This document shows, piece by piece, positions 1-64,000 of a stretch of 64,000 bases of DNA (positions are counted from its first letter, which is position 1; every line of letters begins with the position of its first letter). This DNA comes from Aureivirga sp. CE67 (GTDB lineage Bacteria > Bacteroidota > Bacteroidia > Flavobacteriales > Flavobacteriaceae), in NCBI RefSeq assembly GCF_015767245.1, contig NZ_JADOTV010000008.1, positions 62,001-126,000 on the forward strand, in the 5' to 3' direction. A program made the translations under genes and the position numbers. Under the pieces are notes generated by a model. The model worked only from the letters and a program-made list of their open reading frames with translations. It had not been told where the DNA came from and ran no database searches.

Positions 1-287
1 GAAGAGTTTAAAACATGAGCAATACCATTTTCTTCTGAAACACCTCTGATTGCATCTACCTGATTTTTCATCAAAGCAATCAATGGAGAAACTACAATTG
101 CAGTTCCTTCTTGCATCAGTGCGGGTAATTGGTAACACATAGATTTACCACCCCCAGTTGGCATTATAACAAAAGTATTCTCTTTATTCAAAATACTTCT
201 AATTACTTCTTCTTGAAGACCTTTAAATTTAGAAAAACCAAAATATTTTTTTAAAGCCTTATGTATATCAATTTCCTGTCTATTCAT
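1..287 (-). CDS. recQ: ATP-dependent DNA helicase RecQ, N-terminal part (cut by window edge)
   Basis: Only the first ~95 codons are in the window; the gene runs off the left edge. Reading the minus strand from the ATG at 287 gives a RecQ-like start with the FGF-x-x-FKGLQEEVI motif (motif 0, adenine recognition), then Walker A MPTGGGKS and motif Ia with VVSPLIALMKNQV. RecQ is a 3'-5' superfamily 2 helicase in recombination and repair. It is divergent from kdsD, sharing the 288-370 spacer; the recQ-kdsD order is common in Flavobacteriia. Family assignment is confident. The C-terminal RQC and HRDC domains cannot be checked. Confidence 0.9.
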   Translation of the reverse strand, partial: MNRQEIDIHKALKKYFGFSKFKGLQEEVIRSILNKENTFVIMPTGGGKSMCYQLPALMQEGTAIVVSPLIALMKNQVDAIRGVSEENGIAHVLNS

Positions 288-311
288 TACTGTTTTTAAT
301 CTAATTTTAGA

Positions 312-319
312 TACCTTTG
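312..319 (+). promoter_or_regulatory. Bacteroidota-type -7 element for kdsD
   Basis: TACCTTTG matches the TAnnTTTG consensus and lies about 50 bp before the kdsD start in the divergent recQ/kdsD spacer. No clear -33 TTG is visible at the usual spacing. Confidence 0.5.
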
Positions 320-370
320 CATCAATGAAAGAAAATATATAATTTAATTATAAACTAAAATTTTAACCTT

Positions 371-1336
371 TTGGATAACAAAAATAACATTATTGCGAAT
401 GCTAAGCAAACAATTGCTATAGAAAGCAAAGCCATTGCGAATTTAAGTAATTTTATTAACTCTGACTTCGAAAAGGCTGTTAAATTTATATACGCATCAA
501 AGGGTAGAGTTATTGTGTCAGGTATCGGAAAAAGCGCAAACATTGCTACTAAGATAGTTGCGACTTTAAATTCGACTGGAACTCCTGCAATTTTTATGCA
601 TGCAGCAGATGCAATTCACGGTGATTTAGGAAATATACAAGAAGACGATGTAGTTATTTGCCTTTCTAAAAGTGGAAATACACCAGAAATAAAAGTTTTA
701 ATTCCTTTGATTAAAAACTACGGAAATAAAATTATTGCAATTACAGGAAATAAAGATTCTTTTTTAGGTACAAATGCTGATTTCACACTGAATACTTATG
801 TTGAAAAAGAAGCTTGTCCAAATAATCTTGCGCCTACAACAAGTACTACAGCTCAGTTAGTTATGGGAGATGCTCTTGCAGTTTGTCTTTTAAATTTAAA
901 AGAATTTTCTAGTCAAGATTTTGCAAAATATCATCCAGGAGGAGCTTTAGGAAAAAAATTATATTTAAGAGTTAGTGACTTAATTGCGAAGAACGAAGCT
1001 CCAAAAGTTTCTCCTGAAGATTCTATTCAAAAAGTAATTGTAGAAATTTCTCAAAAAAGACTTGGTACTACTGCTGTTATTGAAAATGATCAATTAATTG
1101 GAATCATAACAGATGGTGATATCAGAAGAATGTTAGAGAAAACTTCAGACTTTACTAATTTAACGGCTAGGGATATCATGAGTGAAAATCCTAGAACAAT
1201 TGAGAAGGATGCGATGGCAATTCAAGCTTTAGAAGAGATGGAATCTAATAATATCACGCAGATTTTAGTAAAGGAAAATGAAGAATATGTAGGAGTTGTT
1301 CACTTACATGATTTAATTAAAGAGGGAATATTTTAA
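371..1336 (+). CDS. kdsD: KpsF/GutQ family arabinose-5-phosphate isomerase
   Basis: This enzyme interconverts ribulose 5-phosphate and arabinose 5-phosphate, the first step towards Kdo of lipopolysaccharide. The 321-residue protein has the usual layout: an N-terminal SIS domain (residues ~30-180; sugar-phosphate motifs GIGKSANIATKI and LSKSGNTPE) and two C-terminal CBS domains (~200-320, with GIITDGDIRR). The start is a TTG at 371, forced by an in-frame stop at 356-358. It is followed after 2 bp by tatC and begins the four-gene run to lptB, linking Kdo synthesis with LPS transport. Family is certain; the exact substrate is inferred. Confidence 0.93.
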   Translation: MDNKNNIIANAKQTIAIESKAIANLSNFINSDFEKAVKFIYASKGRVIVSGIGKSANIATKIVATLNSTGTPAIFMHAADAIHGDLGNIQEDDVVICLSKSGNTPEIKVLIPLIKNYGNKIIAITGNKDSFLGTNADFTLNTYVEKEACPNNLAPTTSTTAQLVMGDALAVCLLNLKEFSSQDFAKYHPGGALGKKLYLRVSDLIAKNEAPKVSPEDSIQKVIVEISQKRLGTTAVIENDQLIGIITDGDIRRMLEKTSDFTNLTARDIMSENPRTIEKDAMAIQALEEMESNNITQILVKENEEYVGVVHLHDLIKEGIF

Positions 1337-1338
1337 TA

Positions 1339-2148
1339 ATGTCAGATCAAGCTAAAAAAAACATGTCATTTCTAGATCATCTAGAAGAATTAAGATGGCA
1401 TTTAATCCGTTCTACAATAGCAATTTTCATTGTTGCTACTGTAATTTTTATTTTCAGAACAGAAGTTTATGAGCAATTTTTATTTGCTCATTTACACAAT
1501 GATTTTCCAACTTACACTTGGTTATGCAAATTGAGTCAATTCTTTAATATTGAAAGTGAAATGTGCAATCTGAGTTTTGGAGCAGATAGTTTACAAAGTT
1601 TAAACCCTTCGGGGCAAATCATGAATGTAATCTGGACTTCTCTAATTTTAGGATTCATTGTTTCTTTCCCATATATTCTTTGGGAAATGTGGAAATTCAT
1701 TAGCCCAGGGTTACATGAAAATGAAAGAAAAAGATCAAGATTATTTATTTTTTCAGCTTCTGTACTTTTCTTTATCGGGGTATTATTTAGCTATTTTATT
1801 GTAGCACCTCTTTCAGTATATTTCTTTTATAGTTTCCAAATTACGGATTTTATTGAAAATAAATTCAGCTTCCAGTCGCATATTAGCTTAATTACAAGTA
1901 CACTTCTAGGAGTTTCACTTATGTTTGAACTTCCTGTAGTTATTTATTTCTTAAGTAAAATTGGACTTGTTACTCCTGAATTTTTAAGAAAATATAGAAA
2001 AATTGCAATTGTTTTGGTATTAGTTTTATCAGCAGTGATTACACCGCCAGATATTGCAAGTCAAATTATCGTTTCAATTCCTATTTTAATTTTATATGAA
2101 TTGAGTATTTATATTTCAAAAGTTGTAGTTAAAAATCAAAAATATTAA
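1339..2148 (+). CDS. tatC: Sec-independent protein translocase subunit TatC
   Basis: TatC is the multi-spanning inner-membrane receptor that binds twin-arginine signal peptides. The 269-residue protein opens with the diagnostic MSFLDHLEELRWHLIRS segment and has about six hydrophobic spans, including the conserved region around FPYILWEMWKFISPGLHENE (residues ~110-130) and a late ITPPD segment. There is an extra loop of ~40 residues after the first helix, as in other Bacteroidota TatC proteins. It lies 2 bp after kdsD and 2 bp before the AhpD-like gene, so it is very likely co-transcribed. No tatA/B gene lies nearby. Confidence 0.95.
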   Translation: MSDQAKKNMSFLDHLEELRWHLIRSTIAIFIVATVIFIFRTEVYEQFLFAHLHNDFPTYTWLCKLSQFFNIESEMCNLSFGADSLQSLNPSGQIMNVIWTSLILGFIVSFPYILWEMWKFISPGLHENERKRSRLFIFSASVLFFIGVLFSYFIVAPLSVYFFYSFQITDFIENKFSFQSHISLITSTLLGVSLMFELPVVIYFLSKIGLVTPEFLRKYRKIAIVLVLVLSAVITPPDIASQIIVSIPILILYELSIYISKVVVKNQKY

Positions 2149-2150
2149 AT

Positions 2151-2510
2151 ATGGCAGATGCAGTAAAAGAATTTAATGATTATCGTCAGAAAATGAACGA
2201 TAAAATTTTGAGTGAAGATAATAAAGTATTTAAAAGATTTTTTAACCTTGATACAAATGCCTTTAAAGAAGGTCATTTAGATGTAAAAACCAAAGAATTA
2301 CTTGGTTTAGTTGCATCTGTAGTATTAAGATGTGATGATTGTGTAAAATATCATCTAGAATCTTGTCATAAAGAAGGTTTTTATAAAGAACAAATTATGG
2401 AAGCATTATCTATTGCTACTTTAATTGGTGGTAGTATTGTAATTCCACATCTAAGAAGAGCCTATGAATTTTGGGAGATTTTAGAAGAAAATGCAAAAAA
2501 ATCAGAATAA
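2151..2510 (+). CDS. Carboxymuconolactone decarboxylase (AhpD-like) family protein
   Basis: A 119-residue all-helical protein of the AhpD-like fold. The signature CxxC followed by a histidine is visible as LRCDDCVKYHLESCHKEG (residues ~61-78), the redox motif of peroxidase-type members. The region ALSIATLIGGSIVIPHLRRA matches the family's second half. It sits between tatC and lptB with a 2-bp gap upstream and 29 bp downstream. A thiol-disulfide or peroxide-related role is inferred from the family; the substrate cannot be read from sequence. Confidence 0.85.
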   Translation: MADAVKEFNDYRQKMNDKILSEDNKVFKRFFNLDTNAFKEGHLDVKTKELLGLVASVVLRCDDCVKYHLESCHKEGFYKEQIMEALSIATLIGGSIVIPHLRRAYEFWEILEENAKKSE

Positions 2511-2539
2511 AATTAGTTTTTCAACGTTAGCGTGAATAT

Positions 2540-3280
2540 ATGATATTAAGAGCAGACAACATAATAAAAAAATACGGAAGTCGAACTGTTGTTAAAGGAA
2601 TTTCTGTAGAAGTAAGACAAGGTGAAATTATTGGTCTTTTAGGGCCTAATGGTGCTGGAAAAACAACTTCATTCTATATGATTGTTGGAATGATTGAACC
2701 AAATGATGGTCACATTTATCTTGATGATACAGAAATTACAAAATTCCCGATGTACAAAAGAGCACAGCAAGGAATTGGTTACTTAGCACAAGAAGCATCT
2801 GTATTCAGAAAATTAAGTGTGGAAGATAATATCATGTCAGTGCTTCAGTTTACTTATAAAACTAAAAAAGAACAAAAAGAAAAACTAGAAGAATTGATCA
2901 GTGAATTTAGTCTTGGTCATGTTAGAAAAAATAGAGGAGATTTATTATCTGGAGGAGAAAGAAGAAGAACCGAGATTGCAAGATGTTTGGCTTCAAATCC
3001 TAATTTTATCTTATTAGATGAGCCTTTTGCGGGTGTAGATCCAATTGCCGTAGAGGATATTCAGCATATTGTAGCCAAATTGAAAGATAAAAACATTGGA
3101 ATCTTAATTACAGACCACGATGTTCAGGCGACTCTAGCAATTACAGATAAAACTTACTTAATGTTCGAAGGAGGAATCTTAAAAGAAGGAACTCCACAAG
3201 AACTTGCAGATGATGAAACTGTTCGAAAAGTTTATCTTGGAGAAAGTTTTATTTTACAAGAAAACAAATTTAAAAAATAA
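2540..3280 (+). CDS. lptB: LPS export ABC transporter ATP-binding protein LptB
   Basis: LptB powers extraction of lipopolysaccharide from the inner membrane through LptFG. The 246-residue ATPase shows Walker A GPNGAGKTT (~residues 34-42), a Q-loop at GYLAQEASVFRKL, ABC signature LSGGERRRTEIARCLA, Walker B FILLDEPFAGVDPIAV and switch histidine LITDHDV. The stretch with PMYKRAQQGIGYLAQEASVFRKL is typical of LptB rather than generic importers. It is last in the kdsD-tatC-AhpD-lptB run and ends just before a strong hairpin terminator. Confidence 0.95.
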   Translation: MILRADNIIKKYGSRTVVKGISVEVRQGEIIGLLGPNGAGKTTSFYMIVGMIEPNDGHIYLDDTEITKFPMYKRAQQGIGYLAQEASVFRKLSVEDNIMSVLQFTYKTKKEQKEKLEELISEFSLGHVRKNRGDLLSGGERRRTEIARCLASNPNFILLDEPFAGVDPIAVEDIQHIVAKLKDKNIGILITDHDVQATLAITDKTYLMFEGGILKEGTPQELADDETVRKVYLGESFILQENKFKK

Positions 3281-3285
3281 GAAAA

Positions 3286-3323
3286 CAAAAGCCATTTCAA
3301 ATCTGAAATGGCTTTTGTTTTTT
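3286..3323. terminator. Bidirectional hairpin terminator between lptB and the metallo-hydrolase gene
   Basis: A perfect 14-bp stem (3286-3299 with 3304-3317), 4-nt loop, T-run at 3318-3324 on the + strand and an A-rich flank before it, so it can serve both convergent genes. Confidence 0.9.
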
Positions 3324-4126
3324 TATCTCTTTAAGTTTTTAATATTCCCTAAATGAATATCTCTCATCGCAATAGGATTAGGAAATTTTTCTAAAAATTT
3401 GAGATCAAAATTCTTCCCATGATAAACATTTTGTTCCAACATTTCTAAGTATTCATTTTGAAGTTTTATTCGTTCTAAAATTTCTTCTTTGCTTGTAGAA
3501 TAGTCTCCGTGTCCGACTATGATATAATTTAAATCTTCATTTCCAATAATCATTTCAAACAAAGACATTGATTTTTTATAATCTTCTAAATTATCATCAA
3601 TTACAGGAATTTCTATGTTACTCAAATAATCTCCTGTAATTAAAACTTTAAATGATTTTAAAAGGAAAGCTCCGCTATCTATCGTATGTCCTGGAGTTAG
3701 TAATCCATTTATTTTTGAACTTTTAAAATCAAAAATTTGTTCATTTTCTTTAATCAAATTTGATGGAACAGGATATGACAGTTCGTAGTTTCTTTGAATG
3801 TAAAAACTTTGCTCAAAAGCTTCTAAATCATACAAAGCTTTCTTTATATTTCTTTTGGTTAAAAAAGCTTCTGTGGTAATTAATTCATCATAATTAAAAG
3901 CATTCACACCCACAATATGATCATAATCTGCATGTGTTATCAGGATAACTAGTTTCTTGCCACCTCTCCTCTCTTCTACTTTTTTATGAATAAAATTTAT
4001 TTCTTCTGGAAGATAATTTGGATCTACTAAAAATATTGTTTCGTCTGAATCAATTAATGTTGAAGTTGTTCGATATAAACTACTTTCAAAAATGATAATA
4101 TCTTTCGTTTCTAATTGTATTTTCAT
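3323..4126 (-). CDS. MBL-fold metallo-hydrolase
   Basis: A 267-residue metallo-beta-lactamase-fold protein. Visible metal-ligand motifs are ITHADYDHIVG (residues ~80-90), LTPGHTIDSGAF (~145-156), ITGDYLSN (~165) and IVGHGDYS (~203). The first motif reads HxDxDH, not the usual HxHxDH, so one zinc ligand may be replaced. The protein is cytoplasmic, with no signal peptide. It is 17 bp downstream of the DoxX-like gene and probably shares its promoter. Substrate unknown; hydrolysis of a thioester, lactone or similar bond is the family range. Confidence 0.85.
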   Translation of the reverse strand: MKIQLETKDIIIFESSLYRTTSTLIDSDETIFLVDPNYLPEEINFIHKKVEERRGGKKLVILITHADYDHIVGVNAFNYDELITTEAFLTKRNIKKALYDLEAFEQSFYIQRNYELSYPVPSNLIKENEQIFDFKSSKINGLLTPGHTIDSGAFLLKSFKVLITGDYLSNIEIPVIDDNLEDYKKSMSLFEMIIGNEDLNYIIVGHGDYSTSKEEILERIKLQNEYLEMLEQNVYHGKNFDLKFLEKFPNPIAMRDIHLGNIKNLKR

Positions 4127-4143
4127 ACATTAAAAATACAAAA

Positions 4144-4596
4144 CTAATTTTTCTTGAAAGAAGTCTTTGCAATCACAATTGCAGCACTGATAATTACAAA
4201 ATTCTTAAAAATATACTGTCCTTCTAGCGAAAGTGCATATGGAAAACGTGTGAAAACAATAGATGGAAAAAGGAAAATTGGAGTCAGTGTTCCAAGCATT
4301 TGAATATTAAGTAAAACCAGAGTTTGTTTTAAATATTTTGGTATAAACATTCCTAACCCAATAACAACTTCTAAAATAGCCAATCCGTAACGAATAGAAT
4401 TTGCTGAAAACAGATGAAAAGTCAATTTATCAATTGTATTTATTGCTAAATCTTGTGCTGGACTCATTCCGTCAAAAAACTTTAAAGCTCCAAACCAAAT
4501 AAAAATAAATCCAATACTATATCTTAATAATTTTGTTCCGTTTACTTTGTATAATTCTCCTAAAAATTTTGTTTTCAAATCTGTTACTGTCTTCAT
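4144..4596 (-). CDS. DoxX-like integral membrane protein
   Basis: A 150-residue protein with about four hydrophobic helices. The first contains the DoxX/YkgB-type motif GFIFIWFGALKFF followed by the polar DGMSPAQDLAINTIDKLT segment. It is the first gene of a two-gene unit with the metallo-hydrolase and has a good -7 element 22 bp upstream. DoxX relatives are small membrane proteins of poorly defined redox or transport role; no specific function can be assigned. Confidence 0.7.
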   Translation of the reverse strand: MKTVTDLKTKFLGELYKVNGTKLLRYSIGFIFIWFGALKFFDGMSPAQDLAINTIDKLTFHLFSANSIRYGLAILEVVIGLGMFIPKYLKQTLVLLNIQMLGTLTPIFLFPSIVFTRFPYALSLEGQYIFKNFVIISAAIVIAKTSFKKN

Positions 4597-4617
4597 GTTT
4601 TATCGGGGTTAGGTTTG

Positions 4618-4625
4618 CAAATATA
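4618..4625 (-). promoter_or_regulatory. -7 element for the DoxX/MBL unit
   Basis: On the minus strand this reads TATATTTG, an exact TAnnTTTG match, 22 bp before the DoxX ATG. Directly next to it, 4610-4617 reads TAGGTTTG on the + strand, so the spacer may fire in both directions. The rest of the spacer, to the HTTM gene at 4929, is AT-rich with no gene seen. Confidence 0.55.
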
Positions 4626-4928
4626 TTTCTTTATTTTAAATCAATCTAAATAATAATTATTTTATTTCTTTGCAAAGTATAGAAAAAAGGATGCCAAGAA
4701 TTGAAGCGATTTTTATTTTAACATTATTAAAAAGTTATAGAAATCCTTGAAAAAAGTAAACAACAACCTTAAAACTCTGGCAATAAAGAATTAAAAAACT
4801 TTTCAAAATAAATAATTTTAACATTCTTATTTTTTTGCATTTGCATGATAATTGTTTTCTGATAAAATGAAAAGTTTAACTATTTTTACGATTCGATAAT
4901 TAATAAGATTTAAACCAAATAAATTAAA

Positions 4929-6263
4929 ATGAAATTGAATAATTTTTTATTTAAAAATATAGACAACAGTGCACTTGTTGTTTTCAGAATTATTTTCGGT
5001 CTATTGATTTTCTTAGAATCTGTTGGTTCCTGTTTTACAGGTTGGATTCAAAGAACGATGATAGAGCCTAAATTCACTTTCAACTTCATTGGTTTAGATT
5101 TCTTACAGCCTCTAGATGGTTACTGGATGTATGTTTACTACTGTGTTATGGGAGTTTTCGGACTTTTTGTAATGTTGGGTTATAGATATCGTTTAGGAAT
5201 AATAGCTTTCACTGTAATGTGGTCTGGAGTATATTTTATGCAAAAAGCATCTTATAACAATCACTATTTCCTATTAGTTCTTTTAAGTGCAATTATGTGT
5301 TTTTTACCAGCAAATAATTATGCTTCGTTGGATGCAAAACACGGAAGAGTCAAAAAATCTATTTCAATTCCTAATTGGGCAAAATGGATTTTAATTCTTC
5401 AAATGTGGATTGTTTACACCTATGGAGCTTTACAAAAATTATATCCAGATTGGTTAGACGGAACATTTACAGGTTTACTATTATCAGGAAAAGCTAGACA
5501 GCTACCATTTATGGCTGATTTATTAAAAGATCATTCTTTTCATTTATTTATTGCTTATTCTGGGATTTTCTATGACTTATTAATTATCCCGCTTTTACTT
5601 TGGAGAAGAACAAGAATTTATGCTTTTGGAGCTTCTTTTATTTTCCATTTATTCAATTCATTTGTGTTTCATGTAGGAATTTTCCCATATTTATCGTTAG
5701 CATTTTCGTTATTTTTCTTTGATGCAAAAACTGTTCGCAACATCTTCTTAAAGAAAAAAGAATTATATACTGAAGACACTGTTTCTGTTCCATCAAATGG
5801 CGGAATGATAAAATCTATATTTGTTACTTATTTAGTTGTTCAAGTATTACTTCCTGTGAGAAATTTAGCAATTCAAGATTCTGTTTTCTGGACAGAAGAG
5901 GGACATAGAATGAGTTGGAGAATGATGCTTAGATCAAAATCTGGTTACATAAAGTTTAAAATAAAAAATAACGATACTGGAGAAGAAACTAAAGTAAATC
6001 TTGATGATTACCTATCTAAAAAACAACGCAGAATGATTGCAACAAAACCAGATGTTATATGGCAATTTGTACAACGATTAAAAAAAGAGCATAAAGGTGA
6101 AAATATATCTATTTATGCTGACGGAAAAGTGAGCTTAAACGGTAGACCTTTCCAAAGATTGGTTAATCCTGAAATTGATTTGACAAAAGTTAAATGGAAT
6201 TATTTTGGCCATGAAGATTGGCTGATGCCTTTTAAAGGTTGGGAAAAAAAAGAAAAAAGATAA
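4929..6263 (+). CDS. HTTM-domain membrane protein (vitamin K-dependent carboxylase-like)
   Basis: A 444-residue protein with an N-terminal multi-helix membrane domain (~residues 10-270) and a soluble C-terminal part (~310-444). The membrane half carries the horizontally transferred transmembrane (HTTM) features: an early FRIIFGLLIFLESVGS helix, YNNHYFLLVLLSAIMCFLPAN and the conserved YTYGALQKLYPDWLDG stretch; the soluble half has MSWRMMLRSKSG. These resemble gamma-glutamyl carboxylase relatives. Bacterial HTTM proteins have no settled function. The gene stands alone, with the divergent DoxX gene upstream. Confidence 0.85.
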   Translation: MKLNNFLFKNIDNSALVVFRIIFGLLIFLESVGSCFTGWIQRTMIEPKFTFNFIGLDFLQPLDGYWMYVYYCVMGVFGLFVMLGYRYRLGIIAFTVMWSGVYFMQKASYNNHYFLLVLLSAIMCFLPANNYASLDAKHGRVKKSISIPNWAKWILILQMWIVYTYGALQKLYPDWLDGTFTGLLLSGKARQLPFMADLLKDHSFHLFIAYSGIFYDLLIIPLLLWRRTRIYAFGASFIFHLFNSFVFHVGIFPYLSLAFSLFFFDAKTVRNIFLKKKELYTEDTVSVPSNGGMIKSIFVTYLVVQVLLPVRNLAIQDSVFWTEEGHRMSWRMMLRSKSGYIKFKIKNNDTGEETKVNLDDYLSKKQRRMIATKPDVIWQFVQRLKKEHKGENISIYADGKVSLNGRPFQRLVNPEIDLTKVKWNYFGHEDWLMPFKGWEKKEKR

Positions 6264-6456
6264 TTCAGTATTTTATACAAAATTTTACACTTTTTAAAAT
6301 ATTTAACACTTTTTTAGGAAAATGTTTTGATAAAATAAAATATTTATCTAGTTTAGTGTGCGAAATAATCAACCCCTTTAGATTTATTAAACAAGTTGTT
6401 ATACTTGGTTGTTTTTTTTTAAGATTATTAATAACACATCAAAAAATAAAATAAAG

Positions 6457-6717
6457 ATGATCTTATTAAAAACATTTAAAAGCAAAGAAAAACTAATTTG
6501 TCTTCAAAATGAAATTGAAGCTAGTGGGATTTTAACTTTAGTTAAAACCTATGATAGTTCTAATGTATATAAGTATCACTTATTTGTACAAAAGGAGAAG
6601 TATGCTCAAGCGTATAAGAAATTACAATTATTTGATTTCAAATCCACTAGTTTGAGAAATAAAAATAAAAAAATATCCATATCCAATACACTTTCAAATC
6701 TCTTTAATTTTAAATAG
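6457..6717 (+). CDS. Small hypothetical protein, DUF2007-like
   Basis: I choose the ATG at 6457 (86 residues) over an upstream in-frame TTG at 6409, because the extra codons are low-complexity poly-T. The protein begins MILLKTFKSKEKLICLQNEI and contains SGILTLVKTYDSSN and a VQKEKYAQAYKKL segment. This resembles the small DUF2007 domain (one beta-alpha-beta unit) seen in many Bacteroidota. The family match is tentative. The C-terminus is basic and asparagine-rich. Confidence 0.5.
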   Translation: MILLKTFKSKEKLICLQNEIEASGILTLVKTYDSSNVYKYHLFVQKEKYAQAYKKLQLFDFKSTSLRNKNKKISISNTLSNLFNFK

Positions 6718-6886
6718 AAGTATAAATTCTTATGAAGAATAATTTCTTCTTGATGTGTACTATAACAATAATTGAATGTAATTATAATTATCTTTTATAT
6801 TAGAATTAGATAAATTCTTATTTTTATAATGCCCCCTTTTTAAACTTTTCTTTACAAGCATTTTAAATTATATATTTATCTAAACA

Positions 6887-6923
6887 AAAAAGCCAGAAGT
6901 GTAAAAACTTCTGGCTTTTTATT
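6887..6923. terminator. Bidirectional hairpin terminator after acn
   Basis: Perfect 14-bp stem (6887-6900 with 6907-6920) around a 6-nt loop, A-rich on one side and T-rich on the other. It ends the leftward acn transcript and could stop rightward transcription as well. Confidence 0.85.
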
Positions 6924-6945
6924 TTATGATTAAAAACTCTAAATA

Positions 6946-9210
6946 TTAGTTATTTTGAGCTTTAATTAAGTTTAATGCAGAACCAGCTTTAAACCACTCA
7001 ATTTGTTGAGCGTTGTAAGTGTGGTTTAACATGATTGTATCTTTTGATCCATCAGCATGCTCAACTTCTAAAGTTAATTGCTTGTTTGGAGCAAAATCAA
7101 CTAAATCAACAAAGTTGAAAGTATCATCTTCTTTAATTAAATCATAATCTGCTTCGTTAGCAAATGTAAGACCTAACATACCTTGTTTCTTTAAGTTAGT
7201 TTCGTGAATTCTTGCGAAAGATTTTACGATTACAGCAGCAACACCTAAGTGACGAGGCTCCATTGCAGCGTGCTCTCTTGAAGAACCCTCACCATAGTTT
7301 TGATCTCCAATTACAACTGAAGGTACTCCAGCAGCTTTATATGCTCTAGCTGTAGCAGGAACTTCCCCTAATTCTCCAGTTAACTGATTCTTAACTTTGT
7401 TTGTAGCTCCACCGAAAGCATTTACAGCTCCGATTAAACAGTTGTTAGAAATATTATCTAAGTGACCTCTAAAACGTAACCATGGTCCAGCCATAGAAAT
7501 GTGGTCAGTAGTACACTTACCTTGCGCTTTAATTAATAATTTAGCTCCTGTAATATTCTCACCGTCCCAAGGTTTGAATGGAGTTAATAATTGTAAACGC
7601 TCAGAAGTTGGAGAAACACTTACTTCCACACTAGAACCATCTGCTTCTGGTGCTTGGTATCCTGGGTCTTCAACATCAAATCCTTTTGGAGGTAATTCCC
7701 ATCCTGTTGGCTCGTCTAATTTTACTTCTTCTCCATTTTCGTTTAAGATAGTGTCCGTCATTGGATTGAAATCTAAACGACCAGAGATAGCAATTGCAGC
7801 TACCATTTCTGGAGACGCTACGAATGCGTGTGTATTTGGGTTTCCATCAGCTCTCTTAGAGAAGTTTCTGTTGAATGAGTGGATAATAGAGTTTTTCTCT
7901 TGCTTATCTGCTCCTTCTCTAGCCCATTGTCCAATACATGGTCCGCAAGCATTTGTAAAGATTTTAGCATTTAAATCTTCGAAAGTCTTGATGAATCCAT
8001 CTCTTTCAATAGTATATCTTACTTGCTCAGAACCTGGGTTGATTCCAAACTCAGCTTTTGTCTTTAAGTTTTTCTCAACAGCTTGCTTTGCAATAGAAGC
8101 AGCTCTTGAAATATCCTCATAAGAAGAGTTTGTACAAGATCCGATTAATCCCCACTCTACAGCTAATGGCCATTCGTTATCAATAGCAACATTTTTCATT
8201 TCAGAAACTGGTGTAGCTCTATCCGGAGTAAAAGGTCCATTGATGTGTGGCTCTAAAGTATCTAAGTTGATCTCGATTACTTCATCAAAGTATTTTTCTG
8301 GTTCAGCATACACTTCATCATCTCCTGTTAAGTAAGAAGCGATTTCGTTTGCAGCATCCGCAACACCATCACGTCCAGTAGCACGTAAATAACGCTCCAT
8401 AGACTCATCATATCCGAAAGTTGAAGTTGTAGCTCCTACTTCAGCTCCCATATTACAGATTGTTCCTTTTCCTGTACAAGATAAAGACTTAGCTCCTTCT
8501 CCGAAATACTCGATGATTGCTCCAGTTCCTCCTTTTACAGTCAAGATTCCTGCTACTTTTAAGATAATATCTTTAGGTGCAGTCCATCCGTTTAATTTTC
8601 CTGTTAATTTAACTCCAATTAACTTAGGGAATTTAAGCTCCCAAGGCATACCTGCCATTACATCTACAGCATCAGCTCCTCCAACACCAATAGCAACCAT
8701 TCCTAATCCTCCAGCATTTACTGTGTGAGAATCCGTTCCGATCATCATTCCTCCTGGGAATGCATAGTTCTCTAATACTACTTGGTGAATAATTCCAGCT
8801 CCTGGCTTCCAGAATCCAATTCCATATTTATTTGATACAGAAGATAAAAAGTCAAAAACCTCGTGGCTTGTGTGCTTAGCATTCTCTAAATCTGTTTTAG
8901 CTCCTACTTTTGCTTGGATCAAGTGATCACAGTGAACAGTAGTTGGAACTGCAACTTTTTCTTTTCCAGCTTGCATAAACTGTAATAATGCCATCTGCGC
9001 AGTCGCATCTTGACAAGCAATTCTATCTGGCGCAAAATCTACATAGTCTGCTCCTCTTTTAAAAGCTGTTGAAGCTTTTCCATCCCAAAGGTGATTATAT
9101 AATGTCTTCTCAGCAAGAGTTAATGGTCTACCTACAACCTCACGAGCAGCATCTACTCTCTCGGCCATCCTAGCATAGACACCCTTTATCATTTCAATAT
9201 CAAATGCCAT
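6946..9210 (-). CDS. acn: Aconitate hydratase
   Basis: Aconitase isomerises citrate to isocitrate in the TCA cycle with a [4Fe-4S] cluster. The 754-residue protein is of the length and type of mitochondrial aconitase. Seen are the substrate-site [20 protein letters not shown] motif, cluster cysteines in [12 protein letters not shown] and [10 protein letters not shown], and the C-terminal swivel-domain motif [22 protein letters not shown] with the catalytic serine. It is monocistronic: a terminator lies after it and RNase P RNA upstream. A TACCTTCG element, one base off the -7 consensus, is visible ~40 bp before the start. With sucC nearby, this is a housekeeping carbon-metabolism stretch. Confidence 0.97.
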
Positions 9211-9361
9211 AATAAAAAATTGTTTTAGTTTTTCAGTTATAAGATGCGAAGGTACGAAATATTGAGGATTTTTAAAAGATTCTTAGCGAGAGGTTAATTT
9301 CCTTAGTTTATTTTTATCAAAACATTTATTAAACACACCGCATTTCACGTATTAACAAAAA

Positions 9362-9392
9362 AAAATGTGTTTTTTTATCAAAAACACATTTT
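9362..9392 (-). terminator. rnpB terminator
   Basis: A 12-bp perfect stem (9362-9373 with 9381-9392) directly after the RNase P RNA, followed on the minus strand by a T-rich run. Confidence 0.75.
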
Positions 9393-9399
9393 AAAATTA

Positions 9400-9700
9400 C
9401 GTATGCCTATAAGCTGGATTCTGTAATTAGATATAAATCTAATTTCTTATCATTTATCTAGGCTATCAATTACTCAATAGCTCCATCTGCCTACCCCTTG
9501 AAATCGGACGAACAGCCCTCAAACTTCAATGTACATGACATTGCACCGCATAGAGTTTACCTGGTTTCACTACAGCCGAACTGTACATTCTTTCTGTTGC
9601 ACTGGTCCTCAACTTTCGCTGGACGGATGTTATCCGCTATGCTTGTTCTATGGTGTCCAGACTTTCCTCTTCTATAAAGAAGCGATAAGACGGCTCACAT
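9400..9700 (-). ncRNA. rnpB: RNase P RNA (class A)
   Basis: RNase P RNA is the catalytic RNA that trims tRNA 5' ends. On the minus strand the 5' part holds the conserved GAGGAAAGTC followed by TGGACACC, the middle has the ACAGTTCGGCTGTAGTGAAACC region, and the 3' part ends in CAGCTTATAGGC, which pairs with the GTGAGCC near the 5' end (P1). Both ends are approximate (about 300 nt). A -7 element ends 7 bp before the inferred 5' end and a hairpin terminator follows the 3' end, so the unit is complete. A small ORF on the opposite strand here is not a gene. Confidence 0.93.
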
Positions 9701-9706
9701 TTTTTG

Positions 9707-9714
9707 CAAATGTA
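9707..9714 (-). promoter_or_regulatory. -7 element for rnpB
   Basis: Reads TACATTTG on the minus strand, an exact consensus match immediately upstream of the RNase P RNA 5' end. Confidence 0.65.
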
Positions 9715-9811
9715 CACTTTTCTAACTAATATTTTTTCTTGAATTCGTTAATATTTCTAAAGAAATTGCTATTGTTCTATTTTTCAACTTTTAAACTAAA
9801 ATCTATTTCTA

Positions 9812-10105
9812 TTAATTTTTGACCAAATAAAATATTCCAATACAAATAAGAATAAAAACAATAATATATAAACTTAATTCAATTCTATTTTCTTTATTTG
9901 CTCTTTCTCGTATTTTTTGCTTTATAGCTTTTAATTTTTCTGGAGAAACTTTTTTATCTCTATAAGAAGAATAAATTTGCTCTTCTTTTAAAGTTAAAAG
10001 CTCTCTATTATTACCTTTAAATTTTCTTTTTTTTGAAGAACCTAATCCTCTATTTTGTTTTACTCTATTTAACATGTCCTGCATGTGTCCTCCTCCTGTC
10101 ATCAT
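9812..10105 (-). CDS. Small hypothetical membrane-anchored protein
   Basis: A 97-residue protein with a Met/Gly-rich start (MMTGGGHMQDMLNRVKQNRG), a very basic middle (SSKKRKFKGNN) and a C-terminal transmembrane helix (residues ~78-95, IELSLYIIVFILICIGIFYLV), giving a likely tail-anchored topology. Neighbours are rnpB and an HD-domain hydrolase, both on separate transcripts. I recognise no named family; the codon pattern and motif order look real. The start may be the second Met. Confidence 0.65.
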   Translation of the reverse strand: MMTGGGHMQDMLNRVKQNRGLGSSKKRKFKGNNRELLTLKEEQIYSSYRDKKVSPEKLKAIKQKIRERANKENRIELSLYIIVFILICIGIFYLVKN

Positions 10106-10358
10106 AATTTTATTTTTTTAATAATTTATATTTTTTCTTTGTAGAATATAGTCCAACCCATAATAAGATTTTTTTAAATAAAACAAGTTTTTACTAGACA
10201 TTTAATAAACAAAAGAAGTATTAAAAATAAATAATCTTAAATATTAACATTACACTTTTAAATACAACATCCGCGAAACATTAAATAAAAATATATTATT
10301 TTCATTTTAATCTTTTCCTTAAATTTATTGTCCAATTAACCTTAAAAAACCAAAAACG

Positions 10359-10970
10359 ATGGAAAATCTATGGAATAAAACAGCTGAAAAATATTCTGAT
10401 GATAAGGAATTAATTCAAAATATTTGGAAAAAAATTGAAGAGAATTATTCTGAAAAACAACGTCATTATCATAATTTAAAACATATAGAGTCTATGTTAA
10501 ACTCGGCTATGTTTTTTAAAAATGAAATTAAAGATTTTGATGCATTTTTATTTTCGATTTTCTTCCATGATATCGTTTATGTGGTTTCAAGAAATGATAA
10601 TGAGAAAAAAAGTGCAGAAATGGCCTCAGAGTATCTTAAACAGTTAAATGTTCCCGAATTAATTATAGAAAAATGTAGAGAACAAATAATAGCTACAAAA
10701 TACCATGAAAATGAAAATTGTAGTGATACTTCTTATTTAATAGATCTTGATTTGGCTATTTTAGGTACTCCAGATGAAAAATATCAAGAATACGCTACTA
10801 ACATTCGAAAAGAATATAGCAGATATCCAGATTTTTTATACAAAAGAGGTAGAAAAAAAATATTGAAAAATTTCTTAGAAAAAGAGAGTATTTATAAGAC
10901 AAAATATTTCCAAGAAAATTATGGAGAAAAGGCGAAAGAAAATATTGAATTCGAAATGAAATCTTTTTAA
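10359..10970 (+). CDS. HD-domain phosphohydrolase-like protein
   Basis: A 203-residue cytoplasmic protein resembling the predicted metal-dependent HD-superfamily hydrolases. The N-terminal RHYHNLKHIESML segment (residues ~33-45), FSIFFHDIVYV with the HD pair (~67-77) and later YLIDLDLAILG (~123-133) match that family's metal-binding pattern. The substrate is unknown. The 250 bp upstream are AT-rich with no gene, and a hairpin terminator follows. Confidence 0.8.
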   Translation: MENLWNKTAEKYSDDKELIQNIWKKIEENYSEKQRHYHNLKHIESMLNSAMFFKNEIKDFDAFLFSIFFHDIVYVVSRNDNEKKSAEMASEYLKQLNVPELIIEKCREQIIATKYHENENCSDTSYLIDLDLAILGTPDEKYQEYATNIRKEYSRYPDFLYKRGRKKILKNFLEKESIYKTKYFQENYGEKAKENIEFEMKSF

Positions 10971-10990
10971 TTCAATATAATATAAAAACA

Positions 10991-11024
10991 AAAAAAGCTA
11001 TTCAAAAATGAATAGCTTTTTTCA
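10991..11024. terminator. Bidirectional terminator between the HD gene and sucC
   Basis: Perfect 14-bp stem (10991-11004 with 11009-11022), 4-nt A loop, A-run before and T-run after; placed between convergent genes. Confidence 0.88.
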
Positions 11025-11043
11025 TGTATTTTAAAAATATTAA

Positions 11044-12237
11044 TTAGCTTAATACTTCTTGTACTTTATCAGCAGCTTCTTGGAACTCTACAACTGAATG
11101 TACAGCTAATCCACTAGCGTCGATTAATTCTTTTGCTTCTTTAGCATTTGTTCCTTGTAAACGAACGATTAATGGTACATTGATATCGTCTCCCATGTTC
11201 TTGTATGCATCTACAATTCCTTGAGCAACTCTATCACAACGTACGATTCCTCCGAAGATGTTTACTAAGATAGCTTTTACTTTAGGATCTTTTAAGATAA
11301 TTCTGAAAGCTGTTTCTACACGTTTAGCGTCTGCAGTTCCTCCAACATCTAAGAAGTTAGCTGGATCTCCACCTGCTTGCTTAATTAAATCCATAGTTCC
11401 CATTGCTAATCCAGCTCCGTTTACCATACATCCAACGTTTCCGTCTAATGCAACATAGTTTAATCCTGCAGCGTTAGCTTCCACTTCGATTGGGTTTTCC
11501 TCACGGTAATCTCTCATTTCTGCAAGATCTTTGTGACGGTATAAAGCGTTATCATCTAAAGAAACTTTAGCATCAACAGCTAAAATTTTATTGTCTGAAG
11601 TCTTTAATACTGGGTTAATTTCAAACATTGAAGAGTCAGTACCAACATAAGCGTTATATAATGCTGTAACAAACTTTACCATCTCTTTGAAAGCAACTCC
11701 AGAAAGTCCTAGGTTAAATGCAATTTTTCTTGCTTGAAAACCTTGTAATCCTGCTAATGGGTCAATTTCTTCTGTAAAAATTAAATGAGGAGTCTCTTCT
11801 GCAACAGTTTCAATATCCATACCACCTTCAGTAGAATACATAATCATGTTTCTTCCTGTAGCACGGTTTAATAATACTCCCATGTAGTATTCTTCTGGAT
11901 CAGATTCTCCTGGATAATAAACATCCTCTGCAATTAATACTTGGTTTACTAACTTCCCTTCTGCTGAAGTTTGAGGAGTTACTAAATGCATTCCAATAAT
12001 TTCGTCAGAGATAGTTTCAACTTCTTGTAAGTTTTTTGCTAACTTAACTCCACCACCTTTTCCACGTCCTCCTGCGTGAACTTGAGCTTTAACAACATAC
12101 CACTCTGTTCCAGTTTCTGCTGTTAATTGTTTTGCTGCTTCTACAGCTCCTTTATGGTTATCGGCAACTATTCCGCGTTGAACTCTAACGCCAAAACTGC
12201 TAAGAATTTCCTTTCCTTGATATTCGTGTAAGTTCAT
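11044..12237 (-). CDS. sucC: Succinate-CoA ligase, beta subunit
   Basis: SucC is the nucleotide-binding subunit of succinyl-CoA synthetase, which makes ATP or GTP in the TCA cycle. The start is the ATG at 12237, giving the canonical MNLHEYQGKEILSSFGV; upstream in-frame codons lie partly in the promoter. The 397 residues show the ATP-grasp domain (~1-240, with KAQVHAGGRGKGGGVK and FEINPV) and the C-terminal flavodoxin-like ligase domain (NGAGLAMGTMDLI, DVGGTAD, NIFGGIVRCD). sucD is not adjacent, which is common in this class. Confidence 0.96.
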   Translation of the reverse strand: MNLHEYQGKEILSSFGVRVQRGIVADNHKGAVEAAKQLTAETGTEWYVVKAQVHAGGRGKGGGVKLAKNLQEVETISDEIIGMHLVTPQTSAEGKLVNQVLIAEDVYYPGESDPEEYYMGVLLNRATGRNMIMYSTEGGMDIETVAEETPHLIFTEEIDPLAGLQGFQARKIAFNLGLSGVAFKEMVKFVTALYNAYVGTDSSMFEINPVLKTSDNKILAVDAKVSLDDNALYRHKDLAEMRDYREENPIEVEANAAGLNYVALDGNVGCMVNGAGLAMGTMDLIKQAGGDPANFLDVGGTADAKRVETAFRIILKDPKVKAILVNIFGGIVRCDRVAQGIVDAYKNMGDDINVPLIVRLQGTNAKEAKELIDASGLAVHSVVEFQEAADKVQEVLS

Positions 12238-12266
12238 TACTAATTTTTGTTTAATAATCGTATGAG

Positions 12267-12274
12267 CAAATGTA
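12267..12274 (-). promoter_or_regulatory. -7 element for sucC
   Basis: Reads TACATTTG on the minus strand, 30 bp before the sucC ATG at 12237. It supports that start over the longer reading. Confidence 0.6.
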
Positions 12275-12463
12275 ATAATCAATTATCAGAAATGAGAAAA
12301 AAATCAGAAAAAAATTATTTTTTTATAAAGTTTAAAGAACTTAATCAATTTTAAACGCAACCTAATTAATCATTTCATTAGACTTCAATAAATTATATTA
12401 TTATAATATTTTTTTCTTCAAAAAAGAATTGAATTTATTGTCAAAAACTCAAATTGAGAATTT

Positions 12464-12829
12464 TTAATTCATGTCTACAAAAATATCTGCATCTGATAAA
12501 TTCCAATCATTTTCTAGAAGAATTTCCTTGATCATTTTTGCTTTCTTCTTTCTTAAATAAAAAACTTCTGATTTTCCGGCATAAACTCGTATAGATAAAT
12601 CTGCACCGAATAAGTGGGTGTCAATTTTTACATTTCTAATCGAACGAAAAGCATGTGTTTCTTCATCATGAGAAAATAAATGCCAGTTTCGTCTTTTAAC
12701 TGTTAGTAATTTTCTCTTCGTATCTACTTTTATTCTCCAAGGTCTCAATATTGCCATTGGTTGACCATTGAACAATAAAGCTATAAAAGATGATTTAGCT
12801 TCAATAATTTCTTTTTCTTTTTTCTCCAT
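12464..12829 (-). CDS. Hypothetical protein, 121 residues
   Basis: A short, mostly beta, basic cytoplasmic protein: hydrophobic patch at residues ~12-28 (SSFIALLFNGQPMAILRPW), then the KVDTKRKLLTVKRRNWHLFS strand pair and a C-terminal helix ending in an acidic tail. The strand-rich middle with a final helix is faintly like a PH-type fold, but I do not recognise the family. It has its own -7 element 27 bp upstream. Confidence 0.6.
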   Translation of the reverse strand: MEKKEKEIIEAKSSFIALLFNGQPMAILRPWRIKVDTKRKLLTVKRRNWHLFSHDEETHAFRSIRNVKIDTHLFGADLSIRVYAGKSEVFYLRKKKAKMIKEILLENDWNLSDADIFVDMN

Positions 12830-12855
12830 CTTATCTCATTTTTCATAAATAAATT

Positions 12856-12863
12856 CAAATATA
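12856..12863 (-). promoter_or_regulatory. -7 element for the 121-residue hypothetical gene
   Basis: Reads TATATTTG on the minus strand, an exact TAnnTTTG match. Confidence 0.5.
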
Positions 12864-12940
12864 TTAAAAAGATAGGAGTCAAATCTTATTATTTTAACAA
12901 ACATTTCTAAGCATTAATTCTAAAACATTTAGAATTTGTA

Positions 12941-12970
12941 ACACCCGCTAAGTCTTCTCAAGAGGAAAAA
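12941..12970. repeat. Degenerate copy of the CCCCTCTTGAGAGGGG intergenic repeat
   Basis: ACACCC...TCTCAAGAGG follows the same order as the better copies at 37226, 41382 and 61275, with several substitutions and one or two inserted bases. It lies just downstream of the small lipoprotein gene. Confidence 0.45.
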
Positions 12971-12988
12971 TTAATTATCTAAAATATT

Positions 12989-13291
12989 TTAGAAGTTCTT
13001 TCCGTAAAATCTAGAAATATCAAAATAGTATTTTACAGTTGCGCCATTTGGTTTCTTGTATTTTAAAACATCATAAGGTTTGCTATCTTTATAGATAATA
13101 GATTTACTTACAAATTCACAACCAGAACAAATATTATTCGCATACGTAAATTCTTGGTCTTCATTATTCACAATTACTGCTTTTCTTACAGAACTGGCAT
13201 CTCTTTTGTCCTCAGAAAGTGCTTTCATACTTGAAGAACATGAAGCTAAAACTAATACAGAAGCTAAAATAGCTGTTTTAACAATTTTCAT
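12989..13291 (-). CDS. Small lipoprotein, hypothetical
   Basis: A 100-residue protein with a lipoprotein signal peptide (MKIVKTAILASVLVLASCSS; lipobox LASC, Cys18). The mature part has a Cys-x-x-Cys (NICSGCEFVSKS) and a C-terminal YKKPNGATVKYYFDISRFYG stretch. No family recognised. A -7 element lies 25 bp upstream. Probably a periplasmic or outer-membrane lipoprotein. Confidence 0.75.
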   Translation of the reverse strand: MKIVKTAILASVLVLASCSSSMKALSEDKRDASSVRKAVIVNNEDQEFTYANNICSGCEFVSKSIIYKDSKPYDVLKYKKPNGATVKYYFDISRFYGKNF

Positions 13292-13315
13292 TTTTATCTT
13301 TTTTATTATTTAAAG

Positions 13316-13323
13316 CAAAAATA
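13316..13323 (-). promoter_or_regulatory. -7 element for the small lipoprotein gene
   Basis: Reads TATTTTTG on the minus strand, an exact TAnnTTTG match 25 bp from the ATG. Confidence 0.5.
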
Positions 13324-13367
13324 GTATTTAAAAGCAATTTGTTACTTTCAAATACTATTTTTTAGTC

Positions 13368-16300
13368 CTATTTTATTCTAAACTTTAAATTTTCAACTTT
13401 GTTATTTGTGAAAACATTTAAAATATAAACTCCGCTAGAAATTGTTGCTGGAATTTTTACACGAATTTCATCTTGAACCATGGTATTTGATTTTTCAAAA
13501 ACTAATTGCCCCATTGTGTTATATATTTTTAAATGATCTATTTTTTCTTTTGATCTAATAACAATTTCATTCGTAGAATCAGCATAATACATCTTTATTT
13601 CAGACTTCACCTCATCATCTATATCTAGATTTTCTTTTGGTTTAAAAATAATTGAAAATCTATCTTCATATACTCCTTCATCAATAATATATTCGAAAGG
13701 TTCGTTTTCTAATTCGTAAGACATTCCTGTTTCTACATCTTTTAAAAATACTTTTGCATCTATATTATTTTTTTCATCCAAAATAAACTGATAAACTCCA
13801 TTTTTCTCAGCTTTTACAGTTAGTGGAAGTTCTATATCCAAATAAAATTCTTCAACACCTGCAATAACAAACTTTTTTTCACTCTGATTAAATTTCCAAT
13901 AAAAATCATTTGATTTTTCATCAATAAGTTCACTATCATAACCTAAATCTTCACCAAAAGTTAATCCTTCTTTAAATCCAACTGCTATTTGTCTTAAACC
14001 AATATTTCCATTTTCTTTAAAATGTCCAAAACTTAACTTTAATAATGAAGTTTCGTTTTCAGAATTCCTTAAAAGAGTTGATTCATTGCTAGATTCTGTT
14101 TTGAAAATTCTTTGTGAGTTATTAAAAACAATATTTCCTCCTGTAGCTGATCCCTTAACGAAAAATCCTTGCCCTACTGGAATATATCGTTTTGGTACTT
14201 TTCCACCTGTTAGATTTTCAGAACTATTATTGATATGAGTTGCTACTACTCCTCCTAATAAATTCAATGTAGCATATCCTCCTTCATAATCTGAAAGTTC
14301 ATGCGAAGTTGCACTCACATGATCCCAAAAATAGATAGTTCCATTAATAGATTTTTTACTTAAATTATTATCTGGATTAGAAGTAATATCTGTATTTGCT
14401 CGAATAAAAGCATAAGCATCAATTGCAGAAGGATACGGATTTCCAAGTAAACTTTCGTTATCTGCTGAAATTATAGTCGAATATGTTCCATCATTTGGTT
14501 TTCCAACAAAAACAAACAATTCTTCTCTTCCAGTTCCTTTTATAGAAAATCCTTCCCCTGGATTCACATTAATTCCAGCATTTCGGATAAATTGCCAATC
14601 ATTATAAGTCGAACCATTTATAAATTTCCAAAACCAATAATCACTTAAAGTTGGTGAAGTATCTGCATTATACGGACTTGTAGTATAAGCATAATCAGGA
14701 TGTGTAGAAGTTGCCGTAATTCCCTCATAACCATTCAAAATTGAGTAATCCCCTCCTGTTTTTAAAATATTTTTCACATCATGATTATTATTAACCACAT
14801 CTACAACTGGAGAACTTAAATACTGAACTGTAAACTTTGTTGGATGCTCTAAACTTCTTTGTCTATATAAAACTCCATTTCCTGAAACTTTAGAAGTTCC
14901 ATCATGTTTTTGTATAATCTGTGCATCTCCTATAAGTCTAATTTCACCTTCTAAAATTAAACCTTCCTCAATATATAAAACCACTCCATCTTCAATCACT
15001 AAAATATTATCTTCTTTGACTTCTAATTCTTTTATTGTTGCATTTTCAGTAAGTGTAGCAGTCATTCCTGAGGGGCTTTGAGAATCAACCATAAACTTAT
15101 AACATGAATCAGACATATTTGGAGCTCCATTTATAGCAGAACCATTTTTGAAAGAATTTCCGTTCCAAGCTATTAAATTCACAAAATAAACTTTGAAATA
15201 ATCTTCATCAATAAAACTTACATTTGAAACATTAAATGATGATTCATTTTTTGTTAAATTATAAACTGTTCCTCCTGAAAAGTCACTATTCTCTGAAACC
15301 AAAAGCTTCATCTCTTGGCAAGAGCTATCAAAATCTGATAAATCTATAGTAGAAAAATCGAAACTCAAATCCACTGTTCCTACATTTCCTATTTCACTAA
15401 CTCTCCATATTGAATTTAAATTAGTTTTATAATCATTTGTATCTAATTCAAGCTTTAAATCATTTATACTTTGCTTATTTGAACCCCAAAATAAAAATTC
15501 ATTATTCCCTAAACTTGATGGGTTACTAACTTGTAAAATACCTGTTCCTACAGATAATGTATGATTGTCAGAATTTGAAACTCTTCCAATACCTGCAATA
15601 TGATGATCAAAATTACCTTTTGATGGATTATCCATCAAATAAAAATCTTCAGAATCTAAACTATAAGCATATTTTCCTGATAAATAATTTTTAACAATGA
15701 TATCTTGTGTATCATTTAAAGGAGAATCATATAATAAAATTTCTGCAATATTTCCTTTAAATAATTCTCCAATATTTTGAAGAGGTATCGATTCATTTGA
15801 AGCTAAATAACTAAAAGATACAGTATCTTCTGTATTATCATTTCGTGCATACTTAAAACGATAACTACTAGTTGTAGTTTTACTGAAAGAAATAATCGTT
15901 TTAGTATTCAATTCTGTAGTTGAGCTTGTTGCATAATAATTGGTTCCATTTGAGGTGAATGAAGGTCTTTTAATTCCAGTTAAAAACCCTTCTTTATAAA
16001 AATTTAAAGAAGTCACATCATTACTGATAATTTTTGAGATATCTCCTGAGTTATCTTCTCCTCTTAATACTACATAAATCTGTCCTTCATTAAAAGAAAC
16101 ATCTTGTACAGTTCTTAAAATATCATCACCATCAAACCTTAAATAAGGATAACCATTAAAGGAGTTATTTAATTTATAATTTGGCTTAAAGTCAGCATCT
16201 GGCTGAATATAATCACTTAAAAATCCACTTTTATCTCTCCAAAATTCGGCTTCTTGTTCTTGGTTAGATTCTTGATTTATTCCTAATCTATTAAAAGCAT

Positions 16301-17630
16301 CTAACCACATTCTTAAAGAAGAAGATCCATTAATATTTCCAACTCCTCCTGGTCCTTTTCCCACAAAGGATGTTGATGATAATCTTCCTCCTAAAATAAT
16401 TTCTGAACGACCATATAAAACGTCTTTTTTCAGTGTATTAATCCCAATATCTGTAAAAGAATTAGTGATTCCCCAATAGCTTATTGAATTATCTGGTTTT
16501 ATATAAAGATCTATTAAAGATTGATTATTTAAAGCAGTTGCATACATGGAATAATCATATTCAATATCATAGCTAGCTCCAGAATTATTTCCAACCAAAA
16601 ATACTCCATAATAATTTACATTATCTGTATAATAAGAATACATTCCATCATAGGAAGTAGGAATATCTGAAACTTTATACAAATGAACTCCTGAAAAAGA
16701 ACCAGAAAAATCATCTATTTTAATATTTCCTGTTGCTGATGCTAATTGAAGTGACTGTCCTGAAAAATTAGAAGTGTATAGATATGTTGATTCATCTCCA
16801 ATTGGTGCTCCAGAAGAAATTATCCCAAAAGTCCCATCATTAGAATTATAAAGTGTAGCATCATAATTTCCTGTTACATCTGGTATTATTGAAGTTCCTG
16901 TAGGTTCATCAAATTGATAATATGCTAAAAGACCTGTTTCTGAACCTTGAAGCTTTTTAGTCATATTTTCACGAATCTGTTCTTGTGTTCTTGGTACTGA
17001 CCAAATTCTAAATTCATCAAATTTCAATTCATGATAATCATCTGCTGGCACACCTCTTTTAGCAAAAAAAACTTCCCTTCCTTTATAAACAGATGCTCCT
17101 CCACTTCTCTTAAAAAGTTCTACCTCAACTCCATCAATATACATTTTAGAATAGATATAAGGGCTCACATAAGAATTCCCGTCTGCATTTACATTTTCAA
17201 TTGGAAGATTTGGGTCTTTATCACTTACAATAGCTATATGATGCCATTCTGAAGAAATTGTTTCTCCTTTATAATATGTTAAACCACCATTTCCTCCATT
17301 AGCACCATTATGATTTCCATTTGCAATGGTTAATTTTTCTTCATTACTCCATGAACCTGAACAACATTTATTATCCCAGATCCATTTATGTCTCCCTTGA
17401 TCAGAATCAAAAGTTATCACAGGGTTCCCCCATGTATTATTAACTCCATCAACATGTGTATCAAATTTCACCCAAAACTCTATCGTGTGATATTCTCCTT
17501 TTATTCGTTCTGTTTGAATATAATCATTAACACCATCAAAACTAACTGCGTTCCGAGGTGATTGAGCATTAATTTTTAAAAAATTAAAAAAAATTAAAAA
17601 GCAAAGTAATTTAAGTAGGATTTTCGCCAT
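13368..17630 (-). CDS. Large secreted LamG-domain protein with T9SS type A sorting domain
   Basis: A 1420-residue exported protein. Signal peptide at ~1-22. Residues ~25-265 are a LamG/concanavalin-like domain (VSFDGVNDYIQT, HTIEFWVKF, then DEFRIWSVPRTQEQIRENM and LLAYYQFDEPTG). Residues ~430-680 hold a second lectin-like region starting SLRMWLDAFNRLG and ending near IAEILLYDSPLND. Beta-rich domains follow. The last ~70 residues (HLKIYNTMGQLVFEKSN ... SSGVYILNVF) are a type A C-terminal sorting domain, so it should cross the outer membrane by the T9SS. An adhesive or glycan-binding role is inferred. It is 126 bp upstream of the beta-propeller gene's end. Confidence 0.88.
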   Translation of the reverse strand: MAKILLKLLCFLIFFNFLKINAQSPRNAVSFDGVNDYIQTERIKGEYHTIEFWVKFDTHVDGVNNTWGNPVITFDSDQGRHKWIWDNKCCSGSWSNEEKLTIANGNHNGANGGNGGLTYYKGETISSEWHHIAIVSDKDPNLPIENVNADGNSYVSPYIYSKMYIDGVEVELFKRSGGASVYKGREVFFAKRGVPADDYHELKFDEFRIWSVPRTQEQIRENMTKKLQGSETGLLAYYQFDEPTGTSIIPDVTGNYDATLYNSNDGTFGIISSGAPIGDESTYLYTSNFSGQSLQLASATGNIKIDDFSGSFSGVHLYKVSDIPTSYDGMYSYYTDNVNYYGVFLVGNNSGASYDIEYDYSMYATALNNQSLIDLYIKPDNSISYWGITNSFTDIGINTLKKDVLYGRSEIILGGRLSSTSFVGKGPGGVGNINGSSSLRMWLDAFNRLGINQESNQEQEAEFWRDKSGFLSDYIQPDADFKPNYKLNNSFNGYPYLRFDGDDILRTVQDVSFNEGQIYVVLRGEDNSGDISKIISNDVTSLNFYKEGFLTGIKRPSFTSNGTNYYATSSTTELNTKTIISFSKTTTSSYRFKYARNDNTEDTVSFSYLASNESIPLQNIGELFKGNIAEILLYDSPLNDTQDIIVKNYLSGKYAYSLDSEDFYLMDNPSKGNFDHHIAGIGRVSNSDNHTLSVGTGILQVSNPSSLGNNEFLFWGSNKQSINDLKLELDTNDYKTNLNSIWRVSEIGNVGTVDLSFDFSTIDLSDFDSSCQEMKLLVSENSDFSGGTVYNLTKNESSFNVSNVSFIDEDYFKVYFVNLIAWNGNSFKNGSAINGAPNMSDSCYKFMVDSQSPSGMTATLTENATIKELEVKEDNILVIEDGVVLYIEEGLILEGEIRLIGDAQIIQKHDGTSKVSGNGVLYRQRSLEHPTKFTVQYLSSPVVDVVNNNHDVKNILKTGGDYSILNGYEGITATSTHPDYAYTTSPYNADTSPTLSDYWFWKFINGSTYNDWQFIRNAGINVNPGEGFSIKGTGREELFVFVGKPNDGTYSTIISADNESLLGNPYPSAIDAYAFIRANTDITSNPDNNLSKKSINGTIYFWDHVSATSHELSDYEGGYATLNLLGGVVATHINNSSENLTGGKVPKRYIPVGQGFFVKGSATGGNIVFNNSQRIFKTESSNESTLLRNSENETSLLKLSFGHFKENGNIGLRQIAVGFKEGLTFGEDLGYDSELIDEKSNDFYWKFNQSEKKFVIAGVEEFYLDIELPLTVKAEKNGVYQFILDEKNNIDAKVFLKDVETGMSYELENEPFEYIIDEGVYEDRFSIIFKPKENLDIDDEVKSEIKMYYADSTNEIVIRSKEKIDHLKIYNTMGQLVFEKSNTMVQDEIRVKIPATISSGVYILNVFTNNKVENLKFRIK

Positions 17631-17705
17631 AAATGTAATTTTGTGGCGAAAATATACTTTTTTAACAATTAAACAATATGCTTAACCGAAAAATAATGTA
17701 CAAAA

Positions 17706-17733
17706 AAACACTTAACGGTTAAGTTAAGTGTTT
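17706..17733 (-). terminator. Terminator after the beta-propeller lipoprotein gene
   Basis: An 11-bp perfect stem (17706-17716 with 17723-17733); on the minus strand it is followed by a T-run. It isolates the beta-propeller gene from the LamG gene downstream. Confidence 0.75.
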
Positions 17734-17756
17734 CACTGAAATTATGTATTATTATT

Positions 17757-19118
17757 TTATTTTTTTAAAGGCTTTTGCACCCCTACTAAACCTACAAAAG
17801 TTTGTTGTGTCGGTGTAACTCCGTTAGCAGAAGGAACATTATATGGTGAATTACTAATTTCAACCAAACTTCCATCAGCATTTATATAGTAACCTCCAAT
17901 ATCTAATCCAGAATAAGCTCCTGAAACATATAAGAAACCATCTTGTGATTCAAATAAGTCTTTATTATCTAATGCTTCCTCTCCTCTTCTGAAAAAATAG
18001 TTTGGATCTAAAGATTTGTACAAAGTATTATCTGTTGCAATGTTAAATACACTCACGGTATTATTTTTAAAACTAGAAGTAAAAACTTTAGAATAATCAT
18101 TACTACAAATAGCCCAACCAACATAATCACCTCCATTTCCAGTCATGATACTTTCAATTTCCAATCCTGTTGTGCTATCAATCGTTCTTAAACCTTTACT
18201 TAATTGATTACTTGTTAAATTCATACTTGTGATGTAAACATATCTATCGTTTGGTGCCCAAGCTGTTCCAACAGCACCTGCAACTCCTGAAGTTTCGTTA
18301 TACATTTCATTTGTAAGCAATCCATCAGCAAAATCATAGAAATAAACTCTTGAAGGTTGTAATCTCGTAGGATCTACAGTATCTGATAATAAATCTGGAA
18401 CTCCCCATGTTGTTACAGCAACCTTAGTTTCAGCAGTATTAAAGGTAACACAAGCTGGCCCACCATAATCTCCTGAATTGTATGTTACAGCAATATTATC
18501 AAAAGATAAAACTCCTGTATCAATATCAAACTTAAACATCGCTATGTTTCTTAAATCTGAATTTTGAATTGGAAAGTTTACTTCTTGTCCTTCAATATAT
18601 AAAGGACTTGAATGTTGATTTGCAACAACTACCCAAATATCATTTCCACGACTAGTATATGCTATACTTACAGGGTGAATTCCTTGAGAATCAATATTAT
18701 CAACTTCAGTCGTTGTTGGATCTTGGTCAATTCTCATTAACTCACCAGTATTATTATTCATTTTAAAAACAGAAATAGAACCATTAATTGGATTATCTCC
18801 TGTATTTACCACTAAAAGATAATCTCCAATAATTTTCATTCCATTTTGAGAATCAATCATTCCGTAGTCTGCAGCTCCTTTTCCTCCAGTTCCTATTGGA
18901 GATCCTGTTAATTCTTCTACTGCTCCATTTGCATATCTTCCCATACAAATTACCCCATTTCCTTCAGGAGCACTATTGGAAGTATATAAAAATCCTACAT
19001 ATCCTATTGGTGTTGGTGTTGGTGGTAATGGCCTAGGATTAAAATCATCGTCATCATTACACGAAGTTGTAAAAACCATCACAGCAATCATCATCAAATA
19101 AATTTTTTTTTTCATCAT
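17757..19118 (-). CDS. Lipoprotein with a beta-propeller (lactonase/YncE-like) fold
   Basis: A 453-residue lipoprotein: signal peptide with lipobox at MVFTTSCNDDDD (Cys ~20), a proline-rich linker (RPLPPTPTP) and a repeat-built beta domain. Recurrent blades read like GELMRIDQDPTT, DIWVVVANQ, VYFYDFADG, RYVYITSMN, VFTSSFKNNTVSVFNI, as in seven-bladed lactonase/YncE-type propellers. No catalytic residues are evident. It is probably surface-exposed or periplasmic. The 470-bp spacer upstream separates it from the divergent adhesin gene. Confidence 0.78.
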   Translation of the reverse strand: MMKKKIYLMMIAVMVFTTSCNDDDDFNPRPLPPTPTPIGYVGFLYTSNSAPEGNGVICMGRYANGAVEELTGSPIGTGGKGAADYGMIDSQNGMKIIGDYLLVVNTGDNPINGSISVFKMNNNTGELMRIDQDPTTTEVDNIDSQGIHPVSIAYTSRGNDIWVVVANQHSSPLYIEGQEVNFPIQNSDLRNIAMFKFDIDTGVLSFDNIAVTYNSGDYGGPACVTFNTAETKVAVTTWGVPDLLSDTVDPTRLQPSRVYFYDFADGLLTNEMYNETSGVAGAVGTAWAPNDRYVYITSMNLTSNQLSKGLRTIDSTTGLEIESIMTGNGGDYVGWAICSNDYSKVFTSSFKNNTVSVFNIATDNTLYKSLDPNYFFRRGEEALDNKDLFESQDGFLYVSGAYSGLDIGGYYINADGSLVEISNSPYNVPSANGVTPTQQTFVGLVGVQKPLKK

Positions 19119-19591
19119 CTTATGGTCGTTTTTTTTCGATTTACCTAAAGTTAACCAATTTTGAATGAAGAATTTATCAGCAAATTATTTTTTAACAATT
19201 TTTATACTATTTAACATTTAGTTTAAAACTCATGTTATTCGACATAAAAATATTAGCATTAAAATTGTTTTATTATTTTGTAAAATTCATTGCTACAACT
19301 AAAAAAACATTGAGAAAATAAAGTATTCCTATAAAGCAGATTCAATTTATAAAACAAAACCCCTTCAAAAACATATCTTTACAAAATAGATTCTATTTAT
19401 TAGCTTCAACCCTTATAAATACTAATGTTAAAAGAATAATACTAATCTAATATTTATAAAAATAAGCTCTGATTTTACAAAAAAACTACTTGTGTTTTAT
19501 AAAAAACAAGAAATTCATAAAAAAAGAAAGCATAAAAAACGGTTATAATATATATCTTTAAAACAAATAAACGTATAACATCCAATGCTTT
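19119..19591. promoter_or_regulatory. Divergent intergenic spacer between lipoprotein and giant adhesin genes
   Basis: An AT-rich 473-bp spacer with no credible ORF. TATCTTTA at 19553-19560 is one base off the -7 consensus and lies 32 bp before the adhesin ATG. No clear -7 element was seen for the minus-strand lipoprotein gene and no strong hairpin is present. Confidence 0.35.
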
Positions 19592-22500
19592 ATGAAAAAA
19601 AAATATGTTTTAATCCTACTTTCCTTGTTTTCTTTTATTGGTTTCTCCAATAATTTAAGCAATTACACAACTTTTAACAATGACCTACAAACTTGTAATG
19701 ATGATTTCACAACTGCTGTTTTCAACTTAAACCAAAATGACGCTGCTTATTCTGGTGGAAACGCAAATATTACAGTTACATATCATACAAGTATGAATGA
19801 TTTGAATAATTCGATAGTGATTCCAAACACTTCTAATTATACTCCATCTTCTAATTCAGAAATTATTTATGTAAAAATATTTGATAATTTAGCTGGAACT
19901 TTCACAACAGATCAATTTAATCTTACTGTAGATGCCTTTCCAACATTCAATGATTTACAAATAGTTGAAATTACAAATGCTGATTTGACAGGAAATATCT
20001 ACAATCTTCCTTCTAATTTATCAACCCTAATTAATGCAACTGAAACTATTCAATATTATTTAACTGAAAATGATCTTGATAACAATTCTAATGAAATTAC
20101 GGATTTAGATTTTTCTAATGTTTCATATTATAGTAAAGTTTGGGCAAAAGTCACAGCAAATTCTTCAGGTTGTATTTCTAAAACTAGTTTTTCAATTATT
20201 CATCTTCTGAATGATCCAATAACTTTAGAAACTTGTTCTGAAACCGAGTTTGGAGACTTTGATTTAACAGAAATTGAACCTTTATTACTTTTAAACTCCA
20301 CTCTCTCTGATTATACGTTTACTTATTTTTCTGACAATACTTACTCTACGCAAATAATTGATCCAACAAATTTCACAACAACTACTCCTAACACACAAAT
20401 TGTGTATGTGGAAGTAAAACTTGTTGCAGATGGAAGTGTTGTTTTACAAAAAGAGTTCAATCTAAATATTCTTCCTGCTCCAGTTTTTGAAGTGAATAAT
20501 GGTGATGAACTTTTGGTTTGTTTTGAAAATGGAACTAGTAATTATGAAGTTGACATTACTGAAATAAATGAAACAATCGTAAATAATACTACAAATATTA
20601 TTTTTAATTATTATATCGACAACACTTATACTACAGAAATTTTAAATCCGTCTAATTTTCCAGAATCTAATTTCAATACATCTAATCAATTTTTAGTTTA
20701 TGTTAAAGCTACAAATACAGATAATGGTTGTGAGTCTTTTATTGAAATTATTTTAAATTCTGCTCCAAAACCTCTTATCGACGATTTAGAATTATATATC
20801 TGTGAGAATGATTTTCCAGAATTTAACGGAGGAACAGATCATTATGAATTAGATCTTGAAGAAGAAATCAATGAAATTCTAAGTTCTAGTATCTTCCAAC
20901 ATACTTTTTATGATACTTTTAATGATGCTGAAAATGAAACAAATGCCTTGACAAATGGAACTTTAGAATATTTTGTAGGAGATTTTGATCCGGATCCTGA
21001 TAATTTTAAAACATATTATGCCAAGACTAAAAACACTTCTACTGGTTGTGAAAAAATAATTGAAATTAAAGTTGTTTTCCAAGAATTTGAACCTTTTACA
21101 TTTGGAGATTCTTTAGCAACTTGTGATGATAGTACTGTAGATGGCGTAACTTTAGTTGATTTAAATAGATTCATCAGAGAAGAAACTTCTTTAATTTTCG
21201 GTGATTCAAATACTAGCTACGAATATACTTTTCATTATACTATTGATGAAGCAAATGACTTAAATAATCTTGGTGTACCAGGAAAATATCAATTAATTTC
21301 TGATGGACAAACTGTTTATTTAAGAGTTCGAAATATAATCTCTGATTGTTATCAAGTTGTAGAATTCACAAACACAATTACCCCAATTCCTGATGAGATG
21401 CAAGATTTTGTATCACCTCAACCATTATGTTTAGATTCTCCTTTATTATTTCAAAATGATGCAACAATTTCAGTTCCTCCAAATGTTGATTATGATTGTC
21501 TATGGTCACAACCAATGCCTTCATTCTATACAATCGAAATAGATGAACCAGGGATGATTGAAATTGAAATTACACAATACCAAAATGCAGATCAGACTGG
21601 AACTCCTGAAGATGTTGATTTTATTTTATGGGGACCATTTACACATTATCAAGCTCCTGGTGGTTGTGAAACTTTAAATGTCGTGGAATGTAGCTACTCT
21701 GCTTCTGCTATTGAAACTTTTAGTTTTTATGGTGAAGAATATATGTTTTATCATTTAATGGTAACAAATTATGCTCAAAATCCGGATGCTTGGACAAATG
21801 TTTCTCAAATCAAAGGAGGAGGTAGTTCACAATGTGAAGCTGAGCAAACTATTGCTCTTTGTGAAGAAAACCTAGAATTATTGAGTTTCTCTACAGATCC
21901 TTATGAAGGTATGGATGGTGTAAATATCAAATGGTTTCAAGATGATAATGGAAATTTTATAGAAATTACAGGAGAAATTACGCACGAATTTATAGCTGAT
22001 ACAGAAGGAGATTATAAAGCTGAAGTTTATGATATCAACGGAAATTTAATTGATACATATTTTTTCACGGTTAGTGATTTAGACGATCTTTCTCAAGAAC
22101 TAGAACTTCCAGAAGGATATTATGTTGGAATTGATAATCTAACTTACATTTGGTATTCCAAACCTCATGATACACCAACTGATACATATACATTTACCGA
22201 AATAACAGGAGCAAATACAAGTTCTATTACAGCTACAGATTCTGGAGTTTATAAATTAGAAGTATTGAATGAAGATGGAGATCAGGTTGGTGAGTTTTTG
22301 TACAATTTATATATCTATAGTAAAGCTGTATTTTCTGGTGTTACAAATCAAGGAATTTGTAATAATTCAGGATTTGGAACTTTTGATTTAGAAAATACAA
22401 TTACGCAAAATTTGTTAAATGGTTTACACTCTAGTTTAGATCCAGATCTTTATGATATTTCTTTCCACGCCTCAGAAGATGGAGCTTATAACGATAAATT

Positions 22501-25500
22501 TGAAATTAGTGGAAACTATACCAATAATGCTGCTTTTTCTCAAGAAACAATCTGGATTCGAGTTGCTGTAAATGATGACAATAATGATCAAGTTGATTTT
22601 GATGATGATTTTGAATGTATCTCAGTGGTTCCATTTACTATTGAAGTTTTTGAAGAAATTGTAAATACAGACATTGCAGACATTTTAACTTGTGACACGA
22701 ATGATGTAGGAACTAATTTTGATGGAATTGAAGAATTTGATTTGACTGCAAAAAAAGATGAAATCTTAGCAAATAATACTTATTTAAATAATCCTGATGT
22801 TTTTGAATTTGAATATTTCACAGACGCTGATTATAATTCTGGTTCAATTATTTCAAATCCTGAAAATTATCAAAATACAATTGCAAACCAACAAACTATC
22901 TACTTAAAAGTTTCGCAGCAATTTAGTCCTTGTCCTTTAGAACTATCTTTTGATATTATTGTTGAGCAAACTCCTGTCATCACAGCTATCCCAACAAATT
23001 CTGTTTGTGATGATGATCTTGATGGTCTTTTAATTTGGGACTTTACTCTTTTTGAAGATACTCTTACAGATGCTGGATTGTATACAATCGTTTATCACCA
23101 AACACAAGAATCTGCAAATGGATTGGATGATGCAATTATCACTAACTTTAATTCTTATCAAAGTGGAACTTCAACAATACATTATGTATTAACTAATCCA
23201 CAAAATAATTGTGTAAATGTTGGCTCATTTGATTTAGAAGTTACTCCTTTTCCTGTTGTAGACCCAAATTATGAGTTCAAAATTTGTGATGATTTACCAA
23301 TTGATAATAATTCTATTTTTGATCTAGAAGAATTTAAAGAAACTATTACACAAGGAAATACAGATTTAAGTATTGATTATTTTGAAAATTATGATCCAAC
23401 TACGGAAACGTTTAGTAATCCAATTATTGATATTGTAAATTATAATTCACCAACGAAAGTAATTTTTGCAGAAGTAGCAGATATTGGCACCAATTGTTCT
23501 ACAGTTACAGAAATACATTTAGAAGTAATTTCTGCACCAATTTTAAATATGAGTATTGCAGATTACGAATTATGTGATGAAGACTATGATGGATTTACAT
23601 TATTCAATTTATCAATTAAAGAAACAGAGATTTTAGCTCCAACAGCAAATCCTGATCAGATAACTATTGAATATTATAATAATGAAAACGATGCAATTTT
23701 AGGCCAAGATCAAATCATTGCTCCAAATATTGTAAACTATCAAAATGCAACACAAAATGTACATCAAGTTTGGGTAAAAGCTTTTTATGGATTAAATGAT
23801 TGTTTTGCATTGACAAGTTTTTATGTAATTGTTCACCCAAAACCTATAACTTATGATGTAAATACAATCCAATTATGTGATGATGGTGATGGAATTATTC
23901 CTTTTGATTTGACAAATGCTCAAACAACTTCAGAAATTTTAAACAACCAATTTGATATTAGCATATCTTATTTCACGGATTTAAATGAAGCAAATGTTGC
24001 TGTGGCTGATATGGTAAACGGAAATACAAGTTCTTTTGCTTACATTTCTACACCAGATAATTTTGAAAATACAATAACTCCTGTGCAAACAATTTATGCT
24101 GTATTGAAAAATGATATCACTGGTTGTGGAGCTGTTACACCTTTTAATATTGAAGTTTTACCTCAACCTGAGTTTCCAACAGATATTCAACTTTTAGAAG
24201 TGTGTGAGGATGAAATTAACGATGGAATTACAACTGTAATGCTTACAGATGCAGATCATTTTTATAATGAATCTACTCCTGAAATTATAGTTTCATATCA
24301 CTTTACAGAAACAGATGCTATTAATGGAGATAATGATATTACTTCGCCTTATATTAATAATGCAACACCAAATAGTTTCTCAGTTTGGGTTCGTTTAGAA
24401 AATAATATCACACATTGTTACGATGTTTCAACAATGGATGTTTTAATTTTAGAATCTCCAGAAACGAACATTCCAACACCTTTAGAAGCTTGTGATTCGA
24501 ATAATGACGGGTTTACAATATTTAATCTTACTCTGAAAGAAACAGAAATCACTTATGCTCTTGGAGATGTTGAAGTAACTTATTTTGAAGAACTAGATGA
24601 TGCTGAAGATGAAGTTTATCAAAATTCAATTGGTAATCCTGAAGCATATCCAAATGTTGATATTAACAATCAAGTAATTTATGTTTTAGTTAAAAATGTG
24701 ATTACAGGTTGTACGGATATTGTTCCTTTAGAATTAATCGTAAACCCAACGCCAACAGCAATTATTCCAGAAGCTATTGAGCTTTGTGATGACGATAATG
24801 CAGATGGATTTACAACTTTCGACCTTACTATACGTGAAGGAGAAATTGTAGCGGAAACAGGTATTTCTTTTGAATATTATTTCACAGAAGATGCTGCTCT
24901 TTCTGGAGATGTTACAAATACTACACAAGGAGTTGGATATATATTAAATCCTACAGCTTTTGTAAATGATACAAACCCACAAACAATTTGGGTAAGAGCA
25001 GAATATCCTAATACAAATTGTGCAAAAGTGGTTCCATTAGAGTTGATTGTAAATGAAAATCCAATTTTAACGCAACCTACTCCATTGGAAGCTTGTGATG
25101 ATGATGTGGATGGAGATGATACAAATGGTTTTTATCAGAATTTCTTACTTTATGAAAAGGATTTTGAAATCTTAAATGGGGCAACTGGTGAAGTTGTGTA
25201 TCATGAAAATGCTATCGACGGGCCTGTAATCAACAAACTTGTTCCTTATACAAATATCACTGCTGGAAGTCAAGCTGTTTATGCAGTTGTTTCTAATTCG
25301 GAAACAGGTTGTAATTCTTATGTAATTTTAGACTTAATCGTGAATCCGCTTCCAGCTGTAGAAGAATTAATCAAATTAGAAGCTTGTGATGATGATTATG
25401 ATGGGCATGCTTTCTTCGATTTAAATAAAGCTACAGAAATTTTAGATCCATTTGGAGAATACACTATTTCTTATCATATTACAGAAGAAAATGCAAATTC

Positions 25501-27859
25501 TGGTCAAATCGAACTTGTTAGCCCATATTATTCTGTAGCATCTACAATTTGGATTAATGTAACAAATGAAGATACAGGTTGTTATATTGTACAACCATTA
25601 GAGTTAGAAGTTGACGAAATTCCAGAAATTGATCCAATTGAAGATTACGTTCTTTGTGAAGATGATACTAATAATGGTTTTGCAATTTTCTACTTAGACA
25701 CAGTAAGAGATGGGATTTTAGCTTCGCAACCTGATTTAGAAATCTCTATGTATTTATCAGAACAAAATGCAGAAGACAAAGAATATCCAATTGATATTGA
25801 TTCTCCATTCTTAAACACAGTTGCAAACCAACAAACTATTTGGGTTCGTGTAGAAAATGGAGCAGAATGTTTTATCATTACTAGTTTTGAATTAATTATA
25901 GAAAATATACCAAATATTGGAGATGCAAGTAATCCTTTAAGAACTTGTGATGATGATTATGATGGATATGTTTCTTTTGACTTAACACAAAAAGATACTC
26001 ATTATTTAGCTGGGCAATTAGGAACAATTGTAACTTATCACACGAATCTTTATAATGCAGAAAATGATGTTGAAGATATTTTAGATTTTACAAATTTCTC
26101 AAATACAATAATTGACGCACAAGAGCTTTATGTTCGTGTTGAAAATCAAACTACAGGATGTTATGCAATTTCTACTTTAACCCTAATAGTAGAACCACTT
26201 CCTAAAGTTGAGATGAACCCTACGCCACTTGAGGCTTGTGATGATGATACGGATGGAGTAATTATTGTGAATTTAAAAGATAAAGAAGCAGAAATTTTAG
26301 ATGGACAAAATCCAGCTGGAATCGTTCTAGAATATTATGAAGATGAAGAATTAACAATACTAATTGACGATGCAGATTTAATAGCTTATGCTACTAATTC
26401 TAAAACAATTTATGTAAAAGCTATAAATGATTATACAGAAGAAAAGTGTTTTGTGACAATTCCTTTAGAAATCATTGTGAATCCTCTTCCTGAATTTGTA
26501 GAATTAACAGACAGTACTTATTACTTCTGTGAAGATGACGGAGATGGAGCAATGACTATTGATGTGAATGATATGACAGATTCAATTTTAGAAGATGCTT
26601 CTTCTATGGATGTAAAATATTATTATTCAGAAACGGAAGCAGAAGCTAATTCTCAAAATTTCATTGTAAATCCTATCGATATTACTTCTACAGGAACTGT
26701 TTTATATGTTCGAATTGAAAATACAGAAACAGGTTGTGTTGCGGTTCTTATGCTGACAGTAAAAGTTGGAAGTTATCCAGAAATTGAAGCTTCTATTTCT
26801 AATTATATTGAATGTGGATTTGATGGTGTTGCAACTTTCGATTTTTCAAATGTAAATATCGCAACTTCTCCTGGAGATGTTTCGATAACTTATTATACAA
26901 GTCAAATAGATGCTGAAAATGAAGAAGGAGCTATCACTGACGCTTCAAATTACGAAAGTACTGCAACAACTATTTGGGCAAGTGTAGAAGATAATCTGAC
27001 AGGTTGTACTGTAGTTACCTCTTTTGAAATCGAAGTGGAAGAAATTCCAGTTTTCGAATCAAATGCTGAAGAAATCATTTGTTTAAAAGAAATCGTAACT
27101 GCTGATAGCCCACAAATTGAAAGTATTATTAGTGTTTATAATGCAGAAGGAGATTATATTTATGAATGGACACATAATGGAACTATTTTAGCAGAAACAG
27201 AGGAGTCAATTACTATAACAGAAGAAGGAACTTATACGGTAAAAGCAATTAGCCAAACTGGAGAAAATAATTGTGAAAGTGAAATTCAAACTATTGAAGT
27301 TATTGGTTCTTACATCGCAAATCTTACAGAAAGAGATATTACTGTTTCAGGTTATGTAGAAGGATTTGGAAGTAATACAGTTGCTGTAAATACAACTGGA
27401 TTAAATCTTGGAAATTATGAATTCTCAATTGACGGAGGACAAACTTGGCAAACTGCTCCAGTATTTACAGATGTCCCTGGTGGTGATTATATTTTAATGA
27501 TTCGAAATGTATTGGATGGCGGATGTGAAGTTACTTCTGTTCCATTTGGTGTAATTGATTTCCCTAAATATTTCACTCCAAATAATGATGGAATTCATGA
27601 TGAGTGGAAAATTTTAGGATTAGAAAGTGGAGATTATGTGAGTGTAGAAATCTATATTTATGATCGTTATGGAAAAGTAATTACAAAACTTGATCCTAAA
27701 AATGGTTGGAATGGATTAACACAAAATGGACATCCTCTTCCTTCATCAGATTATTGGTTCACTTTAGATATTGTAAAAGTTGTAGGTAGTTCAGTTGATG
27801 ATACTCCAAACACAAGAAGATATACAAAGAAAGGTCACTTTAGTTTAATTAGACGATAA
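19592..27859 (+). CDS. Giant repeat adhesin with T9SS type B (gliding-motility-associated) sorting domain
   Basis: A 2755-residue secreted protein. Signal peptide at ~1-19. Five degenerate repeats (~30-600) precede a domain at ~610-745 (CLDSPLLFQND ... VDFILWGPF) and an Ig-like part (~750-910). About 16 further repeats of ~90-100 residues fill ~920-2480. Each starts with a cysteine-acidic motif such as LEACDDDYDG or LCDDDNADG, then FDLT, a TYY/YH strand, and closes with IWVRVEN-x-x-TGC. Another Ig-like part follows. The end (~2656-2755, FPKYFTPNNDGIHDEW, YDRYGKVI, GWNG) is a type B sorting domain. The paired cysteines and Asp-rich turns suggest disulfides and calcium binding. Surface adhesion is inferred. 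Confidence 0.92.
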   Translation: MKKKYVLILLSLFSFIGFSNNLSNYTTFNNDLQTCNDDFTTAVFNLNQNDAAYSGGNANITVTYHTSMNDLNNSIVIPNTSNYTPSSNSEIIYVKIFDNLAGTFTTDQFNLTVDAFPTFNDLQIVEITNADLTGNIYNLPSNLSTLINATETIQYYLTENDLDNNSNEITDLDFSNVSYYSKVWAKVTANSSGCISKTSFSIIHLLNDPITLETCSETEFGDFDLTEIEPLLLLNSTLSDYTFTYFSDNTYSTQIIDPTNFTTTTPNTQIVYVEVKLVADGSVVLQKEFNLNILPAPVFEVNNGDELLVCFENGTSNYEVDITEINETIVNNTTNIIFNYYIDNTYTTEILNPSNFPESNFNTSNQFLVYVKATNTDNGCESFIEIILNSAPKPLIDDLELYICENDFPEFNGGTDHYELDLEEEINEILSSSIFQHTFYDTFNDAENETNALTNGTLEYFVGDFDPDPDNFKTYYAKTKNTSTGCEKIIEIKVVFQEFEPFTFGDSLATCDDSTVDGVTLVDLNRFIREETSLIFGDSNTSYEYTFHYTIDEANDLNNLGVPGKYQLISDGQTVYLRVRNIISDCYQVVEFTNTITPIPDEMQDFVSPQPLCLDSPLLFQNDATISVPPNVDYDCLWSQPMPSFYTIEIDEPGMIEIEITQYQNADQTGTPEDVDFILWGPFTHYQAPGGCETLNVVECSYSASAIETFSFYGEEYMFYHLMVTNYAQNPDAWTNVSQIKGGGSSQCEAEQTIALCEENLELLSFSTDPYEGMDGVNIKWFQDDNGNFIEITGEITHEFIADTEGDYKAEVYDINGNLIDTYFFTVSDLDDLSQELELPEGYYVGIDNLTYIWYSKPHDTPTDTYTFTEITGANTSSITATDSGVYKLEVLNEDGDQVGEFLYNLYIYSKAVFSGVTNQGICNNSGFGTFDLENTITQNLLNGLHSSLDPDLYDISFHASEDGAYNDKFEISGNYTNNAAFSQETIWIRVAVNDDNNDQVDFDDDFECISVVPFTIEVFEEIVNTDIADILTCDTNDVGTNFDGIEEFDLTAKKDEILANNTYLNNPDVFEFEYFTDADYNSGSIISNPENYQNTIANQQTIYLKVSQQFSPCPLELSFDIIVEQTPVITAIPTNSVCDDDLDGLLIWDFTLFEDTLTDAGLYTIVYHQTQESANGLDDAIITNFNSYQSGTSTIHYVLTNPQNNCVNVGSFDLEVTPFPVVDPNYEFKICDDLPIDNNSIFDLEEFKETITQGNTDLSIDYFENYDPTTETFSNPIIDIVNYNSPTKVIFAEVADIGTNCSTVTEIHLEVISAPILNMSIADYELCDEDYDGFTLFNLSIKETEILAPTANPDQITIEYYNNENDAILGQDQIIAPNIVNYQNATQNVHQVWVKAFYGLNDCFALTSFYVIVHPKPITYDVNTIQLCDDGDGIIPFDLTNAQTTSEILNNQFDISISYFTDLNEANVAVADMVNGNTSSFAYISTPDNFENTITPVQTIYAVLKNDITGCGAVTPFNIEVLPQPEFPTDIQLLEVCEDEINDGITTVMLTDADHFYNESTPEIIVSYHFTETDAINGDNDITSPYINNATPNSFSVWVRLENNITHCYDVSTMDVLILESPETNIPTPLEACDSNNDGFTIFNLTLKETEITYALGDVEVTYFEELDDAEDEVYQNSIGNPEAYPNVDINNQVIYVLVKNVITGCTDIVPLELIVNPTPTAIIPEAIELCDDDNADGFTTFDLTIREGEIVAETGISFEYYFTEDAALSGDVTNTTQGVGYILNPTAFVNDTNPQTIWVRAEYPNTNCAKVVPLELIVNENPILTQPTPLEACDDDVDGDDTNGFYQNFLLYEKDFEILNGATGEVVYHENAIDGPVINKLVPYTNITAGSQAVYAVVSNSETGCNSYVILDLIVNPLPAVEELIKLEACDDDYDGHAFFDLNKATEILDPFGEYTISYHITEENANSGQIELVSPYYSVASTIWINVTNEDTGCYIVQPLELEVDEIPEIDPIEDYVLCEDDTNNGFAIFYLDTVRDGILASQPDLEISMYLSEQNAEDKEYPIDIDSPFLNTVANQQTIWVRVENGAECFIITSFELIIENIPNIGDASNPLRTCDDDYDGYVSFDLTQKDTHYLAGQLGTIVTYHTNLYNAENDVEDILDFTNFSNTIIDAQELYVRVENQTTGCYAISTLTLIVEPLPKVEMNPTPLEACDDDTDGVIIVNLKDKEAEILDGQNPAGIVLEYYEDEELTILIDDADLIAYATNSKTIYVKAINDYTEEKCFVTIPLEIIVNPLPEFVELTDSTYYFCEDDGDGAMTIDVNDMTDSILEDASSMDVKYYYSETEAEANSQNFIVNPIDITSTGTVLYVRIENTETGCVAVLMLTVKVGSYPEIEASISNYIECGFDGVATFDFSNVNIATSPGDVSITYYTSQIDAENEEGAITDASNYESTATTIWASVEDNLTGCTVVTSFEIEVEEIPVFESNAEEIICLKEIVTADSPQIESIISVYNAEGDYIYEWTHNGTILAETEESITITEEGTYTVKAISQTGENNCESEIQTIEVIGSYIANLTERDITVSGYVEGFGSNTVAVNTTGLNLGNYEFSIDGGQTWQTAPVFTDVPGGDYILMIRNVLDGGCEVTSVPFGVIDFPKYFTPNNDGIHDEWKILGLESGDYVSVEIYIYDRYGKVITKLDPKNGWNGLTQNGHPLPSSDYWFTLDIVKVVGSSVDDTPNTRRYTKKGHFSLIRR

Positions 27860-27878
27860 TAAAGTTTTCATCAAAAAG

Positions 27879-27910
27879 AAAATCCCAACTCTCGAGTTGG
27901 GATTTTTTAT
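27879..27910. terminator. Bidirectional terminator after the giant adhesin gene
   Basis: Inverted repeat AAAATCCCAACTC / GAGTTGGGATTTT with a T-run. It lies between the convergent adhesin and thioesterase genes. Confidence 0.85.
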
Positions 27911-27927
27911 ATTAAATAAATTAAGAA

Positions 27928-28470
27928 TTATTTTTCTTCTACCACACAATTAAAATGCTCTAAAGCAACTTTATAATTTTCAGGTAATTTTTCGTCTTTT
28001 GAAAACTCGATTTTACGCTTTCTTTTTGCATCTAGCCTATGTGCTGCTCTTAAAAATCTACGAACATCTTCTTTAGATTCTAATTTGATAGGCGGAACTT
28101 TTGCTGTATGTCCATTTTCATCTTTTGCTACCATTAAGAAATAAGATGAATTACAGTGTTTTACAATTCCTGTTTGGATATTTTCTGATTCTACACGAAT
28201 TCCTACAACCATTGAAGTATTTCCTACATAATTTACCATAGCTTTAAGAGTTACCAACTCTCCTACTTCAATCGGATTTAAAAAATCAACCGTATTTACA
28301 GATGCTGTCACACAATATTTTCCAGAATATTTAGAAGCACAAGCAAATGCAATTTGATCCATTAAATTTAAAATATATCCTCCGTGAATTTTCCCACTGA
28401 AATTTGAATAAGATGGTAACATCAATTCTGAAATTTCAATTGCGGTATCTTTTGGCGTTTTTAAGCTCAT
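27928..28470 (-). CDS. Acyl-CoA thioesterase, hotdog fold
   Basis: A 180-residue single hotdog-domain protein. The helix motif GKIHGGYILNLMDQIAFACASKYSG (residues ~25-49) and the strand with VDFLNPIEVGELVTLKAMVNYVGNTSM match the YciA/BACH-type acyl-CoA thioesterases. The C-terminus is a basic tail (RLDAKRKRKIEF). It should hydrolyse acyl-CoA in the cytoplasm; chain-length preference cannot be read. It sits 23 bp downstream of the PTPS-family gene, so the two are probably co-transcribed. Confidence 0.88.
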   Translation of the reverse strand: MSLKTPKDTAIEISELMLPSYSNFSGKIHGGYILNLMDQIAFACASKYSGKYCVTASVNTVDFLNPIEVGELVTLKAMVNYVGNTSMVVGIRVESENIQTGIVKHCNSSYFLMVAKDENGHTAKVPPIKLESKEDVRRFLRAAHRLDAKRKRKIEFSKDEKLPENYKVALEHFNCVVEEK

Positions 28471-28493
28471 TTATATCTTTTTAATCTTTTATT

Positions 28494-28904
28494 TTAATTT
28501 CCATCATAGGTTACAAAATTTCTAGGAGTTTCATAAAGTGTTACTTCTAGGTCAAATTTTGCATCCAATCTTTTTTTGATTTTATCCCAAATAACAACAA
28601 CAATATTCTCTGCAGTTGGATTTAAATCTTTGAATTCTGGAACGTCTAAATTCAAATTTTTATGATCAAAAGGCTGTTCCACTTCCTCATAAATAATATC
28701 TTTTAAAATCTTCATATCAATCACATAACCAGTCAAAGGATCAATTTCACCTTTTACACTTACAATCAATTCGTAGTTATGACCGTGATAGTTTGGATTA
28801 TTACAAAGACCAAATATTTCAGTATTTCTTTCTTGGCTCCAATTTTGATTATGCAATCGATGTGCGGCATTAAAATGAGCTTTTCTATGTACTGTTACTT
28901 TCAT
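28494..28904 (-). CDS. queD: 6-carboxytetrahydropterin synthase / PTPS family (QueD-like)
   Basis: This family converts 7,8-dihydroneopterin triphosphate to 6-carboxy- or 6-pyruvoyl-tetrahydropterin. The 136-residue protein shows the zinc histidines in FNAAHRLHN and HGHNYEL, the catalytic cysteine in GLCNNPNYHGH, the DHKNLN motif and the C-terminal ETPRNFVTY with the pterin-binding glutamate. That set fits QueD of queuosine biosynthesis. No other que genes lie nearby, so a tetrahydropterin role cannot be excluded. Confidence 0.88.
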   Translation of the reverse strand: MKVTVHRKAHFNAAHRLHNQNWSQERNTEIFGLCNNPNYHGHNYELIVSVKGEIDPLTGYVIDMKILKDIIYEEVEQPFDHKNLNLDVPEFKDLNPTAENIVVVIWDKIKKRLDAKFDLEVTLYETPRNFVTYDGN

Positions 28905-29039
28905 TTTTTTAACATTTTTATATCAAATTAACTGATAATCAATATTTTAACAATTAATTACAACATCCTAAATTCTTAATTACAAAATCCTTAACAAACA
29001 AAATTGTAATTTAATAATTCCATTTAAAACTCCGAAATT

Positions 29040-31121
29040 ATGAAAGCGAATCTACATATTTTATACCTATTGTTATATATTTCTGTTGGTCTTTTTTCCT
29101 TTGATAAAAAAGAAGAATTACCCTCGTGTGAACTACCCAAAAAAATTGTAGATCAGATTAATCACTTTCATTTTAAAGAGAAAAATATTGATGATAACTT
29201 CTCCAAAACTCTAATTTCTAATTTCTTGAGAGATTTAGATTCTGATGGATTAATTTTCACACAAAAAGATGTAGATGAACTTTATAAATACGAATCTTTA
29301 TTGGATAATGAAATTAAAGAAAATTCTTGTATTTTCCTTGATAAAGTAAAGGCAATTTACCAAAAAAACGTTTTAGAAACAGAAAAAATGGTTCATGAAA
29401 TATTTGCTTCAGACCTTAAATTAAACAATGGAGAAACTTATACTTTTTCTACAGACGAAAAAGTTCTTTATGCAAAAGACATGGATGCTTTAAAGAAAAA
29501 ATGGAATCGTCTTTTGAAATATCGCTTGCTTGTCAATTATTTTAAAATGAATACAGATGATATTTCAGACTTAGAAAATTTAAATTACGAAGAAGAAATT
29601 GCGAAAATGGTTCAGGAAACAATGCATTCAAATATTATTTGTTATTTCAATGGATTGATGAATCCTTCAAACGGTATGGATGCTTATGTTGAAAACATTT
29701 ATTATACGGCAATTACCAATATGTTTGATCCAAATTCAACTTATTTTTCTTTCTCTGAAAAAGAAACTTTTGAGGGAGAATTATCTTCAGAAAAAAAGAC
29801 TTTTGGTTTGGATTTGAAAGTAAATGATAATAATGAATTGATTATTCAAAAAATAAAAAATTATAGCAATGCAAGAAATTCTGCTTTAGAAAAGGGAGAT
29901 AAAATTATTTCTTTAAAGTGGAACAATTCAGATGATATTATTGATATTCAATGTCCTGATGCTGGAAGAATTGAGAACATTATTGATTCAAATAAAAATC
30001 AAAATTTAAATATTATTGTTCAGAAAAAAAATAAAGAACAAATCTCCGTTTCTCTTACAAAAGTTTTAGAAAAAACCGAAGAGAATAGATTATACAGTTA
30101 TGTTTTAGAAAACAATTTAAGTCCGAAAGTTGGTTACATTTCTTTTTCAAATTTTTATTCGCAAAGTAAAGGGAACAAAAAAAGTGGAATTGCTTATGAT
30201 TTCAAAAAAGAATTGAAAAGATTAAAACATAATAACATCGATGGACTTATTATTGATTTACGTTTCAACGGTGGTGGTTCTATGCGAGAAGCCAGTAAAA
30301 TCGTGAGTTTATTTACAAATATTGGTCCTATCGGAATTACTAAAACCAAAAAAGGTGAAGTTCAAATCATGAAAGATGTTTCTGTTGGATCTTATTTTAA
30401 TAAACCAATTGTTGTTTTGGTAAATAATTATACCGCTTCGGCATCAGAGTTTTTAGCCGCAGCACTTAGAGATCATAATCGAGCAATTATTGTAGGGAAT
30501 AGAACTTACGGAAAAGGTACAATGCAAGTTATTTTACCAATAAAAGAAACGGATGGAAATGATTTTGTAAAAGTTACAGTTGAGAAATTTTATAGAATTA
30601 ACGGAAAATCTTTTCAGAAAAAAGGGATTTCTCCAGATATCTCTCTTCCGATGTATTTTCAAAATACAGCACATTCTGAAAGTAAAGCACCAAATGCTTT
30701 AGTAAACGATGTGATTTATAAAAAAACTTACTTCAAAAAGAAATATAATTTTCCGATGAGTCATTTGGTTTTATTGAGTAAAAGGCGAGTACATGATTCG
30801 AATAATTTTAAATTAATAGAACAAATTATTCCAGAATATGACCAGTATACAAACCAAAATACATATAATCTGAACTTTAATAAATTTAAAAATGATTATC
30901 GTGTAAAATTAAATGTGTATGATAAAATCAATGTTTTGAAAAAATATACGCAAAACTCTTATTCACCAAAGTATTCTGGAGTAAAATCAAGTAGACCACA
31001 AAGTGAAATTGTAAAAATTGAGTATAATATCAAAAAACTAAATCATGATATTTATATCGAAGAATGTTATAATATCATGAATGATTTTCTTTCGTATCAA
31101 AACAAAATCGCAGCAAAATAA
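29040..31121 (+). CDS. Carboxy-terminal processing protease (S41 family, Tsp/Prc-like)
   Basis: A 693-residue periplasmic protease. Signal segment at ~1-21. Residues ~30-240 are the helical N-terminal region typical of Tsp (LRDLDSDGLIFTQKDVDEL). A PDZ domain follows (~245-345), then the S41 core (~360-560): IDLRFNGGGSMREA, NNYTASASEFLAAALRDHNRAIIVG and TYGKGTMQVILPI. Ser467 and Lys492 are the likely catalytic pair, 25 residues apart as in E. coli Tsp. It ends 7 bp before the convergent sigma-factor gene, with no good terminator between them. Confidence 0.9.
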   Translation: MKANLHILYLLLYISVGLFSFDKKEELPSCELPKKIVDQINHFHFKEKNIDDNFSKTLISNFLRDLDSDGLIFTQKDVDELYKYESLLDNEIKENSCIFLDKVKAIYQKNVLETEKMVHEIFASDLKLNNGETYTFSTDEKVLYAKDMDALKKKWNRLLKYRLLVNYFKMNTDDISDLENLNYEEEIAKMVQETMHSNIICYFNGLMNPSNGMDAYVENIYYTAITNMFDPNSTYFSFSEKETFEGELSSEKKTFGLDLKVNDNNELIIQKIKNYSNARNSALEKGDKIISLKWNNSDDIIDIQCPDAGRIENIIDSNKNQNLNIIVQKKNKEQISVSLTKVLEKTEENRLYSYVLENNLSPKVGYISFSNFYSQSKGNKKSGIAYDFKKELKRLKHNNIDGLIIDLRFNGGGSMREASKIVSLFTNIGPIGITKTKKGEVQIMKDVSVGSYFNKPIVVLVNNYTASASEFLAAALRDHNRAIIVGNRTYGKGTMQVILPIKETDGNDFVKVTVEKFYRINGKSFQKKGISPDISLPMYFQNTAHSESKAPNALVNDVIYKKTYFKKKYNFPMSHLVLLSKRRVHDSNNFKLIEQIIPEYDQYTNQNTYNLNFNKFKNDYRVKLNVYDKINVLKKYTQNSYSPKYSGVKSSRPQSEIVKIEYNIKKLNHDIYIEECYNIMNDFLSYQNKIAAK

Positions 31122-31128
31122 AAGAAGA

Positions 31129-31692
31129 TTATTTCTCTTTTTTAATGATTTCTGTAAGTAATTTTTTAGCTCTAAGCAGTTTTACTTTTACATTATTCAA
31201 TGGCTCATTTATTGTTTCAGAGATTTCTTTGTAACTCATCTCCTGGAAATAACGCAACTGAATCATTTCTTGATAATGTGGTTTTAATTTTTTCACATAA
31301 GAAAGTAATTCTGCAAGATTTTGTTCGATAATTAAACGATCTTCAGGCGAAGGTGAACCATCTGATATTCTATAAATCTCATTTTTCTCATGCGAATTAT
31401 TGATAGAAACAGTTTCTGTTTTCTTTTTTCTAGTATGATCAATAAGAATATTATGAGAAATAGAAAGTAGCCAATTTTTGAAAGCAAATTTAGAATTATA
31501 AAGCTCGATTTTGTCAAAAGCTCTAGAAAAAGTTTTGATGGTAATATCTTCTGCTTCATCTTCATTTCTAGTTTTAGAAAACTGAAAATGATAAACATCT
31601 TTCCAATAAGTATTCAGAAGTAAATTAAAAGCAGCTTGCCTTCCCTCCTTCGCTTCTTCTATTGCTTTATTTATATTTTCTGGATTCACCAA
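31129..31692 (-). CDS. RNA polymerase sigma factor, ECF (sigma-70 family)
   Basis: A 187-residue ECF-type sigma factor. Region 2 spans ~20-85 (YHFQFSKTRNEDEAEDITIKTFSRAFDKI, then FKNWLLSISHNILIDHTRKK); region 4 spans ~120-180 (LKPHYQEMIQLRYFQEMSYKEISETINEPLNNVKVKLLRAKKLL), with the helix-turn-helix. The ATG overlaps the end of the glycosyltransferase gene by 7 bp, so it is translationally coupled. No anti-sigma gene follows; the next gene is convergent. Targets unknown. Confidence 0.92.
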   Translation of the reverse strand: MVNPENINKAIEEAKEGRQAAFNLLLNTYWKDVYHFQFSKTRNEDEAEDITIKTFSRAFDKIELYNSKFAFKNWLLSISHNILIDHTRKKKTETVSINNSHEKNEIYRISDGSPSPEDRLIIEQNLAELLSYVKKLKPHYQEMIQLRYFQEMSYKEISETINEPLNNVKVKLLRAKKLLTEIIKKEK

Positions 31693-32819
31693 TATTTAGG
31701 TTTTGATAAATAATTTCTTACTGCAACGTATAATTGTGTCGCGATTAAAATAAAATCTAAAAACGGTAATAAAAGGATCAAATCTTTTTCTTTTAACTTA
31801 AAAGCAGCACAACCTAAACTAAGATAATGAAAACTTAATCGAAAAAGAATTAAACTTCCAACTATTTCCCATTTGTATTGTTCTGAAAGCAAAACAATTG
31901 CCAAAAACCAAAAACCTACTTGAGAAATATAAAATAAAGCTAATAAAATTTTATGAAGCCATTTATAATGTTTTGCAGTACTCACATGTCTTCTTTTCTG
32001 ACGAATCCAGTTTTTCATGCTGGTTTCTGGCTCAGAAACTGTAAAACTTTCTGGTGTAAAGCAAATTGCTGTATTATTTCTATTTGCAACTTCATTGATA
32101 AACAAATCATCGTCTCCTGACTTGATTTTCATATGGTTTACAAATCCATTTACATTTAAAAAAGTTTCTTCTGTGTATGACAAATTTCTTCCAACTCCCA
32201 TATAAGGAATTCTGTTTTTAGCATAAGCAAAATATTGCGTTGCAGTCAAAACAGTTTCAAAACGAATTAATTTATTTAAAAAGGAATTTCGGATTCTTCT
32301 ATATGCTCCATATCCTAAAACGATTGATTTTTCTTCATGATAATTAGAAAGCATTTCTGAAATCCAATTCTCAGAAATAATCTCACAATCGGCATCTGTA
32401 AATAACATATGCTCATGTGTAGCAGCTCTAATTCCTAAGGAAAGTGCATATTTTTTTGTTCCCCAAAATTGCTCATTTTCATATACATTGACAATTTTGA
32501 CACTGATGTTCTTTTTCTCAAAATCCTTAGCATTTTCATCACGGAATTCTTCCATAATGTCTAAGGTTTCGTCATAAGAAGCATCGTTAATCAAAACTAT
32601 CTCAAATTCTGGATAATTTTGTTTTGCTATTGAAGGTAGAAACTTTTTTAAATTTTCGGCTTCATTTTTGGCACAAACAAGTACGGAAACCGGAGGTTTG
32701 TTTGGACTCTTTTTCTTTTGGTTGGGGGTTGAAAAAGTAAATCTTCCAAAAATAAATAGATAATAAAAAAGTTGAACGATTACAATTACTATAAAAGTAA
32801 TGAATAAGAATTCAAGCAT
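31686..32819 (-). CDS. Glycosyltransferase family 2 with C-terminal membrane helices
   Basis: A 377-residue membrane glycosyltransferase. One N-terminal transmembrane helix (~3-25) precedes a GT-A domain (~45-260): VSVLVCAKNEAENLKKFLPS, EIVLINDASYDET, the metal-binding LFTDADCEI, and the acceptor-side SGDDDLFINEVANR and RQKRRHVSTAKHYK (QxxRW-like). Two to three C-terminal helices follow (~270-350). The layout resembles processive or lipid-linked inner-membrane GT2 enzymes. It is the middle gene of a unit with a small Cys-containing membrane protein and an ECF sigma factor. Confidence 0.9.
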   Translation of the reverse strand: MLEFLFITFIVIVIVQLFYYLFIFGRFTFSTPNQKKKSPNKPPVSVLVCAKNEAENLKKFLPSIAKQNYPEFEIVLINDASYDETLDIMEEFRDENAKDFEKKNISVKIVNVYENEQFWGTKKYALSLGIRAATHEHMLFTDADCEIISENWISEMLSNYHEEKSIVLGYGAYRRIRNSFLNKLIRFETVLTATQYFAYAKNRIPYMGVGRNLSYTEETFLNVNGFVNHMKIKSGDDDLFINEVANRNNTAICFTPESFTVSEPETSMKNWIRQKRRHVSTAKHYKWLHKILLALFYISQVGFWFLAIVLLSEQYKWEIVGSLILFRLSFHYLSLGCAAFKLKEKDLILLLPFLDFILIATQLYVAVRNYLSKPKYW

Positions 32820-32839
32820 TTAATCTATATAATATTGGT

Positions 32840-33025
32840 TTATTTATTTTCGCAGTCTTCTGGCATTTTACCGCAAAATCCACAAGGCTCTTTTGATTCA
32901 TTTAAAAAAGGACTTTGACTAGCGCATGTCCCAGCAAATTTTCCATCTTTTTTAGCCCAGATTTTGATTGCAATTCCTGCAACTCCAACTCCTAATAAAA
33001 CGGCTGTTATGATAAATAGTTCCAT
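32840..33025 (-). CDS. Small membrane protein with conserved cysteines
   Basis: I choose the ATG at 33025 (61 residues). Upstream in-frame codons overlap the -7 element, and this start gives an N-terminal helix at once (MELFIITAVLLGVGVAGIAIKIW). The short soluble tail has KKDGKFAGTCASQSPFLN and PCGFCGKMPEDC, a four-cysteine pattern that could bind metal or a cofactor. Similar short proteins are familiar in Flavobacteriia but have no known function. It is 20 bp upstream of the glycosyltransferase gene and leads that operon. Confidence 0.7.
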   Translation of the reverse strand: MELFIITAVLLGVGVAGIAIKIWAKKDGKFAGTCASQSPFLNESKEPCGFCGKMPEDCENK

Positions 33026-33052
33026 AATCCAAAGGGTTTTTGAAATGTTCTG

Positions 33053-33060
33053 CAAAGATA
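33053..33060 (-). promoter_or_regulatory. -7 element for the small protein / glycosyltransferase / sigma operon
   Basis: Reads TATCTTTG on the minus strand, an exact consensus match 27 bp before the chosen ATG. Confidence 0.6.
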
Positions 33061-33208
33061 CAAAATCTTAAAAACATTTAATAGTTTCTGATTTGAAATT
33101 TTCAGATTCAAAAGTCTAATTCGGATTTTCTTAAAATAAAAAAGTGATTTTGGATAAATTCTTACAATTTCACAACATTATACATTCTATAATTTTTATG
33201 AATTTTCT

Positions 33209-33216
33209 TAGATTTG
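33209..33216 (+). promoter_or_regulatory. -7 element for the 377-residue lipoprotein gene
   Basis: TAGATTTG, an exact TAnnTTTG match ending 21 bp before the ATG. Confidence 0.6.
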
Positions 33217-33237
33217 TTTTGAATTAAAATAGTCCTT

Positions 33238-34371
33238 ATGAAAATAAAATACAATCTTTTAGCACTTTCTACACTACTCCTTTTTGCTTGTAATAATAAA
33301 TCAGAAAAAAAAGAAATCAAAGAAAACACAGCTAAAGAACAAAAGTTTGACAAAAGTAAATTCTTAACATCTTACACAAAAGATTTACCAAGAATTATAA
33401 ACTCACAAAAGTTTATTATTGAAAAAAATAAAGATTCTAAAGAAGAAATTTCAGAAAAAGATTCTTTGTTTGTTGTTCATTTTTTAGACAAAAATGCTTT
33501 TAAATACGAGCAAAGTACTCCTTTAAAAGTGTATTATATTCAGGAAATCGATAGTATTTTGTCTACATTGTTTATTTTTAAAAATAGAATAGAGATTGCG
33601 AATTTTAATAAAAATAATTTTGAAAAAATAGATCACATCTCTAGTTTTAATGAAATAGTATTTTCTGATTCCTCTATTCATGCAAAAGAAGTAGATACTT
33701 CAAACGACGATAAAACTACCGAAACAACTTATAATTTAAAAGTTGGAAAAGACGGTAATTTTATCTGGAAAGGAAAAAAAGAAGAAACTTTCTTTACGGA
33801 TGAATTCATGAGAAAATTAAAGCCCGTTTTTAATGAAAAAATTAAAAAAACAGAAACATTAAATCTTCCATTGAGTTTTAGAAAAGATAAAAATGATTTT
33901 GGAAAACTTTCTGCTATTTCTGGAATTACTTCTTCAGAAATTCCTCTAACCAAAAATGATAGTATCTTTTTTACTGAATTTATCAATAGTTATACATTTG
34001 ATTCAGATGCACAAGGAATTTTTTATGATGTAAAAAAAGTATATGAAAATGAAAATTTCATTGGTTTCCTTGATTATTCAGATGGTTCTGGAGGTTCTGG
34101 TTTTGAGTTAATCATGATCAATAAAAATAATTTATCAATTACCGATAAAATTTCTGTTCAATATGAAACTGAAGAAGGTAATTTTTCAACTGGAAAAATT
34201 TCTGAAAATTTTGAAATTGAAATTCATGAAGAAATTATAGAAAAACTCCCTTCCGAGGAAAATGATCCTATGATTTATAAAATAATGAACAAAAAATTCG
34301 AGCTTGATGCTAAAGGTAAATTCAAAGAGACTTTTTATGAAGAATCTTTAGAAGAAAGGTTGTTGGAGTAA
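33238..34371 (+). CDS. Lipoprotein, hypothetical
   Basis: A 377-residue lipoprotein: signal peptide MKIKYNLLALSTLLLFACNN with lipobox LFAC (Cys18), then a lysine-rich linker (KSEKKEIKEN). The mature protein is charged, with strand-helix alternation; a glycine-rich patch DYSDGSGGSGFELIMI (residues ~281-296) is the most distinctive motif. No family recognised. It stands alone between a divergent operon and a long non-coding region. Confidence 0.78.
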   Translation: MKIKYNLLALSTLLLFACNNKSEKKEIKENTAKEQKFDKSKFLTSYTKDLPRIINSQKFIIEKNKDSKEEISEKDSLFVVHFLDKNAFKYEQSTPLKVYYIQEIDSILSTLFIFKNRIEIANFNKNNFEKIDHISSFNEIVFSDSSIHAKEVDTSNDDKTTETTYNLKVGKDGNFIWKGKKEETFFTDEFMRKLKPVFNEKIKKTETLNLPLSFRKDKNDFGKLSAISGITSSEIPLTKNDSIFFTEFINSYTFDSDAQGIFYDVKKVYENENFIGFLDYSDGSGGSGFELIMINKNNLSITDKISVQYETEEGNFSTGKISENFEIEIHEEIIEKLPSEENDPMIYKIMNKKFELDAKGKFKETFYEESLEERLLE

Positions 34372-34488
34372 TATGGAGAGTTTTTCTATTTTATTTTTAA
34401 AATCATTTAAAGAGTAGTCCTGTAGTTTTGAAAGAATTAATCTGTTTTTTTTTTGTTTATTATGTTTACCGGAGTTCAATCGACCTAT

Positions 34489-34598
34489 TTTTAAAATTGT
34501 AAAAATCAAGAATTTTGAAAAAAATAGACGAAAAACTGTTTGAGCGATAGCGAGTTTGTTTCGTCTTTTTCAAATTTCGTAGATTTTTGATTTTAAAA
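34489..34598. repeat. 110-bp imperfect palindromic intergenic element
   Basis: The outer arms (TTTTAAAA at 34489-34496 and 34591-34598) and inner arms (GACGAAA ... TTTCGTC) fold into one long imperfect hairpin, with GAGCGATAGCGAG at the tip. No ORF. It looks like a REP-type element; its copy number elsewhere is not visible here. Confidence 0.55.
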
Positions 34599-34703
34599 AT
34601 AAAGTCTTGATTTTTTTGATTCGTTTTTTTATCAAGAAAAAAATGAATGAAGAAACTGTCTGAAAATTACTTTTTTTTAAACAACACCTTTATATCTAAT
34701 ATT

Positions 34704-34733
34704 AAAATCTCTTTTCATTAAGAGATTTTTTTT
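34704..34733 (+). terminator. Hairpin terminator in the non-coding island
   Basis: A 10-bp perfect stem (34704-34713 with 34720-34729), 6-nt loop, then a T-run. It may end the lipoprotein transcript ~330 bp downstream of its stop codon. Confidence 0.65.
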
Positions 34734-34774
34734 GATTTAATTTCACTACGACACTAACTGGCGATTTAGTGAAA

Positions 34775-34782
34775 TATCTTTG
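34775..34782 (+). promoter_or_regulatory. -7 element of the candidate small RNA / leader
   Basis: TATCTTTG, an exact TAnnTTTG match with no ORF start nearby; transcription would begin at about 34787. Confidence 0.6.
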
Positions 34783-34787
34783 CTGTG

Positions 34788-34948
34788 AAGAAAAAGAAAA
34801 ACAATATTTAATAACCACTGAATTTTACGATCAGTAGTTGAGGGGAAAAGAATATTGAAAAAGAAAAAGTTTAAAAACCTGTTTTAAATGTTATAGGGAG
34901 GCATTTCAGGCTATGCTCAAAAAAAGGAATCATTTGGTTCCTTTTTTT
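34788..34948 (+). ncRNA. Candidate structured small RNA or leader RNA
   Basis: About 160 nt bounded by an exact -7 element and a strong hairpin terminator (stem 34919-34929 with 34938-34948, T-run), with no credible ORF. Internal structure is visible. A CAATATT/AATATTG outer stem encloses AACCACTGA pairing with TCAGTAGTT (8 of 9). A second hairpin pairs CCTG-AAATG with CATTTCAGG around a purine-rich loop. It may be a free-standing regulatory RNA (6S-Flavo should be tested) or the terminated leader of the LRR gene. Ends are approximate. Confidence 0.5.
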
Positions 34949-35059
34949 GTTTGTGATTTTTTTAACCACATTTTACATTACAAACCTTTAATTTTAATGA
35001 ACTCATTTAAACTCTTTTGCCAAAACTAAGAGTTTTATCTGATGTTTATTGATGGTGAA

Positions 35060-35105
35060 GTGAAAAAATTTCAGCATAGCCTTAGTTATGGTTAAATTTT
35101 TTCAC
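35060..35105 (+). promoter_or_regulatory. Long hairpin in the leader of the LRR gene
   Basis: Perfect 12-bp arms (35060-35071 with 35094-35105), ~80 bp upstream of the chosen LRR start. The loop holds AGCATAGCCT (35073-35082), the exact reverse complement of 34908-34917 in the upstream RNA. Possibly a regulatory leader element. Confidence 0.4.
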
Positions 35106-35186
35106 AAACCAGTAATGAACATGCTTGAAACGAATTTTGAGTTAAAAAGTTTAAAGGAGTTCAATATGCTAAATAAAGGTGAGACG

Positions 35187-35843
35187 ATGAAAAATATTTT
35201 CTATACAATTTTGTTGCTAATTCCAAGTATTGTTTTAGCTCAAAAGACGGCAATTCCAGATGTAAATTTCCAGAAAAAACTAAAAGAAATTAATATCAAT
35301 GTTGAAAATGGAATGATTGATAATGAAAGTGTAAAAAGTATTACAAAACTTTCATTGGCTGGTTCAGAAATTAAATCTCTACAAGGGATAGAAGCTTTTG
35401 TAAACGTAAAAGTTGTTTACTGTCATGATAATCAACTTACAGAATTAGATTTGAGCAAAAACCCAAATATTACTTTCATTGATGCGCATAATAATCAGAT
35501 TTCGAAAACCAATTTTTCCAATAATGTAAAACTTTCGCAATTAGGAATTTCGAATAACAAACTAACCTCTTTAGATCTTTCAAAATTAACTGGATTGACG
35601 AAACTTTTTGTCAATAATAATGAGCTTACAGATTTGAATCTTGAGAAAAACAAAAAGCTTACAGATGTTTATGCTTTTTACAATGATCTAAAAACTGTGG
35701 AAGCAAATAATGGAAAACACTTCGATTTTTTCGATGTTTCGAACAATCCAGAACTAAAATGTATTGAGATTTTCAACATAAAATATGCAGAAGAAAATTA
35801 TGTCAAAGATAATCAAGCGAATTTCAGTTTAATGTGTAGATAA
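35187..35843 (+). CDS. Leucine-rich repeat protein, exported
   Basis: I choose the ATG at 35187 (218 residues). It opens with a clear signal peptide (MKNIFYTILLLIPSIVLAQ), while the longer in-frame reading from 35088 runs through a leader hairpin. After a cap region (IPDVNFQKKLKEIN) come about five internalin-like repeats of ~21 residues with consensus LTELDLSKNPNIT / NNQIS / NKLTSLDLSKLTGLTKLFVNNNELTDLNL. The end, NPELKCIEIFNI, is typical of bacteroidal LRR proteins. Probably periplasmic or surface; protein binding is inferred. Confidence 0.8.
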   Translation: MKNIFYTILLLIPSIVLAQKTAIPDVNFQKKLKEININVENGMIDNESVKSITKLSLAGSEIKSLQGIEAFVNVKVVYCHDNQLTELDLSKNPNITFIDAHNNQISKTNFSNNVKLSQLGISNNKLTSLDLSKLTGLTKLFVNNNELTDLNLEKNKKLTDVYAFYNDLKTVEANNGKHFDFFDVSNNPELKCIEIFNIKYAEENYVKDNQANFSLMCR

Positions 35844-35850
35844 ATTTGAC

Positions 35851-36411
35851 TTATTCTACAGCTATTTTTTCTTTTTTATTATTCATTTCATGGATATTTT
35901 CTAAGAATTCTTCCCATTTTGGCTTCACTAATTCGTGTTTATTTATTTGAAGAATTTCATTTTTATTAAATGTAATTTCCACATTATTCGGGAAAATATT
36001 TAAAGATGTAATTTCTTCAATTTTTCGATGTTTTCCTTTTCCTAATTCAAAAACACCTTCTTTTGTGATGTTTAAAATTCTCTTTTTTGAAATTAAAATA
36101 TTTAATACTAAACAAATAAAAGCTAAACTTGATAAAATATACAGATACATATCTTGACCTGCCCAACTTAACGATATTATAAAAAGTAAAAAAGCTATGT
36201 TTAAATAATCAAAATTACTTTTTGTTAACATGACAAAATTTTTATCATCTAGACTTTTCAAATACTTTCTAAAAAGAAATAATCCACTTATGAAATAAGG
36301 AATAAAAGCCAACATCATAAACAGTGTATAATTATCATATTTGAAATAAGCTAAAGTAAAAATCACAAAAAAAGCGATATTAATCAAAGTAAAAATTGTT
36401 GTTTTTTTCAT
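35851..36411 (-). CDS. Hypothetical membrane protein
   Basis: A 186-residue protein with two hydrophobic helix pairs (residues ~6-47 and ~67-108), followed by a soluble C-terminal part containing EGVFELGKGKHRKIEEITSLNIFPNN and EILQINKHEL, reminiscent of a small PH-like (bPH) cytoplasmic domain. No named family recognised. It is 53 bp downstream of the acidic hypothetical gene and 7 bp from the convergent LRR gene. Confidence 0.65.
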   Translation of the reverse strand: MKKTTIFTLINIAFFVIFTLAYFKYDNYTLFMMLAFIPYFISGLFLFRKYLKSLDDKNFVMLTKSNFDYLNIAFLLFIISLSWAGQDMYLYILSSLAFICLVLNILISKKRILNITKEGVFELGKGKHRKIEEITSLNIFPNNVEITFNKNEILQINKHELVKPKWEEFLENIHEMNNKKEKIAVE

Positions 36412-36421
36412 TTTTTCATAA

Positions 36422-36457
36422 CTATTTTATTAACTCCCAAAATTTTTCTTCTGTCAT
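36422..36457 (-). pseudogene. Eleven-codon remnant resembling a DUF4240 N-terminus
   Basis: The minus strand reads ATG to stop as MTEEKFWELIK. This matches the FWxLI opening I associate with DUF4240 proteins, but it stops at once. It lies between two hypothetical genes. It may be a gene relic, a short leader peptide or chance. Confidence 0.2.
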
Positions 36458-36464
36458 ATTAATT

Positions 36465-37013
36465 TTAATCATATCTCAATCGCAATTCTTTTACTTCATT
36501 ATTTTTAAATTCATTCATTATTTCATTGATTTCTAGAAAACCATTCTCAATGTTTTCTTTTGACAAAATACTATTGTTAACAGGATAAAAACAGTTTGGA
36601 TTTTCTTCTTCATACTTTAAAGATTCTGAATAATTCATACCTCTTAATTTTTCATCATCTTCATCTGTACTGAAAATTACTTTTGAAAAATAATCTTTAG
36701 CTATTTTACTTTTTTCTATAAATTCTAAAACAACATTTTGAATTTCTTCAATTTTAATCCAGTTTACATTTTTGGAATTCTCAATAGATTTTCTAGTTTC
36801 TTCATCTAGAAACTCATCAAATTCAAAATCAGCATCATCAAAATATGTATTTTGAAAAATCGAAAAATCTATTTCTAAAATCTTTTCCAATTGAACGATG
36901 ACACTTTTATCATCATATCCTCCTATTTGTTCAAAAAAATAAGAAAGAACATAAGGAAATTGTTTTTCACTTTTATAATTATTGTTCGTTTCAAAAAAAT
37001 AATACATTCCCAT
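36465..37013 (-). CDS. Hypothetical acidic cytoplasmic protein
   Basis: A 182-residue, strongly acidic protein with no signal peptide. It opens MGMYYFFETNNNYKSEKQ and has DDADFEFDEFLDEETRKS in the middle and EIMNEFKNNEVKELRLRYD at the end. Small, acidic, orphan proteins of this sort are often immunity-like, but nothing here shows that directly. No family recognised. Probably paired with the membrane protein downstream (53-bp gap). Confidence 0.6.
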   Translation of the reverse strand: MGMYYFFETNNNYKSEKQFPYVLSYFFEQIGGYDDKSVIVQLEKILEIDFSIFQNTYFDDADFEFDEFLDEETRKSIENSKNVNWIKIEEIQNVVLEFIEKSKIAKDYFSKVIFSTDEDDEKLRGMNYSESLKYEEENPNCFYPVNNSILSKENIENGFLEINEIMNEFKNNEVKELRLRYD

Positions 37014-37092
37014 TTCTATATCAATTTTTATATTTTATTCCAAAAATAGAATCTTTTTACAAAAATATCGTAATGTTTTTAATATTAAAACA

Positions 37093-37133
37093 AAAAAAAT
37101 GAACGACCTCAAAAAGAAATCGTTCATTTTTTT
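37093..37133. terminator. Hairpin terminator downstream of the deaminase gene
   Basis: Stem AAAAAATGAACGA pairs with TCGTTCATTTTTT (37093-37106 with 37120-37133), flanked by A- and T-runs. It is placed to end the leftward deaminase transcript. Confidence 0.7.
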
Positions 37134-37225
37134 ATTAAAACTAAAAAGTAATCTTACACAAATAATCGTGCATTTCACTAATAGTATTTTTTTTAAATAA
37201 CTTAAAAATCAATAATCTACAAATA

Positions 37226-37255
37226 ACACACCCCTAACCCCTCTCAAGAGGGGAA
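37226..37255. repeat. CCCCTCTTGAGAGGGG-type intergenic repeat, copy A
   Basis: ACACACCCCTAACCCCTCTC followed by AAGAGGGGAA. The palindrome CCCCTCTCAAGAGGGG lies next to an ACACACCCCTA tail. It closely matches copies at 41382-41413 (opposite orientation) and 61275-61305. Confidence 0.75.
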
Positions 37256-37266
37256 TAAAAAATGCA

Positions 37267-38286
37267 TTATTTATTCGCTAGATAAAAAGTCTCTAATTCT
37301 TTTAAATATTGTTGTTTTAAAACATTGTCTAATAAACTATATTGGAAAGAATTCTTCGCTAAATTGTATAAATCCTCTTTTGAAAGACCTAAAGCTTCTT
37401 GAATTTCCTCGTAATTTTTGTTTACTTGTCCCCCAAAATAAGCTGGATCATCGGAATTGATAGTTACGTTCATTCCTTTCTCCATCATCGTTTTTAGTGG
37501 ATGATCTTTCAAGTCTTTTACAACTTGAAGCGCAGTATTTGAAAGCGGACAAACTGTAAGTGCTAAATCACGTTTTACAATTTCTTCAACTAATTTATCA
37601 TCTTGCAATGAATTATTTCCGTGATCAATTCTTTTAATTCCAAGAACATCAATAGCTTCCCAAACATAGTCAGCATCTCCTTCTTCTCCTGCGTGCGCTA
37701 ATGGAATATATCCTTCTTTTACAGAAGCTGCAAACACATTTTTGAACTTTGAAGGTGGATTTCCTTTCTCAGAAGAATCCAACCCGATAGCAGTAATTTT
37801 GTGTTTGAAAGGTAAAGAATCTTCCAAAGTAACAAATGCTTCTTCCTCAGAAAGATGACGAAGATAACTCATAATCAATAAAGAAGAAACTCCAAGTTTT
37901 TCACGTGCATCATCACAAGCTCTCGTAATTCCATTGATCACAGTTTTGAAAGAAACTCCACGATCTGTGTGCGTTTGTGGATCAAACATAATCTCTGTAT
38001 GTCTGACATTTTGTGCTGCACATTTTTCCAAATAACTATAAGTTAAATCGTAAAAATCCTGCTCATGAATCAATACTCCAGCACCTTGATAATAAATATC
38101 TAAGAAATCTTGAAGACAATCAAATTTGTAAGCTTTTTCTAATTCTTCTACAGAATCAAAAGGAATAAACTGCCCATTTCTTTTGGCTATTTCGAACATT
38201 AAAGAAGGCTCAAAAGTTCCTTCAATATGTAAGTGCAACTCTGCTTTTGGTAGTTGCGCGATAAAAGATTTCATATTATTTGTCAT
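37267..38286 (-). CDS. add: Adenosine/adenine deaminase family protein
   Basis: A zinc hydrolase of purine salvage. The 339-residue TIM-barrel protein shows the N-terminal metal HLHIEGTFEP, the HAGEEGDADYVWEA motif, RIDHGNNSLQD, CPLSNTALQV and the catalytic NSDDPAYFGG. The GLDSSEKGNPPSKF stretch and FGG ending are features I associate with adenine deaminase (Aah1-like) rather than adenosine deaminase, so the true substrate may be adenine. The start may instead be Met5 (38274): a -7 element ends only 5 bp before the first ATG. The gene is monocistronic. Confidence 0.88.
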   Translation of the reverse strand: MTNNMKSFIAQLPKAELHLHIEGTFEPSLMFEIAKRNGQFIPFDSVEELEKAYKFDCLQDFLDIYYQGAGVLIHEQDFYDLTYSYLEKCAAQNVRHTEIMFDPQTHTDRGVSFKTVINGITRACDDAREKLGVSSLLIMSYLRHLSEEEAFVTLEDSLPFKHKITAIGLDSSEKGNPPSKFKNVFAASVKEGYIPLAHAGEEGDADYVWEAIDVLGIKRIDHGNNSLQDDKLVEEIVKRDLALTVCPLSNTALQVVKDLKDHPLKTMMEKGMNVTINSDDPAYFGGQVNKNYEEIQEALGLSKEDLYNLAKNSFQYSLLDNVLKQQYLKELETFYLANK

Positions 38287-38290
38287 ATTG

Positions 38291-38298
38291 CAAATTTA
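38291..38298 (-). promoter_or_regulatory. -7 element for the deaminase gene
   Basis: Reads TAAATTTG on the minus strand, an exact match. It is so close to the first ATG that the transcript would be leaderless or start at Met5. Confidence 0.5.
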
Positions 38299-38367
38299 CG
38301 AATATCTCTTCATAATTTCATGACATTCAAACATATTATCACAAAGATTTCACAAATATATTTTAAA

Positions 38368-38392
38368 CAAAAAAGCACGACTGAATCGTGCA
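38368..38392 (-). terminator. Terminator after the TPR-like hypothetical gene
   Basis: GCACGA/TCGTGC stem (38375-38380 with 38386-38391), followed on the minus strand by a T-run. Confidence 0.6.
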
Positions 38393-38424
38393 ATTTTTAT
38401 AACTGAAATGACCGAAGCCAAAAC

Positions 38425-39366
38425 CTATAATTTTAATAATTGTAAATCTCTAAATCCTTCTGCACCAAAACAACTCCAAGGGTATTCGGAAATATTTTTC
38501 CCAATTTTATCAATTTCTTTATTTCTCAAATAATCTTCATCCATCAAATAAAAAAATACAGAAAAATAATTTGCTAAATAATATCTGTCTTTAGAAGTTA
38601 TGGATTCAAATCGATATTTCTTATACAAATCAATTATTTCCTCACGATACCTTTCTTTGAAAACATTTAAACTTTTTGTAAGAGAATAATTTTCTTGAAT
38701 ATCAAGTAATTCATCAAATATATAATCTAAATAAACCACTCTCAAAGTCTGACTTTTCGAATCTCTACACATGTGAAGAAACTTCATTTCTTCCTCATCA
38801 GATCCTAACCATTTTTCCTTCAAAATATCCCACATAAAAAAATGTGCTTGCAAATGCTGAGAATCCATAGTTTTTAATTTATTATAAAATCTCCAAGCTT
38901 GTTCTTTTTCGCTTAATCCCATACAAACTCGAATCAGTCTTGCATATGGCTCCGAATCTTCAGGCTTCGCTTGATTTGCAAAAGTCAAACATTCAAAAGC
39001 TTTTTCTAAATATTGAAAAAAACCTTGAACTTCTTCATCTGTCAATTCGTTTGCAAATTTCCCTGTTCTTTTTACCCAAGCTATTCGAGTAAACACTACT
39101 CCTACAAAAAGATTCGAATGAAAACTTTCTTGATTTTCATAAAACCATTTTTGGATAGGTTCTGAAAAATCTTCATCAAGTGCAATTTCTGTAATAAGAA
39201 TAGATTTTTCCGCATTGGTTAATAGATCATAAAGCGGACCTATTTTCTCATAATTTTCTTCTAATAATAAGTTTTTTATGGTTTCTATTTCACCAATTCC
39301 AAAACCAATATTTCTATCATTCGGAATCGTAAAGCGGTAAATTATTCTTTTAATTAAGTTAATCAT
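38425..39366 (-). CDS. Hypothetical helical (TPR-like) protein
   Basis: A 313-residue cytoplasmic all-helical protein. Helix pairs such as AFECLTFANQAKPEDSEPYARLIRVC and KEQAWRFYNKLKTMDSQHLQAHFFMW (residues ~128-185) resemble tetratricopeptide-type repeats. No catalytic motif is evident. It lies 13 bp downstream of the small membrane-protein gene and probably forms a two-gene unit. No named family recognised. Confidence 0.65.
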   Translation of the reverse strand: MINLIKRIIYRFTIPNDRNIGFGIGEIETIKNLLLEENYEKIGPLYDLLTNAEKSILITEIALDEDFSEPIQKWFYENQESFHSNLFVGVVFTRIAWVKRTGKFANELTDEEVQGFFQYLEKAFECLTFANQAKPEDSEPYARLIRVCMGLSEKEQAWRFYNKLKTMDSQHLQAHFFMWDILKEKWLGSDEEEMKFLHMCRDSKSQTLRVVYLDYIFDELLDIQENYSLTKSLNVFKERYREEIIDLYKKYRFESITSKDRYYLANYFSVFFYLMDEDYLRNKEIDKIGKNISEYPWSCFGAEGFRDLQLLKL

Positions 39367-39379
39367 TGGGGTTGTTATT

Positions 39380-39688
39380 TTAGTCTAATCTAGATTTTAC
39401 TTTTTCAAGTTTATTTTTCATTATTTTATGTAAAAACAAAATCATAAACAGATTGATTGCTGCAAGCGGAATATGTACCATCAAAAGCCATTTTGTCCAA
39501 GAATAATCCCAGATAAAATAATAAACAATCACAGAAATAATTCCTCTTACAAACCAAATTATTAGTTTTTTCTTACGAAACTCTGGTGTAAATTTTTCAT
39601 CTAAAGAAGCATCTTCAAACCCTTGTTGAATTTCTTCTTTATAACTTAATTTTTGATCTTTTCCAGAATCAAAACCTTCTTCTTTCAT
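39380..39688 (-). CDS. Small membrane protein, hypothetical
   Basis: A 102-residue protein with an acidic soluble N-terminus (MKEEGFDSGKDQKLSYKEEI) and two transmembrane helices (~47-66 and ~70-90; LIIWFVRGIISVIVYYFIWD and MVHIPLAAINLFMILFLHKI). No family recognised. It leads the two-gene unit with the TPR-like protein. Confidence 0.65.
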   Translation of the reverse strand: MKEEGFDSGKDQKLSYKEEIQQGFEDASLDEKFTPEFRKKKLIIWFVRGIISVIVYYFIWDYSWTKWLLMVHIPLAAINLFMILFLHKIMKNKLEKVKSRLD

Positions 39689-39846
39689 CTATTTTTTGTT
39701 TTAAAAAGCGCAAATCTAATTTTATTTCTAAGGAATCCTATCTCTTTTTAAATTATTATGAAAAACTAAAAAAACCTGATTTTCTTTTGTATTAATTTCA
39801 TTTTAAACAATTCAATTTTAACAATCTTATTCTTCCAAATTATCCG

Positions 39847-39854
39847 TATTTTTG
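39847..39854 (+). promoter_or_regulatory. -7 element for the J-domain-like gene
   Basis: TATTTTTG, an exact TAnnTTTG match ending 10 bp before the ATG, implying a leader of only a few bases. Confidence 0.5.
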
Positions 39855-39864
39855 CAGCCATTTT

Positions 39865-40590
39865 ATGAAAGAAATCGTAGACAGCAATAAATCGGAAATT
39901 CTAGAAAATCTGGAATTAGAAATTTCTCTTCTTGAAAAAGAATTGGAAAAAGTTTCTTTGGAATTAAATCTATTTCAAAATGAAATTAGAGTCGCATTGA
40001 TTCATGAAATTCGTCATATCAATAAATTAGAAAAGCTTTATAAAAAGCAAAAATTAGCTAAAAAAGCAAAGCGTTTAGCTCAAAAGAAAAAAGGGAAAAA
40101 CTATAAAGAACCTAAAGAAAGTATTGTTTCTAAAACAAAACCTTCAAAAAAGGAAACTAAAACAGTTTCTGACAAAAATTTGAAGCAACTTTATAAAGAA
40201 TCCATTGTAAAAATTCATCCGGACAAATATGCAAACGATTCTAAAGAAGTACAGGAAAAAGCTGCAAATCTTACGGTAGAATTAAATGATCTTTACCAAA
40301 AAGGAGATTTACGAGAACTAGAAAATCTATACAATCATATTTTAAGCGGAAATGCTTTTACTTCTTTTAGCGAACAAAAATCTTGTGAAAATCCTGAGGC
40401 TCTGGAGCAATATTTAAAAAACAAAAAAGAGAAAATTGAAGCGCAGCTTGCGGAAGAAAAAGATTCTCATCTGTATTTTGTTTTGAAAAATTATAAAAAT
40501 CCTAGCTCTTATATTTCAGAACTTAAAATCATTTTTAAGGATAGAATTTTTAAACTAGAAAAGAGAACTCGCTACAAAAAACAAAAATAA
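39865..40590 (+). CDS. Coiled-coil protein with a J-domain-like segment
   Basis: A 241-residue cytoplasmic protein. Residues ~8-50 form a Leu/Glu/Lys coiled coil; ~55-95 is a very basic linker (KKQKLAKKAKRLAQKKKGK); ~105-160 contains KQLYKESIVKIHPDKYANDSKE, with the HPD tripeptide and flanking helices of a DnaJ domain. The rest is helical. The HPD motif suggests interaction with an Hsp70 (DnaK) partner, but no zinc or substrate-binding domain of classical DnaJ is present. Confidence 0.7.
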   Translation: MKEIVDSNKSEILENLELEISLLEKELEKVSLELNLFQNEIRVALIHEIRHINKLEKLYKKQKLAKKAKRLAQKKKGKNYKEPKESIVSKTKPSKKETKTVSDKNLKQLYKESIVKIHPDKYANDSKEVQEKAANLTVELNDLYQKGDLRELENLYNHILSGNAFTSFSEQKSCENPEALEQYLKNKKEKIEAQLAEEKDSHLYFVLKNYKNPSSYISELKIIFKDRIFKLEKRTRYKKQK

Positions 40591-40594
40591 TTCT

Positions 40595-40756
40595 GGAGCC
40601 TGTTTAAAATTGTATCAGAATTTATTTTATAGCTTATTAAAATGCTATTTTGCCGACTTTTTTTGAGTGCATAGCATCGCTATGGACGATTAAAAAAGAC
40701 AAAAAAGAGTTTTTAAGAAGCATATAATTTTTTTGATATAAATTTAAACAGGCTCC
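40595..40756. mobile_element. 162-bp MITE-like palindromic element
   Basis: Perfect 14-bp terminal inverted repeats (GGAGCCTGTTTAAA at 40595-40608; TTTAAACAGGCTCC at 40743-40756). The interior is a long imperfect palindrome with CATAGC-ATC-GCTATG at the centre. There is no ORF. It starts 5 bp after the J-domain gene stop. This is consistent with a miniature inverted-repeat element mobilised in trans; target-site duplications are not obvious. Confidence 0.6.
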
Positions 40757-40880
40757 TACTATTTTTTATTATTTTCGGAAAATCAATGAGAGATAAAATT
40801 TGAAGTTTCAAGAAGAGAAATTCATCTTCATTTTTATACATTTCTTAATGAATTTTAATCCAAAACAACCAAATAAAATA

Positions 40881-41336
40881 ATGAAAATAGAAGCAAAGAA
40901 TCCTGAAGAGTATTTAGAACAATTACCAGAAGAAAGAAAAGAAGCCTTAGAAAAACTGCGTGCAGTAATTTTGAAAAACTTACCAGAAGGTTTTGAAGAA
41001 ACAATGAGTTATGGAATGATCGGATATGTGGTTCCTCACTCAATTTATCCAAACGGATATCACTGTGATCCGAAATTACCGCTTCCATTTATGAGTTTTG
41101 CATCTCAGAAAAATTTTGTAGGATTTTATCATATGGGGATTTATGCAAACCCTGAACTTTTAAAATGGTTTCAAGAAGAATATCCAAAACACTGTACAAA
41201 CAAATTAGATATGGGAAAAAGCTGTATCCGATTTAAAAATGTAAAGAAAATTCCATACGAACTTTTAGGTGAATTAACAGCAAAAATGACCGTTCAAGAT
41301 TGGATTTCTCTTTATGAAGAAAATTTAAAAAAATAA
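40881..41336 (+). CDS. DUF1801-family protein (YdhG-like)
   Basis: I choose the ATG at 40881 (151 residues). The start MKIEAKNPEEYLEQLPEERK matches the family, and the longer reading adds a low-complexity leader. Family features are the RKEALEKLRAVILKNLPEGFEETMSYGMIGY segment (residues ~19-49), FVGFYHMGIY and the MGKSCIRFKN motif. DUF1801 proteins have a frataxin-like fold and unknown function; no cofactor site can be named. Confidence 0.82.
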   Translation: MKIEAKNPEEYLEQLPEERKEALEKLRAVILKNLPEGFEETMSYGMIGYVVPHSIYPNGYHCDPKLPLPFMSFASQKNFVGFYHMGIYANPELLKWFQEEYPKHCTNKLDMGKSCIRFKNVKKIPYELLGELTAKMTVQDWISLYEENLKK

Positions 41337-41381
41337 TAAACATCATTACGATTCTTTTTATAAAAAGATTTGCAAATTTTA

Positions 41382-41413
41382 AGTTCCCCTCTTGAGAGGG
41401 GCTAGGGGTGTGT
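41382..41413. repeat. CCCCTCTTGAGAGGGG-type intergenic repeat, copy B
   Basis: Opposite orientation to copies A and C: the CCCCTCTTGAGAGGGG palindrome is followed by CTAGGGGTGTGT. It matches copy C at nearly all positions. It sits in the 3' flank of the DUF1801 gene. Confidence 0.75.
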
Positions 41414-41444
41414 AAACATTTTATTTCTTAAAAAAATAATATAG

Positions 41445-41479
41445 AAAAGTGATTTGAGAGATTCAAATCACTTTTTTCT
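41445..41479 (+). terminator. Terminator after the DUF1801 gene
   Basis: 13-bp perfect stem (41445-41457 with 41463-41475), 5-nt loop and T-run. The following ~250 bp up to lpxD are AT-rich with no gene. Confidence 0.8.
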
Positions 41480-41633
41480 TTTTACAAATCATCTACAAAA
41501 TCTGCATAAATCTTAACAATCCCCTTATTAAACTCTTATTCAACAAAAGATTAGACTTTTTAAAATGTTAAAATTCAGAATAGTTTTTCGACAAAAACTC
41601 ACAAAAAAATACATTTTGTTAGATATTTTTGAA

Positions 41634-41641
41634 TTATTCAA
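41634..41641 (+). promoter_or_regulatory. Possible -7 element for lpxD
   Basis: TATTTTTG matches the consensus exactly, ~90 bp before the lpxD ATG. The spacer is very T-rich, so a chance match is possible. Confidence 0.35.
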
Positions 41642-41732
41642 TTTTTTTCCTTTATTATTGCAGAAGTTAGTTTTTTATTCGTTATCAAACTAACACAGAC
41701 ACACTAATTAATTTTTAAATAACCCCTTTTAA

Positions 41733-42725
41733 ATGAATACATTTACGATCAACCAACTAAATGATTTATTAGATGGTACTTTAATTGGTCACACAGATCA
41801 AGAAATCCACGGACCTGAGCAAATGGAAAAAGCAAAGGAAAATCATATTACTTTCATTGGAAATGCTAAATATGCAAATCTTTGGAAAAAATCAGATGCT
41901 TCAGTTGCCATTGTTAATGAAGGTTTAGAAGTAGAACAACTAGAAAACAAAGCATTAATTCAAGTAAAAAATGCCGATCTAGCGATGGCTAAAGTTTTGG
42001 AAATATTTGCTCCAAGACTTCCAGAGTTTTCTTCAGATATTCACCCAACTGCTGTAATTGATACTACTGCAAAAATTGGTGCTGGTTCTAAAATAGGTGC
42101 TGGTTGTTATGTAGGAAAAGATGTAATTTTAGGCGAAAACGTTACTTTATTTCCAAATGTAACCGTTTTAGATGAGTCTGAAATTGGAGATAATACAACA
42201 ATTTGGTCTGGAGCAGTTATTCGTGAAAGAACAATTATGGGAAAAAACTGTATCATCCACAACAATGTAAGTATCGGAGCTGACGGATTTGGTTTCCGTC
42301 CTGATATGTCTTCTGGAGATTTAGTTAAAATTCCTCAAATCGGAAATGTAGAAATTGGTGACAATGTAGAAATTGGTGCAAATTCAACAGTGGATCGTGG
42401 AAAATTCAGTGCTACTGTTATTGGAGATGGTTGTAAAATTGACAATTTAGTACAAATTGGTCACAATTCTGTAATGGGACGTTATTGTATCATGGCTGGT
42501 CATAGTGGACTTGCCGGATCTGTTACTTTAGGTGACGGAGTAATTATCGGAGGAAGTGCTTCTATCAAAGATCACGTAACGCTTCATTCTGGTGTAACAG
42601 TTGGAGCTGGTTCTGGTGTATTAAATGATGTAGCTCCAGGAAAAACAGTACTTGGTTATCCTGCATGTGAATCAAGAGACATGCTTAAACAATGGGTAAC
42701 TTTAAGAAAATTAGCTAAAAAATAG
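41733..42725 (+). CDS. lpxD: UDP-3-O-acylglucosamine N-acyltransferase LpxD
   Basis: LpxD adds the second 3-hydroxyacyl chain in lipid A synthesis. The 330-residue protein has the N-terminal uridine-binding domain (~1-100) and a left-handed beta-helix of hexapeptide repeats (~105-305; e.g. AKIGAGSKIGAGCYVGKDVI). The SIGADGFGF motif and the catalytic histidine in NLVQIGHNSVMGRYCIMAGHSGLAG are present. It stands alone here, not in an lpx cluster. Together with kdsD and lptB it shows an LPS-type outer membrane. Confidence 0.96.
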   Translation: MNTFTINQLNDLLDGTLIGHTDQEIHGPEQMEKAKENHITFIGNAKYANLWKKSDASVAIVNEGLEVEQLENKALIQVKNADLAMAKVLEIFAPRLPEFSSDIHPTAVIDTTAKIGAGSKIGAGCYVGKDVILGENVTLFPNVTVLDESEIGDNTTIWSGAVIRERTIMGKNCIIHNNVSIGADGFGFRPDMSSGDLVKIPQIGNVEIGDNVEIGANSTVDRGKFSATVIGDGCKIDNLVQIGHNSVMGRYCIMAGHSGLAGSVTLGDGVIIGGSASIKDHVTLHSGVTVGAGSGVLNDVAPGKTVLGYPACESRDMLKQWVTLRKLAKK

Positions 42726-42745
42726 TCTATTTATATTTTTACTTT

Positions 42746-42781
42746 AAAAGGGCGGTAAATTAATTTTCACTGCCCTTTTTA
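42746..42781 (+). terminator. lpxD terminator
   Basis: Stem AAAAGGGCGGT pairs with ACTGCCCTTTT (one G-T pair), loop ~12 nt, then a T-run. Confidence 0.75.
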
Positions 42782-42789
42782 TGTTTTTT

Positions 42790-42908
42790 TGGAGCTTCCC
42801 TTTTCTTCGTTTCAAAAAAACTCAGAAAAGGTCGGGCTTTCCGCTATATCTTTTTTGCAAACCAACTTTATGAAGAAAAGCAAAAAAGGATGCCGCTACT
42901 ATCCCTAA
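42790..42908. repeat. Palindromic intergenic repeat (GGGCTTTCCGCTATATC type)
   Basis: GGTCGGGCTTTCCGCTATAT is followed by CTTTTTTGC ... GCAAAAAAG arms (42850-42858 with 42880-42888) and GATGCCGCTACTATCCCTAA. I recall this kind of element from many flavobacterial genomes. No ORF. Borders approximate. Confidence 0.6.
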
Positions 42909-42928
42909 GCCAAGTTTAAAGCAAATCA

Positions 42929-43804
42929 TTAAAATTCTGCTTCAATCACTTTATTCACATCCTTTACAGAAGAAATACCTCGCCAAGGAATTTTCACTTT
43001 CAAATCTTTAGTATTTTCAATTAACACCTCATTTTCTGGATCATAACTCAACTCTTCTTCAATAGCGTTTCTATTTTTTGACACAATAATATAATCTTTC
43101 AGTCCATTTTCATCTCCTGGAAAAATAAGATCAATATCTTCTCCTCCACCTACACCAGCATAAGACTCTAAAGGTTTAAACTTTATAAATGAATTCGAAT
43201 CATCTAGAAAAATATAAGACGAAGAGGAATAACCACAAGCTTCTACAGAAGTATCTATAGATAAAATATTTTCAACTCCATTAATTCCGGAACCATTACT
43301 CCAAGTAAAAGTATATTCTACATTTTCAATCTGCAGGTCAATTTCATTTTCAATCACCTCATCTTTACTATTTTTTGTTCTAACTTTTACTTTAGGTGTA
43401 TAAGGTTCTTTTTCATTTGGAAAATTACCTGAAAAAACAAAATAATCCTTTCCATTACTCGTAACTTTATGATCAGCAATCAATCCTGAACAAACATATC
43501 CTACTTGATAATCATATTCAACCAACACCCATGGATAAGCAACTCCATTATACGTAAAGCTTTCAGTAGAGATATCAACAATTTCCAATTTGGCTCCCAT
43601 TGGAAGTGTATCTAATATTTTATTGCTTGCTTCTGTATTTGGTTCCTCTCTTAGTTTTACATTATTTCCAAACAAATAAACAAAAGAATCTTCTTTGAGA
43701 TTTTTCTCATTAGAAACAACACCTCTTATATGAAAATTTTTATCCTCTTGTGCAATTACAATGTTTACACAAAAAATAATCAATACAATTAAAATCTTTT
43801 TCAT
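42929..43804 (-). CDS. Exported SH3-domain protein, paralogue 3
   Basis: I choose the ATG at 43804 (291 residues), which gives a signal peptide (MKKILIVLIIFCVNIVIAQ). The ATG overlaps the TGA of the gene upstream as ATGA, so translation is coupled. Residues ~30-110 are a bacterial SH3 domain (SFVYLFGNNVKLREEPNTEA, PMGAKLEI, YPWVLVEYDYQVGYVCSGLIADH). The beta-rich C-terminal part is shared in outline with the two preceding genes (GINGVENILSIDTS, LIFPGDENGLKDYIIVS). Probably a periplasmic protein binding peptide or glycan; function unknown. Confidence 0.8.
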   Translation of the reverse strand: MKKILIVLIIFCVNIVIAQEDKNFHIRGVVSNEKNLKEDSFVYLFGNNVKLREEPNTEASNKILDTLPMGAKLEIVDISTESFTYNGVAYPWVLVEYDYQVGYVCSGLIADHKVTSNGKDYFVFSGNFPNEKEPYTPKVKVRTKNSKDEVIENEIDLQIENVEYTFTWSNGSGINGVENILSIDTSVEACGYSSSSYIFLDDSNSFIKFKPLESYAGVGGGEDIDLIFPGDENGLKDYIIVSKNRNAIEEELSYDPENEVLIENTKDLKVKIPWRGISSVKDVNKVIEAEF

Positions 43805-44634
43805 TTTTTTATAATTAATGTTTTTCCCTCCCATGGATAAGAAGAGTTTTCCCATTTTACATCTCTAAAATATTCGTGTTTTTCTAGCACATTTGGATTC
43901 ACTTCTGGATCAATATCTTTATAGGAATACAAAATTTTACCAGCTTGCCCATTTCTATCATTCGGAAAAGTTAATTCATCTACAAAATAATATCCTTCAT
44001 CACCTCCTGACGTACATTTATAAATAGTAAAAAACTTCGAACCAGTAAAAGCAATAAAAACAGTATAATCATAATAATATTCTTCCATAGTATATTCTAT
44101 AGAAATTACATTTTCTATCCCTGTCAATCCTTTATTATTATAAACATTTGGTCTAAAATTTTGCCCCTCTACTTCTATAGAGTACTCTAAATAATCTGTA
44201 CTTCCTTTTTCTTTTACACGGATCAACATTTCTTTTTTAGATGACATAGAACTTGGATCTCCATGAATTTTAGAAGAAAAATAAAATTGATTATCCTTAT
44301 ATTCTGCAGTATAATTGGCAAAAAATGCTCCTGCAACATATCCTTTATTTCCATCAATCTCTATATAATACCAAGGAGTTTTTTCTTTACCTAAAGTCAA
44401 AAAAGAATTTGTTTTACCAATAATCTTTACTTTAGCTCCAATCGGAAGCATATCTACAACCTCACAATTTGTATTTGGTTCTTGTCTAAGTTTTACATTA
44501 TCTCCAAAAAGATGTACCTCATCTCCTTTTTTAAACACACTTTTAGGTAAAAAATAATATCCATCCGAATCTTCACCTTGTGCAAAAAGAATTGCTGGAA
44601 TTAATAATAATATTAAAAGTAATTTTTGTTTCAT
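43801..44634 (-). CDS. Exported SH3-domain protein, paralogue 2
   Basis: A 277-residue protein with a signal peptide (MKQKLLLILLLIPAILFAQ) and an SH3 domain (~35-115: EVHLFGDNVKLRQEPNTNCEVVDMLPIGAKVKI, TPWYYIEIDGNKGYVAGAFFA). The C-terminal part carries GLTGIENVISIEYT and ELTFPNDRNGQAGKILYSYKD, parallel to its neighbours. It is the middle of three tandem paralogues: 3 bp after the first, overlapping the third by 4 bp. Confidence 0.8.
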   Translation of the reverse strand: MKQKLLLILLLIPAILFAQGEDSDGYYFLPKSVFKKGDEVHLFGDNVKLRQEPNTNCEVVDMLPIGAKVKIIGKTNSFLTLGKEKTPWYYIEIDGNKGYVAGAFFANYTAEYKDNQFYFSSKIHGDPSSMSSKKEMLIRVKEKGSTDYLEYSIEVEGQNFRPNVYNNKGLTGIENVISIEYTMEEYYYDYTVFIAFTGSKFFTIYKCTSGGDEGYYFVDELTFPNDRNGQAGKILYSYKDIDPEVNPNVLEKHEYFRDVKWENSSYPWEGKTLIIKK

Positions 44635-44637
44635 AGT

Positions 44638-45477
44638 CTATTCTTCTAATCTATTTTCTAATTGTTTTTCAATTTTTTCTTTTGCTTTAGCTAACTTTTC
44701 TAAATAGTTTGGCTCATCAAAATCTATTGCATAATAATATTCATATCTAGTTTCTGATTCAAAACCGTATTTCATACTTCTATCAATATAAAACTTACAG
44801 TAAGTCAAAAAACCAAACCTTGTATTTTCATCATCAGGAAAAGCATAAACTTCTTGAATTTCGATATCTTTTTCTTTTTCTATTTTACTTGAAGAAATCT
44901 TTAAAAACGTAGATCTTTTATAAAAAATATATTCTTTATAAATATTTAATTTTTCTCCTTTTTGCACTTCATAAACAATCTCAAAAACATGTTTTACATT
45001 TTCTAATCTTCGATCTCCATATTGATTTATAACTAAATTTTTATAATCCTCTTTTAAAGGAATCTCTTCTTCAATTAATTCGCTGTGTGCATTTTTAGTT
45101 CTTAAATACAATTTATCTTTAATGATGTTTACAACAAAAGAATGTCCATAAATCAAAACTTCTTTTTTTGCCAAAAAGTAAGAAACGATATACCCAATTT
45201 GATCTGTGTATTGCACTTTTATCCAAGGATACTCGACTCCGTTTATTTCATACGTCTCTGAAGTTGTTTCTAAAAATTGTAGTTCTGAACTTATTGGCAT
45301 CAAAGCCAAAACTTCCGAATCTGTAGTTGGTTGTTCTCTAAGTTTTACATCATTTCCAAACAAATACACCAATTCATTTGGTTTTAATTCTTTTCTACCA
45401 ATTTCTACAACCTGCTCTTGTGCATAAATCCAAAACACATTTAAACAAAGTAGAAATAGAAAAATTTTATGTTTCAT
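44638..45477 (-). CDS. Exported SH3-domain protein, paralogue 1
   Basis: A 279-residue protein, first of the tandem set. Signal peptide MKHKIFLFLLCLNVFWIYAQ; SH3 domain at ~35-115 (LVYLFGNDVKLREQPTTDSEVLALMPISSEL, YPWIKVQYTDQIGYIVSYFLA). The C-terminal half keeps RRLENVKHVFEIVYE and VYAFPDDENTRFGFLTYCKF but ends in a charged coiled-coil tail (LEKLAKAKEKIEKQLENRLEE), unlike the other two. No clear -7 element upstream. Confidence 0.8.
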   Translation of the reverse strand: MKHKIFLFLLCLNVFWIYAQEQVVEIGRKELKPNELVYLFGNDVKLREQPTTDSEVLALMPISSELQFLETTSETYEINGVEYPWIKVQYTDQIGYIVSYFLAKKEVLIYGHSFVVNIIKDKLYLRTKNAHSELIEEEIPLKEDYKNLVINQYGDRRLENVKHVFEIVYEVQKGEKLNIYKEYIFYKRSTFLKISSSKIEKEKDIEIQEVYAFPDDENTRFGFLTYCKFYIDRSMKYGFESETRYEYYYAIDFDEPNYLEKLAKAKEKIEKQLENRLEE

Positions 45478-45592
45478 TTAATTTTTATTTTAATTAATCT
45501 CTATAATTTTTTAGAGACTTCAAATAAAATAACATTTTTGATTTAAATAAAATTTTATAGATTATTTTTTAGAAAGTAAATTTTAAACAAAA

Positions 45593-45622
45593 AAATAGCA
45601 ACCAAAAAATTGATTGCTATTT
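45593..45622 (-). terminator. Terminator after the DUF1573 gene
   Basis: AAATAGCAA pairs with TTGCTATTT (45593-45601 with 45614-45622), with A-rich sequence on the left giving a T-run on the minus strand. Confidence 0.65.
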
Positions 45623-45645
45623 GAAATATTTTATTTAAAAAGTAA

Positions 45646-46095
45646 TTAGTTTGCCATCATACTTTTCTTTTTCTCTACTTTAGAAGTAGTTTCTGGCTTC
45701 ATTACTACACCTTTGATTTTTAATTTCACTCTAGGCTCGCTAGCATTTGAAGTAACAGTAATTGTTTTAGAGAAACCTCCAATTCTGTTTGTAGCATACT
45801 TCACTTCAATTTCCCCTACTTCACCTGGCATAACTGGTTTTTCTGGTTTCTTAGGAATTGTACATCCACAAGAAGATTTTACTTTTGAAATTATAAGAGG
45901 AGACTTTCCAGTATTTTTAAACTTGAAAACTCTTTTTCCGTCTGCTTTATGTTCAATTTTACCATAATCAATCACAGTTTCTTCAAATGTGATAATTGGG
46001 GCATTTGGATCTACAGTTTTTTCAGTAGAAGTTTGTTGTGCTTGTACACCTACGAAAGTAAGAAAAAGCACCAATAATGGTACAAATTTTTTCAT
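45646..46095 (-). CDS. Exported DUF1573 domain protein
   Basis: A 149-residue secreted protein: signal peptide MKKFVPLLVLFLTFVGVQAQ, then an Ig-like DUF1573 domain (~35-130) with FEETVIDYGKIEHKADGKRVFKFKNTGKSPLIISKVKSSCGCTIP and EVKYATNRIGGFSKTITVTSNASEP. The SSCGCT double-cysteine is the family hallmark. The end is lysine-rich. DUF1573 proteins are abundant in Bacteroidota and of unknown function. Monocistronic and divergent from valS. Confidence 0.9.
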   Translation of the reverse strand: MKKFVPLLVLFLTFVGVQAQQTSTEKTVDPNAPIITFEETVIDYGKIEHKADGKRVFKFKNTGKSPLIISKVKSSCGCTIPKKPEKPVMPGEVGEIEVKYATNRIGGFSKTITVTSNASEPRVKLKIKGVVMKPETTSKVEKKKSMMAN

Positions 46096-46169
46096 GATAA
46101 TAGTTTTTTATGTTGTAAAATTAATTATTTTTTTCTGCATTCAAAATTCTTTAGTTTTTTTTTAAGTTG

Positions 46170-46177
46170 TACATTTG
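46170..46177 (+). promoter_or_regulatory. -7 element for valS
   Basis: TACATTTG, an exact match, 32 bp before the ATG at 46209. It overlaps the longer in-frame reading from 46167 and so supports 46209 as the start. Confidence 0.6.
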
Positions 46178-46208
46178 CGGATATTTTAAAATAAATTTTT
46201 TATTAAAA

Positions 46209-48842
46209 ATGAATATTGCAACAAAATACAACCCACAAGAAGTAGAAGACAAGTGGTATAGTTACTGGATGGATAACGGTTATTTTAAATCGACACCAAA
46301 CGAGAAAGAAGCGTACACTATTGTAATTCCTCCACCAAACGTCACAGGAGTACTTCATATGGGGCACATGTTGAATAACACTATTCAAGATGTACTTATT
46401 CGTAGAGCTCGTCTTAGAGGTTACAATGCTTGTTGGGTTCCTGGAACTGACCATGCATCAATTGCTACGGAAGCAAAAGTTGTTGCAAAATTACGTGAAG
46501 AAGGAATTCAAAAAGATGATTTGACACGTGAGGAGTTCTTAGGACACGCTTGGGATTGGACACACAAACATGGTGGAATTATCTTAAGTCAGTTAAAAAA
46601 ATTAGGAGCTTCATGTGATTGGGATCGTACGAAATTTACGATGGATCCTGATTTATCGGAATCTGTAACAAAAGTTTTCGTTGACTTATATAATAAAGGA
46701 TTAATTTACCGTGGATATAGAATGGTAAACTGGGATCCGGAAGCAAAAACAACACTTTCTGATGAGGAGGTAATTTATGAAGAAAGAAATGGAAAATTCT
46801 ATCATATCAATTATCAAATTGAAGGAACAGAAGAGTTTGTAACAATTGCAACAACAAGACCAGAAACAATTCTTGGAGATAGCGCAATTTGTGTAAATCC
46901 AAATGATGAAAGATATGCTTCTTTAAAAGGAAAGAAAGTAATCGTTCCGATTGCAAACAGAGCTATCCCTGTAATTGAAGATGAATATGTAGATGTGGAA
47001 TTCGGAACAGGATGTTTGAAAATTACTCCTGCACATGATCCAAATGATAAAGAAATTGGAGAAAGACATAACTTAGAAGTTATTGATATTTTCAATGATG
47101 ATGCAAGCTTAAACTCTCATGGTTTACACTACGAAGGAAAAGATCGTTTTGTAGTTCGTAAAGAGATTGCTAAAGAATTAGAAGAAAAAGGATTCTTAGC
47201 AAAAGTTGAAAATCACGTACATAAAGTAGGAACTTCTGAAAGAACAAAGGCTGTAATTGAGCCTAAAGTTTCTGTGCAATGGTTCTTAAAAATGGAAGAT
47301 TTAGTAAAACCAGCTATCAAAGCAGTGCAAGATGGTGAGGTAAACTTAGTTCCAAATAAATTCGTAAACACTTATAATCACTGGATGAACAATGTTCGTG
47401 ATTGGAATATTTCTCGTCAATTATGGTGGGGACACCAAATTCCAGCATTTTTCTATGGTGAAGGTGTAAACGATTTTGTTGTTGCGAAAACAGTTGAAGA
47501 AGCAGCAACTTTGGCTTCTGAGAAATTAGGAAAAGAAATTACAGTAGCAGATTTAAAACAAGATCCAGATGCTTTAGATACTTGGTTCTCTTCTTGGTTA
47601 TGGCCAATGAGTGTTTTTGATGGTGTAAGAAATCCTGATAACGAAGAATTTAAATATTACTATCCAACGAATGATTTAGTAACGGCTCCTGAAATTTTAT
47701 TCTTCTGGGTTGCTCGTATGATTATTGCTGGATATGAGTTTGGAGATGCGAAACCATTTACAAATGTATATTTAACTGGAATCGTTCGTGATAAGCAAGG
47801 ACGTAAGATGTCTAAATCTTTAGGAAACTCTCCTGATCCGATTGAATTAATGAAACAATACGGAGCGGATGGAGTTCGTGTAGGAATGTTATTAAGTTCT
47901 CCTGCAGGAAACGATTTACCTTTTGATGAAGATTTATGTTCTCAAGGACAAAAATTCACAACAAAAATTTGGAATGCATTCCGTTTAGTAACAGGATGGG
48001 AAGTTTCTGAAGAAATTGAGCAACCAGAATCTGCGAAAGTAGCTATCGAGTGGTTCAAAGCGAAATTCCAAAGTGAATTAGCAATTATTGAAGATCATTA
48101 TTCTAAATATAGAATTTCAGATGCTTTAATGAGCATTTATAAATTAATTTGGGATGAATTATGTGGTTGGTATTTAGAAATGGTAAAACCAGCTTACCAA
48201 CAACCAATCGATGCGAAAACATATGCTGAAACAGTTGCGATTTTCGAAGATTGCTTAAAAGTATTACATCCATTCATGCCTTTCTTAACGGAAGAAGTTT
48301 GGCAACATTTCTCTGAAAGAACTGCTGAGGAAGCTTTAATTATCGCTTCTTACCCAGAATTAGACGAGAATTACAACAAAGAAATCGTTTCTGATTTTGA
48401 AGAAATTAAAGATATTATTTCTGGAGTTAGAACAATTCGTAAAGACAAAAACATCGCATTCAAAGAAGCTATCGAACTTTCTGTAATGGAAAATGAGAAA
48501 ATCAACAGAGCTTTTGATGTGATTATTTCTAAACTTGGAAATATTTCTGAGATTCACACAGTTTCTGAGAAATTAGATGGAAGTTTATCTTTCCGTGTGA
48601 AAGCAAACGAATTCTTTATTCCTGTTGCTGGAGCAATCAATGTGGAAGAAGAAATTGAGAAAATCAAAGCGGAGTTGACTCGTGCGGAAGGTTTCTTAAA
48701 AGGTGTACAAAAGAAATTATCTAACGAGCGTTTCGTAAGTAATGCACCAGAACAAGTTGTTGCTTTAGAAAAGAAAAAAGAAGCAGATGCTTTAGCTAAA
48801 ATCGAAACTTTAAAATCTAGTTTAGAGTCTTTGGTTGGTTAA
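46209..48842 (+). CDS. valS: Valyl-tRNA synthetase
   Basis: ValRS charges tRNA-Val. The start at 46209 gives [20 protein letters not shown], the canonical opening; the protein is 877 residues. The class I HIGH motif is [15 protein letters not shown] (~residues 42-56) and the KMSKS loop is GRKMSKSLG (~535). Between them is the CP1 editing domain ([10 protein letters not shown], residues ~215-330). The C-terminal arm ends in a coiled coil ([28 protein letters not shown]). Monocistronic with a terminator. Confidence 0.97.
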
Positions 48843-48918
48843 AAAATTAGAAATTAAGCGAAATCGAAATTGGTTTTCAATAAAACATAAATTTTGATTT
48901 TCCTTTAAAATATTTAAA

Positions 48919-48952
48919 AAAACAGACTTCCTTTTTGGTAGTCTGTTTTTTT
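48919..48952 (+). terminator. valS terminator
   Basis: AAAACAGACT pairs with AGTCTGTTTT, inner loop TCCTTTTTGGT, then a T-run. It is almost identical to the terminator at 50941. Confidence 0.85.
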
Positions 48953-49007
48953 GTGTAAAGACATATTTGCATTGTCAAAATTAATAAAGTAGTTTAGCGT
49001 AAAAAAG

Positions 49008-50213
49008 ATGAGAAAGAGTTTGCGCTACAATCAAAACGCTATAAATTTTAAAAAGAAACCTATTTCCATTCAAAAAATAGGGAAATTGAGATTTTGGTTT
49101 GGAATTATATCGGGAGTATTTTCAGCATTTTCTATTGCTTTATTTATAAATCATTTCAGAGAATCATATCGATACTTAACTAGTTTTTCTTCAGAATTAA
49201 TCGTTTTTTCGGAACAAGAACAAAATTTCTACAATCTTTTTGTTTCAACTTTTTCAATCTCTTTAGGGTTTTCATTAACAGTCTGGATTTGGTTATATAA
49301 ACCTTTTAAAGGAAGAATGAAAATTCGATTTTTCAAACAATTATCGAATAGTATAGTCTTGTATTTCTTTTGGCTTTCGCTAATGGCTTTTTTTACTATA
49401 GGATATTCTCTTGCTACTATTTATGGATTGTTTGGATTCAATATGAATCTTAATTTATCTGAAGAATTCAAATATTTATTTATTTTAATTCCAATTGTAT
49501 TTTTTTATCAAAACTGGTTGATTTTAAAGCTTCAATATCGAATTATTAAATGGTTCTTTTATTCTTTACCAGTTTTCTTAATCATAACTTTAAGTGTTAA
49601 TTATGTATCTTCTATCAATCCTGAAACTTTAAATAATAATTATTTCAAAAAATATGAAAATGAATATAATTATATTGATTTGGAAGTTTTAAATGCTAAA
49701 AACAATTATGGTATTTTACTTAGTGAAGAAACTATAAAAACTTTGAAAAAAAAATATTCTAATGAATCTAGGAAACAGATTCAAAAAATAAAATATTCCT
49801 TTTCAAAAAATTATAAAATTTCATTAGACACAATTCTGTTGCAAAAAATGATTATTTGTAATGTAAAGAAAAAATCAAGATATTATAACTATAATAGTTT
49901 GTATAATTGGCAATATGCTCTTCCTGACGACATTTTGAAGCAAATTGAGAATTATCCAAGAAATCAAAATGAAATTAAAGAGTTATTCAACATTTTAGAA
50001 GAACAAATATTTCTTATAAATTTTCATTTAAACAACTCTGATTCAACTGTTTTAAAAAATGAATTGGACAAACGAAGATATTTGGTTTCAAAAAATTATA
50101 TTCCAGAAGTTTTAATTGAAAATCTACAATCCGTTTTAGATAGTTTGTCTAAAAATAAAAAATATCAGAACTATTATAAAGATTTATCTCCTTTAAAAAC
50201 AAAACCTAATTGA
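49008..50213 (+). CDS. Hypothetical polytopic membrane protein
   Basis: A 401-residue protein with about five transmembrane helices in the first half (~27-48, 70-95, 108-138, 150-168, 178-200) and a long soluble, Lys/Asn/Tyr-rich C-terminal half (~205-401). The second half looks coiled or helical (ETIKTLKKKYSNESRKQIQKIKYSFSKNYK). No family recognised. A weak CATATTTG sequence upstream could be the -7 element. It is followed 75 bp later by the methyltransferase gene. Confidence 0.65.
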   Translation: MRKSLRYNQNAINFKKKPISIQKIGKLRFWFGIISGVFSAFSIALFINHFRESYRYLTSFSSELIVFSEQEQNFYNLFVSTFSISLGFSLTVWIWLYKPFKGRMKIRFFKQLSNSIVLYFFWLSLMAFFTIGYSLATIYGLFGFNMNLNLSEEFKYLFILIPIVFFYQNWLILKLQYRIIKWFFYSLPVFLIITLSVNYVSSINPETLNNNYFKKYENEYNYIDLEVLNAKNNYGILLSEETIKTLKKKYSNESRKQIQKIKYSFSKNYKISLDTILLQKMIICNVKKKSRYYNYNSLYNWQYALPDDILKQIENYPRNQNEIKELFNILEEQIFLINFHLNNSDSTVLKNELDKRRYLVSKNYIPEVLIENLQSVLDSLSKNKKYQNYYKDLSPLKTKPN

Positions 50214-50288
50214 ACATCTTATATTTAAACAAAGAATCAATTGTAATTAACTATAAATAATTTAATATTATATTTAATAGAAATTATA

Positions 50289-50915
50289 ATGAATATGAGT
50301 ATAGATAAAGCATATAATAGTTGGGCAGAACAATATGATTCTAACCTAAATAAAACAAGAGATTTAGATCAAAAAGCTACAATTGAAACTTTAGAAAAAT
50401 ACAATTTCGAAAATGTTTTAGAACTAGGTTGTGGAACAGGGAAAAATACACAATGGCTATTAAATAAAGCTTCGAAAATCATTGGTTTAGATTTTTCTGA
50501 TGAAATGCTTAAAAAAGCAAAAGAAAAAATTAATGATGAAAATATTATTTTTCAAAAAGCAGATTTGACCAAAAACTGGGATGTAGAAAATGGTTTTGCA
50601 GATTTAATTACCTCAAGTTTAACGCTGGAACATATCGAAGATTTAAATCACATTTTTGCGCAAGCAAATTTAAAAATGAAAGAGGAAGGAATCTTTTTTA
50701 TTTCTGAGTTACATCCTTTTAAACAATATTCTGGAAGTAAAGCAAAATATGAAACAGAAGATGGAATCCAAGAATTAGAAGTTTATATTCACCACATTTC
50801 AGAATATATAGAACAAGCAAAACAAAATGGTTTTTCTTTGATTGAATTAAATGAATGGTTTGATGAAGATAACAAACAACTTCCAAGATTAATTTCATTT
50901 GTTTTTAAGAAATAA
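50289..50915 (+). CDS. Class I SAM-dependent methyltransferase
   Basis: A 208-residue Rossmann-fold methyltransferase of the Methyltransf_11/25 type. Motif I is VLELGCGTGKNTQWLL (~residues 40-55), then IIGLDFSDEMLKKAKEK (motif II), a DLTKNWD acidic site and ADLITSSLTLEHIEDL (motif IV). The substrate is not evident; the N-terminal YNSWAEQYD is common in small-molecule methyltransferases. The first ATG is at 50289; the second Met (50295) is also possible. A terminator follows. Confidence 0.9.
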   Translation: MNMSIDKAYNSWAEQYDSNLNKTRDLDQKATIETLEKYNFENVLELGCGTGKNTQWLLNKASKIIGLDFSDEMLKKAKEKINDENIIFQKADLTKNWDVENGFADLITSSLTLEHIEDLNHIFAQANLKMKEEGIFFISELHPFKQYSGSKAKYETEDGIQELEVYIHHISEYIEQAKQNGFSLIELNEWFDEDNKQLPRLISFVFKK

Positions 50916-50940
50916 AAATCTTTAAAAATAATTTTAGAAG

Positions 50941-50973
50941 AAACAGACTGCTTTTTGGTAGTCTGTTTTTTGT
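50941..50973 (+). terminator. Terminator after the methyltransferase gene
   Basis: AAACAGACT pairs with AGTCTGTTT (50941-50949 with 50960-50968), then a T-run. It shares loop and stem with the valS terminator. Confidence 0.82.
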
Positions 50974-51023
50974 TTAAAAAAATTATATATTAGGAGATCT
51001 TAAAAAAATAAAAATTAAACGCT

Positions 51024-51656
51024 ATGAAAAAAATCACTTTACTCCTATTCTTTCTACTTTTTCAAATATCTTTTTCTCAAACTTATAATACAAATGAAAT
51101 TATACAAAAAGCTGAATTTTATTTAAAAGAAGCTGTTGGCGAAGATTTATTCTCCTATTTTAAATTTGATGAATATTCTTATTATGAGTATCAGAAAAGA
51201 AATAAGAAAACAAAATTCAAAAAAATTAAAGCGGATAAGAAAACTAAAGATAAATTGATAAATGCAGAAGTTCGATTTGTTTTTATGCATCCTGATCTAA
51301 AAAAATATAATTTATTCAAAACTTGTTATATAGAATTGGATGAAAAATTAAATCTAAAAAAGCCTATTGATTTAAGTCGAATTCCAAAATATATTTTAAA
51401 AAATAAGTCTTCTAATTGGTTGAAAGAAACAAAAATTGATGAAATAATTCAATCTCAAAAACTAAAAAAAACTAATTCCCCAATATATAAACAAGTTATT
51501 TTTAATGAAAAAACTAATACTTTTGTTTGGGAAGTACGTAATATTCTTTTCCAAGATAAAATCAGATATGATTTTGAAATATTTTATATCGATTGTATTA
51601 CAGGAGACGCTACAAAACCACAAACCCTGAGAACTTTTGTTGCCATCTGTTATTAA
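51024..51656 (+). CDS. Hypothetical exported protein
   Basis: A 210-residue protein with a signal peptide (MKKITLLLFFLLFQISFSQ). The mature part is basic and tyrosine/lysine-rich (KFDEYSYYEYQKRNKKTKFKKIK) and ends with FYIDCITGDATKPQTLRTF. The strand-helix pattern with a terminal DxxTG is faintly like a PepSY-type domain, but I do not claim a family. Probably periplasmic; monocistronic. Confidence 0.65.
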   Translation: MKKITLLLFFLLFQISFSQTYNTNEIIQKAEFYLKEAVGEDLFSYFKFDEYSYYEYQKRNKKTKFKKIKADKKTKDKLINAEVRFVFMHPDLKKYNLFKTCYIELDEKLNLKKPIDLSRIPKYILKNKSSNWLKETKIDEIIQSQKLKKTNSPIYKQVIFNEKTNTFVWEVRNILFQDKIRYDFEIFYIDCITGDATKPQTLRTFVAICY

Positions 51657-51774
51657 TTTTAAAGCTCAGATTCAATTCAATTTTACTAAATAAAGAAATT
51701 TCATTTGTATACTTTATGTTAAAATACTAGTTTTAGCAAAAAATTGAAATATAACAAACACAATTAAATTAAAA

Positions 51775-52503
51775 ATGAAAAAATTACTATTACTTTTATT
51801 TATCTTCTGTACTACAATTGGATATTCTCAAAAGCTTTATACAGCTGTACAAAAAGGAAAAGCAAAAAAAGTGAAATCTTTATTAAAAAGAGGTTCGGAT
51901 GTAAACGAATACAGTCAAAATGGTTTTTTTCCATTATGGTCTGCTTGTGCTAATAACGATTCTGAAATTACCAATATTTTAATAGAAAATGGTGCGAATG
52001 TAAATCAATTAACAAAAGGTTTGGAAGCAAATATTTCTTCTCTTGCATTTTCAAGCCAACAAGGTTATTTTGACATTGTAAAAATCCTAGTAGATAATGG
52101 TGCAGATGTAAATAGTAAAGGAAGAAGAGATTTTACTCCTATTAGAATTGCTGCGCAACAAGGTCATGTTAAAATTTTAAAATACTTAGCAGAAAACGGA
52201 GCGGATATCGATTTTAGAGCAATGGATGGTGCCACTCCTCTTGAACATGCTGCCCAAAAAGGACATTTTGAGATTGTAAAATATCTTATTGAAAAAGGTG
52301 CTAATGTAAACAATCAAGATGCTGATGGAGATTTTCCTGTGGCAATGGCAGCAATTACAGGTAGCACAAAAACGGTTCAGTTATTAATTGATAACGGAGC
52401 AAATGTTAACTTGAAAAATAATGAAGGTAAAACGGCTTACGATATGGCTTTAGAAAAAGGTCAAAAAAGAATTGCTAAACTTTTAAAGAAACACATGGAC
52501 TAA
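51775..52503 (+). CDS. Exported ankyrin-repeat protein
   Basis: A 242-residue protein: signal peptide MKKLLLLLFIFCTTIGYSQ, then about six ankyrin repeats of ~33 residues (~20-240). Canonical repeats include GFFPLWSACANNDSEITNILIENGANVN, FTPIRIAAQQGHVKILKYLAENGADI and ATPLEHAAQKGHFEIVKYLIEKGANVN. Ankyrins bind proteins; the signal peptide places this in the periplasm. The partner is unknown. A good terminator follows. Confidence 0.9.
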   Translation: MKKLLLLLFIFCTTIGYSQKLYTAVQKGKAKKVKSLLKRGSDVNEYSQNGFFPLWSACANNDSEITNILIENGANVNQLTKGLEANISSLAFSSQQGYFDIVKILVDNGADVNSKGRRDFTPIRIAAQQGHVKILKYLAENGADIDFRAMDGATPLEHAAQKGHFEIVKYLIEKGANVNNQDADGDFPVAMAAITGSTKTVQLLIDNGANVNLKNNEGKTAYDMALEKGQKRIAKLLKKHMD

Positions 52504-52531
52504 ATTTATATAACAATTTAGATAATCATGT

Positions 52532-52575
52532 AAAAGAGGAATGTTTTTTAGTTAGAACATTCCTCTTTTATTTTT
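52532..52575 (+). terminator. Terminator after the ankyrin gene
   Basis: Perfect 14-bp stem (52532-52545 with 52556-52569) with 10-nt loop and T-run. Confidence 0.85.
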
Positions 52576-52581
52576 TAATAT

Positions 52582-52884
52582 TTATTTTTTCAACATCAAA
52601 TACCCTATCCTATTTATTTTTACAAACCTTTCTTCCCAATATATAATTTCAATCTTTTTATCCACATATTTTTTTAAAAGCTTATCTATTTTATAATTAT
52701 CCTCAGAATTTATAGTTACAATCTGATTTCTAGAAGAAAACTCATTTCCTTTTAATAACAACTCAGCATCTTTGTAAAATTACCAATTTGAAATTGTATC
52801 TATTTCTGTTTTTGCTAAAATGGAATTAGATAATGTTATGAATGAGATTAAGAAAAGTAGTTTTAGGTTTGTTTTCGTAGTCAA
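52582..52884 (-). pseudogene. Broken gene for a small exported protein
   Basis: The minus strand from a TTG at 52884 reads a signal-peptide-like start (LKLLFLISFITLSNSILAK), then TEIDTISNW and an in-frame TAA at 52780-52782. After that the same frame stays open for 66 codons (FYKDAELLLKGNEFSSRNQIVTI ... RFVKINRIGYLMLKK) to a stop at 52582. The continuity of signal peptide and downstream reading suggests one gene of ~100 codons with a nonsense mutation. The lack of an ATG supports decay. No family recognised. Confidence 0.5.
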
Positions 52885-53054
52885 TATATTTAATTCAAAG
52901 CAATATTTCTAATAAAAATATAAAAAATCTATCAAAATTTCCTTCTAAAGCTCTTTTTTCCAATCATTCATTATTATAAATAATCAAAAGAAGAAAAAAA
53001 ACAAACTCAATCAATTAGTAATAAAGACATTACACATATTAAAAACTAATGTTA

Positions 53055-53079
53055 ATTCCCGTAAAAAAATTACGGTAAT
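53055..53079 (+). promoter_or_regulatory. Palindromic operator candidate upstream of the ATPase/TOPRIM pair
   Basis: Two 10-bp arms with one mismatch (ATTCCCGTAA / TTACGGTAAT) around a 5-A spacer. It ends 13 bp before the -7 element and so covers the -33 region, where a dimeric regulator could block RNA polymerase. Confidence 0.5.
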
Positions 53080-53092
53080 CATTAATTTATTA

Positions 53093-53100
53093 TATATTTG
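53093..53100 (+). promoter_or_regulatory. -7 element for the ATPase/TOPRIM pair
   Basis: TATATTTG, an exact match. It overlaps the TTG at 53098, which argues that translation starts at the GTG at 53116 instead. Confidence 0.55.
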
Positions 53101-53115
53101 AAAAAAACATATATT

Positions 53116-54234
53116 GTGATAACAAAATTTTCAGTTACAAATTTCAAAAGTTTTAATGAAACTTTCACATTAAATCTTGGAGAAATAAATGGATATGAAT
53201 TCAATAAAGAGTGTATTAAAAACAATGTAGTTAATAATGCACTAGTTTATGGTCATAATGGAGTTGGAAAATCAAATTTAGGACTTGCTATATTTGATAT
53301 AATAGTACATTTAACCGAGTATAATTCTAATGAAAATGAATATTCATATTATACAAATGCATTTAACAACTCAGATGTTGCCAGCTTTGAATATGAATTC
53401 AATATTAATTCTAAAAAAATATTATATAAATATCAAAAATCTAGTAATAAAATTATAATTTCAGAAGAGTTTTATATTGACGGGGAAATTCTTGCCAAAA
53501 TTAATCGAAATGAAAGTGATTTAGCTACTTTTAACTTTAAGGGAACTGAAACTCTTAATAATAAAATATCAAATAACAAATTATCGATTTTAAAATATAT
53601 AAAAAATAATTCTATCTTAGATAAAAAAGACACTTATAATGAAACATTTTTGACATTTTTTAATTTCATTGATGGAATGCTATTTTTTAGATCTTTACAA
53701 GATAATATATATCTTGGACTAGAAATTGGTATAAAAGATGTCGTTGAAGATATTATTGAAAATGGAAATTTATCAAATTTCGAAAAATTTTTAACAGAAG
53801 CAGGTATAGATTGTAAATTAAGTATAATTAAAGATTTAGATGGTAAAGATATTTTAGCAATGGACTTTAATGGTAAATCTCTTCCTTTTTTTGCAATAGC
53901 ATCACAAGGTACAAAAGCTTTATCATTATTTTATTTTTGGTTTCAAAGGCTCAATGATACAGGAAAAGTTTCTTTTCTATTTATAGATGAATTTGATGCT
54001 TTTTATCATCATGAATTATCAGCTTTTTTAGTCAAAGAACTTAAAAAGACTAATGTACAATTTATACTAACGACACACAATACTTCTATTTTAACAAATG
54101 ATTTATTGAGGCCTGATTGTTATTTCTTAATGAAGAAAGATTCAATAAATAACCTTTCAAGGTTAACTAGTAAAGAATTAAGAGAAGCACATAATATAGA
54201 AAAAATGTATAAAGCAGGTTCTTTTTATGAATAA
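53116..54234 (+). CDS. AAA family ATPase (ABC/OLD-type), probable defence protein
   Basis: I choose the GTG at 53116 (372 residues, reading MITKFSVTNFKSFNETFTLN); a TTG at 53098 lies inside the promoter. Walker A is YGHNGVGKSN (~residues 45-54); the signature-like ASQGTKALSLFYFW lies near ~275; Walker B is FLFIDEFDAFYHHEL (~295-309), and the following ILTTHNTSIL is the switch-histidine region. This order is that of AAA_15/AAA_21 ATPases of the OLD/RloA/AbiL/AriA kind. The stop overlaps the next ATG by 8 bp. With a TOPRIM-like partner, abortive anti-phage defence is a reasonable inference. Confidence 0.85.
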   Translation: MITKFSVTNFKSFNETFTLNLGEINGYEFNKECIKNNVVNNALVYGHNGVGKSNLGLAIFDIIVHLTEYNSNENEYSYYTNAFNNSDVASFEYEFNINSKKILYKYQKSSNKIIISEEFYIDGEILAKINRNESDLATFNFKGTETLNNKISNNKLSILKYIKNNSILDKKDTYNETFLTFFNFIDGMLFFRSLQDNIYLGLEIGIKDVVEDIIENGNLSNFEKFLTEAGIDCKLSIIKDLDGKDILAMDFNGKSLPFFAIASQGTKALSLFYFWFQRLNDTGKVSFLFIDEFDAFYHHELSAFLVKELKKTNVQFILTTHNTSILTNDLLRPDCYFLMKKDSINNLSRLTSKELREAHNIEKMYKAGSFYE

Positions 54235-54943
54235 TATCTTATTTGTTTTTGAAGGTAAAAAACCTGAAACTTCAATATTTGAAAGTTTTAATAATTGTTT
54301 TCCTAATGAAAAATTTAATATTCATTGTGCTTACTATACAACTATTTATAACTTTTACAATAAAATATCAAAAGATGAAGATTTCGATACGTTTTCAATT
54401 TTAAAATCTCAACCTCAAAATAAAGATATTTTGAATAGTTTCAATAGAAATGATTTTGCTGAAATATATTTATTTTTTGATTATGATGGTCATACATCAT
54501 CTGCTGATGATGAATTACTCATTTCTATATTAAGCTTTTTCAATGAAGAAACAGAACATGGAAAACTTTATATAAGTTATCCAATGGTTGAAGCTTTAAG
54601 ACATTATTCAGATAAATTAGATTTCAAAAATTTGACAGCAAAAATATCTGAATTGACCAATTATAAAGGAAGAGCTAGTACAGAATCTGAAGATAAATAT
54701 AAGCACTTTCATCAATATACAAGCGAAATTTGGTTACATTTAACTGAAGAACATCTGTCTAAATTAAATTATATAATCACAAATAACTATATATTTCCTA
54801 GTAAATATTATGAGCAAATTAAATTATTTGAAAAACAAAAAGAAAAATATATAGAGACTAATGAATCTGTTTCTGTTTTGAGCGCATTTCCTCTATTTAT
54901 TTTTGACTATTTTGGAAAAAATTACAAAGAAAAACTATCATAA
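54227..54943 (+). CDS. TOPRIM-like (RloB/AbiL-type) partner protein
   Basis: A 238-residue cytoplasmic protein. The first strand and helix, NNILFVFEGKKPETSIFESF, carry a glutamate as in TOPRIM motif 1, and EIYLFFDYDGH (residues ~84-94) supplies the D-x-D pair. YPMVEALRHY follows. This is the pattern of RloB-like and OLD-type TOPRIM nucleases. The 8-bp overlap with the ATPase gene indicates coupled expression and probably a complex. Family naming is by motif only; it could be AbiLii-like, or relate to AriB of PARIS. A terminator follows. Confidence 0.65.
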   Translation: MNNILFVFEGKKPETSIFESFNNCFPNEKFNIHCAYYTTIYNFYNKISKDEDFDTFSILKSQPQNKDILNSFNRNDFAEIYLFFDYDGHTSSADDELLISILSFFNEETEHGKLYISYPMVEALRHYSDKLDFKNLTAKISELTNYKGRASTESEDKYKHFHQYTSEIWLHLTEEHLSKLNYIITNNYIFPSKYYEQIKLFEKQKEKYIETNESVSVLSAFPLFIFDYFGKNYKEKLS

Positions 54944-54948
54944 AAAAA

Positions 54949-54983
54949 CAAAACCCAACCAGAAAAAATCTAGTTGGGTTTTG
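54949..54983. terminator. Bidirectional terminator after the ATPase/TOPRIM pair
   Basis: CAAAACCCAAC pairs with GTTGGGTTTTG (54949-54959 with 54973-54983), A-rich upstream. It lies between convergent units. Confidence 0.75.
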
Positions 54984-55008
54984 AAATTATATAAAGTTTA
55001 AATTATCT

Positions 55009-58000
55009 CTATTTTCTCTTCATCACCAATTCATAAACACAAGGAATTACAATCAGATTTAAAACCGTTGCAGAAAGTAATCCTCCAAGAATCACAACTG
55101 CCATTGGACTTTGAATTTCATTTCCAGGTTCTCCTCCTTTCATTGCTAAAGGAATCAAAGCTAAACCTGTGGTAAAAGCAGTCATCAAAATCGGATTTAA
55201 ACGATCCAATGCTCCAATTTTTAATAATTCAAAACCTTGTTTTCCTTCTTTTCGTAAATCTTCATATTTAGAAATCAATAAAATTCCGTTTCTTGTTGCA
55301 ATTCCAAAAAGACTAATAAATCCAATCGTTGCAGCAATACTAATTATTCCAGAAGTAAAATACACAATCAGAATTCCACCAATCAACGCTAAAGGTAAAT
55401 TGATTAAAACAATAAATGAAAGCTTGATATCTTTAAACTCATAATACAACAAAAAGAAAATAATCACAATCGCAATCATAGCTGTAATTAATAGCATTTG
55501 CGATGCTTTTGCTTCACTTTCAAACTGTCCTCCATATTCCACACGATATCCTTCTGGCAATTTCACCTCAGCATTTACAATATTCTGAATATCATTTACC
55601 ACACTTCGTAAATCTCGTCCTTGCACATTTGCAGCAACCACAATTTTTCGCTGCACATTTTCTCTACTTATTGTATTCGGACTACTCACAGATTCTACAG
55701 TTGCCAATTCTCGCAAAGGAACTTGTCCTCCTTCTGGCAAATGAATCCAAGTTTTTTCAATTTTCTCTTTTGTATCTCGATTTTCTTTTTGCAAACGAAC
55801 TACCAAATCAAAATACTTTTGTCCTTCATAGATTTCTCCTGCTTTTTCTCCTGCCAAAGAAATATCCATTTGCTCTAAAAGTTCTTTCACAGTCATTCCA
55901 TGAGCAGCCAACATTTGTCTTTTCGGAACAATTCGTAATTGTGGAACTTCAATCTGCTGATCTACGGCAACATCTGCAATTCCATCGATAGCTTTAATTT
56001 TCGTTTCTACATCTTTTCCAACTTCAAAAAGTCTTTGTAAATCTGAACCAAAAATCTTAATCGCAATATTCGCACGAGTTCCAGAAAGCATATGATCAAT
56101 TCTGTGAGCAATTGGTTGTCCAAGCGTTATATTTACTCCAGGAACTACACTCAATTTTGTACGAACTTCTTCAAAAAATTCTTCTTTTGTTTTATCTTTT
56201 AAAGTAAAAGGAACATCCACTTCGGCAGCATTTACACCTTGTGCGTGTTCATCCAATTCTGCTCGTCCTGTTCTTCTTGTTACCACATCTACTTCTGGTA
56301 ATTCTAATAAAAGTTGCTCAACTAATTTCCCTGTTTTATTACTTTCTTCTAAAGACATTCCAGGAATTCCAACAACACTGATTACCAAAGAACCTTCATT
56401 AAATTCTGGCAAGAAACTTCTTCCTAATTGCGATAAAAACACTAAACTTAAAACAAAAACTCCTACTGTAAATCCAATAATGATTCTCGGAATTTTCAAT
56501 GTTTTTTCTAAAATAGAAGCATACCATTTTTGTAAAACTCTTTCGATTTTTGTTCCTTCTGCTTGCTTCCCTATTACTTTTTCATTTTTAAGTAAAAAAG
56601 AACATAAAACTGGTGTAACTGTTACAGCTACAATCAAAGAAGTCAGAACAGATGTGATAAATGCAATTCCAAGTGGTTGCAATAACCTTCCTTCCATTCC
56701 ACTCAAGAAAAATAATGGAACAAATGAAACGATGATAATTAACGTTGCTATAATAATTGAACTACGAATTTCCATCGAAGCAATTTTCACCACTTCTAAA
56801 ATTCCTAATCGTTCTTCTTTTGGTTTTTGCACATTTTCTCTTAATCGTTTAAAAACATTTTCCACATCAATAATTGCATCATCCACCAAAGCTCCAATTG
56901 CAATTGCCATTCCTCCCAAAGACATCGTATTAATTGTATATCCTAAAAGTTTTAAAACAATAATAGAAACTAGAAGTGAAATAGGAATTGCCAATAGAGA
57001 AATCACCGTTGTTCGCCAATTCATCAAGAAAATAAATAAGACTAAAACAACAAAAAATGCTCCTTCTAAAAGTGTTTGATTTAAATTATTAATTGAAGCT
57101 TCGATAAAATTTGCTTGTCTAAAAATATGACTTTGAATTTCAACATTTTCTGGAATAGTTTTCTTTAAATCTACAATTGCTTCATCCAAACTTTTTGTCA
57201 ACTCTAAAGTATTCACATCTGGTTGCTTCGAAATTGTTAGAACAACAGCAGGTTTTCCATTTAAAGATCCATCTCCAATTTTATCTGAAGTTCCAATCTG
57301 AACTGTCGCAACATCTTTAATTTTAATCGCTTGCCCATTCTTATATTTAACGATACTTTCTTGTAAACTTTCCAAATTATAAGCTCGTCCACTTCCTTTG
57401 ATGATATATTGATTTCCATGTTGATTAATCACACCTCCAGGAGCATTCAAGTTTGCTTCTTGTACTTTTTCTAAAAGCTCTGTAATACTAACATCATAAT
57501 AATTCAATTTTTCTGGATTTGCAAAAACTTGATATTCCTTATAATCTCCTCCGATTACAATCACATTTGCAATTCCTCCAATCGATTTAATTCTTGGACT
57601 AATTGTCCAATCTGCTAAAGTTCGAAGTTCCATTGGTGACAAACTATCCGAAGTAACTCCAAGTAACATTACTTCTCCCATAATCGAAGAAATCGGTGCC
57701 ATCGTTGGTGTTCCAACTCCTTCTGGTAAATTCTCACGAACCATCGGAATTCTTTCACTTACGATTTGTCTAGCACGATAAATATCCGTTCCCCAATTAA
57801 ATTCTACCCAAACAATAGAAATTCCAGCAGCCGAAGACGAACGAATTCGACGAACATTTGGCGAACCATTCATTGCTGTTTCTAATTGATAAGTAACTAA
57901 TTTCTCTACTTCTTCCGATTCCATTCCATGTGCTTCTGTCAAAATTGTAACTGTCGGTGCAGTCAAATCTGGAAACACATCCACGTTCATTGTACGTGTG

Positions 58001-58089
58001 AAATAAATTCCTGTCATACTTAAAATCACAGCGATTAAAAGGACTAGAAATCTATTTTGTAACGATATTGATAAAATTTTATTTAACAT
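55009..58089 (-). CDS. Heavy-metal efflux RND permease (CusA/CzcA family)
   Basis: A 1026-residue inner-membrane RND pump that drives metal export with the proton gradient. N-terminal helix ~10-28, DVFPDLTAPTVTILTEA at the first porter subdomain, and two sets of transmembrane helices (~340-520 and ~860-1020). The TM4 region reads LGGMAIAIGALVDDAIIDVENVFKRL: it has the acidic residues but not the DFGLIIDGA of classic Co/Zn/Cd pumps, so it is closer to the Cu/Ag type. It is the last gene of the operon, 14 bp after the adaptor. The metal is not certain. Confidence 0.93.
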   Translation of the reverse strand: MLNKILSISLQNRFLVLLIAVILSMTGIYFTRTMNVDVFPDLTAPTVTILTEAHGMESEEVEKLVTYQLETAMNGSPNVRRIRSSSAAGISIVWVEFNWGTDIYRARQIVSERIPMVRENLPEGVGTPTMAPISSIMGEVMLLGVTSDSLSPMELRTLADWTISPRIKSIGGIANVIVIGGDYKEYQVFANPEKLNYYDVSITELLEKVQEANLNAPGGVINQHGNQYIIKGSGRAYNLESLQESIVKYKNGQAIKIKDVATVQIGTSDKIGDGSLNGKPAVVLTISKQPDVNTLELTKSLDEAIVDLKKTIPENVEIQSHIFRQANFIEASINNLNQTLLEGAFFVVLVLFIFLMNWRTTVISLLAIPISLLVSIIVLKLLGYTINTMSLGGMAIAIGALVDDAIIDVENVFKRLRENVQKPKEERLGILEVVKIASMEIRSSIIIATLIIIVSFVPLFFLSGMEGRLLQPLGIAFITSVLTSLIVAVTVTPVLCSFLLKNEKVIGKQAEGTKIERVLQKWYASILEKTLKIPRIIIGFTVGVFVLSLVFLSQLGRSFLPEFNEGSLVISVVGIPGMSLEESNKTGKLVEQLLLELPEVDVVTRRTGRAELDEHAQGVNAAEVDVPFTLKDKTKEEFFEEVRTKLSVVPGVNITLGQPIAHRIDHMLSGTRANIAIKIFGSDLQRLFEVGKDVETKIKAIDGIADVAVDQQIEVPQLRIVPKRQMLAAHGMTVKELLEQMDISLAGEKAGEIYEGQKYFDLVVRLQKENRDTKEKIEKTWIHLPEGGQVPLRELATVESVSSPNTISRENVQRKIVVAANVQGRDLRSVVNDIQNIVNAEVKLPEGYRVEYGGQFESEAKASQMLLITAMIAIVIIFFLLYYEFKDIKLSFIVLINLPLALIGGILIVYFTSGIISIAATIGFISLFGIATRNGILLISKYEDLRKEGKQGFELLKIGALDRLNPILMTAFTTGLALIPLAMKGGEPGNEIQSPMAVVILGGLLSATVLNLIVIPCVYELVMKRK

Positions 58090-58103
58090 AAATCCAATCC
58101 TTT

Positions 58104-59609
58104 TTAGTGTGCATGTCCGTGAGCTGGTGCTTGTCCTGACATTGAAGCCATTTTCACTTGGTACGCACCTTTTGTCACTACAAATTCTTCTTTCGAAAGC
58201 CCTTCTTTAACTTCGACAAATTCTCCGTTTTGCTTTCCAATTATTACTGGTCTTCTTTCAAAAGTTTCTCCGCTCAATTGAACAATTACAGAATAATTCC
58301 CATAATCTTCTAATAAAGAATTCACAGGAACTACAATTCCTTTTGCTCCATTTCCAACAGCAATTTGTACTTCTGTAAATGCTCCTTCAGGTTTTAAAAC
58401 AGCATCTTCCACTTTTGCTATTACAGAAACTATCGGATTTTCAGCATCTACTTTTTTCCCTACAGATAAAACTTCTCCATCTGTTTTCTTCAAATTCGAC
58501 CAAGAATCTGTTTCTGGTTGGTACCAAATATTTTGAATCTCACTTAATTTTTCTGCATCCGAAGCACTCACTTTTGCTTCTAAAATATTTGATTGTTGAC
58601 TAGAAATTGTAAACAACATCGCTCCTTCTTCTACAAAATCACCATTTCTTTGTTTTACATTTTTAATAAATCCAGAAAATGGCGCTCTGATTTGTTTTCC
58701 TTTTGAAGAAAAATTTGAAACTAAAGATTGATAAGAAGCTTTTGCTACTTCAAATTCTTTCTTCGATTTTAAAAATTCTGATTTTGCAATGATTTTCGAA
58801 TTGTATAATTCTTTTTTTCTATCAAAATTTGATTTTGCTTCTTCAAAATTTGCTTTTGCTTTTGCAACATTCGAGTTTAAATTATTCGCTGAAAACTCTT
58901 TACTTTCTATCATTAAAAGTAATTGTCCTTTCTGAACTTTTGCACCTTCTACAATTTTTTCATTAGCAAAAGAAACAGTTCCACTTGCTGTTGCATTTAA
59001 AACTTTCGAATTAGAATTCGATGTTTTCCAAACTCCAGAAGTTGAAATCATTTCATAAATTTCCATTTCTCGAACAGGTTCAGTTTTAAATTCCATTTTC
59101 CAAGCTTGTTCTTTTAAAAATGAAATCGTAGCCTCATCTTCCGTAGCTGGATTTGCTTTTCTAGCAGTTTCTAAATCAGCATAAACTTCTACATCTTTAA
59201 TTACAATTTTATCCGAAAATTCAGGTGTTTGAATCTCAAAAATCAAGGTCCCTTTTCCTGCTTTTTTCGGTTGTAATTTTGGAGAAAAAATTCCTGGAGA
59301 AGATGGCGCGTTCACTGTATGCTTAATCCCTGAATTTCCAGAAATAAAACTTACCGTTACTTTTCCTTCTGTAATAGGTTTGTGTTTTTTCATCGTTGTA
59401 AAATGAGCAGCAAATCGACTTGTTTTTCCAACTACTAAAACTGGAAATTCAACAAATAATTCTGATTTCTCTGTCCATTTTGTAAAATCTATTCTTGGTG
59501 TTTCTTCAAAATGTCCACCATTTGCATCATGTGCGTGTCCATGATCTTCTTGTGCTTTTGGGCTACAAGAAACTATTGCTAAAGCAATGATTATATATAA
59601 AAATCGCAT
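58104..59609 (-). CDS. Efflux RND periplasmic adaptor, His-rich ends (CusB/CzcB-like)
   Basis: A 501-residue membrane-fusion protein joining pump and outer-membrane channel. The N-terminus is a lipoprotein signal (IALAIVSCSPK). A histidine-rich patch follows (EDHGHAHDANGGHFEE), then an extra ~130-residue beta domain. The adaptor core comes next: a lipoyl half-motif GTVSFANEKIVEGAKVQKGQLL, an alpha-hairpin (~245-310), the second half RAPFSGFIKNVKQRNGDFVEEG and the beta-barrel. The C-terminus is again histidine-rich (APAHGHAH). Metal binding by both ends is inferred. Confidence 0.92.
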   Translation of the reverse strand: MRFLYIIIALAIVSCSPKAQEDHGHAHDANGGHFEETPRIDFTKWTEKSELFVEFPVLVVGKTSRFAAHFTTMKKHKPITEGKVTVSFISGNSGIKHTVNAPSSPGIFSPKLQPKKAGKGTLIFEIQTPEFSDKIVIKDVEVYADLETARKANPATEDEATISFLKEQAWKMEFKTEPVREMEIYEMISTSGVWKTSNSNSKVLNATASGTVSFANEKIVEGAKVQKGQLLLMIESKEFSANNLNSNVAKAKANFEEAKSNFDRKKELYNSKIIAKSEFLKSKKEFEVAKASYQSLVSNFSSKGKQIRAPFSGFIKNVKQRNGDFVEEGAMLFTISSQQSNILEAKVSASDAEKLSEIQNIWYQPETDSWSNLKKTDGEVLSVGKKVDAENPIVSVIAKVEDAVLKPEGAFTEVQIAVGNGAKGIVVPVNSLLEDYGNYSVIVQLSGETFERRPVIIGKQNGEFVEVKEGLSKEEFVVTKGAYQVKMASMSGQAPAHGHAH

Positions 59610-59650
59610 TGTTTTTTTTGTTTTAATAATTATTTAAATCACAAAATGCT

Positions 59651-59700
59651 GGGATACCTCCCCGCCCGTTGGGCACCCCTCCTTTTTTAAAGGAGGGGAA
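59651..59700. repeat. GC-rich double-hairpin intergenic element inside the efflux operon
   Basis: Two adjacent hairpins: GCCC-GTT-GGGC (59664-59674) and a 10-bp stem CCCCTCCTTT / AAAGGAGGGG (59676-59685 with 59689-59698). Its base content is far above the surroundings. It lies in the 103-bp gap between the His-rich and adaptor genes and may modulate readthrough or mRNA stability. Confidence 0.6.
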
Positions 59701-59712
59701 TTTAAAATTTAA

Positions 59713-60036
59713 TTAGTGAGCTTTGTGCTCAGTTCCATCTTCATGTTTGTGCGTTTTCTCCGCTTCATGTTTGTGGTGATCTTCACCTTCTTTGTGTTCG
59801 TGAGTAGAAGTTGTGTCTTTTACTTTAAACTCTTCTTGTTCATGGTGATCTCCATGTTCGTGGCTATGTCCACCTTCTCCGTGGTCATGTCCTCCATCTC
59901 CATGATCGTGTCCGTGATCAGAGTGTTGCTCTGTTCCGTGATCATGTCCGTGACCCTCATTTTTCTTTTCTTTTTTTGGCGTACAAGCCACTGCAAAAAC
60001 AACTAATCCTGCAATTAATAATTTTGTGATCTTCAT
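59713..60036 (-). CDS. Histidine-rich small lipoprotein of the efflux operon
   Basis: A 107-residue protein: lipoprotein signal MKITKLLIAGLVVFAVACTP (lipobox AVAC, Cys18), then a mature chain dominated by His, Asp, Glu and Gly (GHGHDHGTEQHSDHGHDHGDGG; later HEHGDHHEQEE and HKHEAEKTHKHEDG). It has no folded-domain signature. It lies 10 bp after the TolC-like gene and before the adaptor. A periplasmic metal buffer or chaperone (Zn, Ni, Co or Cu) feeding the pump is a sound inference. Confidence 0.85.
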   Translation of the reverse strand: MKITKLLIAGLVVFAVACTPKKEKKNEGHGHDHGTEQHSDHGHDHGDGGHDHGEGGHSHEHGDHHEQEEFKVKDTTSTHEHKEGEDHHKHEAEKTHKHEDGTEHKAH

Positions 60037-60046
60037 AATATTTAAT

Positions 60047-61228
60047 TTATAATTGGTATTTAAATAATTCTGCTTGAAGCAAATAAAGTTCTTTTTTCAT
60101 TTCTAAAACTTTATTTATCGCTTGTTCGTAAAAATGATTTTCTTGGAAATATGTAATGAAATCAATTTCACCTAATTCATACGCTTTCAATAATAAAGAG
60201 GAAGAATTCATCGACTCTAAAGTCTCTTTATAAGCTTCGTATTTACTCAAAATTGTTTGATATGAATTGTATTTCTGTTGAAAATCAGCATACAGTTTCA
60301 AAGTAGATGCTTCCGTTTCGATTTTTGTTGATTCATAATCGATTTTCGCAGCTTTCACTTTGTTTTTATTATTCCATAGCGGAATCGAAATTCCTCCATA
60401 AAGTCCAGAATAATTATTTCCTGCAACACCTTGATAATTAAAACCAGCTGTTAGATTTGGCAAAGATTTATTCTTCGAAAGTTTATATTTCTGTAAGGCA
60501 ACAGTTTCCTTTTGCGAAATTTGCTTCAACATAAAATCGTTCATTTTCTTTTGTTCCCATAATTCACTTAAAGGCGCCAAATTTACACTTTTATCAAATG
60601 CTAGAATAGAAAAATTTAATGCTTCTCCTCCATTTAAACTCTCCAAAGAAAGCTTCTGATTTTGAATTTCCGTTTGTAACTTTTCGAAATCAAATTGTTT
60701 TTGCAACCAAGCTATTTTAGCCTTGTTTTGGTCTAAAATTCCAATTTGTTCTTTTTCAAAAAGTTGTTTGGTTTGCTCATAAACTTTCTCTGCTTTTTGA
60801 ATTCTTTCTTCTTCTAACTTCATCAAATTTTGTAATGAAATTAGTTTGATTAGTTCTTTTTTAGCAGAAAATAAAACTTCTTGTTTTTTTAATTCATAAA
60901 CATAATCCAAACTAGTTTGCTCATTTTTAATCCATTTTTTTCTGGAAATATAAACTGTTGGAAATTCGAAAGTTTGTGAAATTTCAAACTCTGTGTAATT
61001 TCCATCTGAATGTTCTCCCCATGGTAAAAAATAAGCCCCAACTTCAGGGTTTGGAAGATTATTTTCTGATTTTAATTCTAGTTTTTTACTTTTTATATAA
61101 GTAGCAAAAGCCTTTAATTCTTTATTATTTTGTTCTATTTTTTGTAGAATATTCTCCACTTTTTCTTGTGCATTTAGCTGAGAAAAAGCAAATAAACTAC
61201 AAATAATGAAAACTATATTTAGTCTCAT
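60047..61228 (-). CDS. TolC-family outer-membrane efflux protein (CusC/CzcC-like)
   Basis: A 393-residue outer-membrane channel subunit. Signal peptide at ~1-20 (FIICSLFAFSQLNAQ). The rest is long amphipathic helices with the two OEP repeats (~25-200 and ~220-390), with the NLPNPEVGAYFLPWGEH segment near the start and YSGLYGGISIPLWNNKNK near ~275, typical of the CzcC subgroup. It is 10 bp upstream of the His-rich gene. No -7 element was found directly upstream, so the operon may start at the other His-rich gene at 61878. Confidence 0.9.
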   Translation of the reverse strand: MRLNIVFIICSLFAFSQLNAQEKVENILQKIEQNNKELKAFATYIKSKKLELKSENNLPNPEVGAYFLPWGEHSDGNYTEFEISQTFEFPTVYISRKKWIKNEQTSLDYVYELKKQEVLFSAKKELIKLISLQNLMKLEEERIQKAEKVYEQTKQLFEKEQIGILDQNKAKIAWLQKQFDFEKLQTEIQNQKLSLESLNGGEALNFSILAFDKSVNLAPLSELWEQKKMNDFMLKQISQKETVALQKYKLSKNKSLPNLTAGFNYQGVAGNNYSGLYGGISIPLWNNKNKVKAAKIDYESTKIETEASTLKLYADFQQKYNSYQTILSKYEAYKETLESMNSSSLLLKAYELGEIDFITYFQENHFYEQAINKVLEMKKELYLLQAELFKYQL

Positions 61229-61274
61229 TTTTTGAGATGATTTGGAAGAGTTTGAGTTTGTTGGGTGAATAAAA

Positions 61275-61305
61275 ACACACCCCTAGTCCCTCTCAAGAGG
61301 GGAAC
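61275..61305. repeat. CCCCTCTTGAGAGGGG-type intergenic repeat, copy C
   Basis: ACACACCCCTAGTCCCTCTC followed by AAGAGGGGAACT, the same orientation as copy A, between the His-rich membrane-protein gene and the TolC-like gene. Confidence 0.75.
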
Positions 61306-61422
61306 TTTCAATAACAGATAAATTTAAATTAGAATACTATCTGTAAACAAATAATTTACAAACCCTTTTATTAATAAAATAATTGATTTTTTGGATAAAG
61401 AGATTTATCCGAAATGTAGAAT

Positions 61423-61878
61423 TTAGGCAATTGTAGGTGGAGCTCTTAAAGCAATATTTTGAAAAACATAGGATTCGTAGAAAGGTTCTTCATAAAGAAA
61501 ATTTCTATGTAAATCAAGTTTTTCAGCAATTGTATAATAGCCATCTGTGAAAACAAAACCAATCTCTGAAACTACTTTTTGAGTTTTAGTAATTTCTGAT
61601 TTGAATTTTGAAATTGTTACATCTTCATATGTATGAACTGAATGTGCATGTCCTTCTAAATCAATCGGAAGTTTGGATTGTAACTCTGAAGTATCTTGCT
61701 TTTTTTCATCTGAAGAATGATGATGGTGTGAATGTCCATCGTGTGAATGATTATGCGTAGTTTCCGAAGAAACTAATTTGTGATGAATATGGTGAATATG
61801 CGGCAAAGCATTATGAAGAATCATAATACTAATCACACTTAAAAGTAAAAAGGCTTTTATTTTCTTTAGGTAATTCAT
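61423..61878 (-). CDS. Histidine-rich membrane-associated protein upstream of the efflux operon
   Basis: I choose the ATG at 61878 (151 residues); a TTG three codons upstream overlaps the promoter. A hydrophobic N-terminal segment (MNYLKKIKAFLLLSVISIMILH) runs straight into PHIHHIHHK and then NHSHDGHSHHHHSSDEKK. The C-terminal half is not His-rich and ends LRAPPTIA. Short proteins of this layout accompany metal-efflux genes in Bacteroidota. Metal sensing or binding is inferred from composition and position. Confidence 0.7.
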   Translation of the reverse strand: MNYLKKIKAFLLLSVISIMILHNALPHIHHIHHKLVSSETTHNHSHDGHSHHHHSSDEKKQDTSELQSKLPIDLEGHAHSVHTYEDVTISKFKSEITKTQKVVSEIGFVFTDGYYTIAEKLDLHRNFLYEEPFYESYVFQNIALRAPPTIA

Positions 61879-61884
61879 CAAGTG

Positions 61885-61892
61885 CAAAGCTA
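61885..61892 (-). promoter_or_regulatory. -7 element for the His-rich gene, possibly the whole efflux operon
   Basis: Reads TAGCTTTG on the minus strand, an exact match ending 6 bp before the ATG; the transcript would be nearly leaderless. Confidence 0.5.
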
Positions 61893-61976
61893 TGGTATTT
61901 TTTTATATTTTAGAAAAAGATTCTATTCAAAATCTTTTTTACCTTTATTTGTACTCTTAAAATAAAAAATTGTTAA

Positions 61977-62849
61977 ATGCAAGAAGTTACTAAAATTCAA
62001 AATCTACATACATTTTTAAGTGAATATGGGTTATTTGCTACAGGAATTATAACATTAATTGTTTTTTTAATTAGAGATATCATTTCTTCAATAGTCGAAA
62101 GTATTAAAAATAAAATCAAAAAATCCAAAGAGGCAAAAAATAATAAAATACTCTTCAAAAAAATGGTTATAAAAACCTTAGATGATTTAAATAATAAAAT
62201 TGTTTTTTTTCAAAAATCAAATCAATTATTTGATATCGAAAATTTAAAACCCAATTATACAGAATACAAATGTTCAACATATTCAGAACATATTCATAAT
62301 TTCAATATCTCACAAATTATGAACAGTTTATCTAGTTTAAAATTAGATAACGAATTTCAGGATTTTTTAGAAATATTGGAAGAATTAAAATTTGAAAAAG
62401 AAACAAATATTATTGAAATTAATGAATCATCAACTAGATTAATAGAACTGAATTCTTTACTAAGAAAACAAATAAGCATGTGTGAGTTAGAATTTTACAA
62501 ATTCATTAACACACAATTTATAAAAGAGAATTTTTCAAAAGAAACTCTATCACATATTGAAGAAATTAAAAACAAAGGGAGTTATGAAACTAGTAATGGA
62601 ATTATTCATATTTCTTTTAAAAATGTTTATGATAATAATAAAAAAATGATAGGAATAATCAATAACTCAGAAGTGAGCACAAACTTGAACTGTATGAGTT
62701 TTATGATTATTCTGATGGAATATTGCGATATTTTTGATCAAAATAAAGATTTAATAAATAGTATAAAAAATTACAATAATAATCTAATAGAAAACTCAAA
62801 TAAAAAAATTAAAAAACTGGAATCTATAAAATACTTTTTAAATAATTGA
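61977..62849 (+). CDS. Hypothetical membrane-anchored helical protein
   Basis: A 290-residue protein with one N-terminal transmembrane helix (~18-42, LFATGIITLIVFLIRDIISSIV), a basic stop-transfer (NKIKKSKEAKNNK) and a long helical cytoplasmic part with little sequence complexity. No family recognised. The bases are very A-rich even for this genome. It is 38 bp upstream of the HxlR-type gene; whether they share a transcript is unclear. Confidence 0.65.
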   Translation: MQEVTKIQNLHTFLSEYGLFATGIITLIVFLIRDIISSIVESIKNKIKKSKEAKNNKILFKKMVIKTLDDLNNKIVFFQKSNQLFDIENLKPNYTEYKCSTYSEHIHNFNISQIMNSLSSLKLDNEFQDFLEILEELKFEKETNIIEINESSTRLIELNSLLRKQISMCELEFYKFINTQFIKENFSKETLSHIEEIKNKGSYETSNGIIHISFKNVYDNNKKMIGIINNSEVSTNLNCMSFMIILMEYCDIFDQNKDLINSIKNYNNNLIENSNKKIKKLESIKYFLNN

Positions 62850-62887
62850 TTTTTTTGCTACATTTACTGTAATAATTAAAAACAATT

Positions 62888-63208
62888 ATGAAAATAACAA
62901 TACCACAAAAAGATGCTACTAATGATCAGCCTTTATTAGCTTTATTCGATATTTTAGGACAAAACTGGAGTTTGAGAATCATCTGGAGTTTGAAAGATGG
63001 ACCTTGTAAATTCCGTGAATTATTGTACAGGTGCGGAACCTCATCTCCTACTACTTTGAACAAAAGAATCAAAGAATTGAAGAATTTACATTTGCTAGAA
63101 TTGAGCAAAGATGGCTATATTTTAACACCGCTTGGTTTGAGTTTATGTACGCAATTAAATTTATTAAAACCGTGGACAAAAGAATGGGCTAGAAAATTTC
63201 CATCATAA
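62888..63208 (+). CDS. HxlR-type winged-helix transcriptional regulator
   Basis: A 106-residue winged-helix protein of the HxlR/MarR-like group. The opening LFDILGQNWSLRIIWSLKDGPCKFRELLYRCG, recognition helix SSPTTLNKRIKELKNLHLLEL and wing SKDGYILTPLGLSL match the family. It lacks the N-terminal redox cysteine often found in HxlR proteins (first Cys is ~40). It probably controls the truncated gene downstream or itself; the target is not shown. Confidence 0.88.
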   Translation: MKITIPQKDATNDQPLLALFDILGQNWSLRIIWSLKDGPCKFRELLYRCGTSSPTTLNKRIKELKNLHLLELSKDGYILTPLGLSLCTQLNLLKPWTKEWARKFPS

Positions 63209-63212
63209 AAAA

Positions 63213-63240
63213 TGAGACTGTTTAGGCAGTCTTTTCGTTT
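63213..63240 (+). terminator. Terminator after the HxlR-type gene
   Basis: Short stem AGACTG pairs with CAGTCT (63215-63220 with 63227-63232) with T-rich tail. Modest strength. Confidence 0.5.
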
Positions 63241-63318
63241 TTTTATTATTAGCTAACAGAAACTATTATTTGATTTATTAATTCCAAAATAGTAGCTTTA
63301 GCAAAAAAATAAGTAAAA

Positions 63319-64000
63319 ATGAAAACCGAAAATTCTATTTCAAAAACAAAAAATGCGCTACTAATTCTTCCTTCTGAAAATGAAACAAACAAAGACCTTC
63401 TATTCTTAAAAGAAAACTTTTGTGGAGAAATTATTGAAAACTTAAACCAAACTAAAGAAAATCAAAAAATATATGTTTGTGGTGATTTAAAGGATTTTAA
63501 TAATGAAAATAAATCTGTTTTGATTATTAAAGAACTTTCTACAAATTATGAAAATCTAGAAAATTTTGAACTTACGGATTTGGGAAAAACTCCAATTCTT
63601 TTTCATGATGCAGGAATTTTATATCGAAATTTATTCAATGATGAAGATTATTTTAAATGGGTGGAATCTGAACATGATTTTCAGGAATTGACTGAATCTA
63701 TTAAAAATACAAAAGCCTTGCGTTCTGGAATCTATATGACAGATGTAAAAAAAGAAGAATCTGATGAAAATGGAGAAATCTTGCATTATCATCTTTTGAG
63801 ATGTTCTAGCAATCTAACTGGGCCGACAGATAATTTTAGAAATTCAGATAGAAAAATTATAAAACGTTTAAATGATTGTGCGAAGGATGTTTTTGAAAAT
63901 GACACGGATTTGAATCATGTTTTGGCGCAGATTTATAGAAATAAAGTTCAAGAGAACGGGAAGCAAGCAAAAGCAAAAATCAAAGCGCATTCGGACAAAA
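63319..64000 (+). CDS. Hypothetical protein, truncated at window end
   Basis: An open frame from the ATG at 63319 runs 227 codons to the right edge without a stop. It has no signal peptide. A short N-terminal alpha/beta part (ALLILPSENETNKDLLFLKENF) is followed by LGKTPILFHDAGILYRNLF, LRSGIYMTDVKKEESD, YHLLRCSSNLTGPTDNFR and AKIKAHSDK. The isolated conserved histidines and His-Ser-Asp at the end suggest a metal enzyme such as a 2-oxoglutarate oxygenase, but this is a guess. I do not recognise the family. Confidence 0.6.
   Translation, partial: MKTENSISKTKNALLILPSENETNKDLLFLKENFCGEIIENLNQTKENQKIYVCGDLKDFNNENKSVLIIKELSTNYENLENFELTDLGKTPILFHDAGILYRNLFNDEDYFKWVESEHDFQELTESIKNTKALRSGIYMTDVKKEESDENGEILHYHLLRCSSNLTGPTDNFRNSDRKIIKRLNDCAKDVFENDTDLNHVLAQIYRNKVQENGKQAKAKIKAHSDK

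Follow-up and report, generated by a model that had tools for sequence, protein, structure and literature searches.

A PDC-M12 ATPase-Toprim gene pair of Aureivirga sp. CE67, distantly related to AbiL/RloAB, and a conserved palindrome ahead of it

The gene pair and its boundaries

Here, we describe two overlapping genes of Aureivirga sp. CE67, together with the promoter-like sequences ahead of them and the hairpin behind them (Table 1). They lie in the window, by which we mean the whole 64,000-nucleotide stretch of DNA that was analysed.

Table 1. Features of the locus, in window coordinates
Feature	Position	Strand	Details
Palindrome CCGTAAAAAAATTACGG (CCGTA-N7-TACGG), proposed operator over the -35/-33 region	53059..53075	.	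17 bp
TATATTTG, putative Bacteroidota-type -7 promoter element	53093..53100	+	17 nt after the palindrome
Gene A, OLD/Rad50-like ABC ATPase (AAA_21), PADLOC PDC-M12A	53116..54234	+	372 aa from GTG; alternative TTG 53098
Overlap of A stop and B start, ATGAATAA	54227..54234	+	8 bp
Gene B, Toprim-motif protein, RloB/AbiLii-like putative nuclease effector, PADLOC PDC-M12B	54227..54943	+	238 aa; E9, D85, D87, E122, K147
Hairpin with minus-strand T-run, a terminator assigned to the neighbouring gene, at the edge of the variable segment	54949..54983	-	

An earlier, sequence-only reading of this DNA had recognised the pair by its motifs and its overlap. All are present: GHNGVGKSN, ASQGTKAL and FLFIDEFD in A, FEGKKPE and FFDYDGH in B, and two open reading frames with the letters ATGAATAA in common, an arrangement that would probably couple their translation. 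The motifs are not chance occurrences, because their residues are conserved across alignments. In A, residues G46, N48, G51, K52, D291 and E292 are invariant among 19 aligned proteins (L027 was excluded, since its A gene is split), and in B, E9 and D85 are invariant in 21 of 21, the window's own B included, while position 87 is D in 20 of them, the exception being L037 with E. The TTG that comes first among the starts in the open reading frame list is probably not the start of A, since the BLAST alignments of nine homologues begin at residues 5-7, residue 7 being the GTG, and since the TTG lies within TATATTTG, where it shares bases with the putative -7 element.

Next door, a degraded minus-strand reading frame at about 52.6-52.9 kb agrees with the decayed gene described earlier. 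The terminator that had been credited to the pair we assign to the neighbouring gene, presumably an RND-pump gene, because the T-run is on the minus strand and because one same-genus genome has the sequence from 54951 on, along with that gene; at best, the hairpin serves both directions.

Fold and family placement

The predicted model of A is Rad50/SMC/PtuA-like. Foldseek matched it to the retron Ec83 PtuA at 6.5e-11, the VIA comparison gave Z scores of 15.7-17.9 over 247-287 residues (rmsd 3.8-5.5) among the best 50 matches listed, and the A profile matched SMC, retron ATPase and AriA sequences in the PDB weakly. For B, the relevant comparison is the Toprim superfamily, which has a conserved Glu after strand 1, a D-x-D after strand 3 and an alternating beta-alpha core. 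Both the alignment and the predicted secondary structure of B place a Glu and a D-x-D accordingly. In its model (pLDDT 93), strand 1 (residues 3-9) leads to E9, strand 3 (77-85) ends in D85-x-D87 and strand 4 is also present, so that strands and motifs follow what we take to be the Toprim order.

The TOPRIM-like character proposed earlier for B is supported by its predicted strand order and motifs but not by significant matches in fold searches. Foldseek found nothing at E <= 0.001 in the PDB or BFVD, a result that covers families within those two sets, and the top BFVD row, with E 0.019, a probability of 0.91 and TM 0.41-0.45, was an RloB-like protein. In VIA, unrelated folds reaching Z 4.4 were interspersed with a PARIS-complex chain (Z 3.4; 139 residues at rmsd 5.2), an entry for T7 primase (Z 2.8) and retron Eco2 (Z 2.5). 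B passed no Pfam cut-off (RloB 12.8 bits, with 31.5 needed); among ten B members the best RloB match had E 0.0068, and one member matched Toprim at 0.0042. Because no fold match was significant, what supports the Toprim assignment of B is the order of its motifs together with profile homology. A weak match of the B profile to Cas10/Csm1 among PDB sequences (best E 0.0048, about 87 profile positions) was taken as chance, and the RloB profile gave nothing useful against the same sequences.

Both genes match PADLOC models over their full length (A to PDC-M12A at 2.7e-151, B to PDC-M12B at 2e-84) and are adjacent, which places them in PDC-M12. The suggestion that the pair is a new subtype therefore falls, since PADLOC already names it as a candidate system; the ATPase gene comes first there, we found nothing setting the window's pair apart, and the PADLOC entries give no function. 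Our literature search found no papers on PDC-M12.

OLD, Gabija, PARIS and AbiL had been named as relatives. By sequence comparison, the pair is a distant sister of AbiL/RloAB and not a PARIS or Gabija system. In profile comparison, A matched RloA with 99.8% probability (E 3e-28, 355 columns) and B matched the RloB family with 93% (pairwise E 3e-7, 101 columns), where a control of one unrelated family gave 0.1%. RloB proteins themselves match PADLOC AbiLii (5/5) and their ATPases AbiLi (2/2). As in the window, the ATPase gene precedes the effector gene in AbiL/RloAB; the homology of A is full-length and includes the C-terminal E-K-x-Y tail, and B has the EG..TE and D-x-D motifs and a later SYPMVE that compares with SNPCFE. 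There are also differences. A lies on a separate tree branch from 11 RloA proteins (support 100/100) and scores 3.2e-41 against AbiLi, far weaker than against PDC-M12A, whereas B is below the Pfam RloB cut-off, has no AbiLii row at E <= 1 and is linked to the family through remote profile homology. RloB is also much commoner, occurring in 22/118 genomes of the phylum.

PARIS has a separate ABC ATPase and Toprim-type effector, on prophages and next to BREX, and is likened to B by the weak VIA match amid unrelated folds. B, however, has no row (E <= 1, Pfam) for DUF4435, the domain that defines the PARIS effector AriB, and no AriB row (E <= 1, PADLOC), and the "AriA" match of A involves a model of 304 positions whose alignment is identical to that of Pfam AAA_21. 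DUF4435 was found in 1/118 genomes, and that protein matched nothing in plasmids. Gabija and fused OLD have ABC ATPase and Toprim chemistry too, but GajA carries both in one chain, followed by the helicase GajB, whereas the window's Toprim is a separate gene; nor is a helicase gene next to it, the following gene being on the opposite strand.

Mobile carriage and the palindrome

The pair occurs in 2/395 genomes of its phylum, its own included, and was not found in the one same-genus genome examined. Its carriers are small ColE1-like plasmids, filamentous phages and tailed phages. It is the main cargo of 4.0-4.4-kb plasmids, and among 5426 E. coli genomes it is plasmid-borne only, at blastn-reachable DNA similarity; one small E. 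coli plasmid with the pair is L005 (NZ_CP101918.1). A and B adjoin in 17/18 viral contigs. In Fusobacterium the pair is inside a BREX operon (BrxC-[pair]-Schlafen-PglX), its other neighbours include a type IIG enzyme and further defence candidates, and it also sits in phage accessory spots. As to enrichment near defence genes, 4/6 other cellular loci have a PADLOC-matching neighbour among the genes tested, in a small sample with no background set. Among these genes, L001 had no such neighbour and L106 had one, of CARF/LolE type (2e-14). Rejected candidates were L003 (a 29-residue match not recovered by profile), L044 (a weak match to an unrelated protein) and L241-L243 (21-residue matches); a search with PF07715 gave nothing useful. 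Strong PDC-M12 matches, Toprim motifs, remote RloB/AbiLii homology, mobile carriage and defence neighbours together support the original proposal of an ATPase plus Toprim-like defence candidate.

Ahead of gene A is a palindrome that the sequence-only reading did not mention. It is the sole match in the window, with 0 in 100 shuffles. Exact copies precede A in 18/23 distinct loci from three phyla, and 22/23 have at least 8/10 bases, including 2/2 loci found once the motif was defined; the null expectation per locus is 0 exact and 0.038 for 8/10. These counts leave aside the near-copies L017, L018, L020, L022, L023, L025, L026 and L028, and the ones checked (L017, L022, L028) have the palindrome too. 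In contrast, it is exact in 0/11 RloA upstream regions. Capnocytophaga L001 has no palindrome though its A is 56% identical, which counts against an operator. The pattern alone is not diagnostic, because a backwards-read control is about as frequent: each occurs once in the 4.8-Mb Aureivirga genome, the looser CCGTA-W7-TACGG is found in 24/395 genomes of the phylum against 23 for the control, and there is no genome-wide enrichment over that control. By sequence, then, its conserved feature is its place and not its genome-wide frequency. Two viral scans yielded 69 and 12 exact loci, and 44 of the 72 without an adjoining gene A are inside an ORF (simple ORF caller). No second consistent target emerged among eight nearby genes (five viral, three genomic), which encode capsid, amidases, a ParB-like protein, DUF4097, malic enzyme and ApbE.

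The centre of the palindrome is an A-run in 9, a T-run in 11 and mixed in 2 of 22 loci, and the presence of both orientations argues for a site in double-stranded DNA. In 11/19 loci the palindrome is followed, 14-18 nt further on, by a -10-like hexamer or TAnnTTTG, a count that 9/2000 shuffles reach, with the spacing window picked after the sequences were seen. TATATTTG fits TAnnTTTG, which we take to be the Bacteroidota -7 consensus. The promoter claimed for the pair finds no support in a sigma-70-type scan (28 sites against a shuffle mean of 27.5), and so rests on TATATTTG and the palindrome.

A possible self-repressing defence module

What might the pair do? We lean towards an abortive-infection module in which the ATPase holds the Toprim protein in check and whose promoter is repressed by the module itself. 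This builds on what the sequence shows directly: which family the pair belongs to, its motifs, that A and B occur together, the spread on mobile elements and the conservation of the palindrome. A would keep B inactive in a complex and sense infection, the cue most likely being a phage protein that counters host defences, much as PARIS is activated by the anti-restriction protein Ocr. Once triggered, B, as a metal-dependent nuclease, would cut nucleic acid and halt growth, with RNA such as tRNA slightly favoured as its target. The nearly constant palindrome suggests that the module controls its own expression: A or the A-B complex may bind CCGTA-N7-TACGG over the -35 region and repress the operon, and expression would therefore be low after transfer to a new host.

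One alternative is that A-B is a Gabija/OLD-like sequence-specific DNA nuclease, the palindrome being its recognition site, protected or serving as a promoter switch. GajA, likewise an ATPase-Toprim protein, recognises a near-palindromic 15-bp DNA sequence (PMC8136825), and the palindrome of PDC-M12 is likewise conserved, double-stranded and located at the module. Against this, AriB, the best-studied separate-gene Toprim effector, cuts tRNA after its release by AriA (PMC12409363). The palindrome lies 14-18 nt ahead of a -10-like element, as would befit an operator, and 72/81 exact viral sites have no adjoining gene A, gene A being next to the other nine. We regard a DNA nuclease of this kind as unlikely.

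The pair could instead be a toxin-antitoxin or addiction module, with A as antitoxin and B as toxin, whose effect is to stabilise plasmids and prophages and which has no direct anti-phage role. Its carriage as main plasmid cargo and on phages would fit, as would a palindrome of autoregulatory type, but multicopy ColE1-like plasmids need addiction less, and the pair also occupies accessory spots of phages and, in one case, lies within a BREX operon. The NetFlax study describes AAA partners that neutralise RloB-type Toprim toxins, with AAA-neutralised TOPRIM_OLD toxins validated, one of them in an RloB-homologous node (PMC10440598). Addiction and defence are not mutually exclusive; addiction on its own we judge somewhat less likely still.

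We give the same low credence to the palindrome being a host-regulator site or a leader RNA hairpin, unrelated to binding by A or B. In neither A nor B did we recognise a DNA-binding domain, which favours this reading and counts against self-repression, and the geometry of the palindrome, with a 5-bp stem and a loop of 7 nt, resembles a hairpin as well. However, the site is common to Bacteroidota, Fusobacterium, Gammaproteobacteria and phages. An RNA hairpin is further disfavoured by the central run in both orientations and by flanks without a general pairing excess (positions 2, 7 and 11 of 15 are somewhat higher); moreover, the putative -10/-7 elements are 3' of the palindrome in 11/19 loci, so the palindrome would not be transcribed there. 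Lastly, a housekeeping DNA-repair pair of RecF/Rad50-like ATPase and RecR-like Toprim is most improbable: RecF-like ATPases do work with Toprim proteins in DNA repair, and A matches SMC/Rad50 heads, but the very patchy distribution and mobile carriage set out above speak against it.

An extension of the self-repressing abortive-infection module, which we consider tentative and unlikely, is that the A-B complex reads its own promoter palindrome and that this binding is the sensing step. Stripping of the complex, possibly by a phage DNA-mimic or DNA-end protein, would derepress the operon and free the B nuclease. If true, a Rad50-like ATPase without a helix-turn-helix would be a sequence-specific repressor. 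To our knowledge, no ATPase-plus-Toprim defence module with its own conserved operator has been reported.

Thus, a catalogued candidate is now placed in a family, next to AbiL/RloAB as its sister, with residues proposed for catalysis and a palindrome conserved at its promoter. The 4-kb E. coli plasmids are natural versions of the module, amenable to tests in laboratory strains, and the palindrome makes the silencing of probably toxic ATPase-Toprim modules after transfer directly testable.

PDC-M12 and its relation to AbiL/RloAB

Here, we assign the two overlapping genes in the window, gene A (an OLD/Rad50-like ABC ATPase) and gene B (a putative effector with Toprim motifs), to PDC-M12, a catalogued, uncharacterised PADLOC candidate system. 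Both proteins match its models (A to PDC-M12A at 2.7e-151, B to PDC-M12B at 2e-84) and PHROGs families without known function (A 4.9e-91, B 5e-34), so the pair noted in the sequence-only reading is real and, rather than the new subtype considered possible there, already catalogued without an assigned function. In Pfam, A matches AAA_21 above the cut-off (1.6e-17) and the sole row for B is RloB, sub-threshold at 0.13; an NCBIfam search of both gave no match above cut-off, and in the literature library searched we found no paper mentioning PDC-M12, PDC-M12A or PDC-M12B, and none giving either of the two E. coli plasmid protein accession numbers. We favour the GTG start of gene A because BLAST alignments with 9 homologues set in at residues 5-7 of the ORF as listed mechanically, and because the first-listed TTG sits within TATATTTG, which we take to match the Bacteroidota -7 element.

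Coordinates of the pair, its upstream site and features at other loci
Feature	Location	Coordinates	Strand	Remarks
Gene A	window	53116-54234	+	GTG start
Gene B	window	54227-54943	+	overlaps gene A by ATGAATAA
Palindrome, CCGTA-N7-TACGG	window	53059-53075		17 bp, proposed operator
Degraded reading frame	window	52585-52880	-	adjoins pair; signal-peptide-like start, internal stop
Pair and Schlafen/AlbA_2 protein	L010, Fusobacterium vincentii, NZ_CP084075.1	2978-14085		inside a BREX operon, flanked by BrxC and PglX
Gene A and palindrome	L030, IMG/VR contig	3402-4523		gene B not detected
Gene A in two reading frames	L027, viral contig	6731-7977		adjoining gene B looks intact
Exact CCGTAATTTTTTTACGG site	L207, own-phylum genome, G306:C5	57010-57026		81 nt ahead of a DUF4097 gene
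Inverted repeat of 13 bp, unlike the palindrome (AAAGGGACTGTCT...)	L001	56 nt upstream of 8887

PDC-M12 is a distant sister of AbiL/RloAB. Its ATPases align with 11 RloA ATPases over 355 columns (E 3e-28) but split from them with 100/100 support, the RloA branches being long; the model of A (pLDDT 82) matches Rad50, SMC and PtuA heads at Z 15.7-17.9 among the 50 VIA matches listed. A profile of B matches the alignment of RloB from Bacteroidota genomes at 93% (pairwise E 3e-7, first half), against 0.1% for one unrelated control; single B proteins fall below Pfam cut-offs, with an RloB row at E <= 10 in 6 of 10 (best 0.0068). PADLOC calls these RloB proteins AbiLii in 5/5 tested and the ATPases upstream of them AbiLi in 2/2. 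RloB has itself been related to OLD_TOPRIM by HHPred in a published analysis (PMC10440598).

The 21 aligned B proteins have in common E9, G10, E14, F83, F84, D85, F105, G112, L114, Y118, P119, M120, E122, K147 and F221; D87 is replaced by E in one locus, L037. Modelled by AF2 from 15 sequences, B (pLDDT 93, pTM 0.90) has strands at 3-9, 32-36, 77-85 and 112-118 with helices alternating between them, strand 1 terminating in E9 and strand 3 in D85-x-D87, presumably the Toprim order. Foldseek returned nothing at E <= 0.001, and in VIA a PARIS chain (Z 3.4), a T7 primase entry (Z 2.8) and retron Eco2 (Z 2.5) lie amid unrelated rows reaching Z 4.4. The earlier description of B as TOPRIM-like is thus upheld by motifs, strand order and RloB profile homology, and not by these structure searches; we consider a Toprim fold very probable.

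Carriers and genomic neighbours

Judging by promoter type and relatives, we take our genome to be Flavobacteriaceae-like and to belong to Bacteroidota. PDC-M12B occurs in 2/395 genomes of this phylum, our own included, and RloB in 22/118. Within our genome's own family 2/397 genomes matched, and with one discarded as a weak false match our genome alone remains; gene A is found in 3/395 genomes of the order, again including ours (E <= 1e-30). The pair has a G+C content of 23.2% (window, 29.0%), a value equalled or undercut in 6 of 208 stretches 1.8 kb long. When an E. coli plasmid served as blastn query, 9 of 5426 E. coli genomes held similar DNA, and all 13 places are on plasmids; those with the pair are 4.0-4.4 kb replicons of ColE1 type (Rop gene), of which it makes up 42-46%, and 3.8-kb plasmids that lack an annotated ATPase cover about half of the query. 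Plasmids of Acinetobacter, Pectobacterium and Raoultella also carry the pair, the Raoultella relative having a ColRNAI typing consistent with ColE1. The Acinetobacter plasmid NZ_CP155548.1 (24,846 bp) has two copies about 12.4 kb apart, near half its length, and is perhaps a plasmid dimer.

Genes A and B are adjacent in 17 of 18 IMG/VR contigs, although in L020 the end of the contig truncates A and in L027 A is split. The remaining contig, L030, has A alone, downstream of an ORF that we take to be terminase-like; its gene B may have been lost or replaced. The pair in L013 has a replication-nickase gene on one side and, one gene beyond on the other, a terminase gene, an arrangement that we take to resemble the P2 old/tin region, and in L024 a single gene separates it from a terminase. 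Three Vibrio phage records carry the pair, the one inspected being filamentous (Tubulavirales); defence systems are reported in a variable locus of filamentous Vibrio prophages (PMC11630473).

Of 6 cellular loci, 4 have a defence-matching neighbour, a raw count without a background control. Besides the BREX locus of F. vincentii (on a record labelled plasmid, yet 2.1 Mb in length), a PDC-S01 gene lies immediately upstream of the pair on a 10.8-kb MAG contig (L002), a type IIG restriction enzyme some 5.5 kb from it in L265, and a PDC-S37-like helicase-nuclease about 5 kb off in L264, with IS91-type transposases between and around. Five neighbours were tested in each of two further loci: L001 gave no PADLOC match, and the sole match in L106 was CARF/LolE-type. 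A same-genus locus (L057, G395:C21) is collinear with the window from 54951 into the next operon at 95% identity and then diverges, neighbouring blocks (window 45.6-50.9 kb and 54.9-63.2 kb) being arranged in another order. Past the 54951 junction it holds what we recognise, from its ORFs, as presumably a type I restriction operon. In a survey of BREX loci, modules that combine OLD-ABC with Toprim are described as their backup effectors (PMC12839542), which supports a defence reading by analogy.

A conserved palindrome upstream of gene A

On comparing inverted repeats upstream of gene A across loci, we noticed a palindrome that is exact in 16 of 21 distinct loci, matches at least 9/10 in 18 and at least 8/10 in 20, and is absent from L001. 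A first-order Markov null on the same 200-nt stretches (6300 trials) gives per-locus rates of 0, 0.0011 and 0.038 for exact, 9/10 and 8/10 matches. In two loci found later, G869 (site at -56) and G876 (-60), it is exact, so that the totals are 18, 20 and 22 of 23 partly non-independent loci (L005/L222 are related plasmids, L019/L024 close relatives). Exact sites start 51-104 nt 5' of the chosen start codon, a second copy in L037 (-137) set aside. The L001 repeat, at a similar distance, may be another operator or may terminate the preceding gene.

Counted genome-wide, the pattern stays at background level, and what is unusual is its place: our 4.8-Mb genome contains it once, as it does the backwards-read control, and a looser W7 form occurs in 24/395 phylum genomes (control, 23). 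A PDC-M12B search of the L207 genome gave no match.

Of 22 sites, 9 have an A-run at the centre, 11 a T-run and 2 a mixed sequence; A-run and T-run are the two orientations of a single double-stranded site. The flanks overall lack complementarity above expectation, and we therefore read the palindrome as a DNA site and disfavour an RNA stem. In 11/19 loci a -10-like hexamer or TAnnTTTG lies 14-18 nt after it (shuffle mean 5.2; at least 11 in 9/2000 shuffles, with the 14-18 nt spacing picked post hoc), which places it over the -35/-33 region of two different promoter types. The upstream stretches of 11 RloA genes contain no exact palindrome and one 9/10 match, far upstream. Since so rare a module keeps the site across phyla, hosts and replicons, it would most simply be bound by the module's own product, and we lean slightly towards an operator bound by A or A-B.

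Proposed mechanism

Sequence establishes the family, motifs, pairing, mobility and conserved site. By extension from AbiL, PARIS and TOPRIM toxins neutralised by AAA partners (PMC10440598), A would restrain B and sense infection. We consider a defence role for the pair likely. B may be a metal-dependent nuclease whose target, at about even chances, would be RNA, a likelier target than DNA by analogy with AriB, which cleaves tRNA-Lys (PMC12409363), GajA being the DNA-target comparison (PMC8136825). The module would repress itself through the palindrome. This conserved, operator-like site is the new element and the best handle for experiments.
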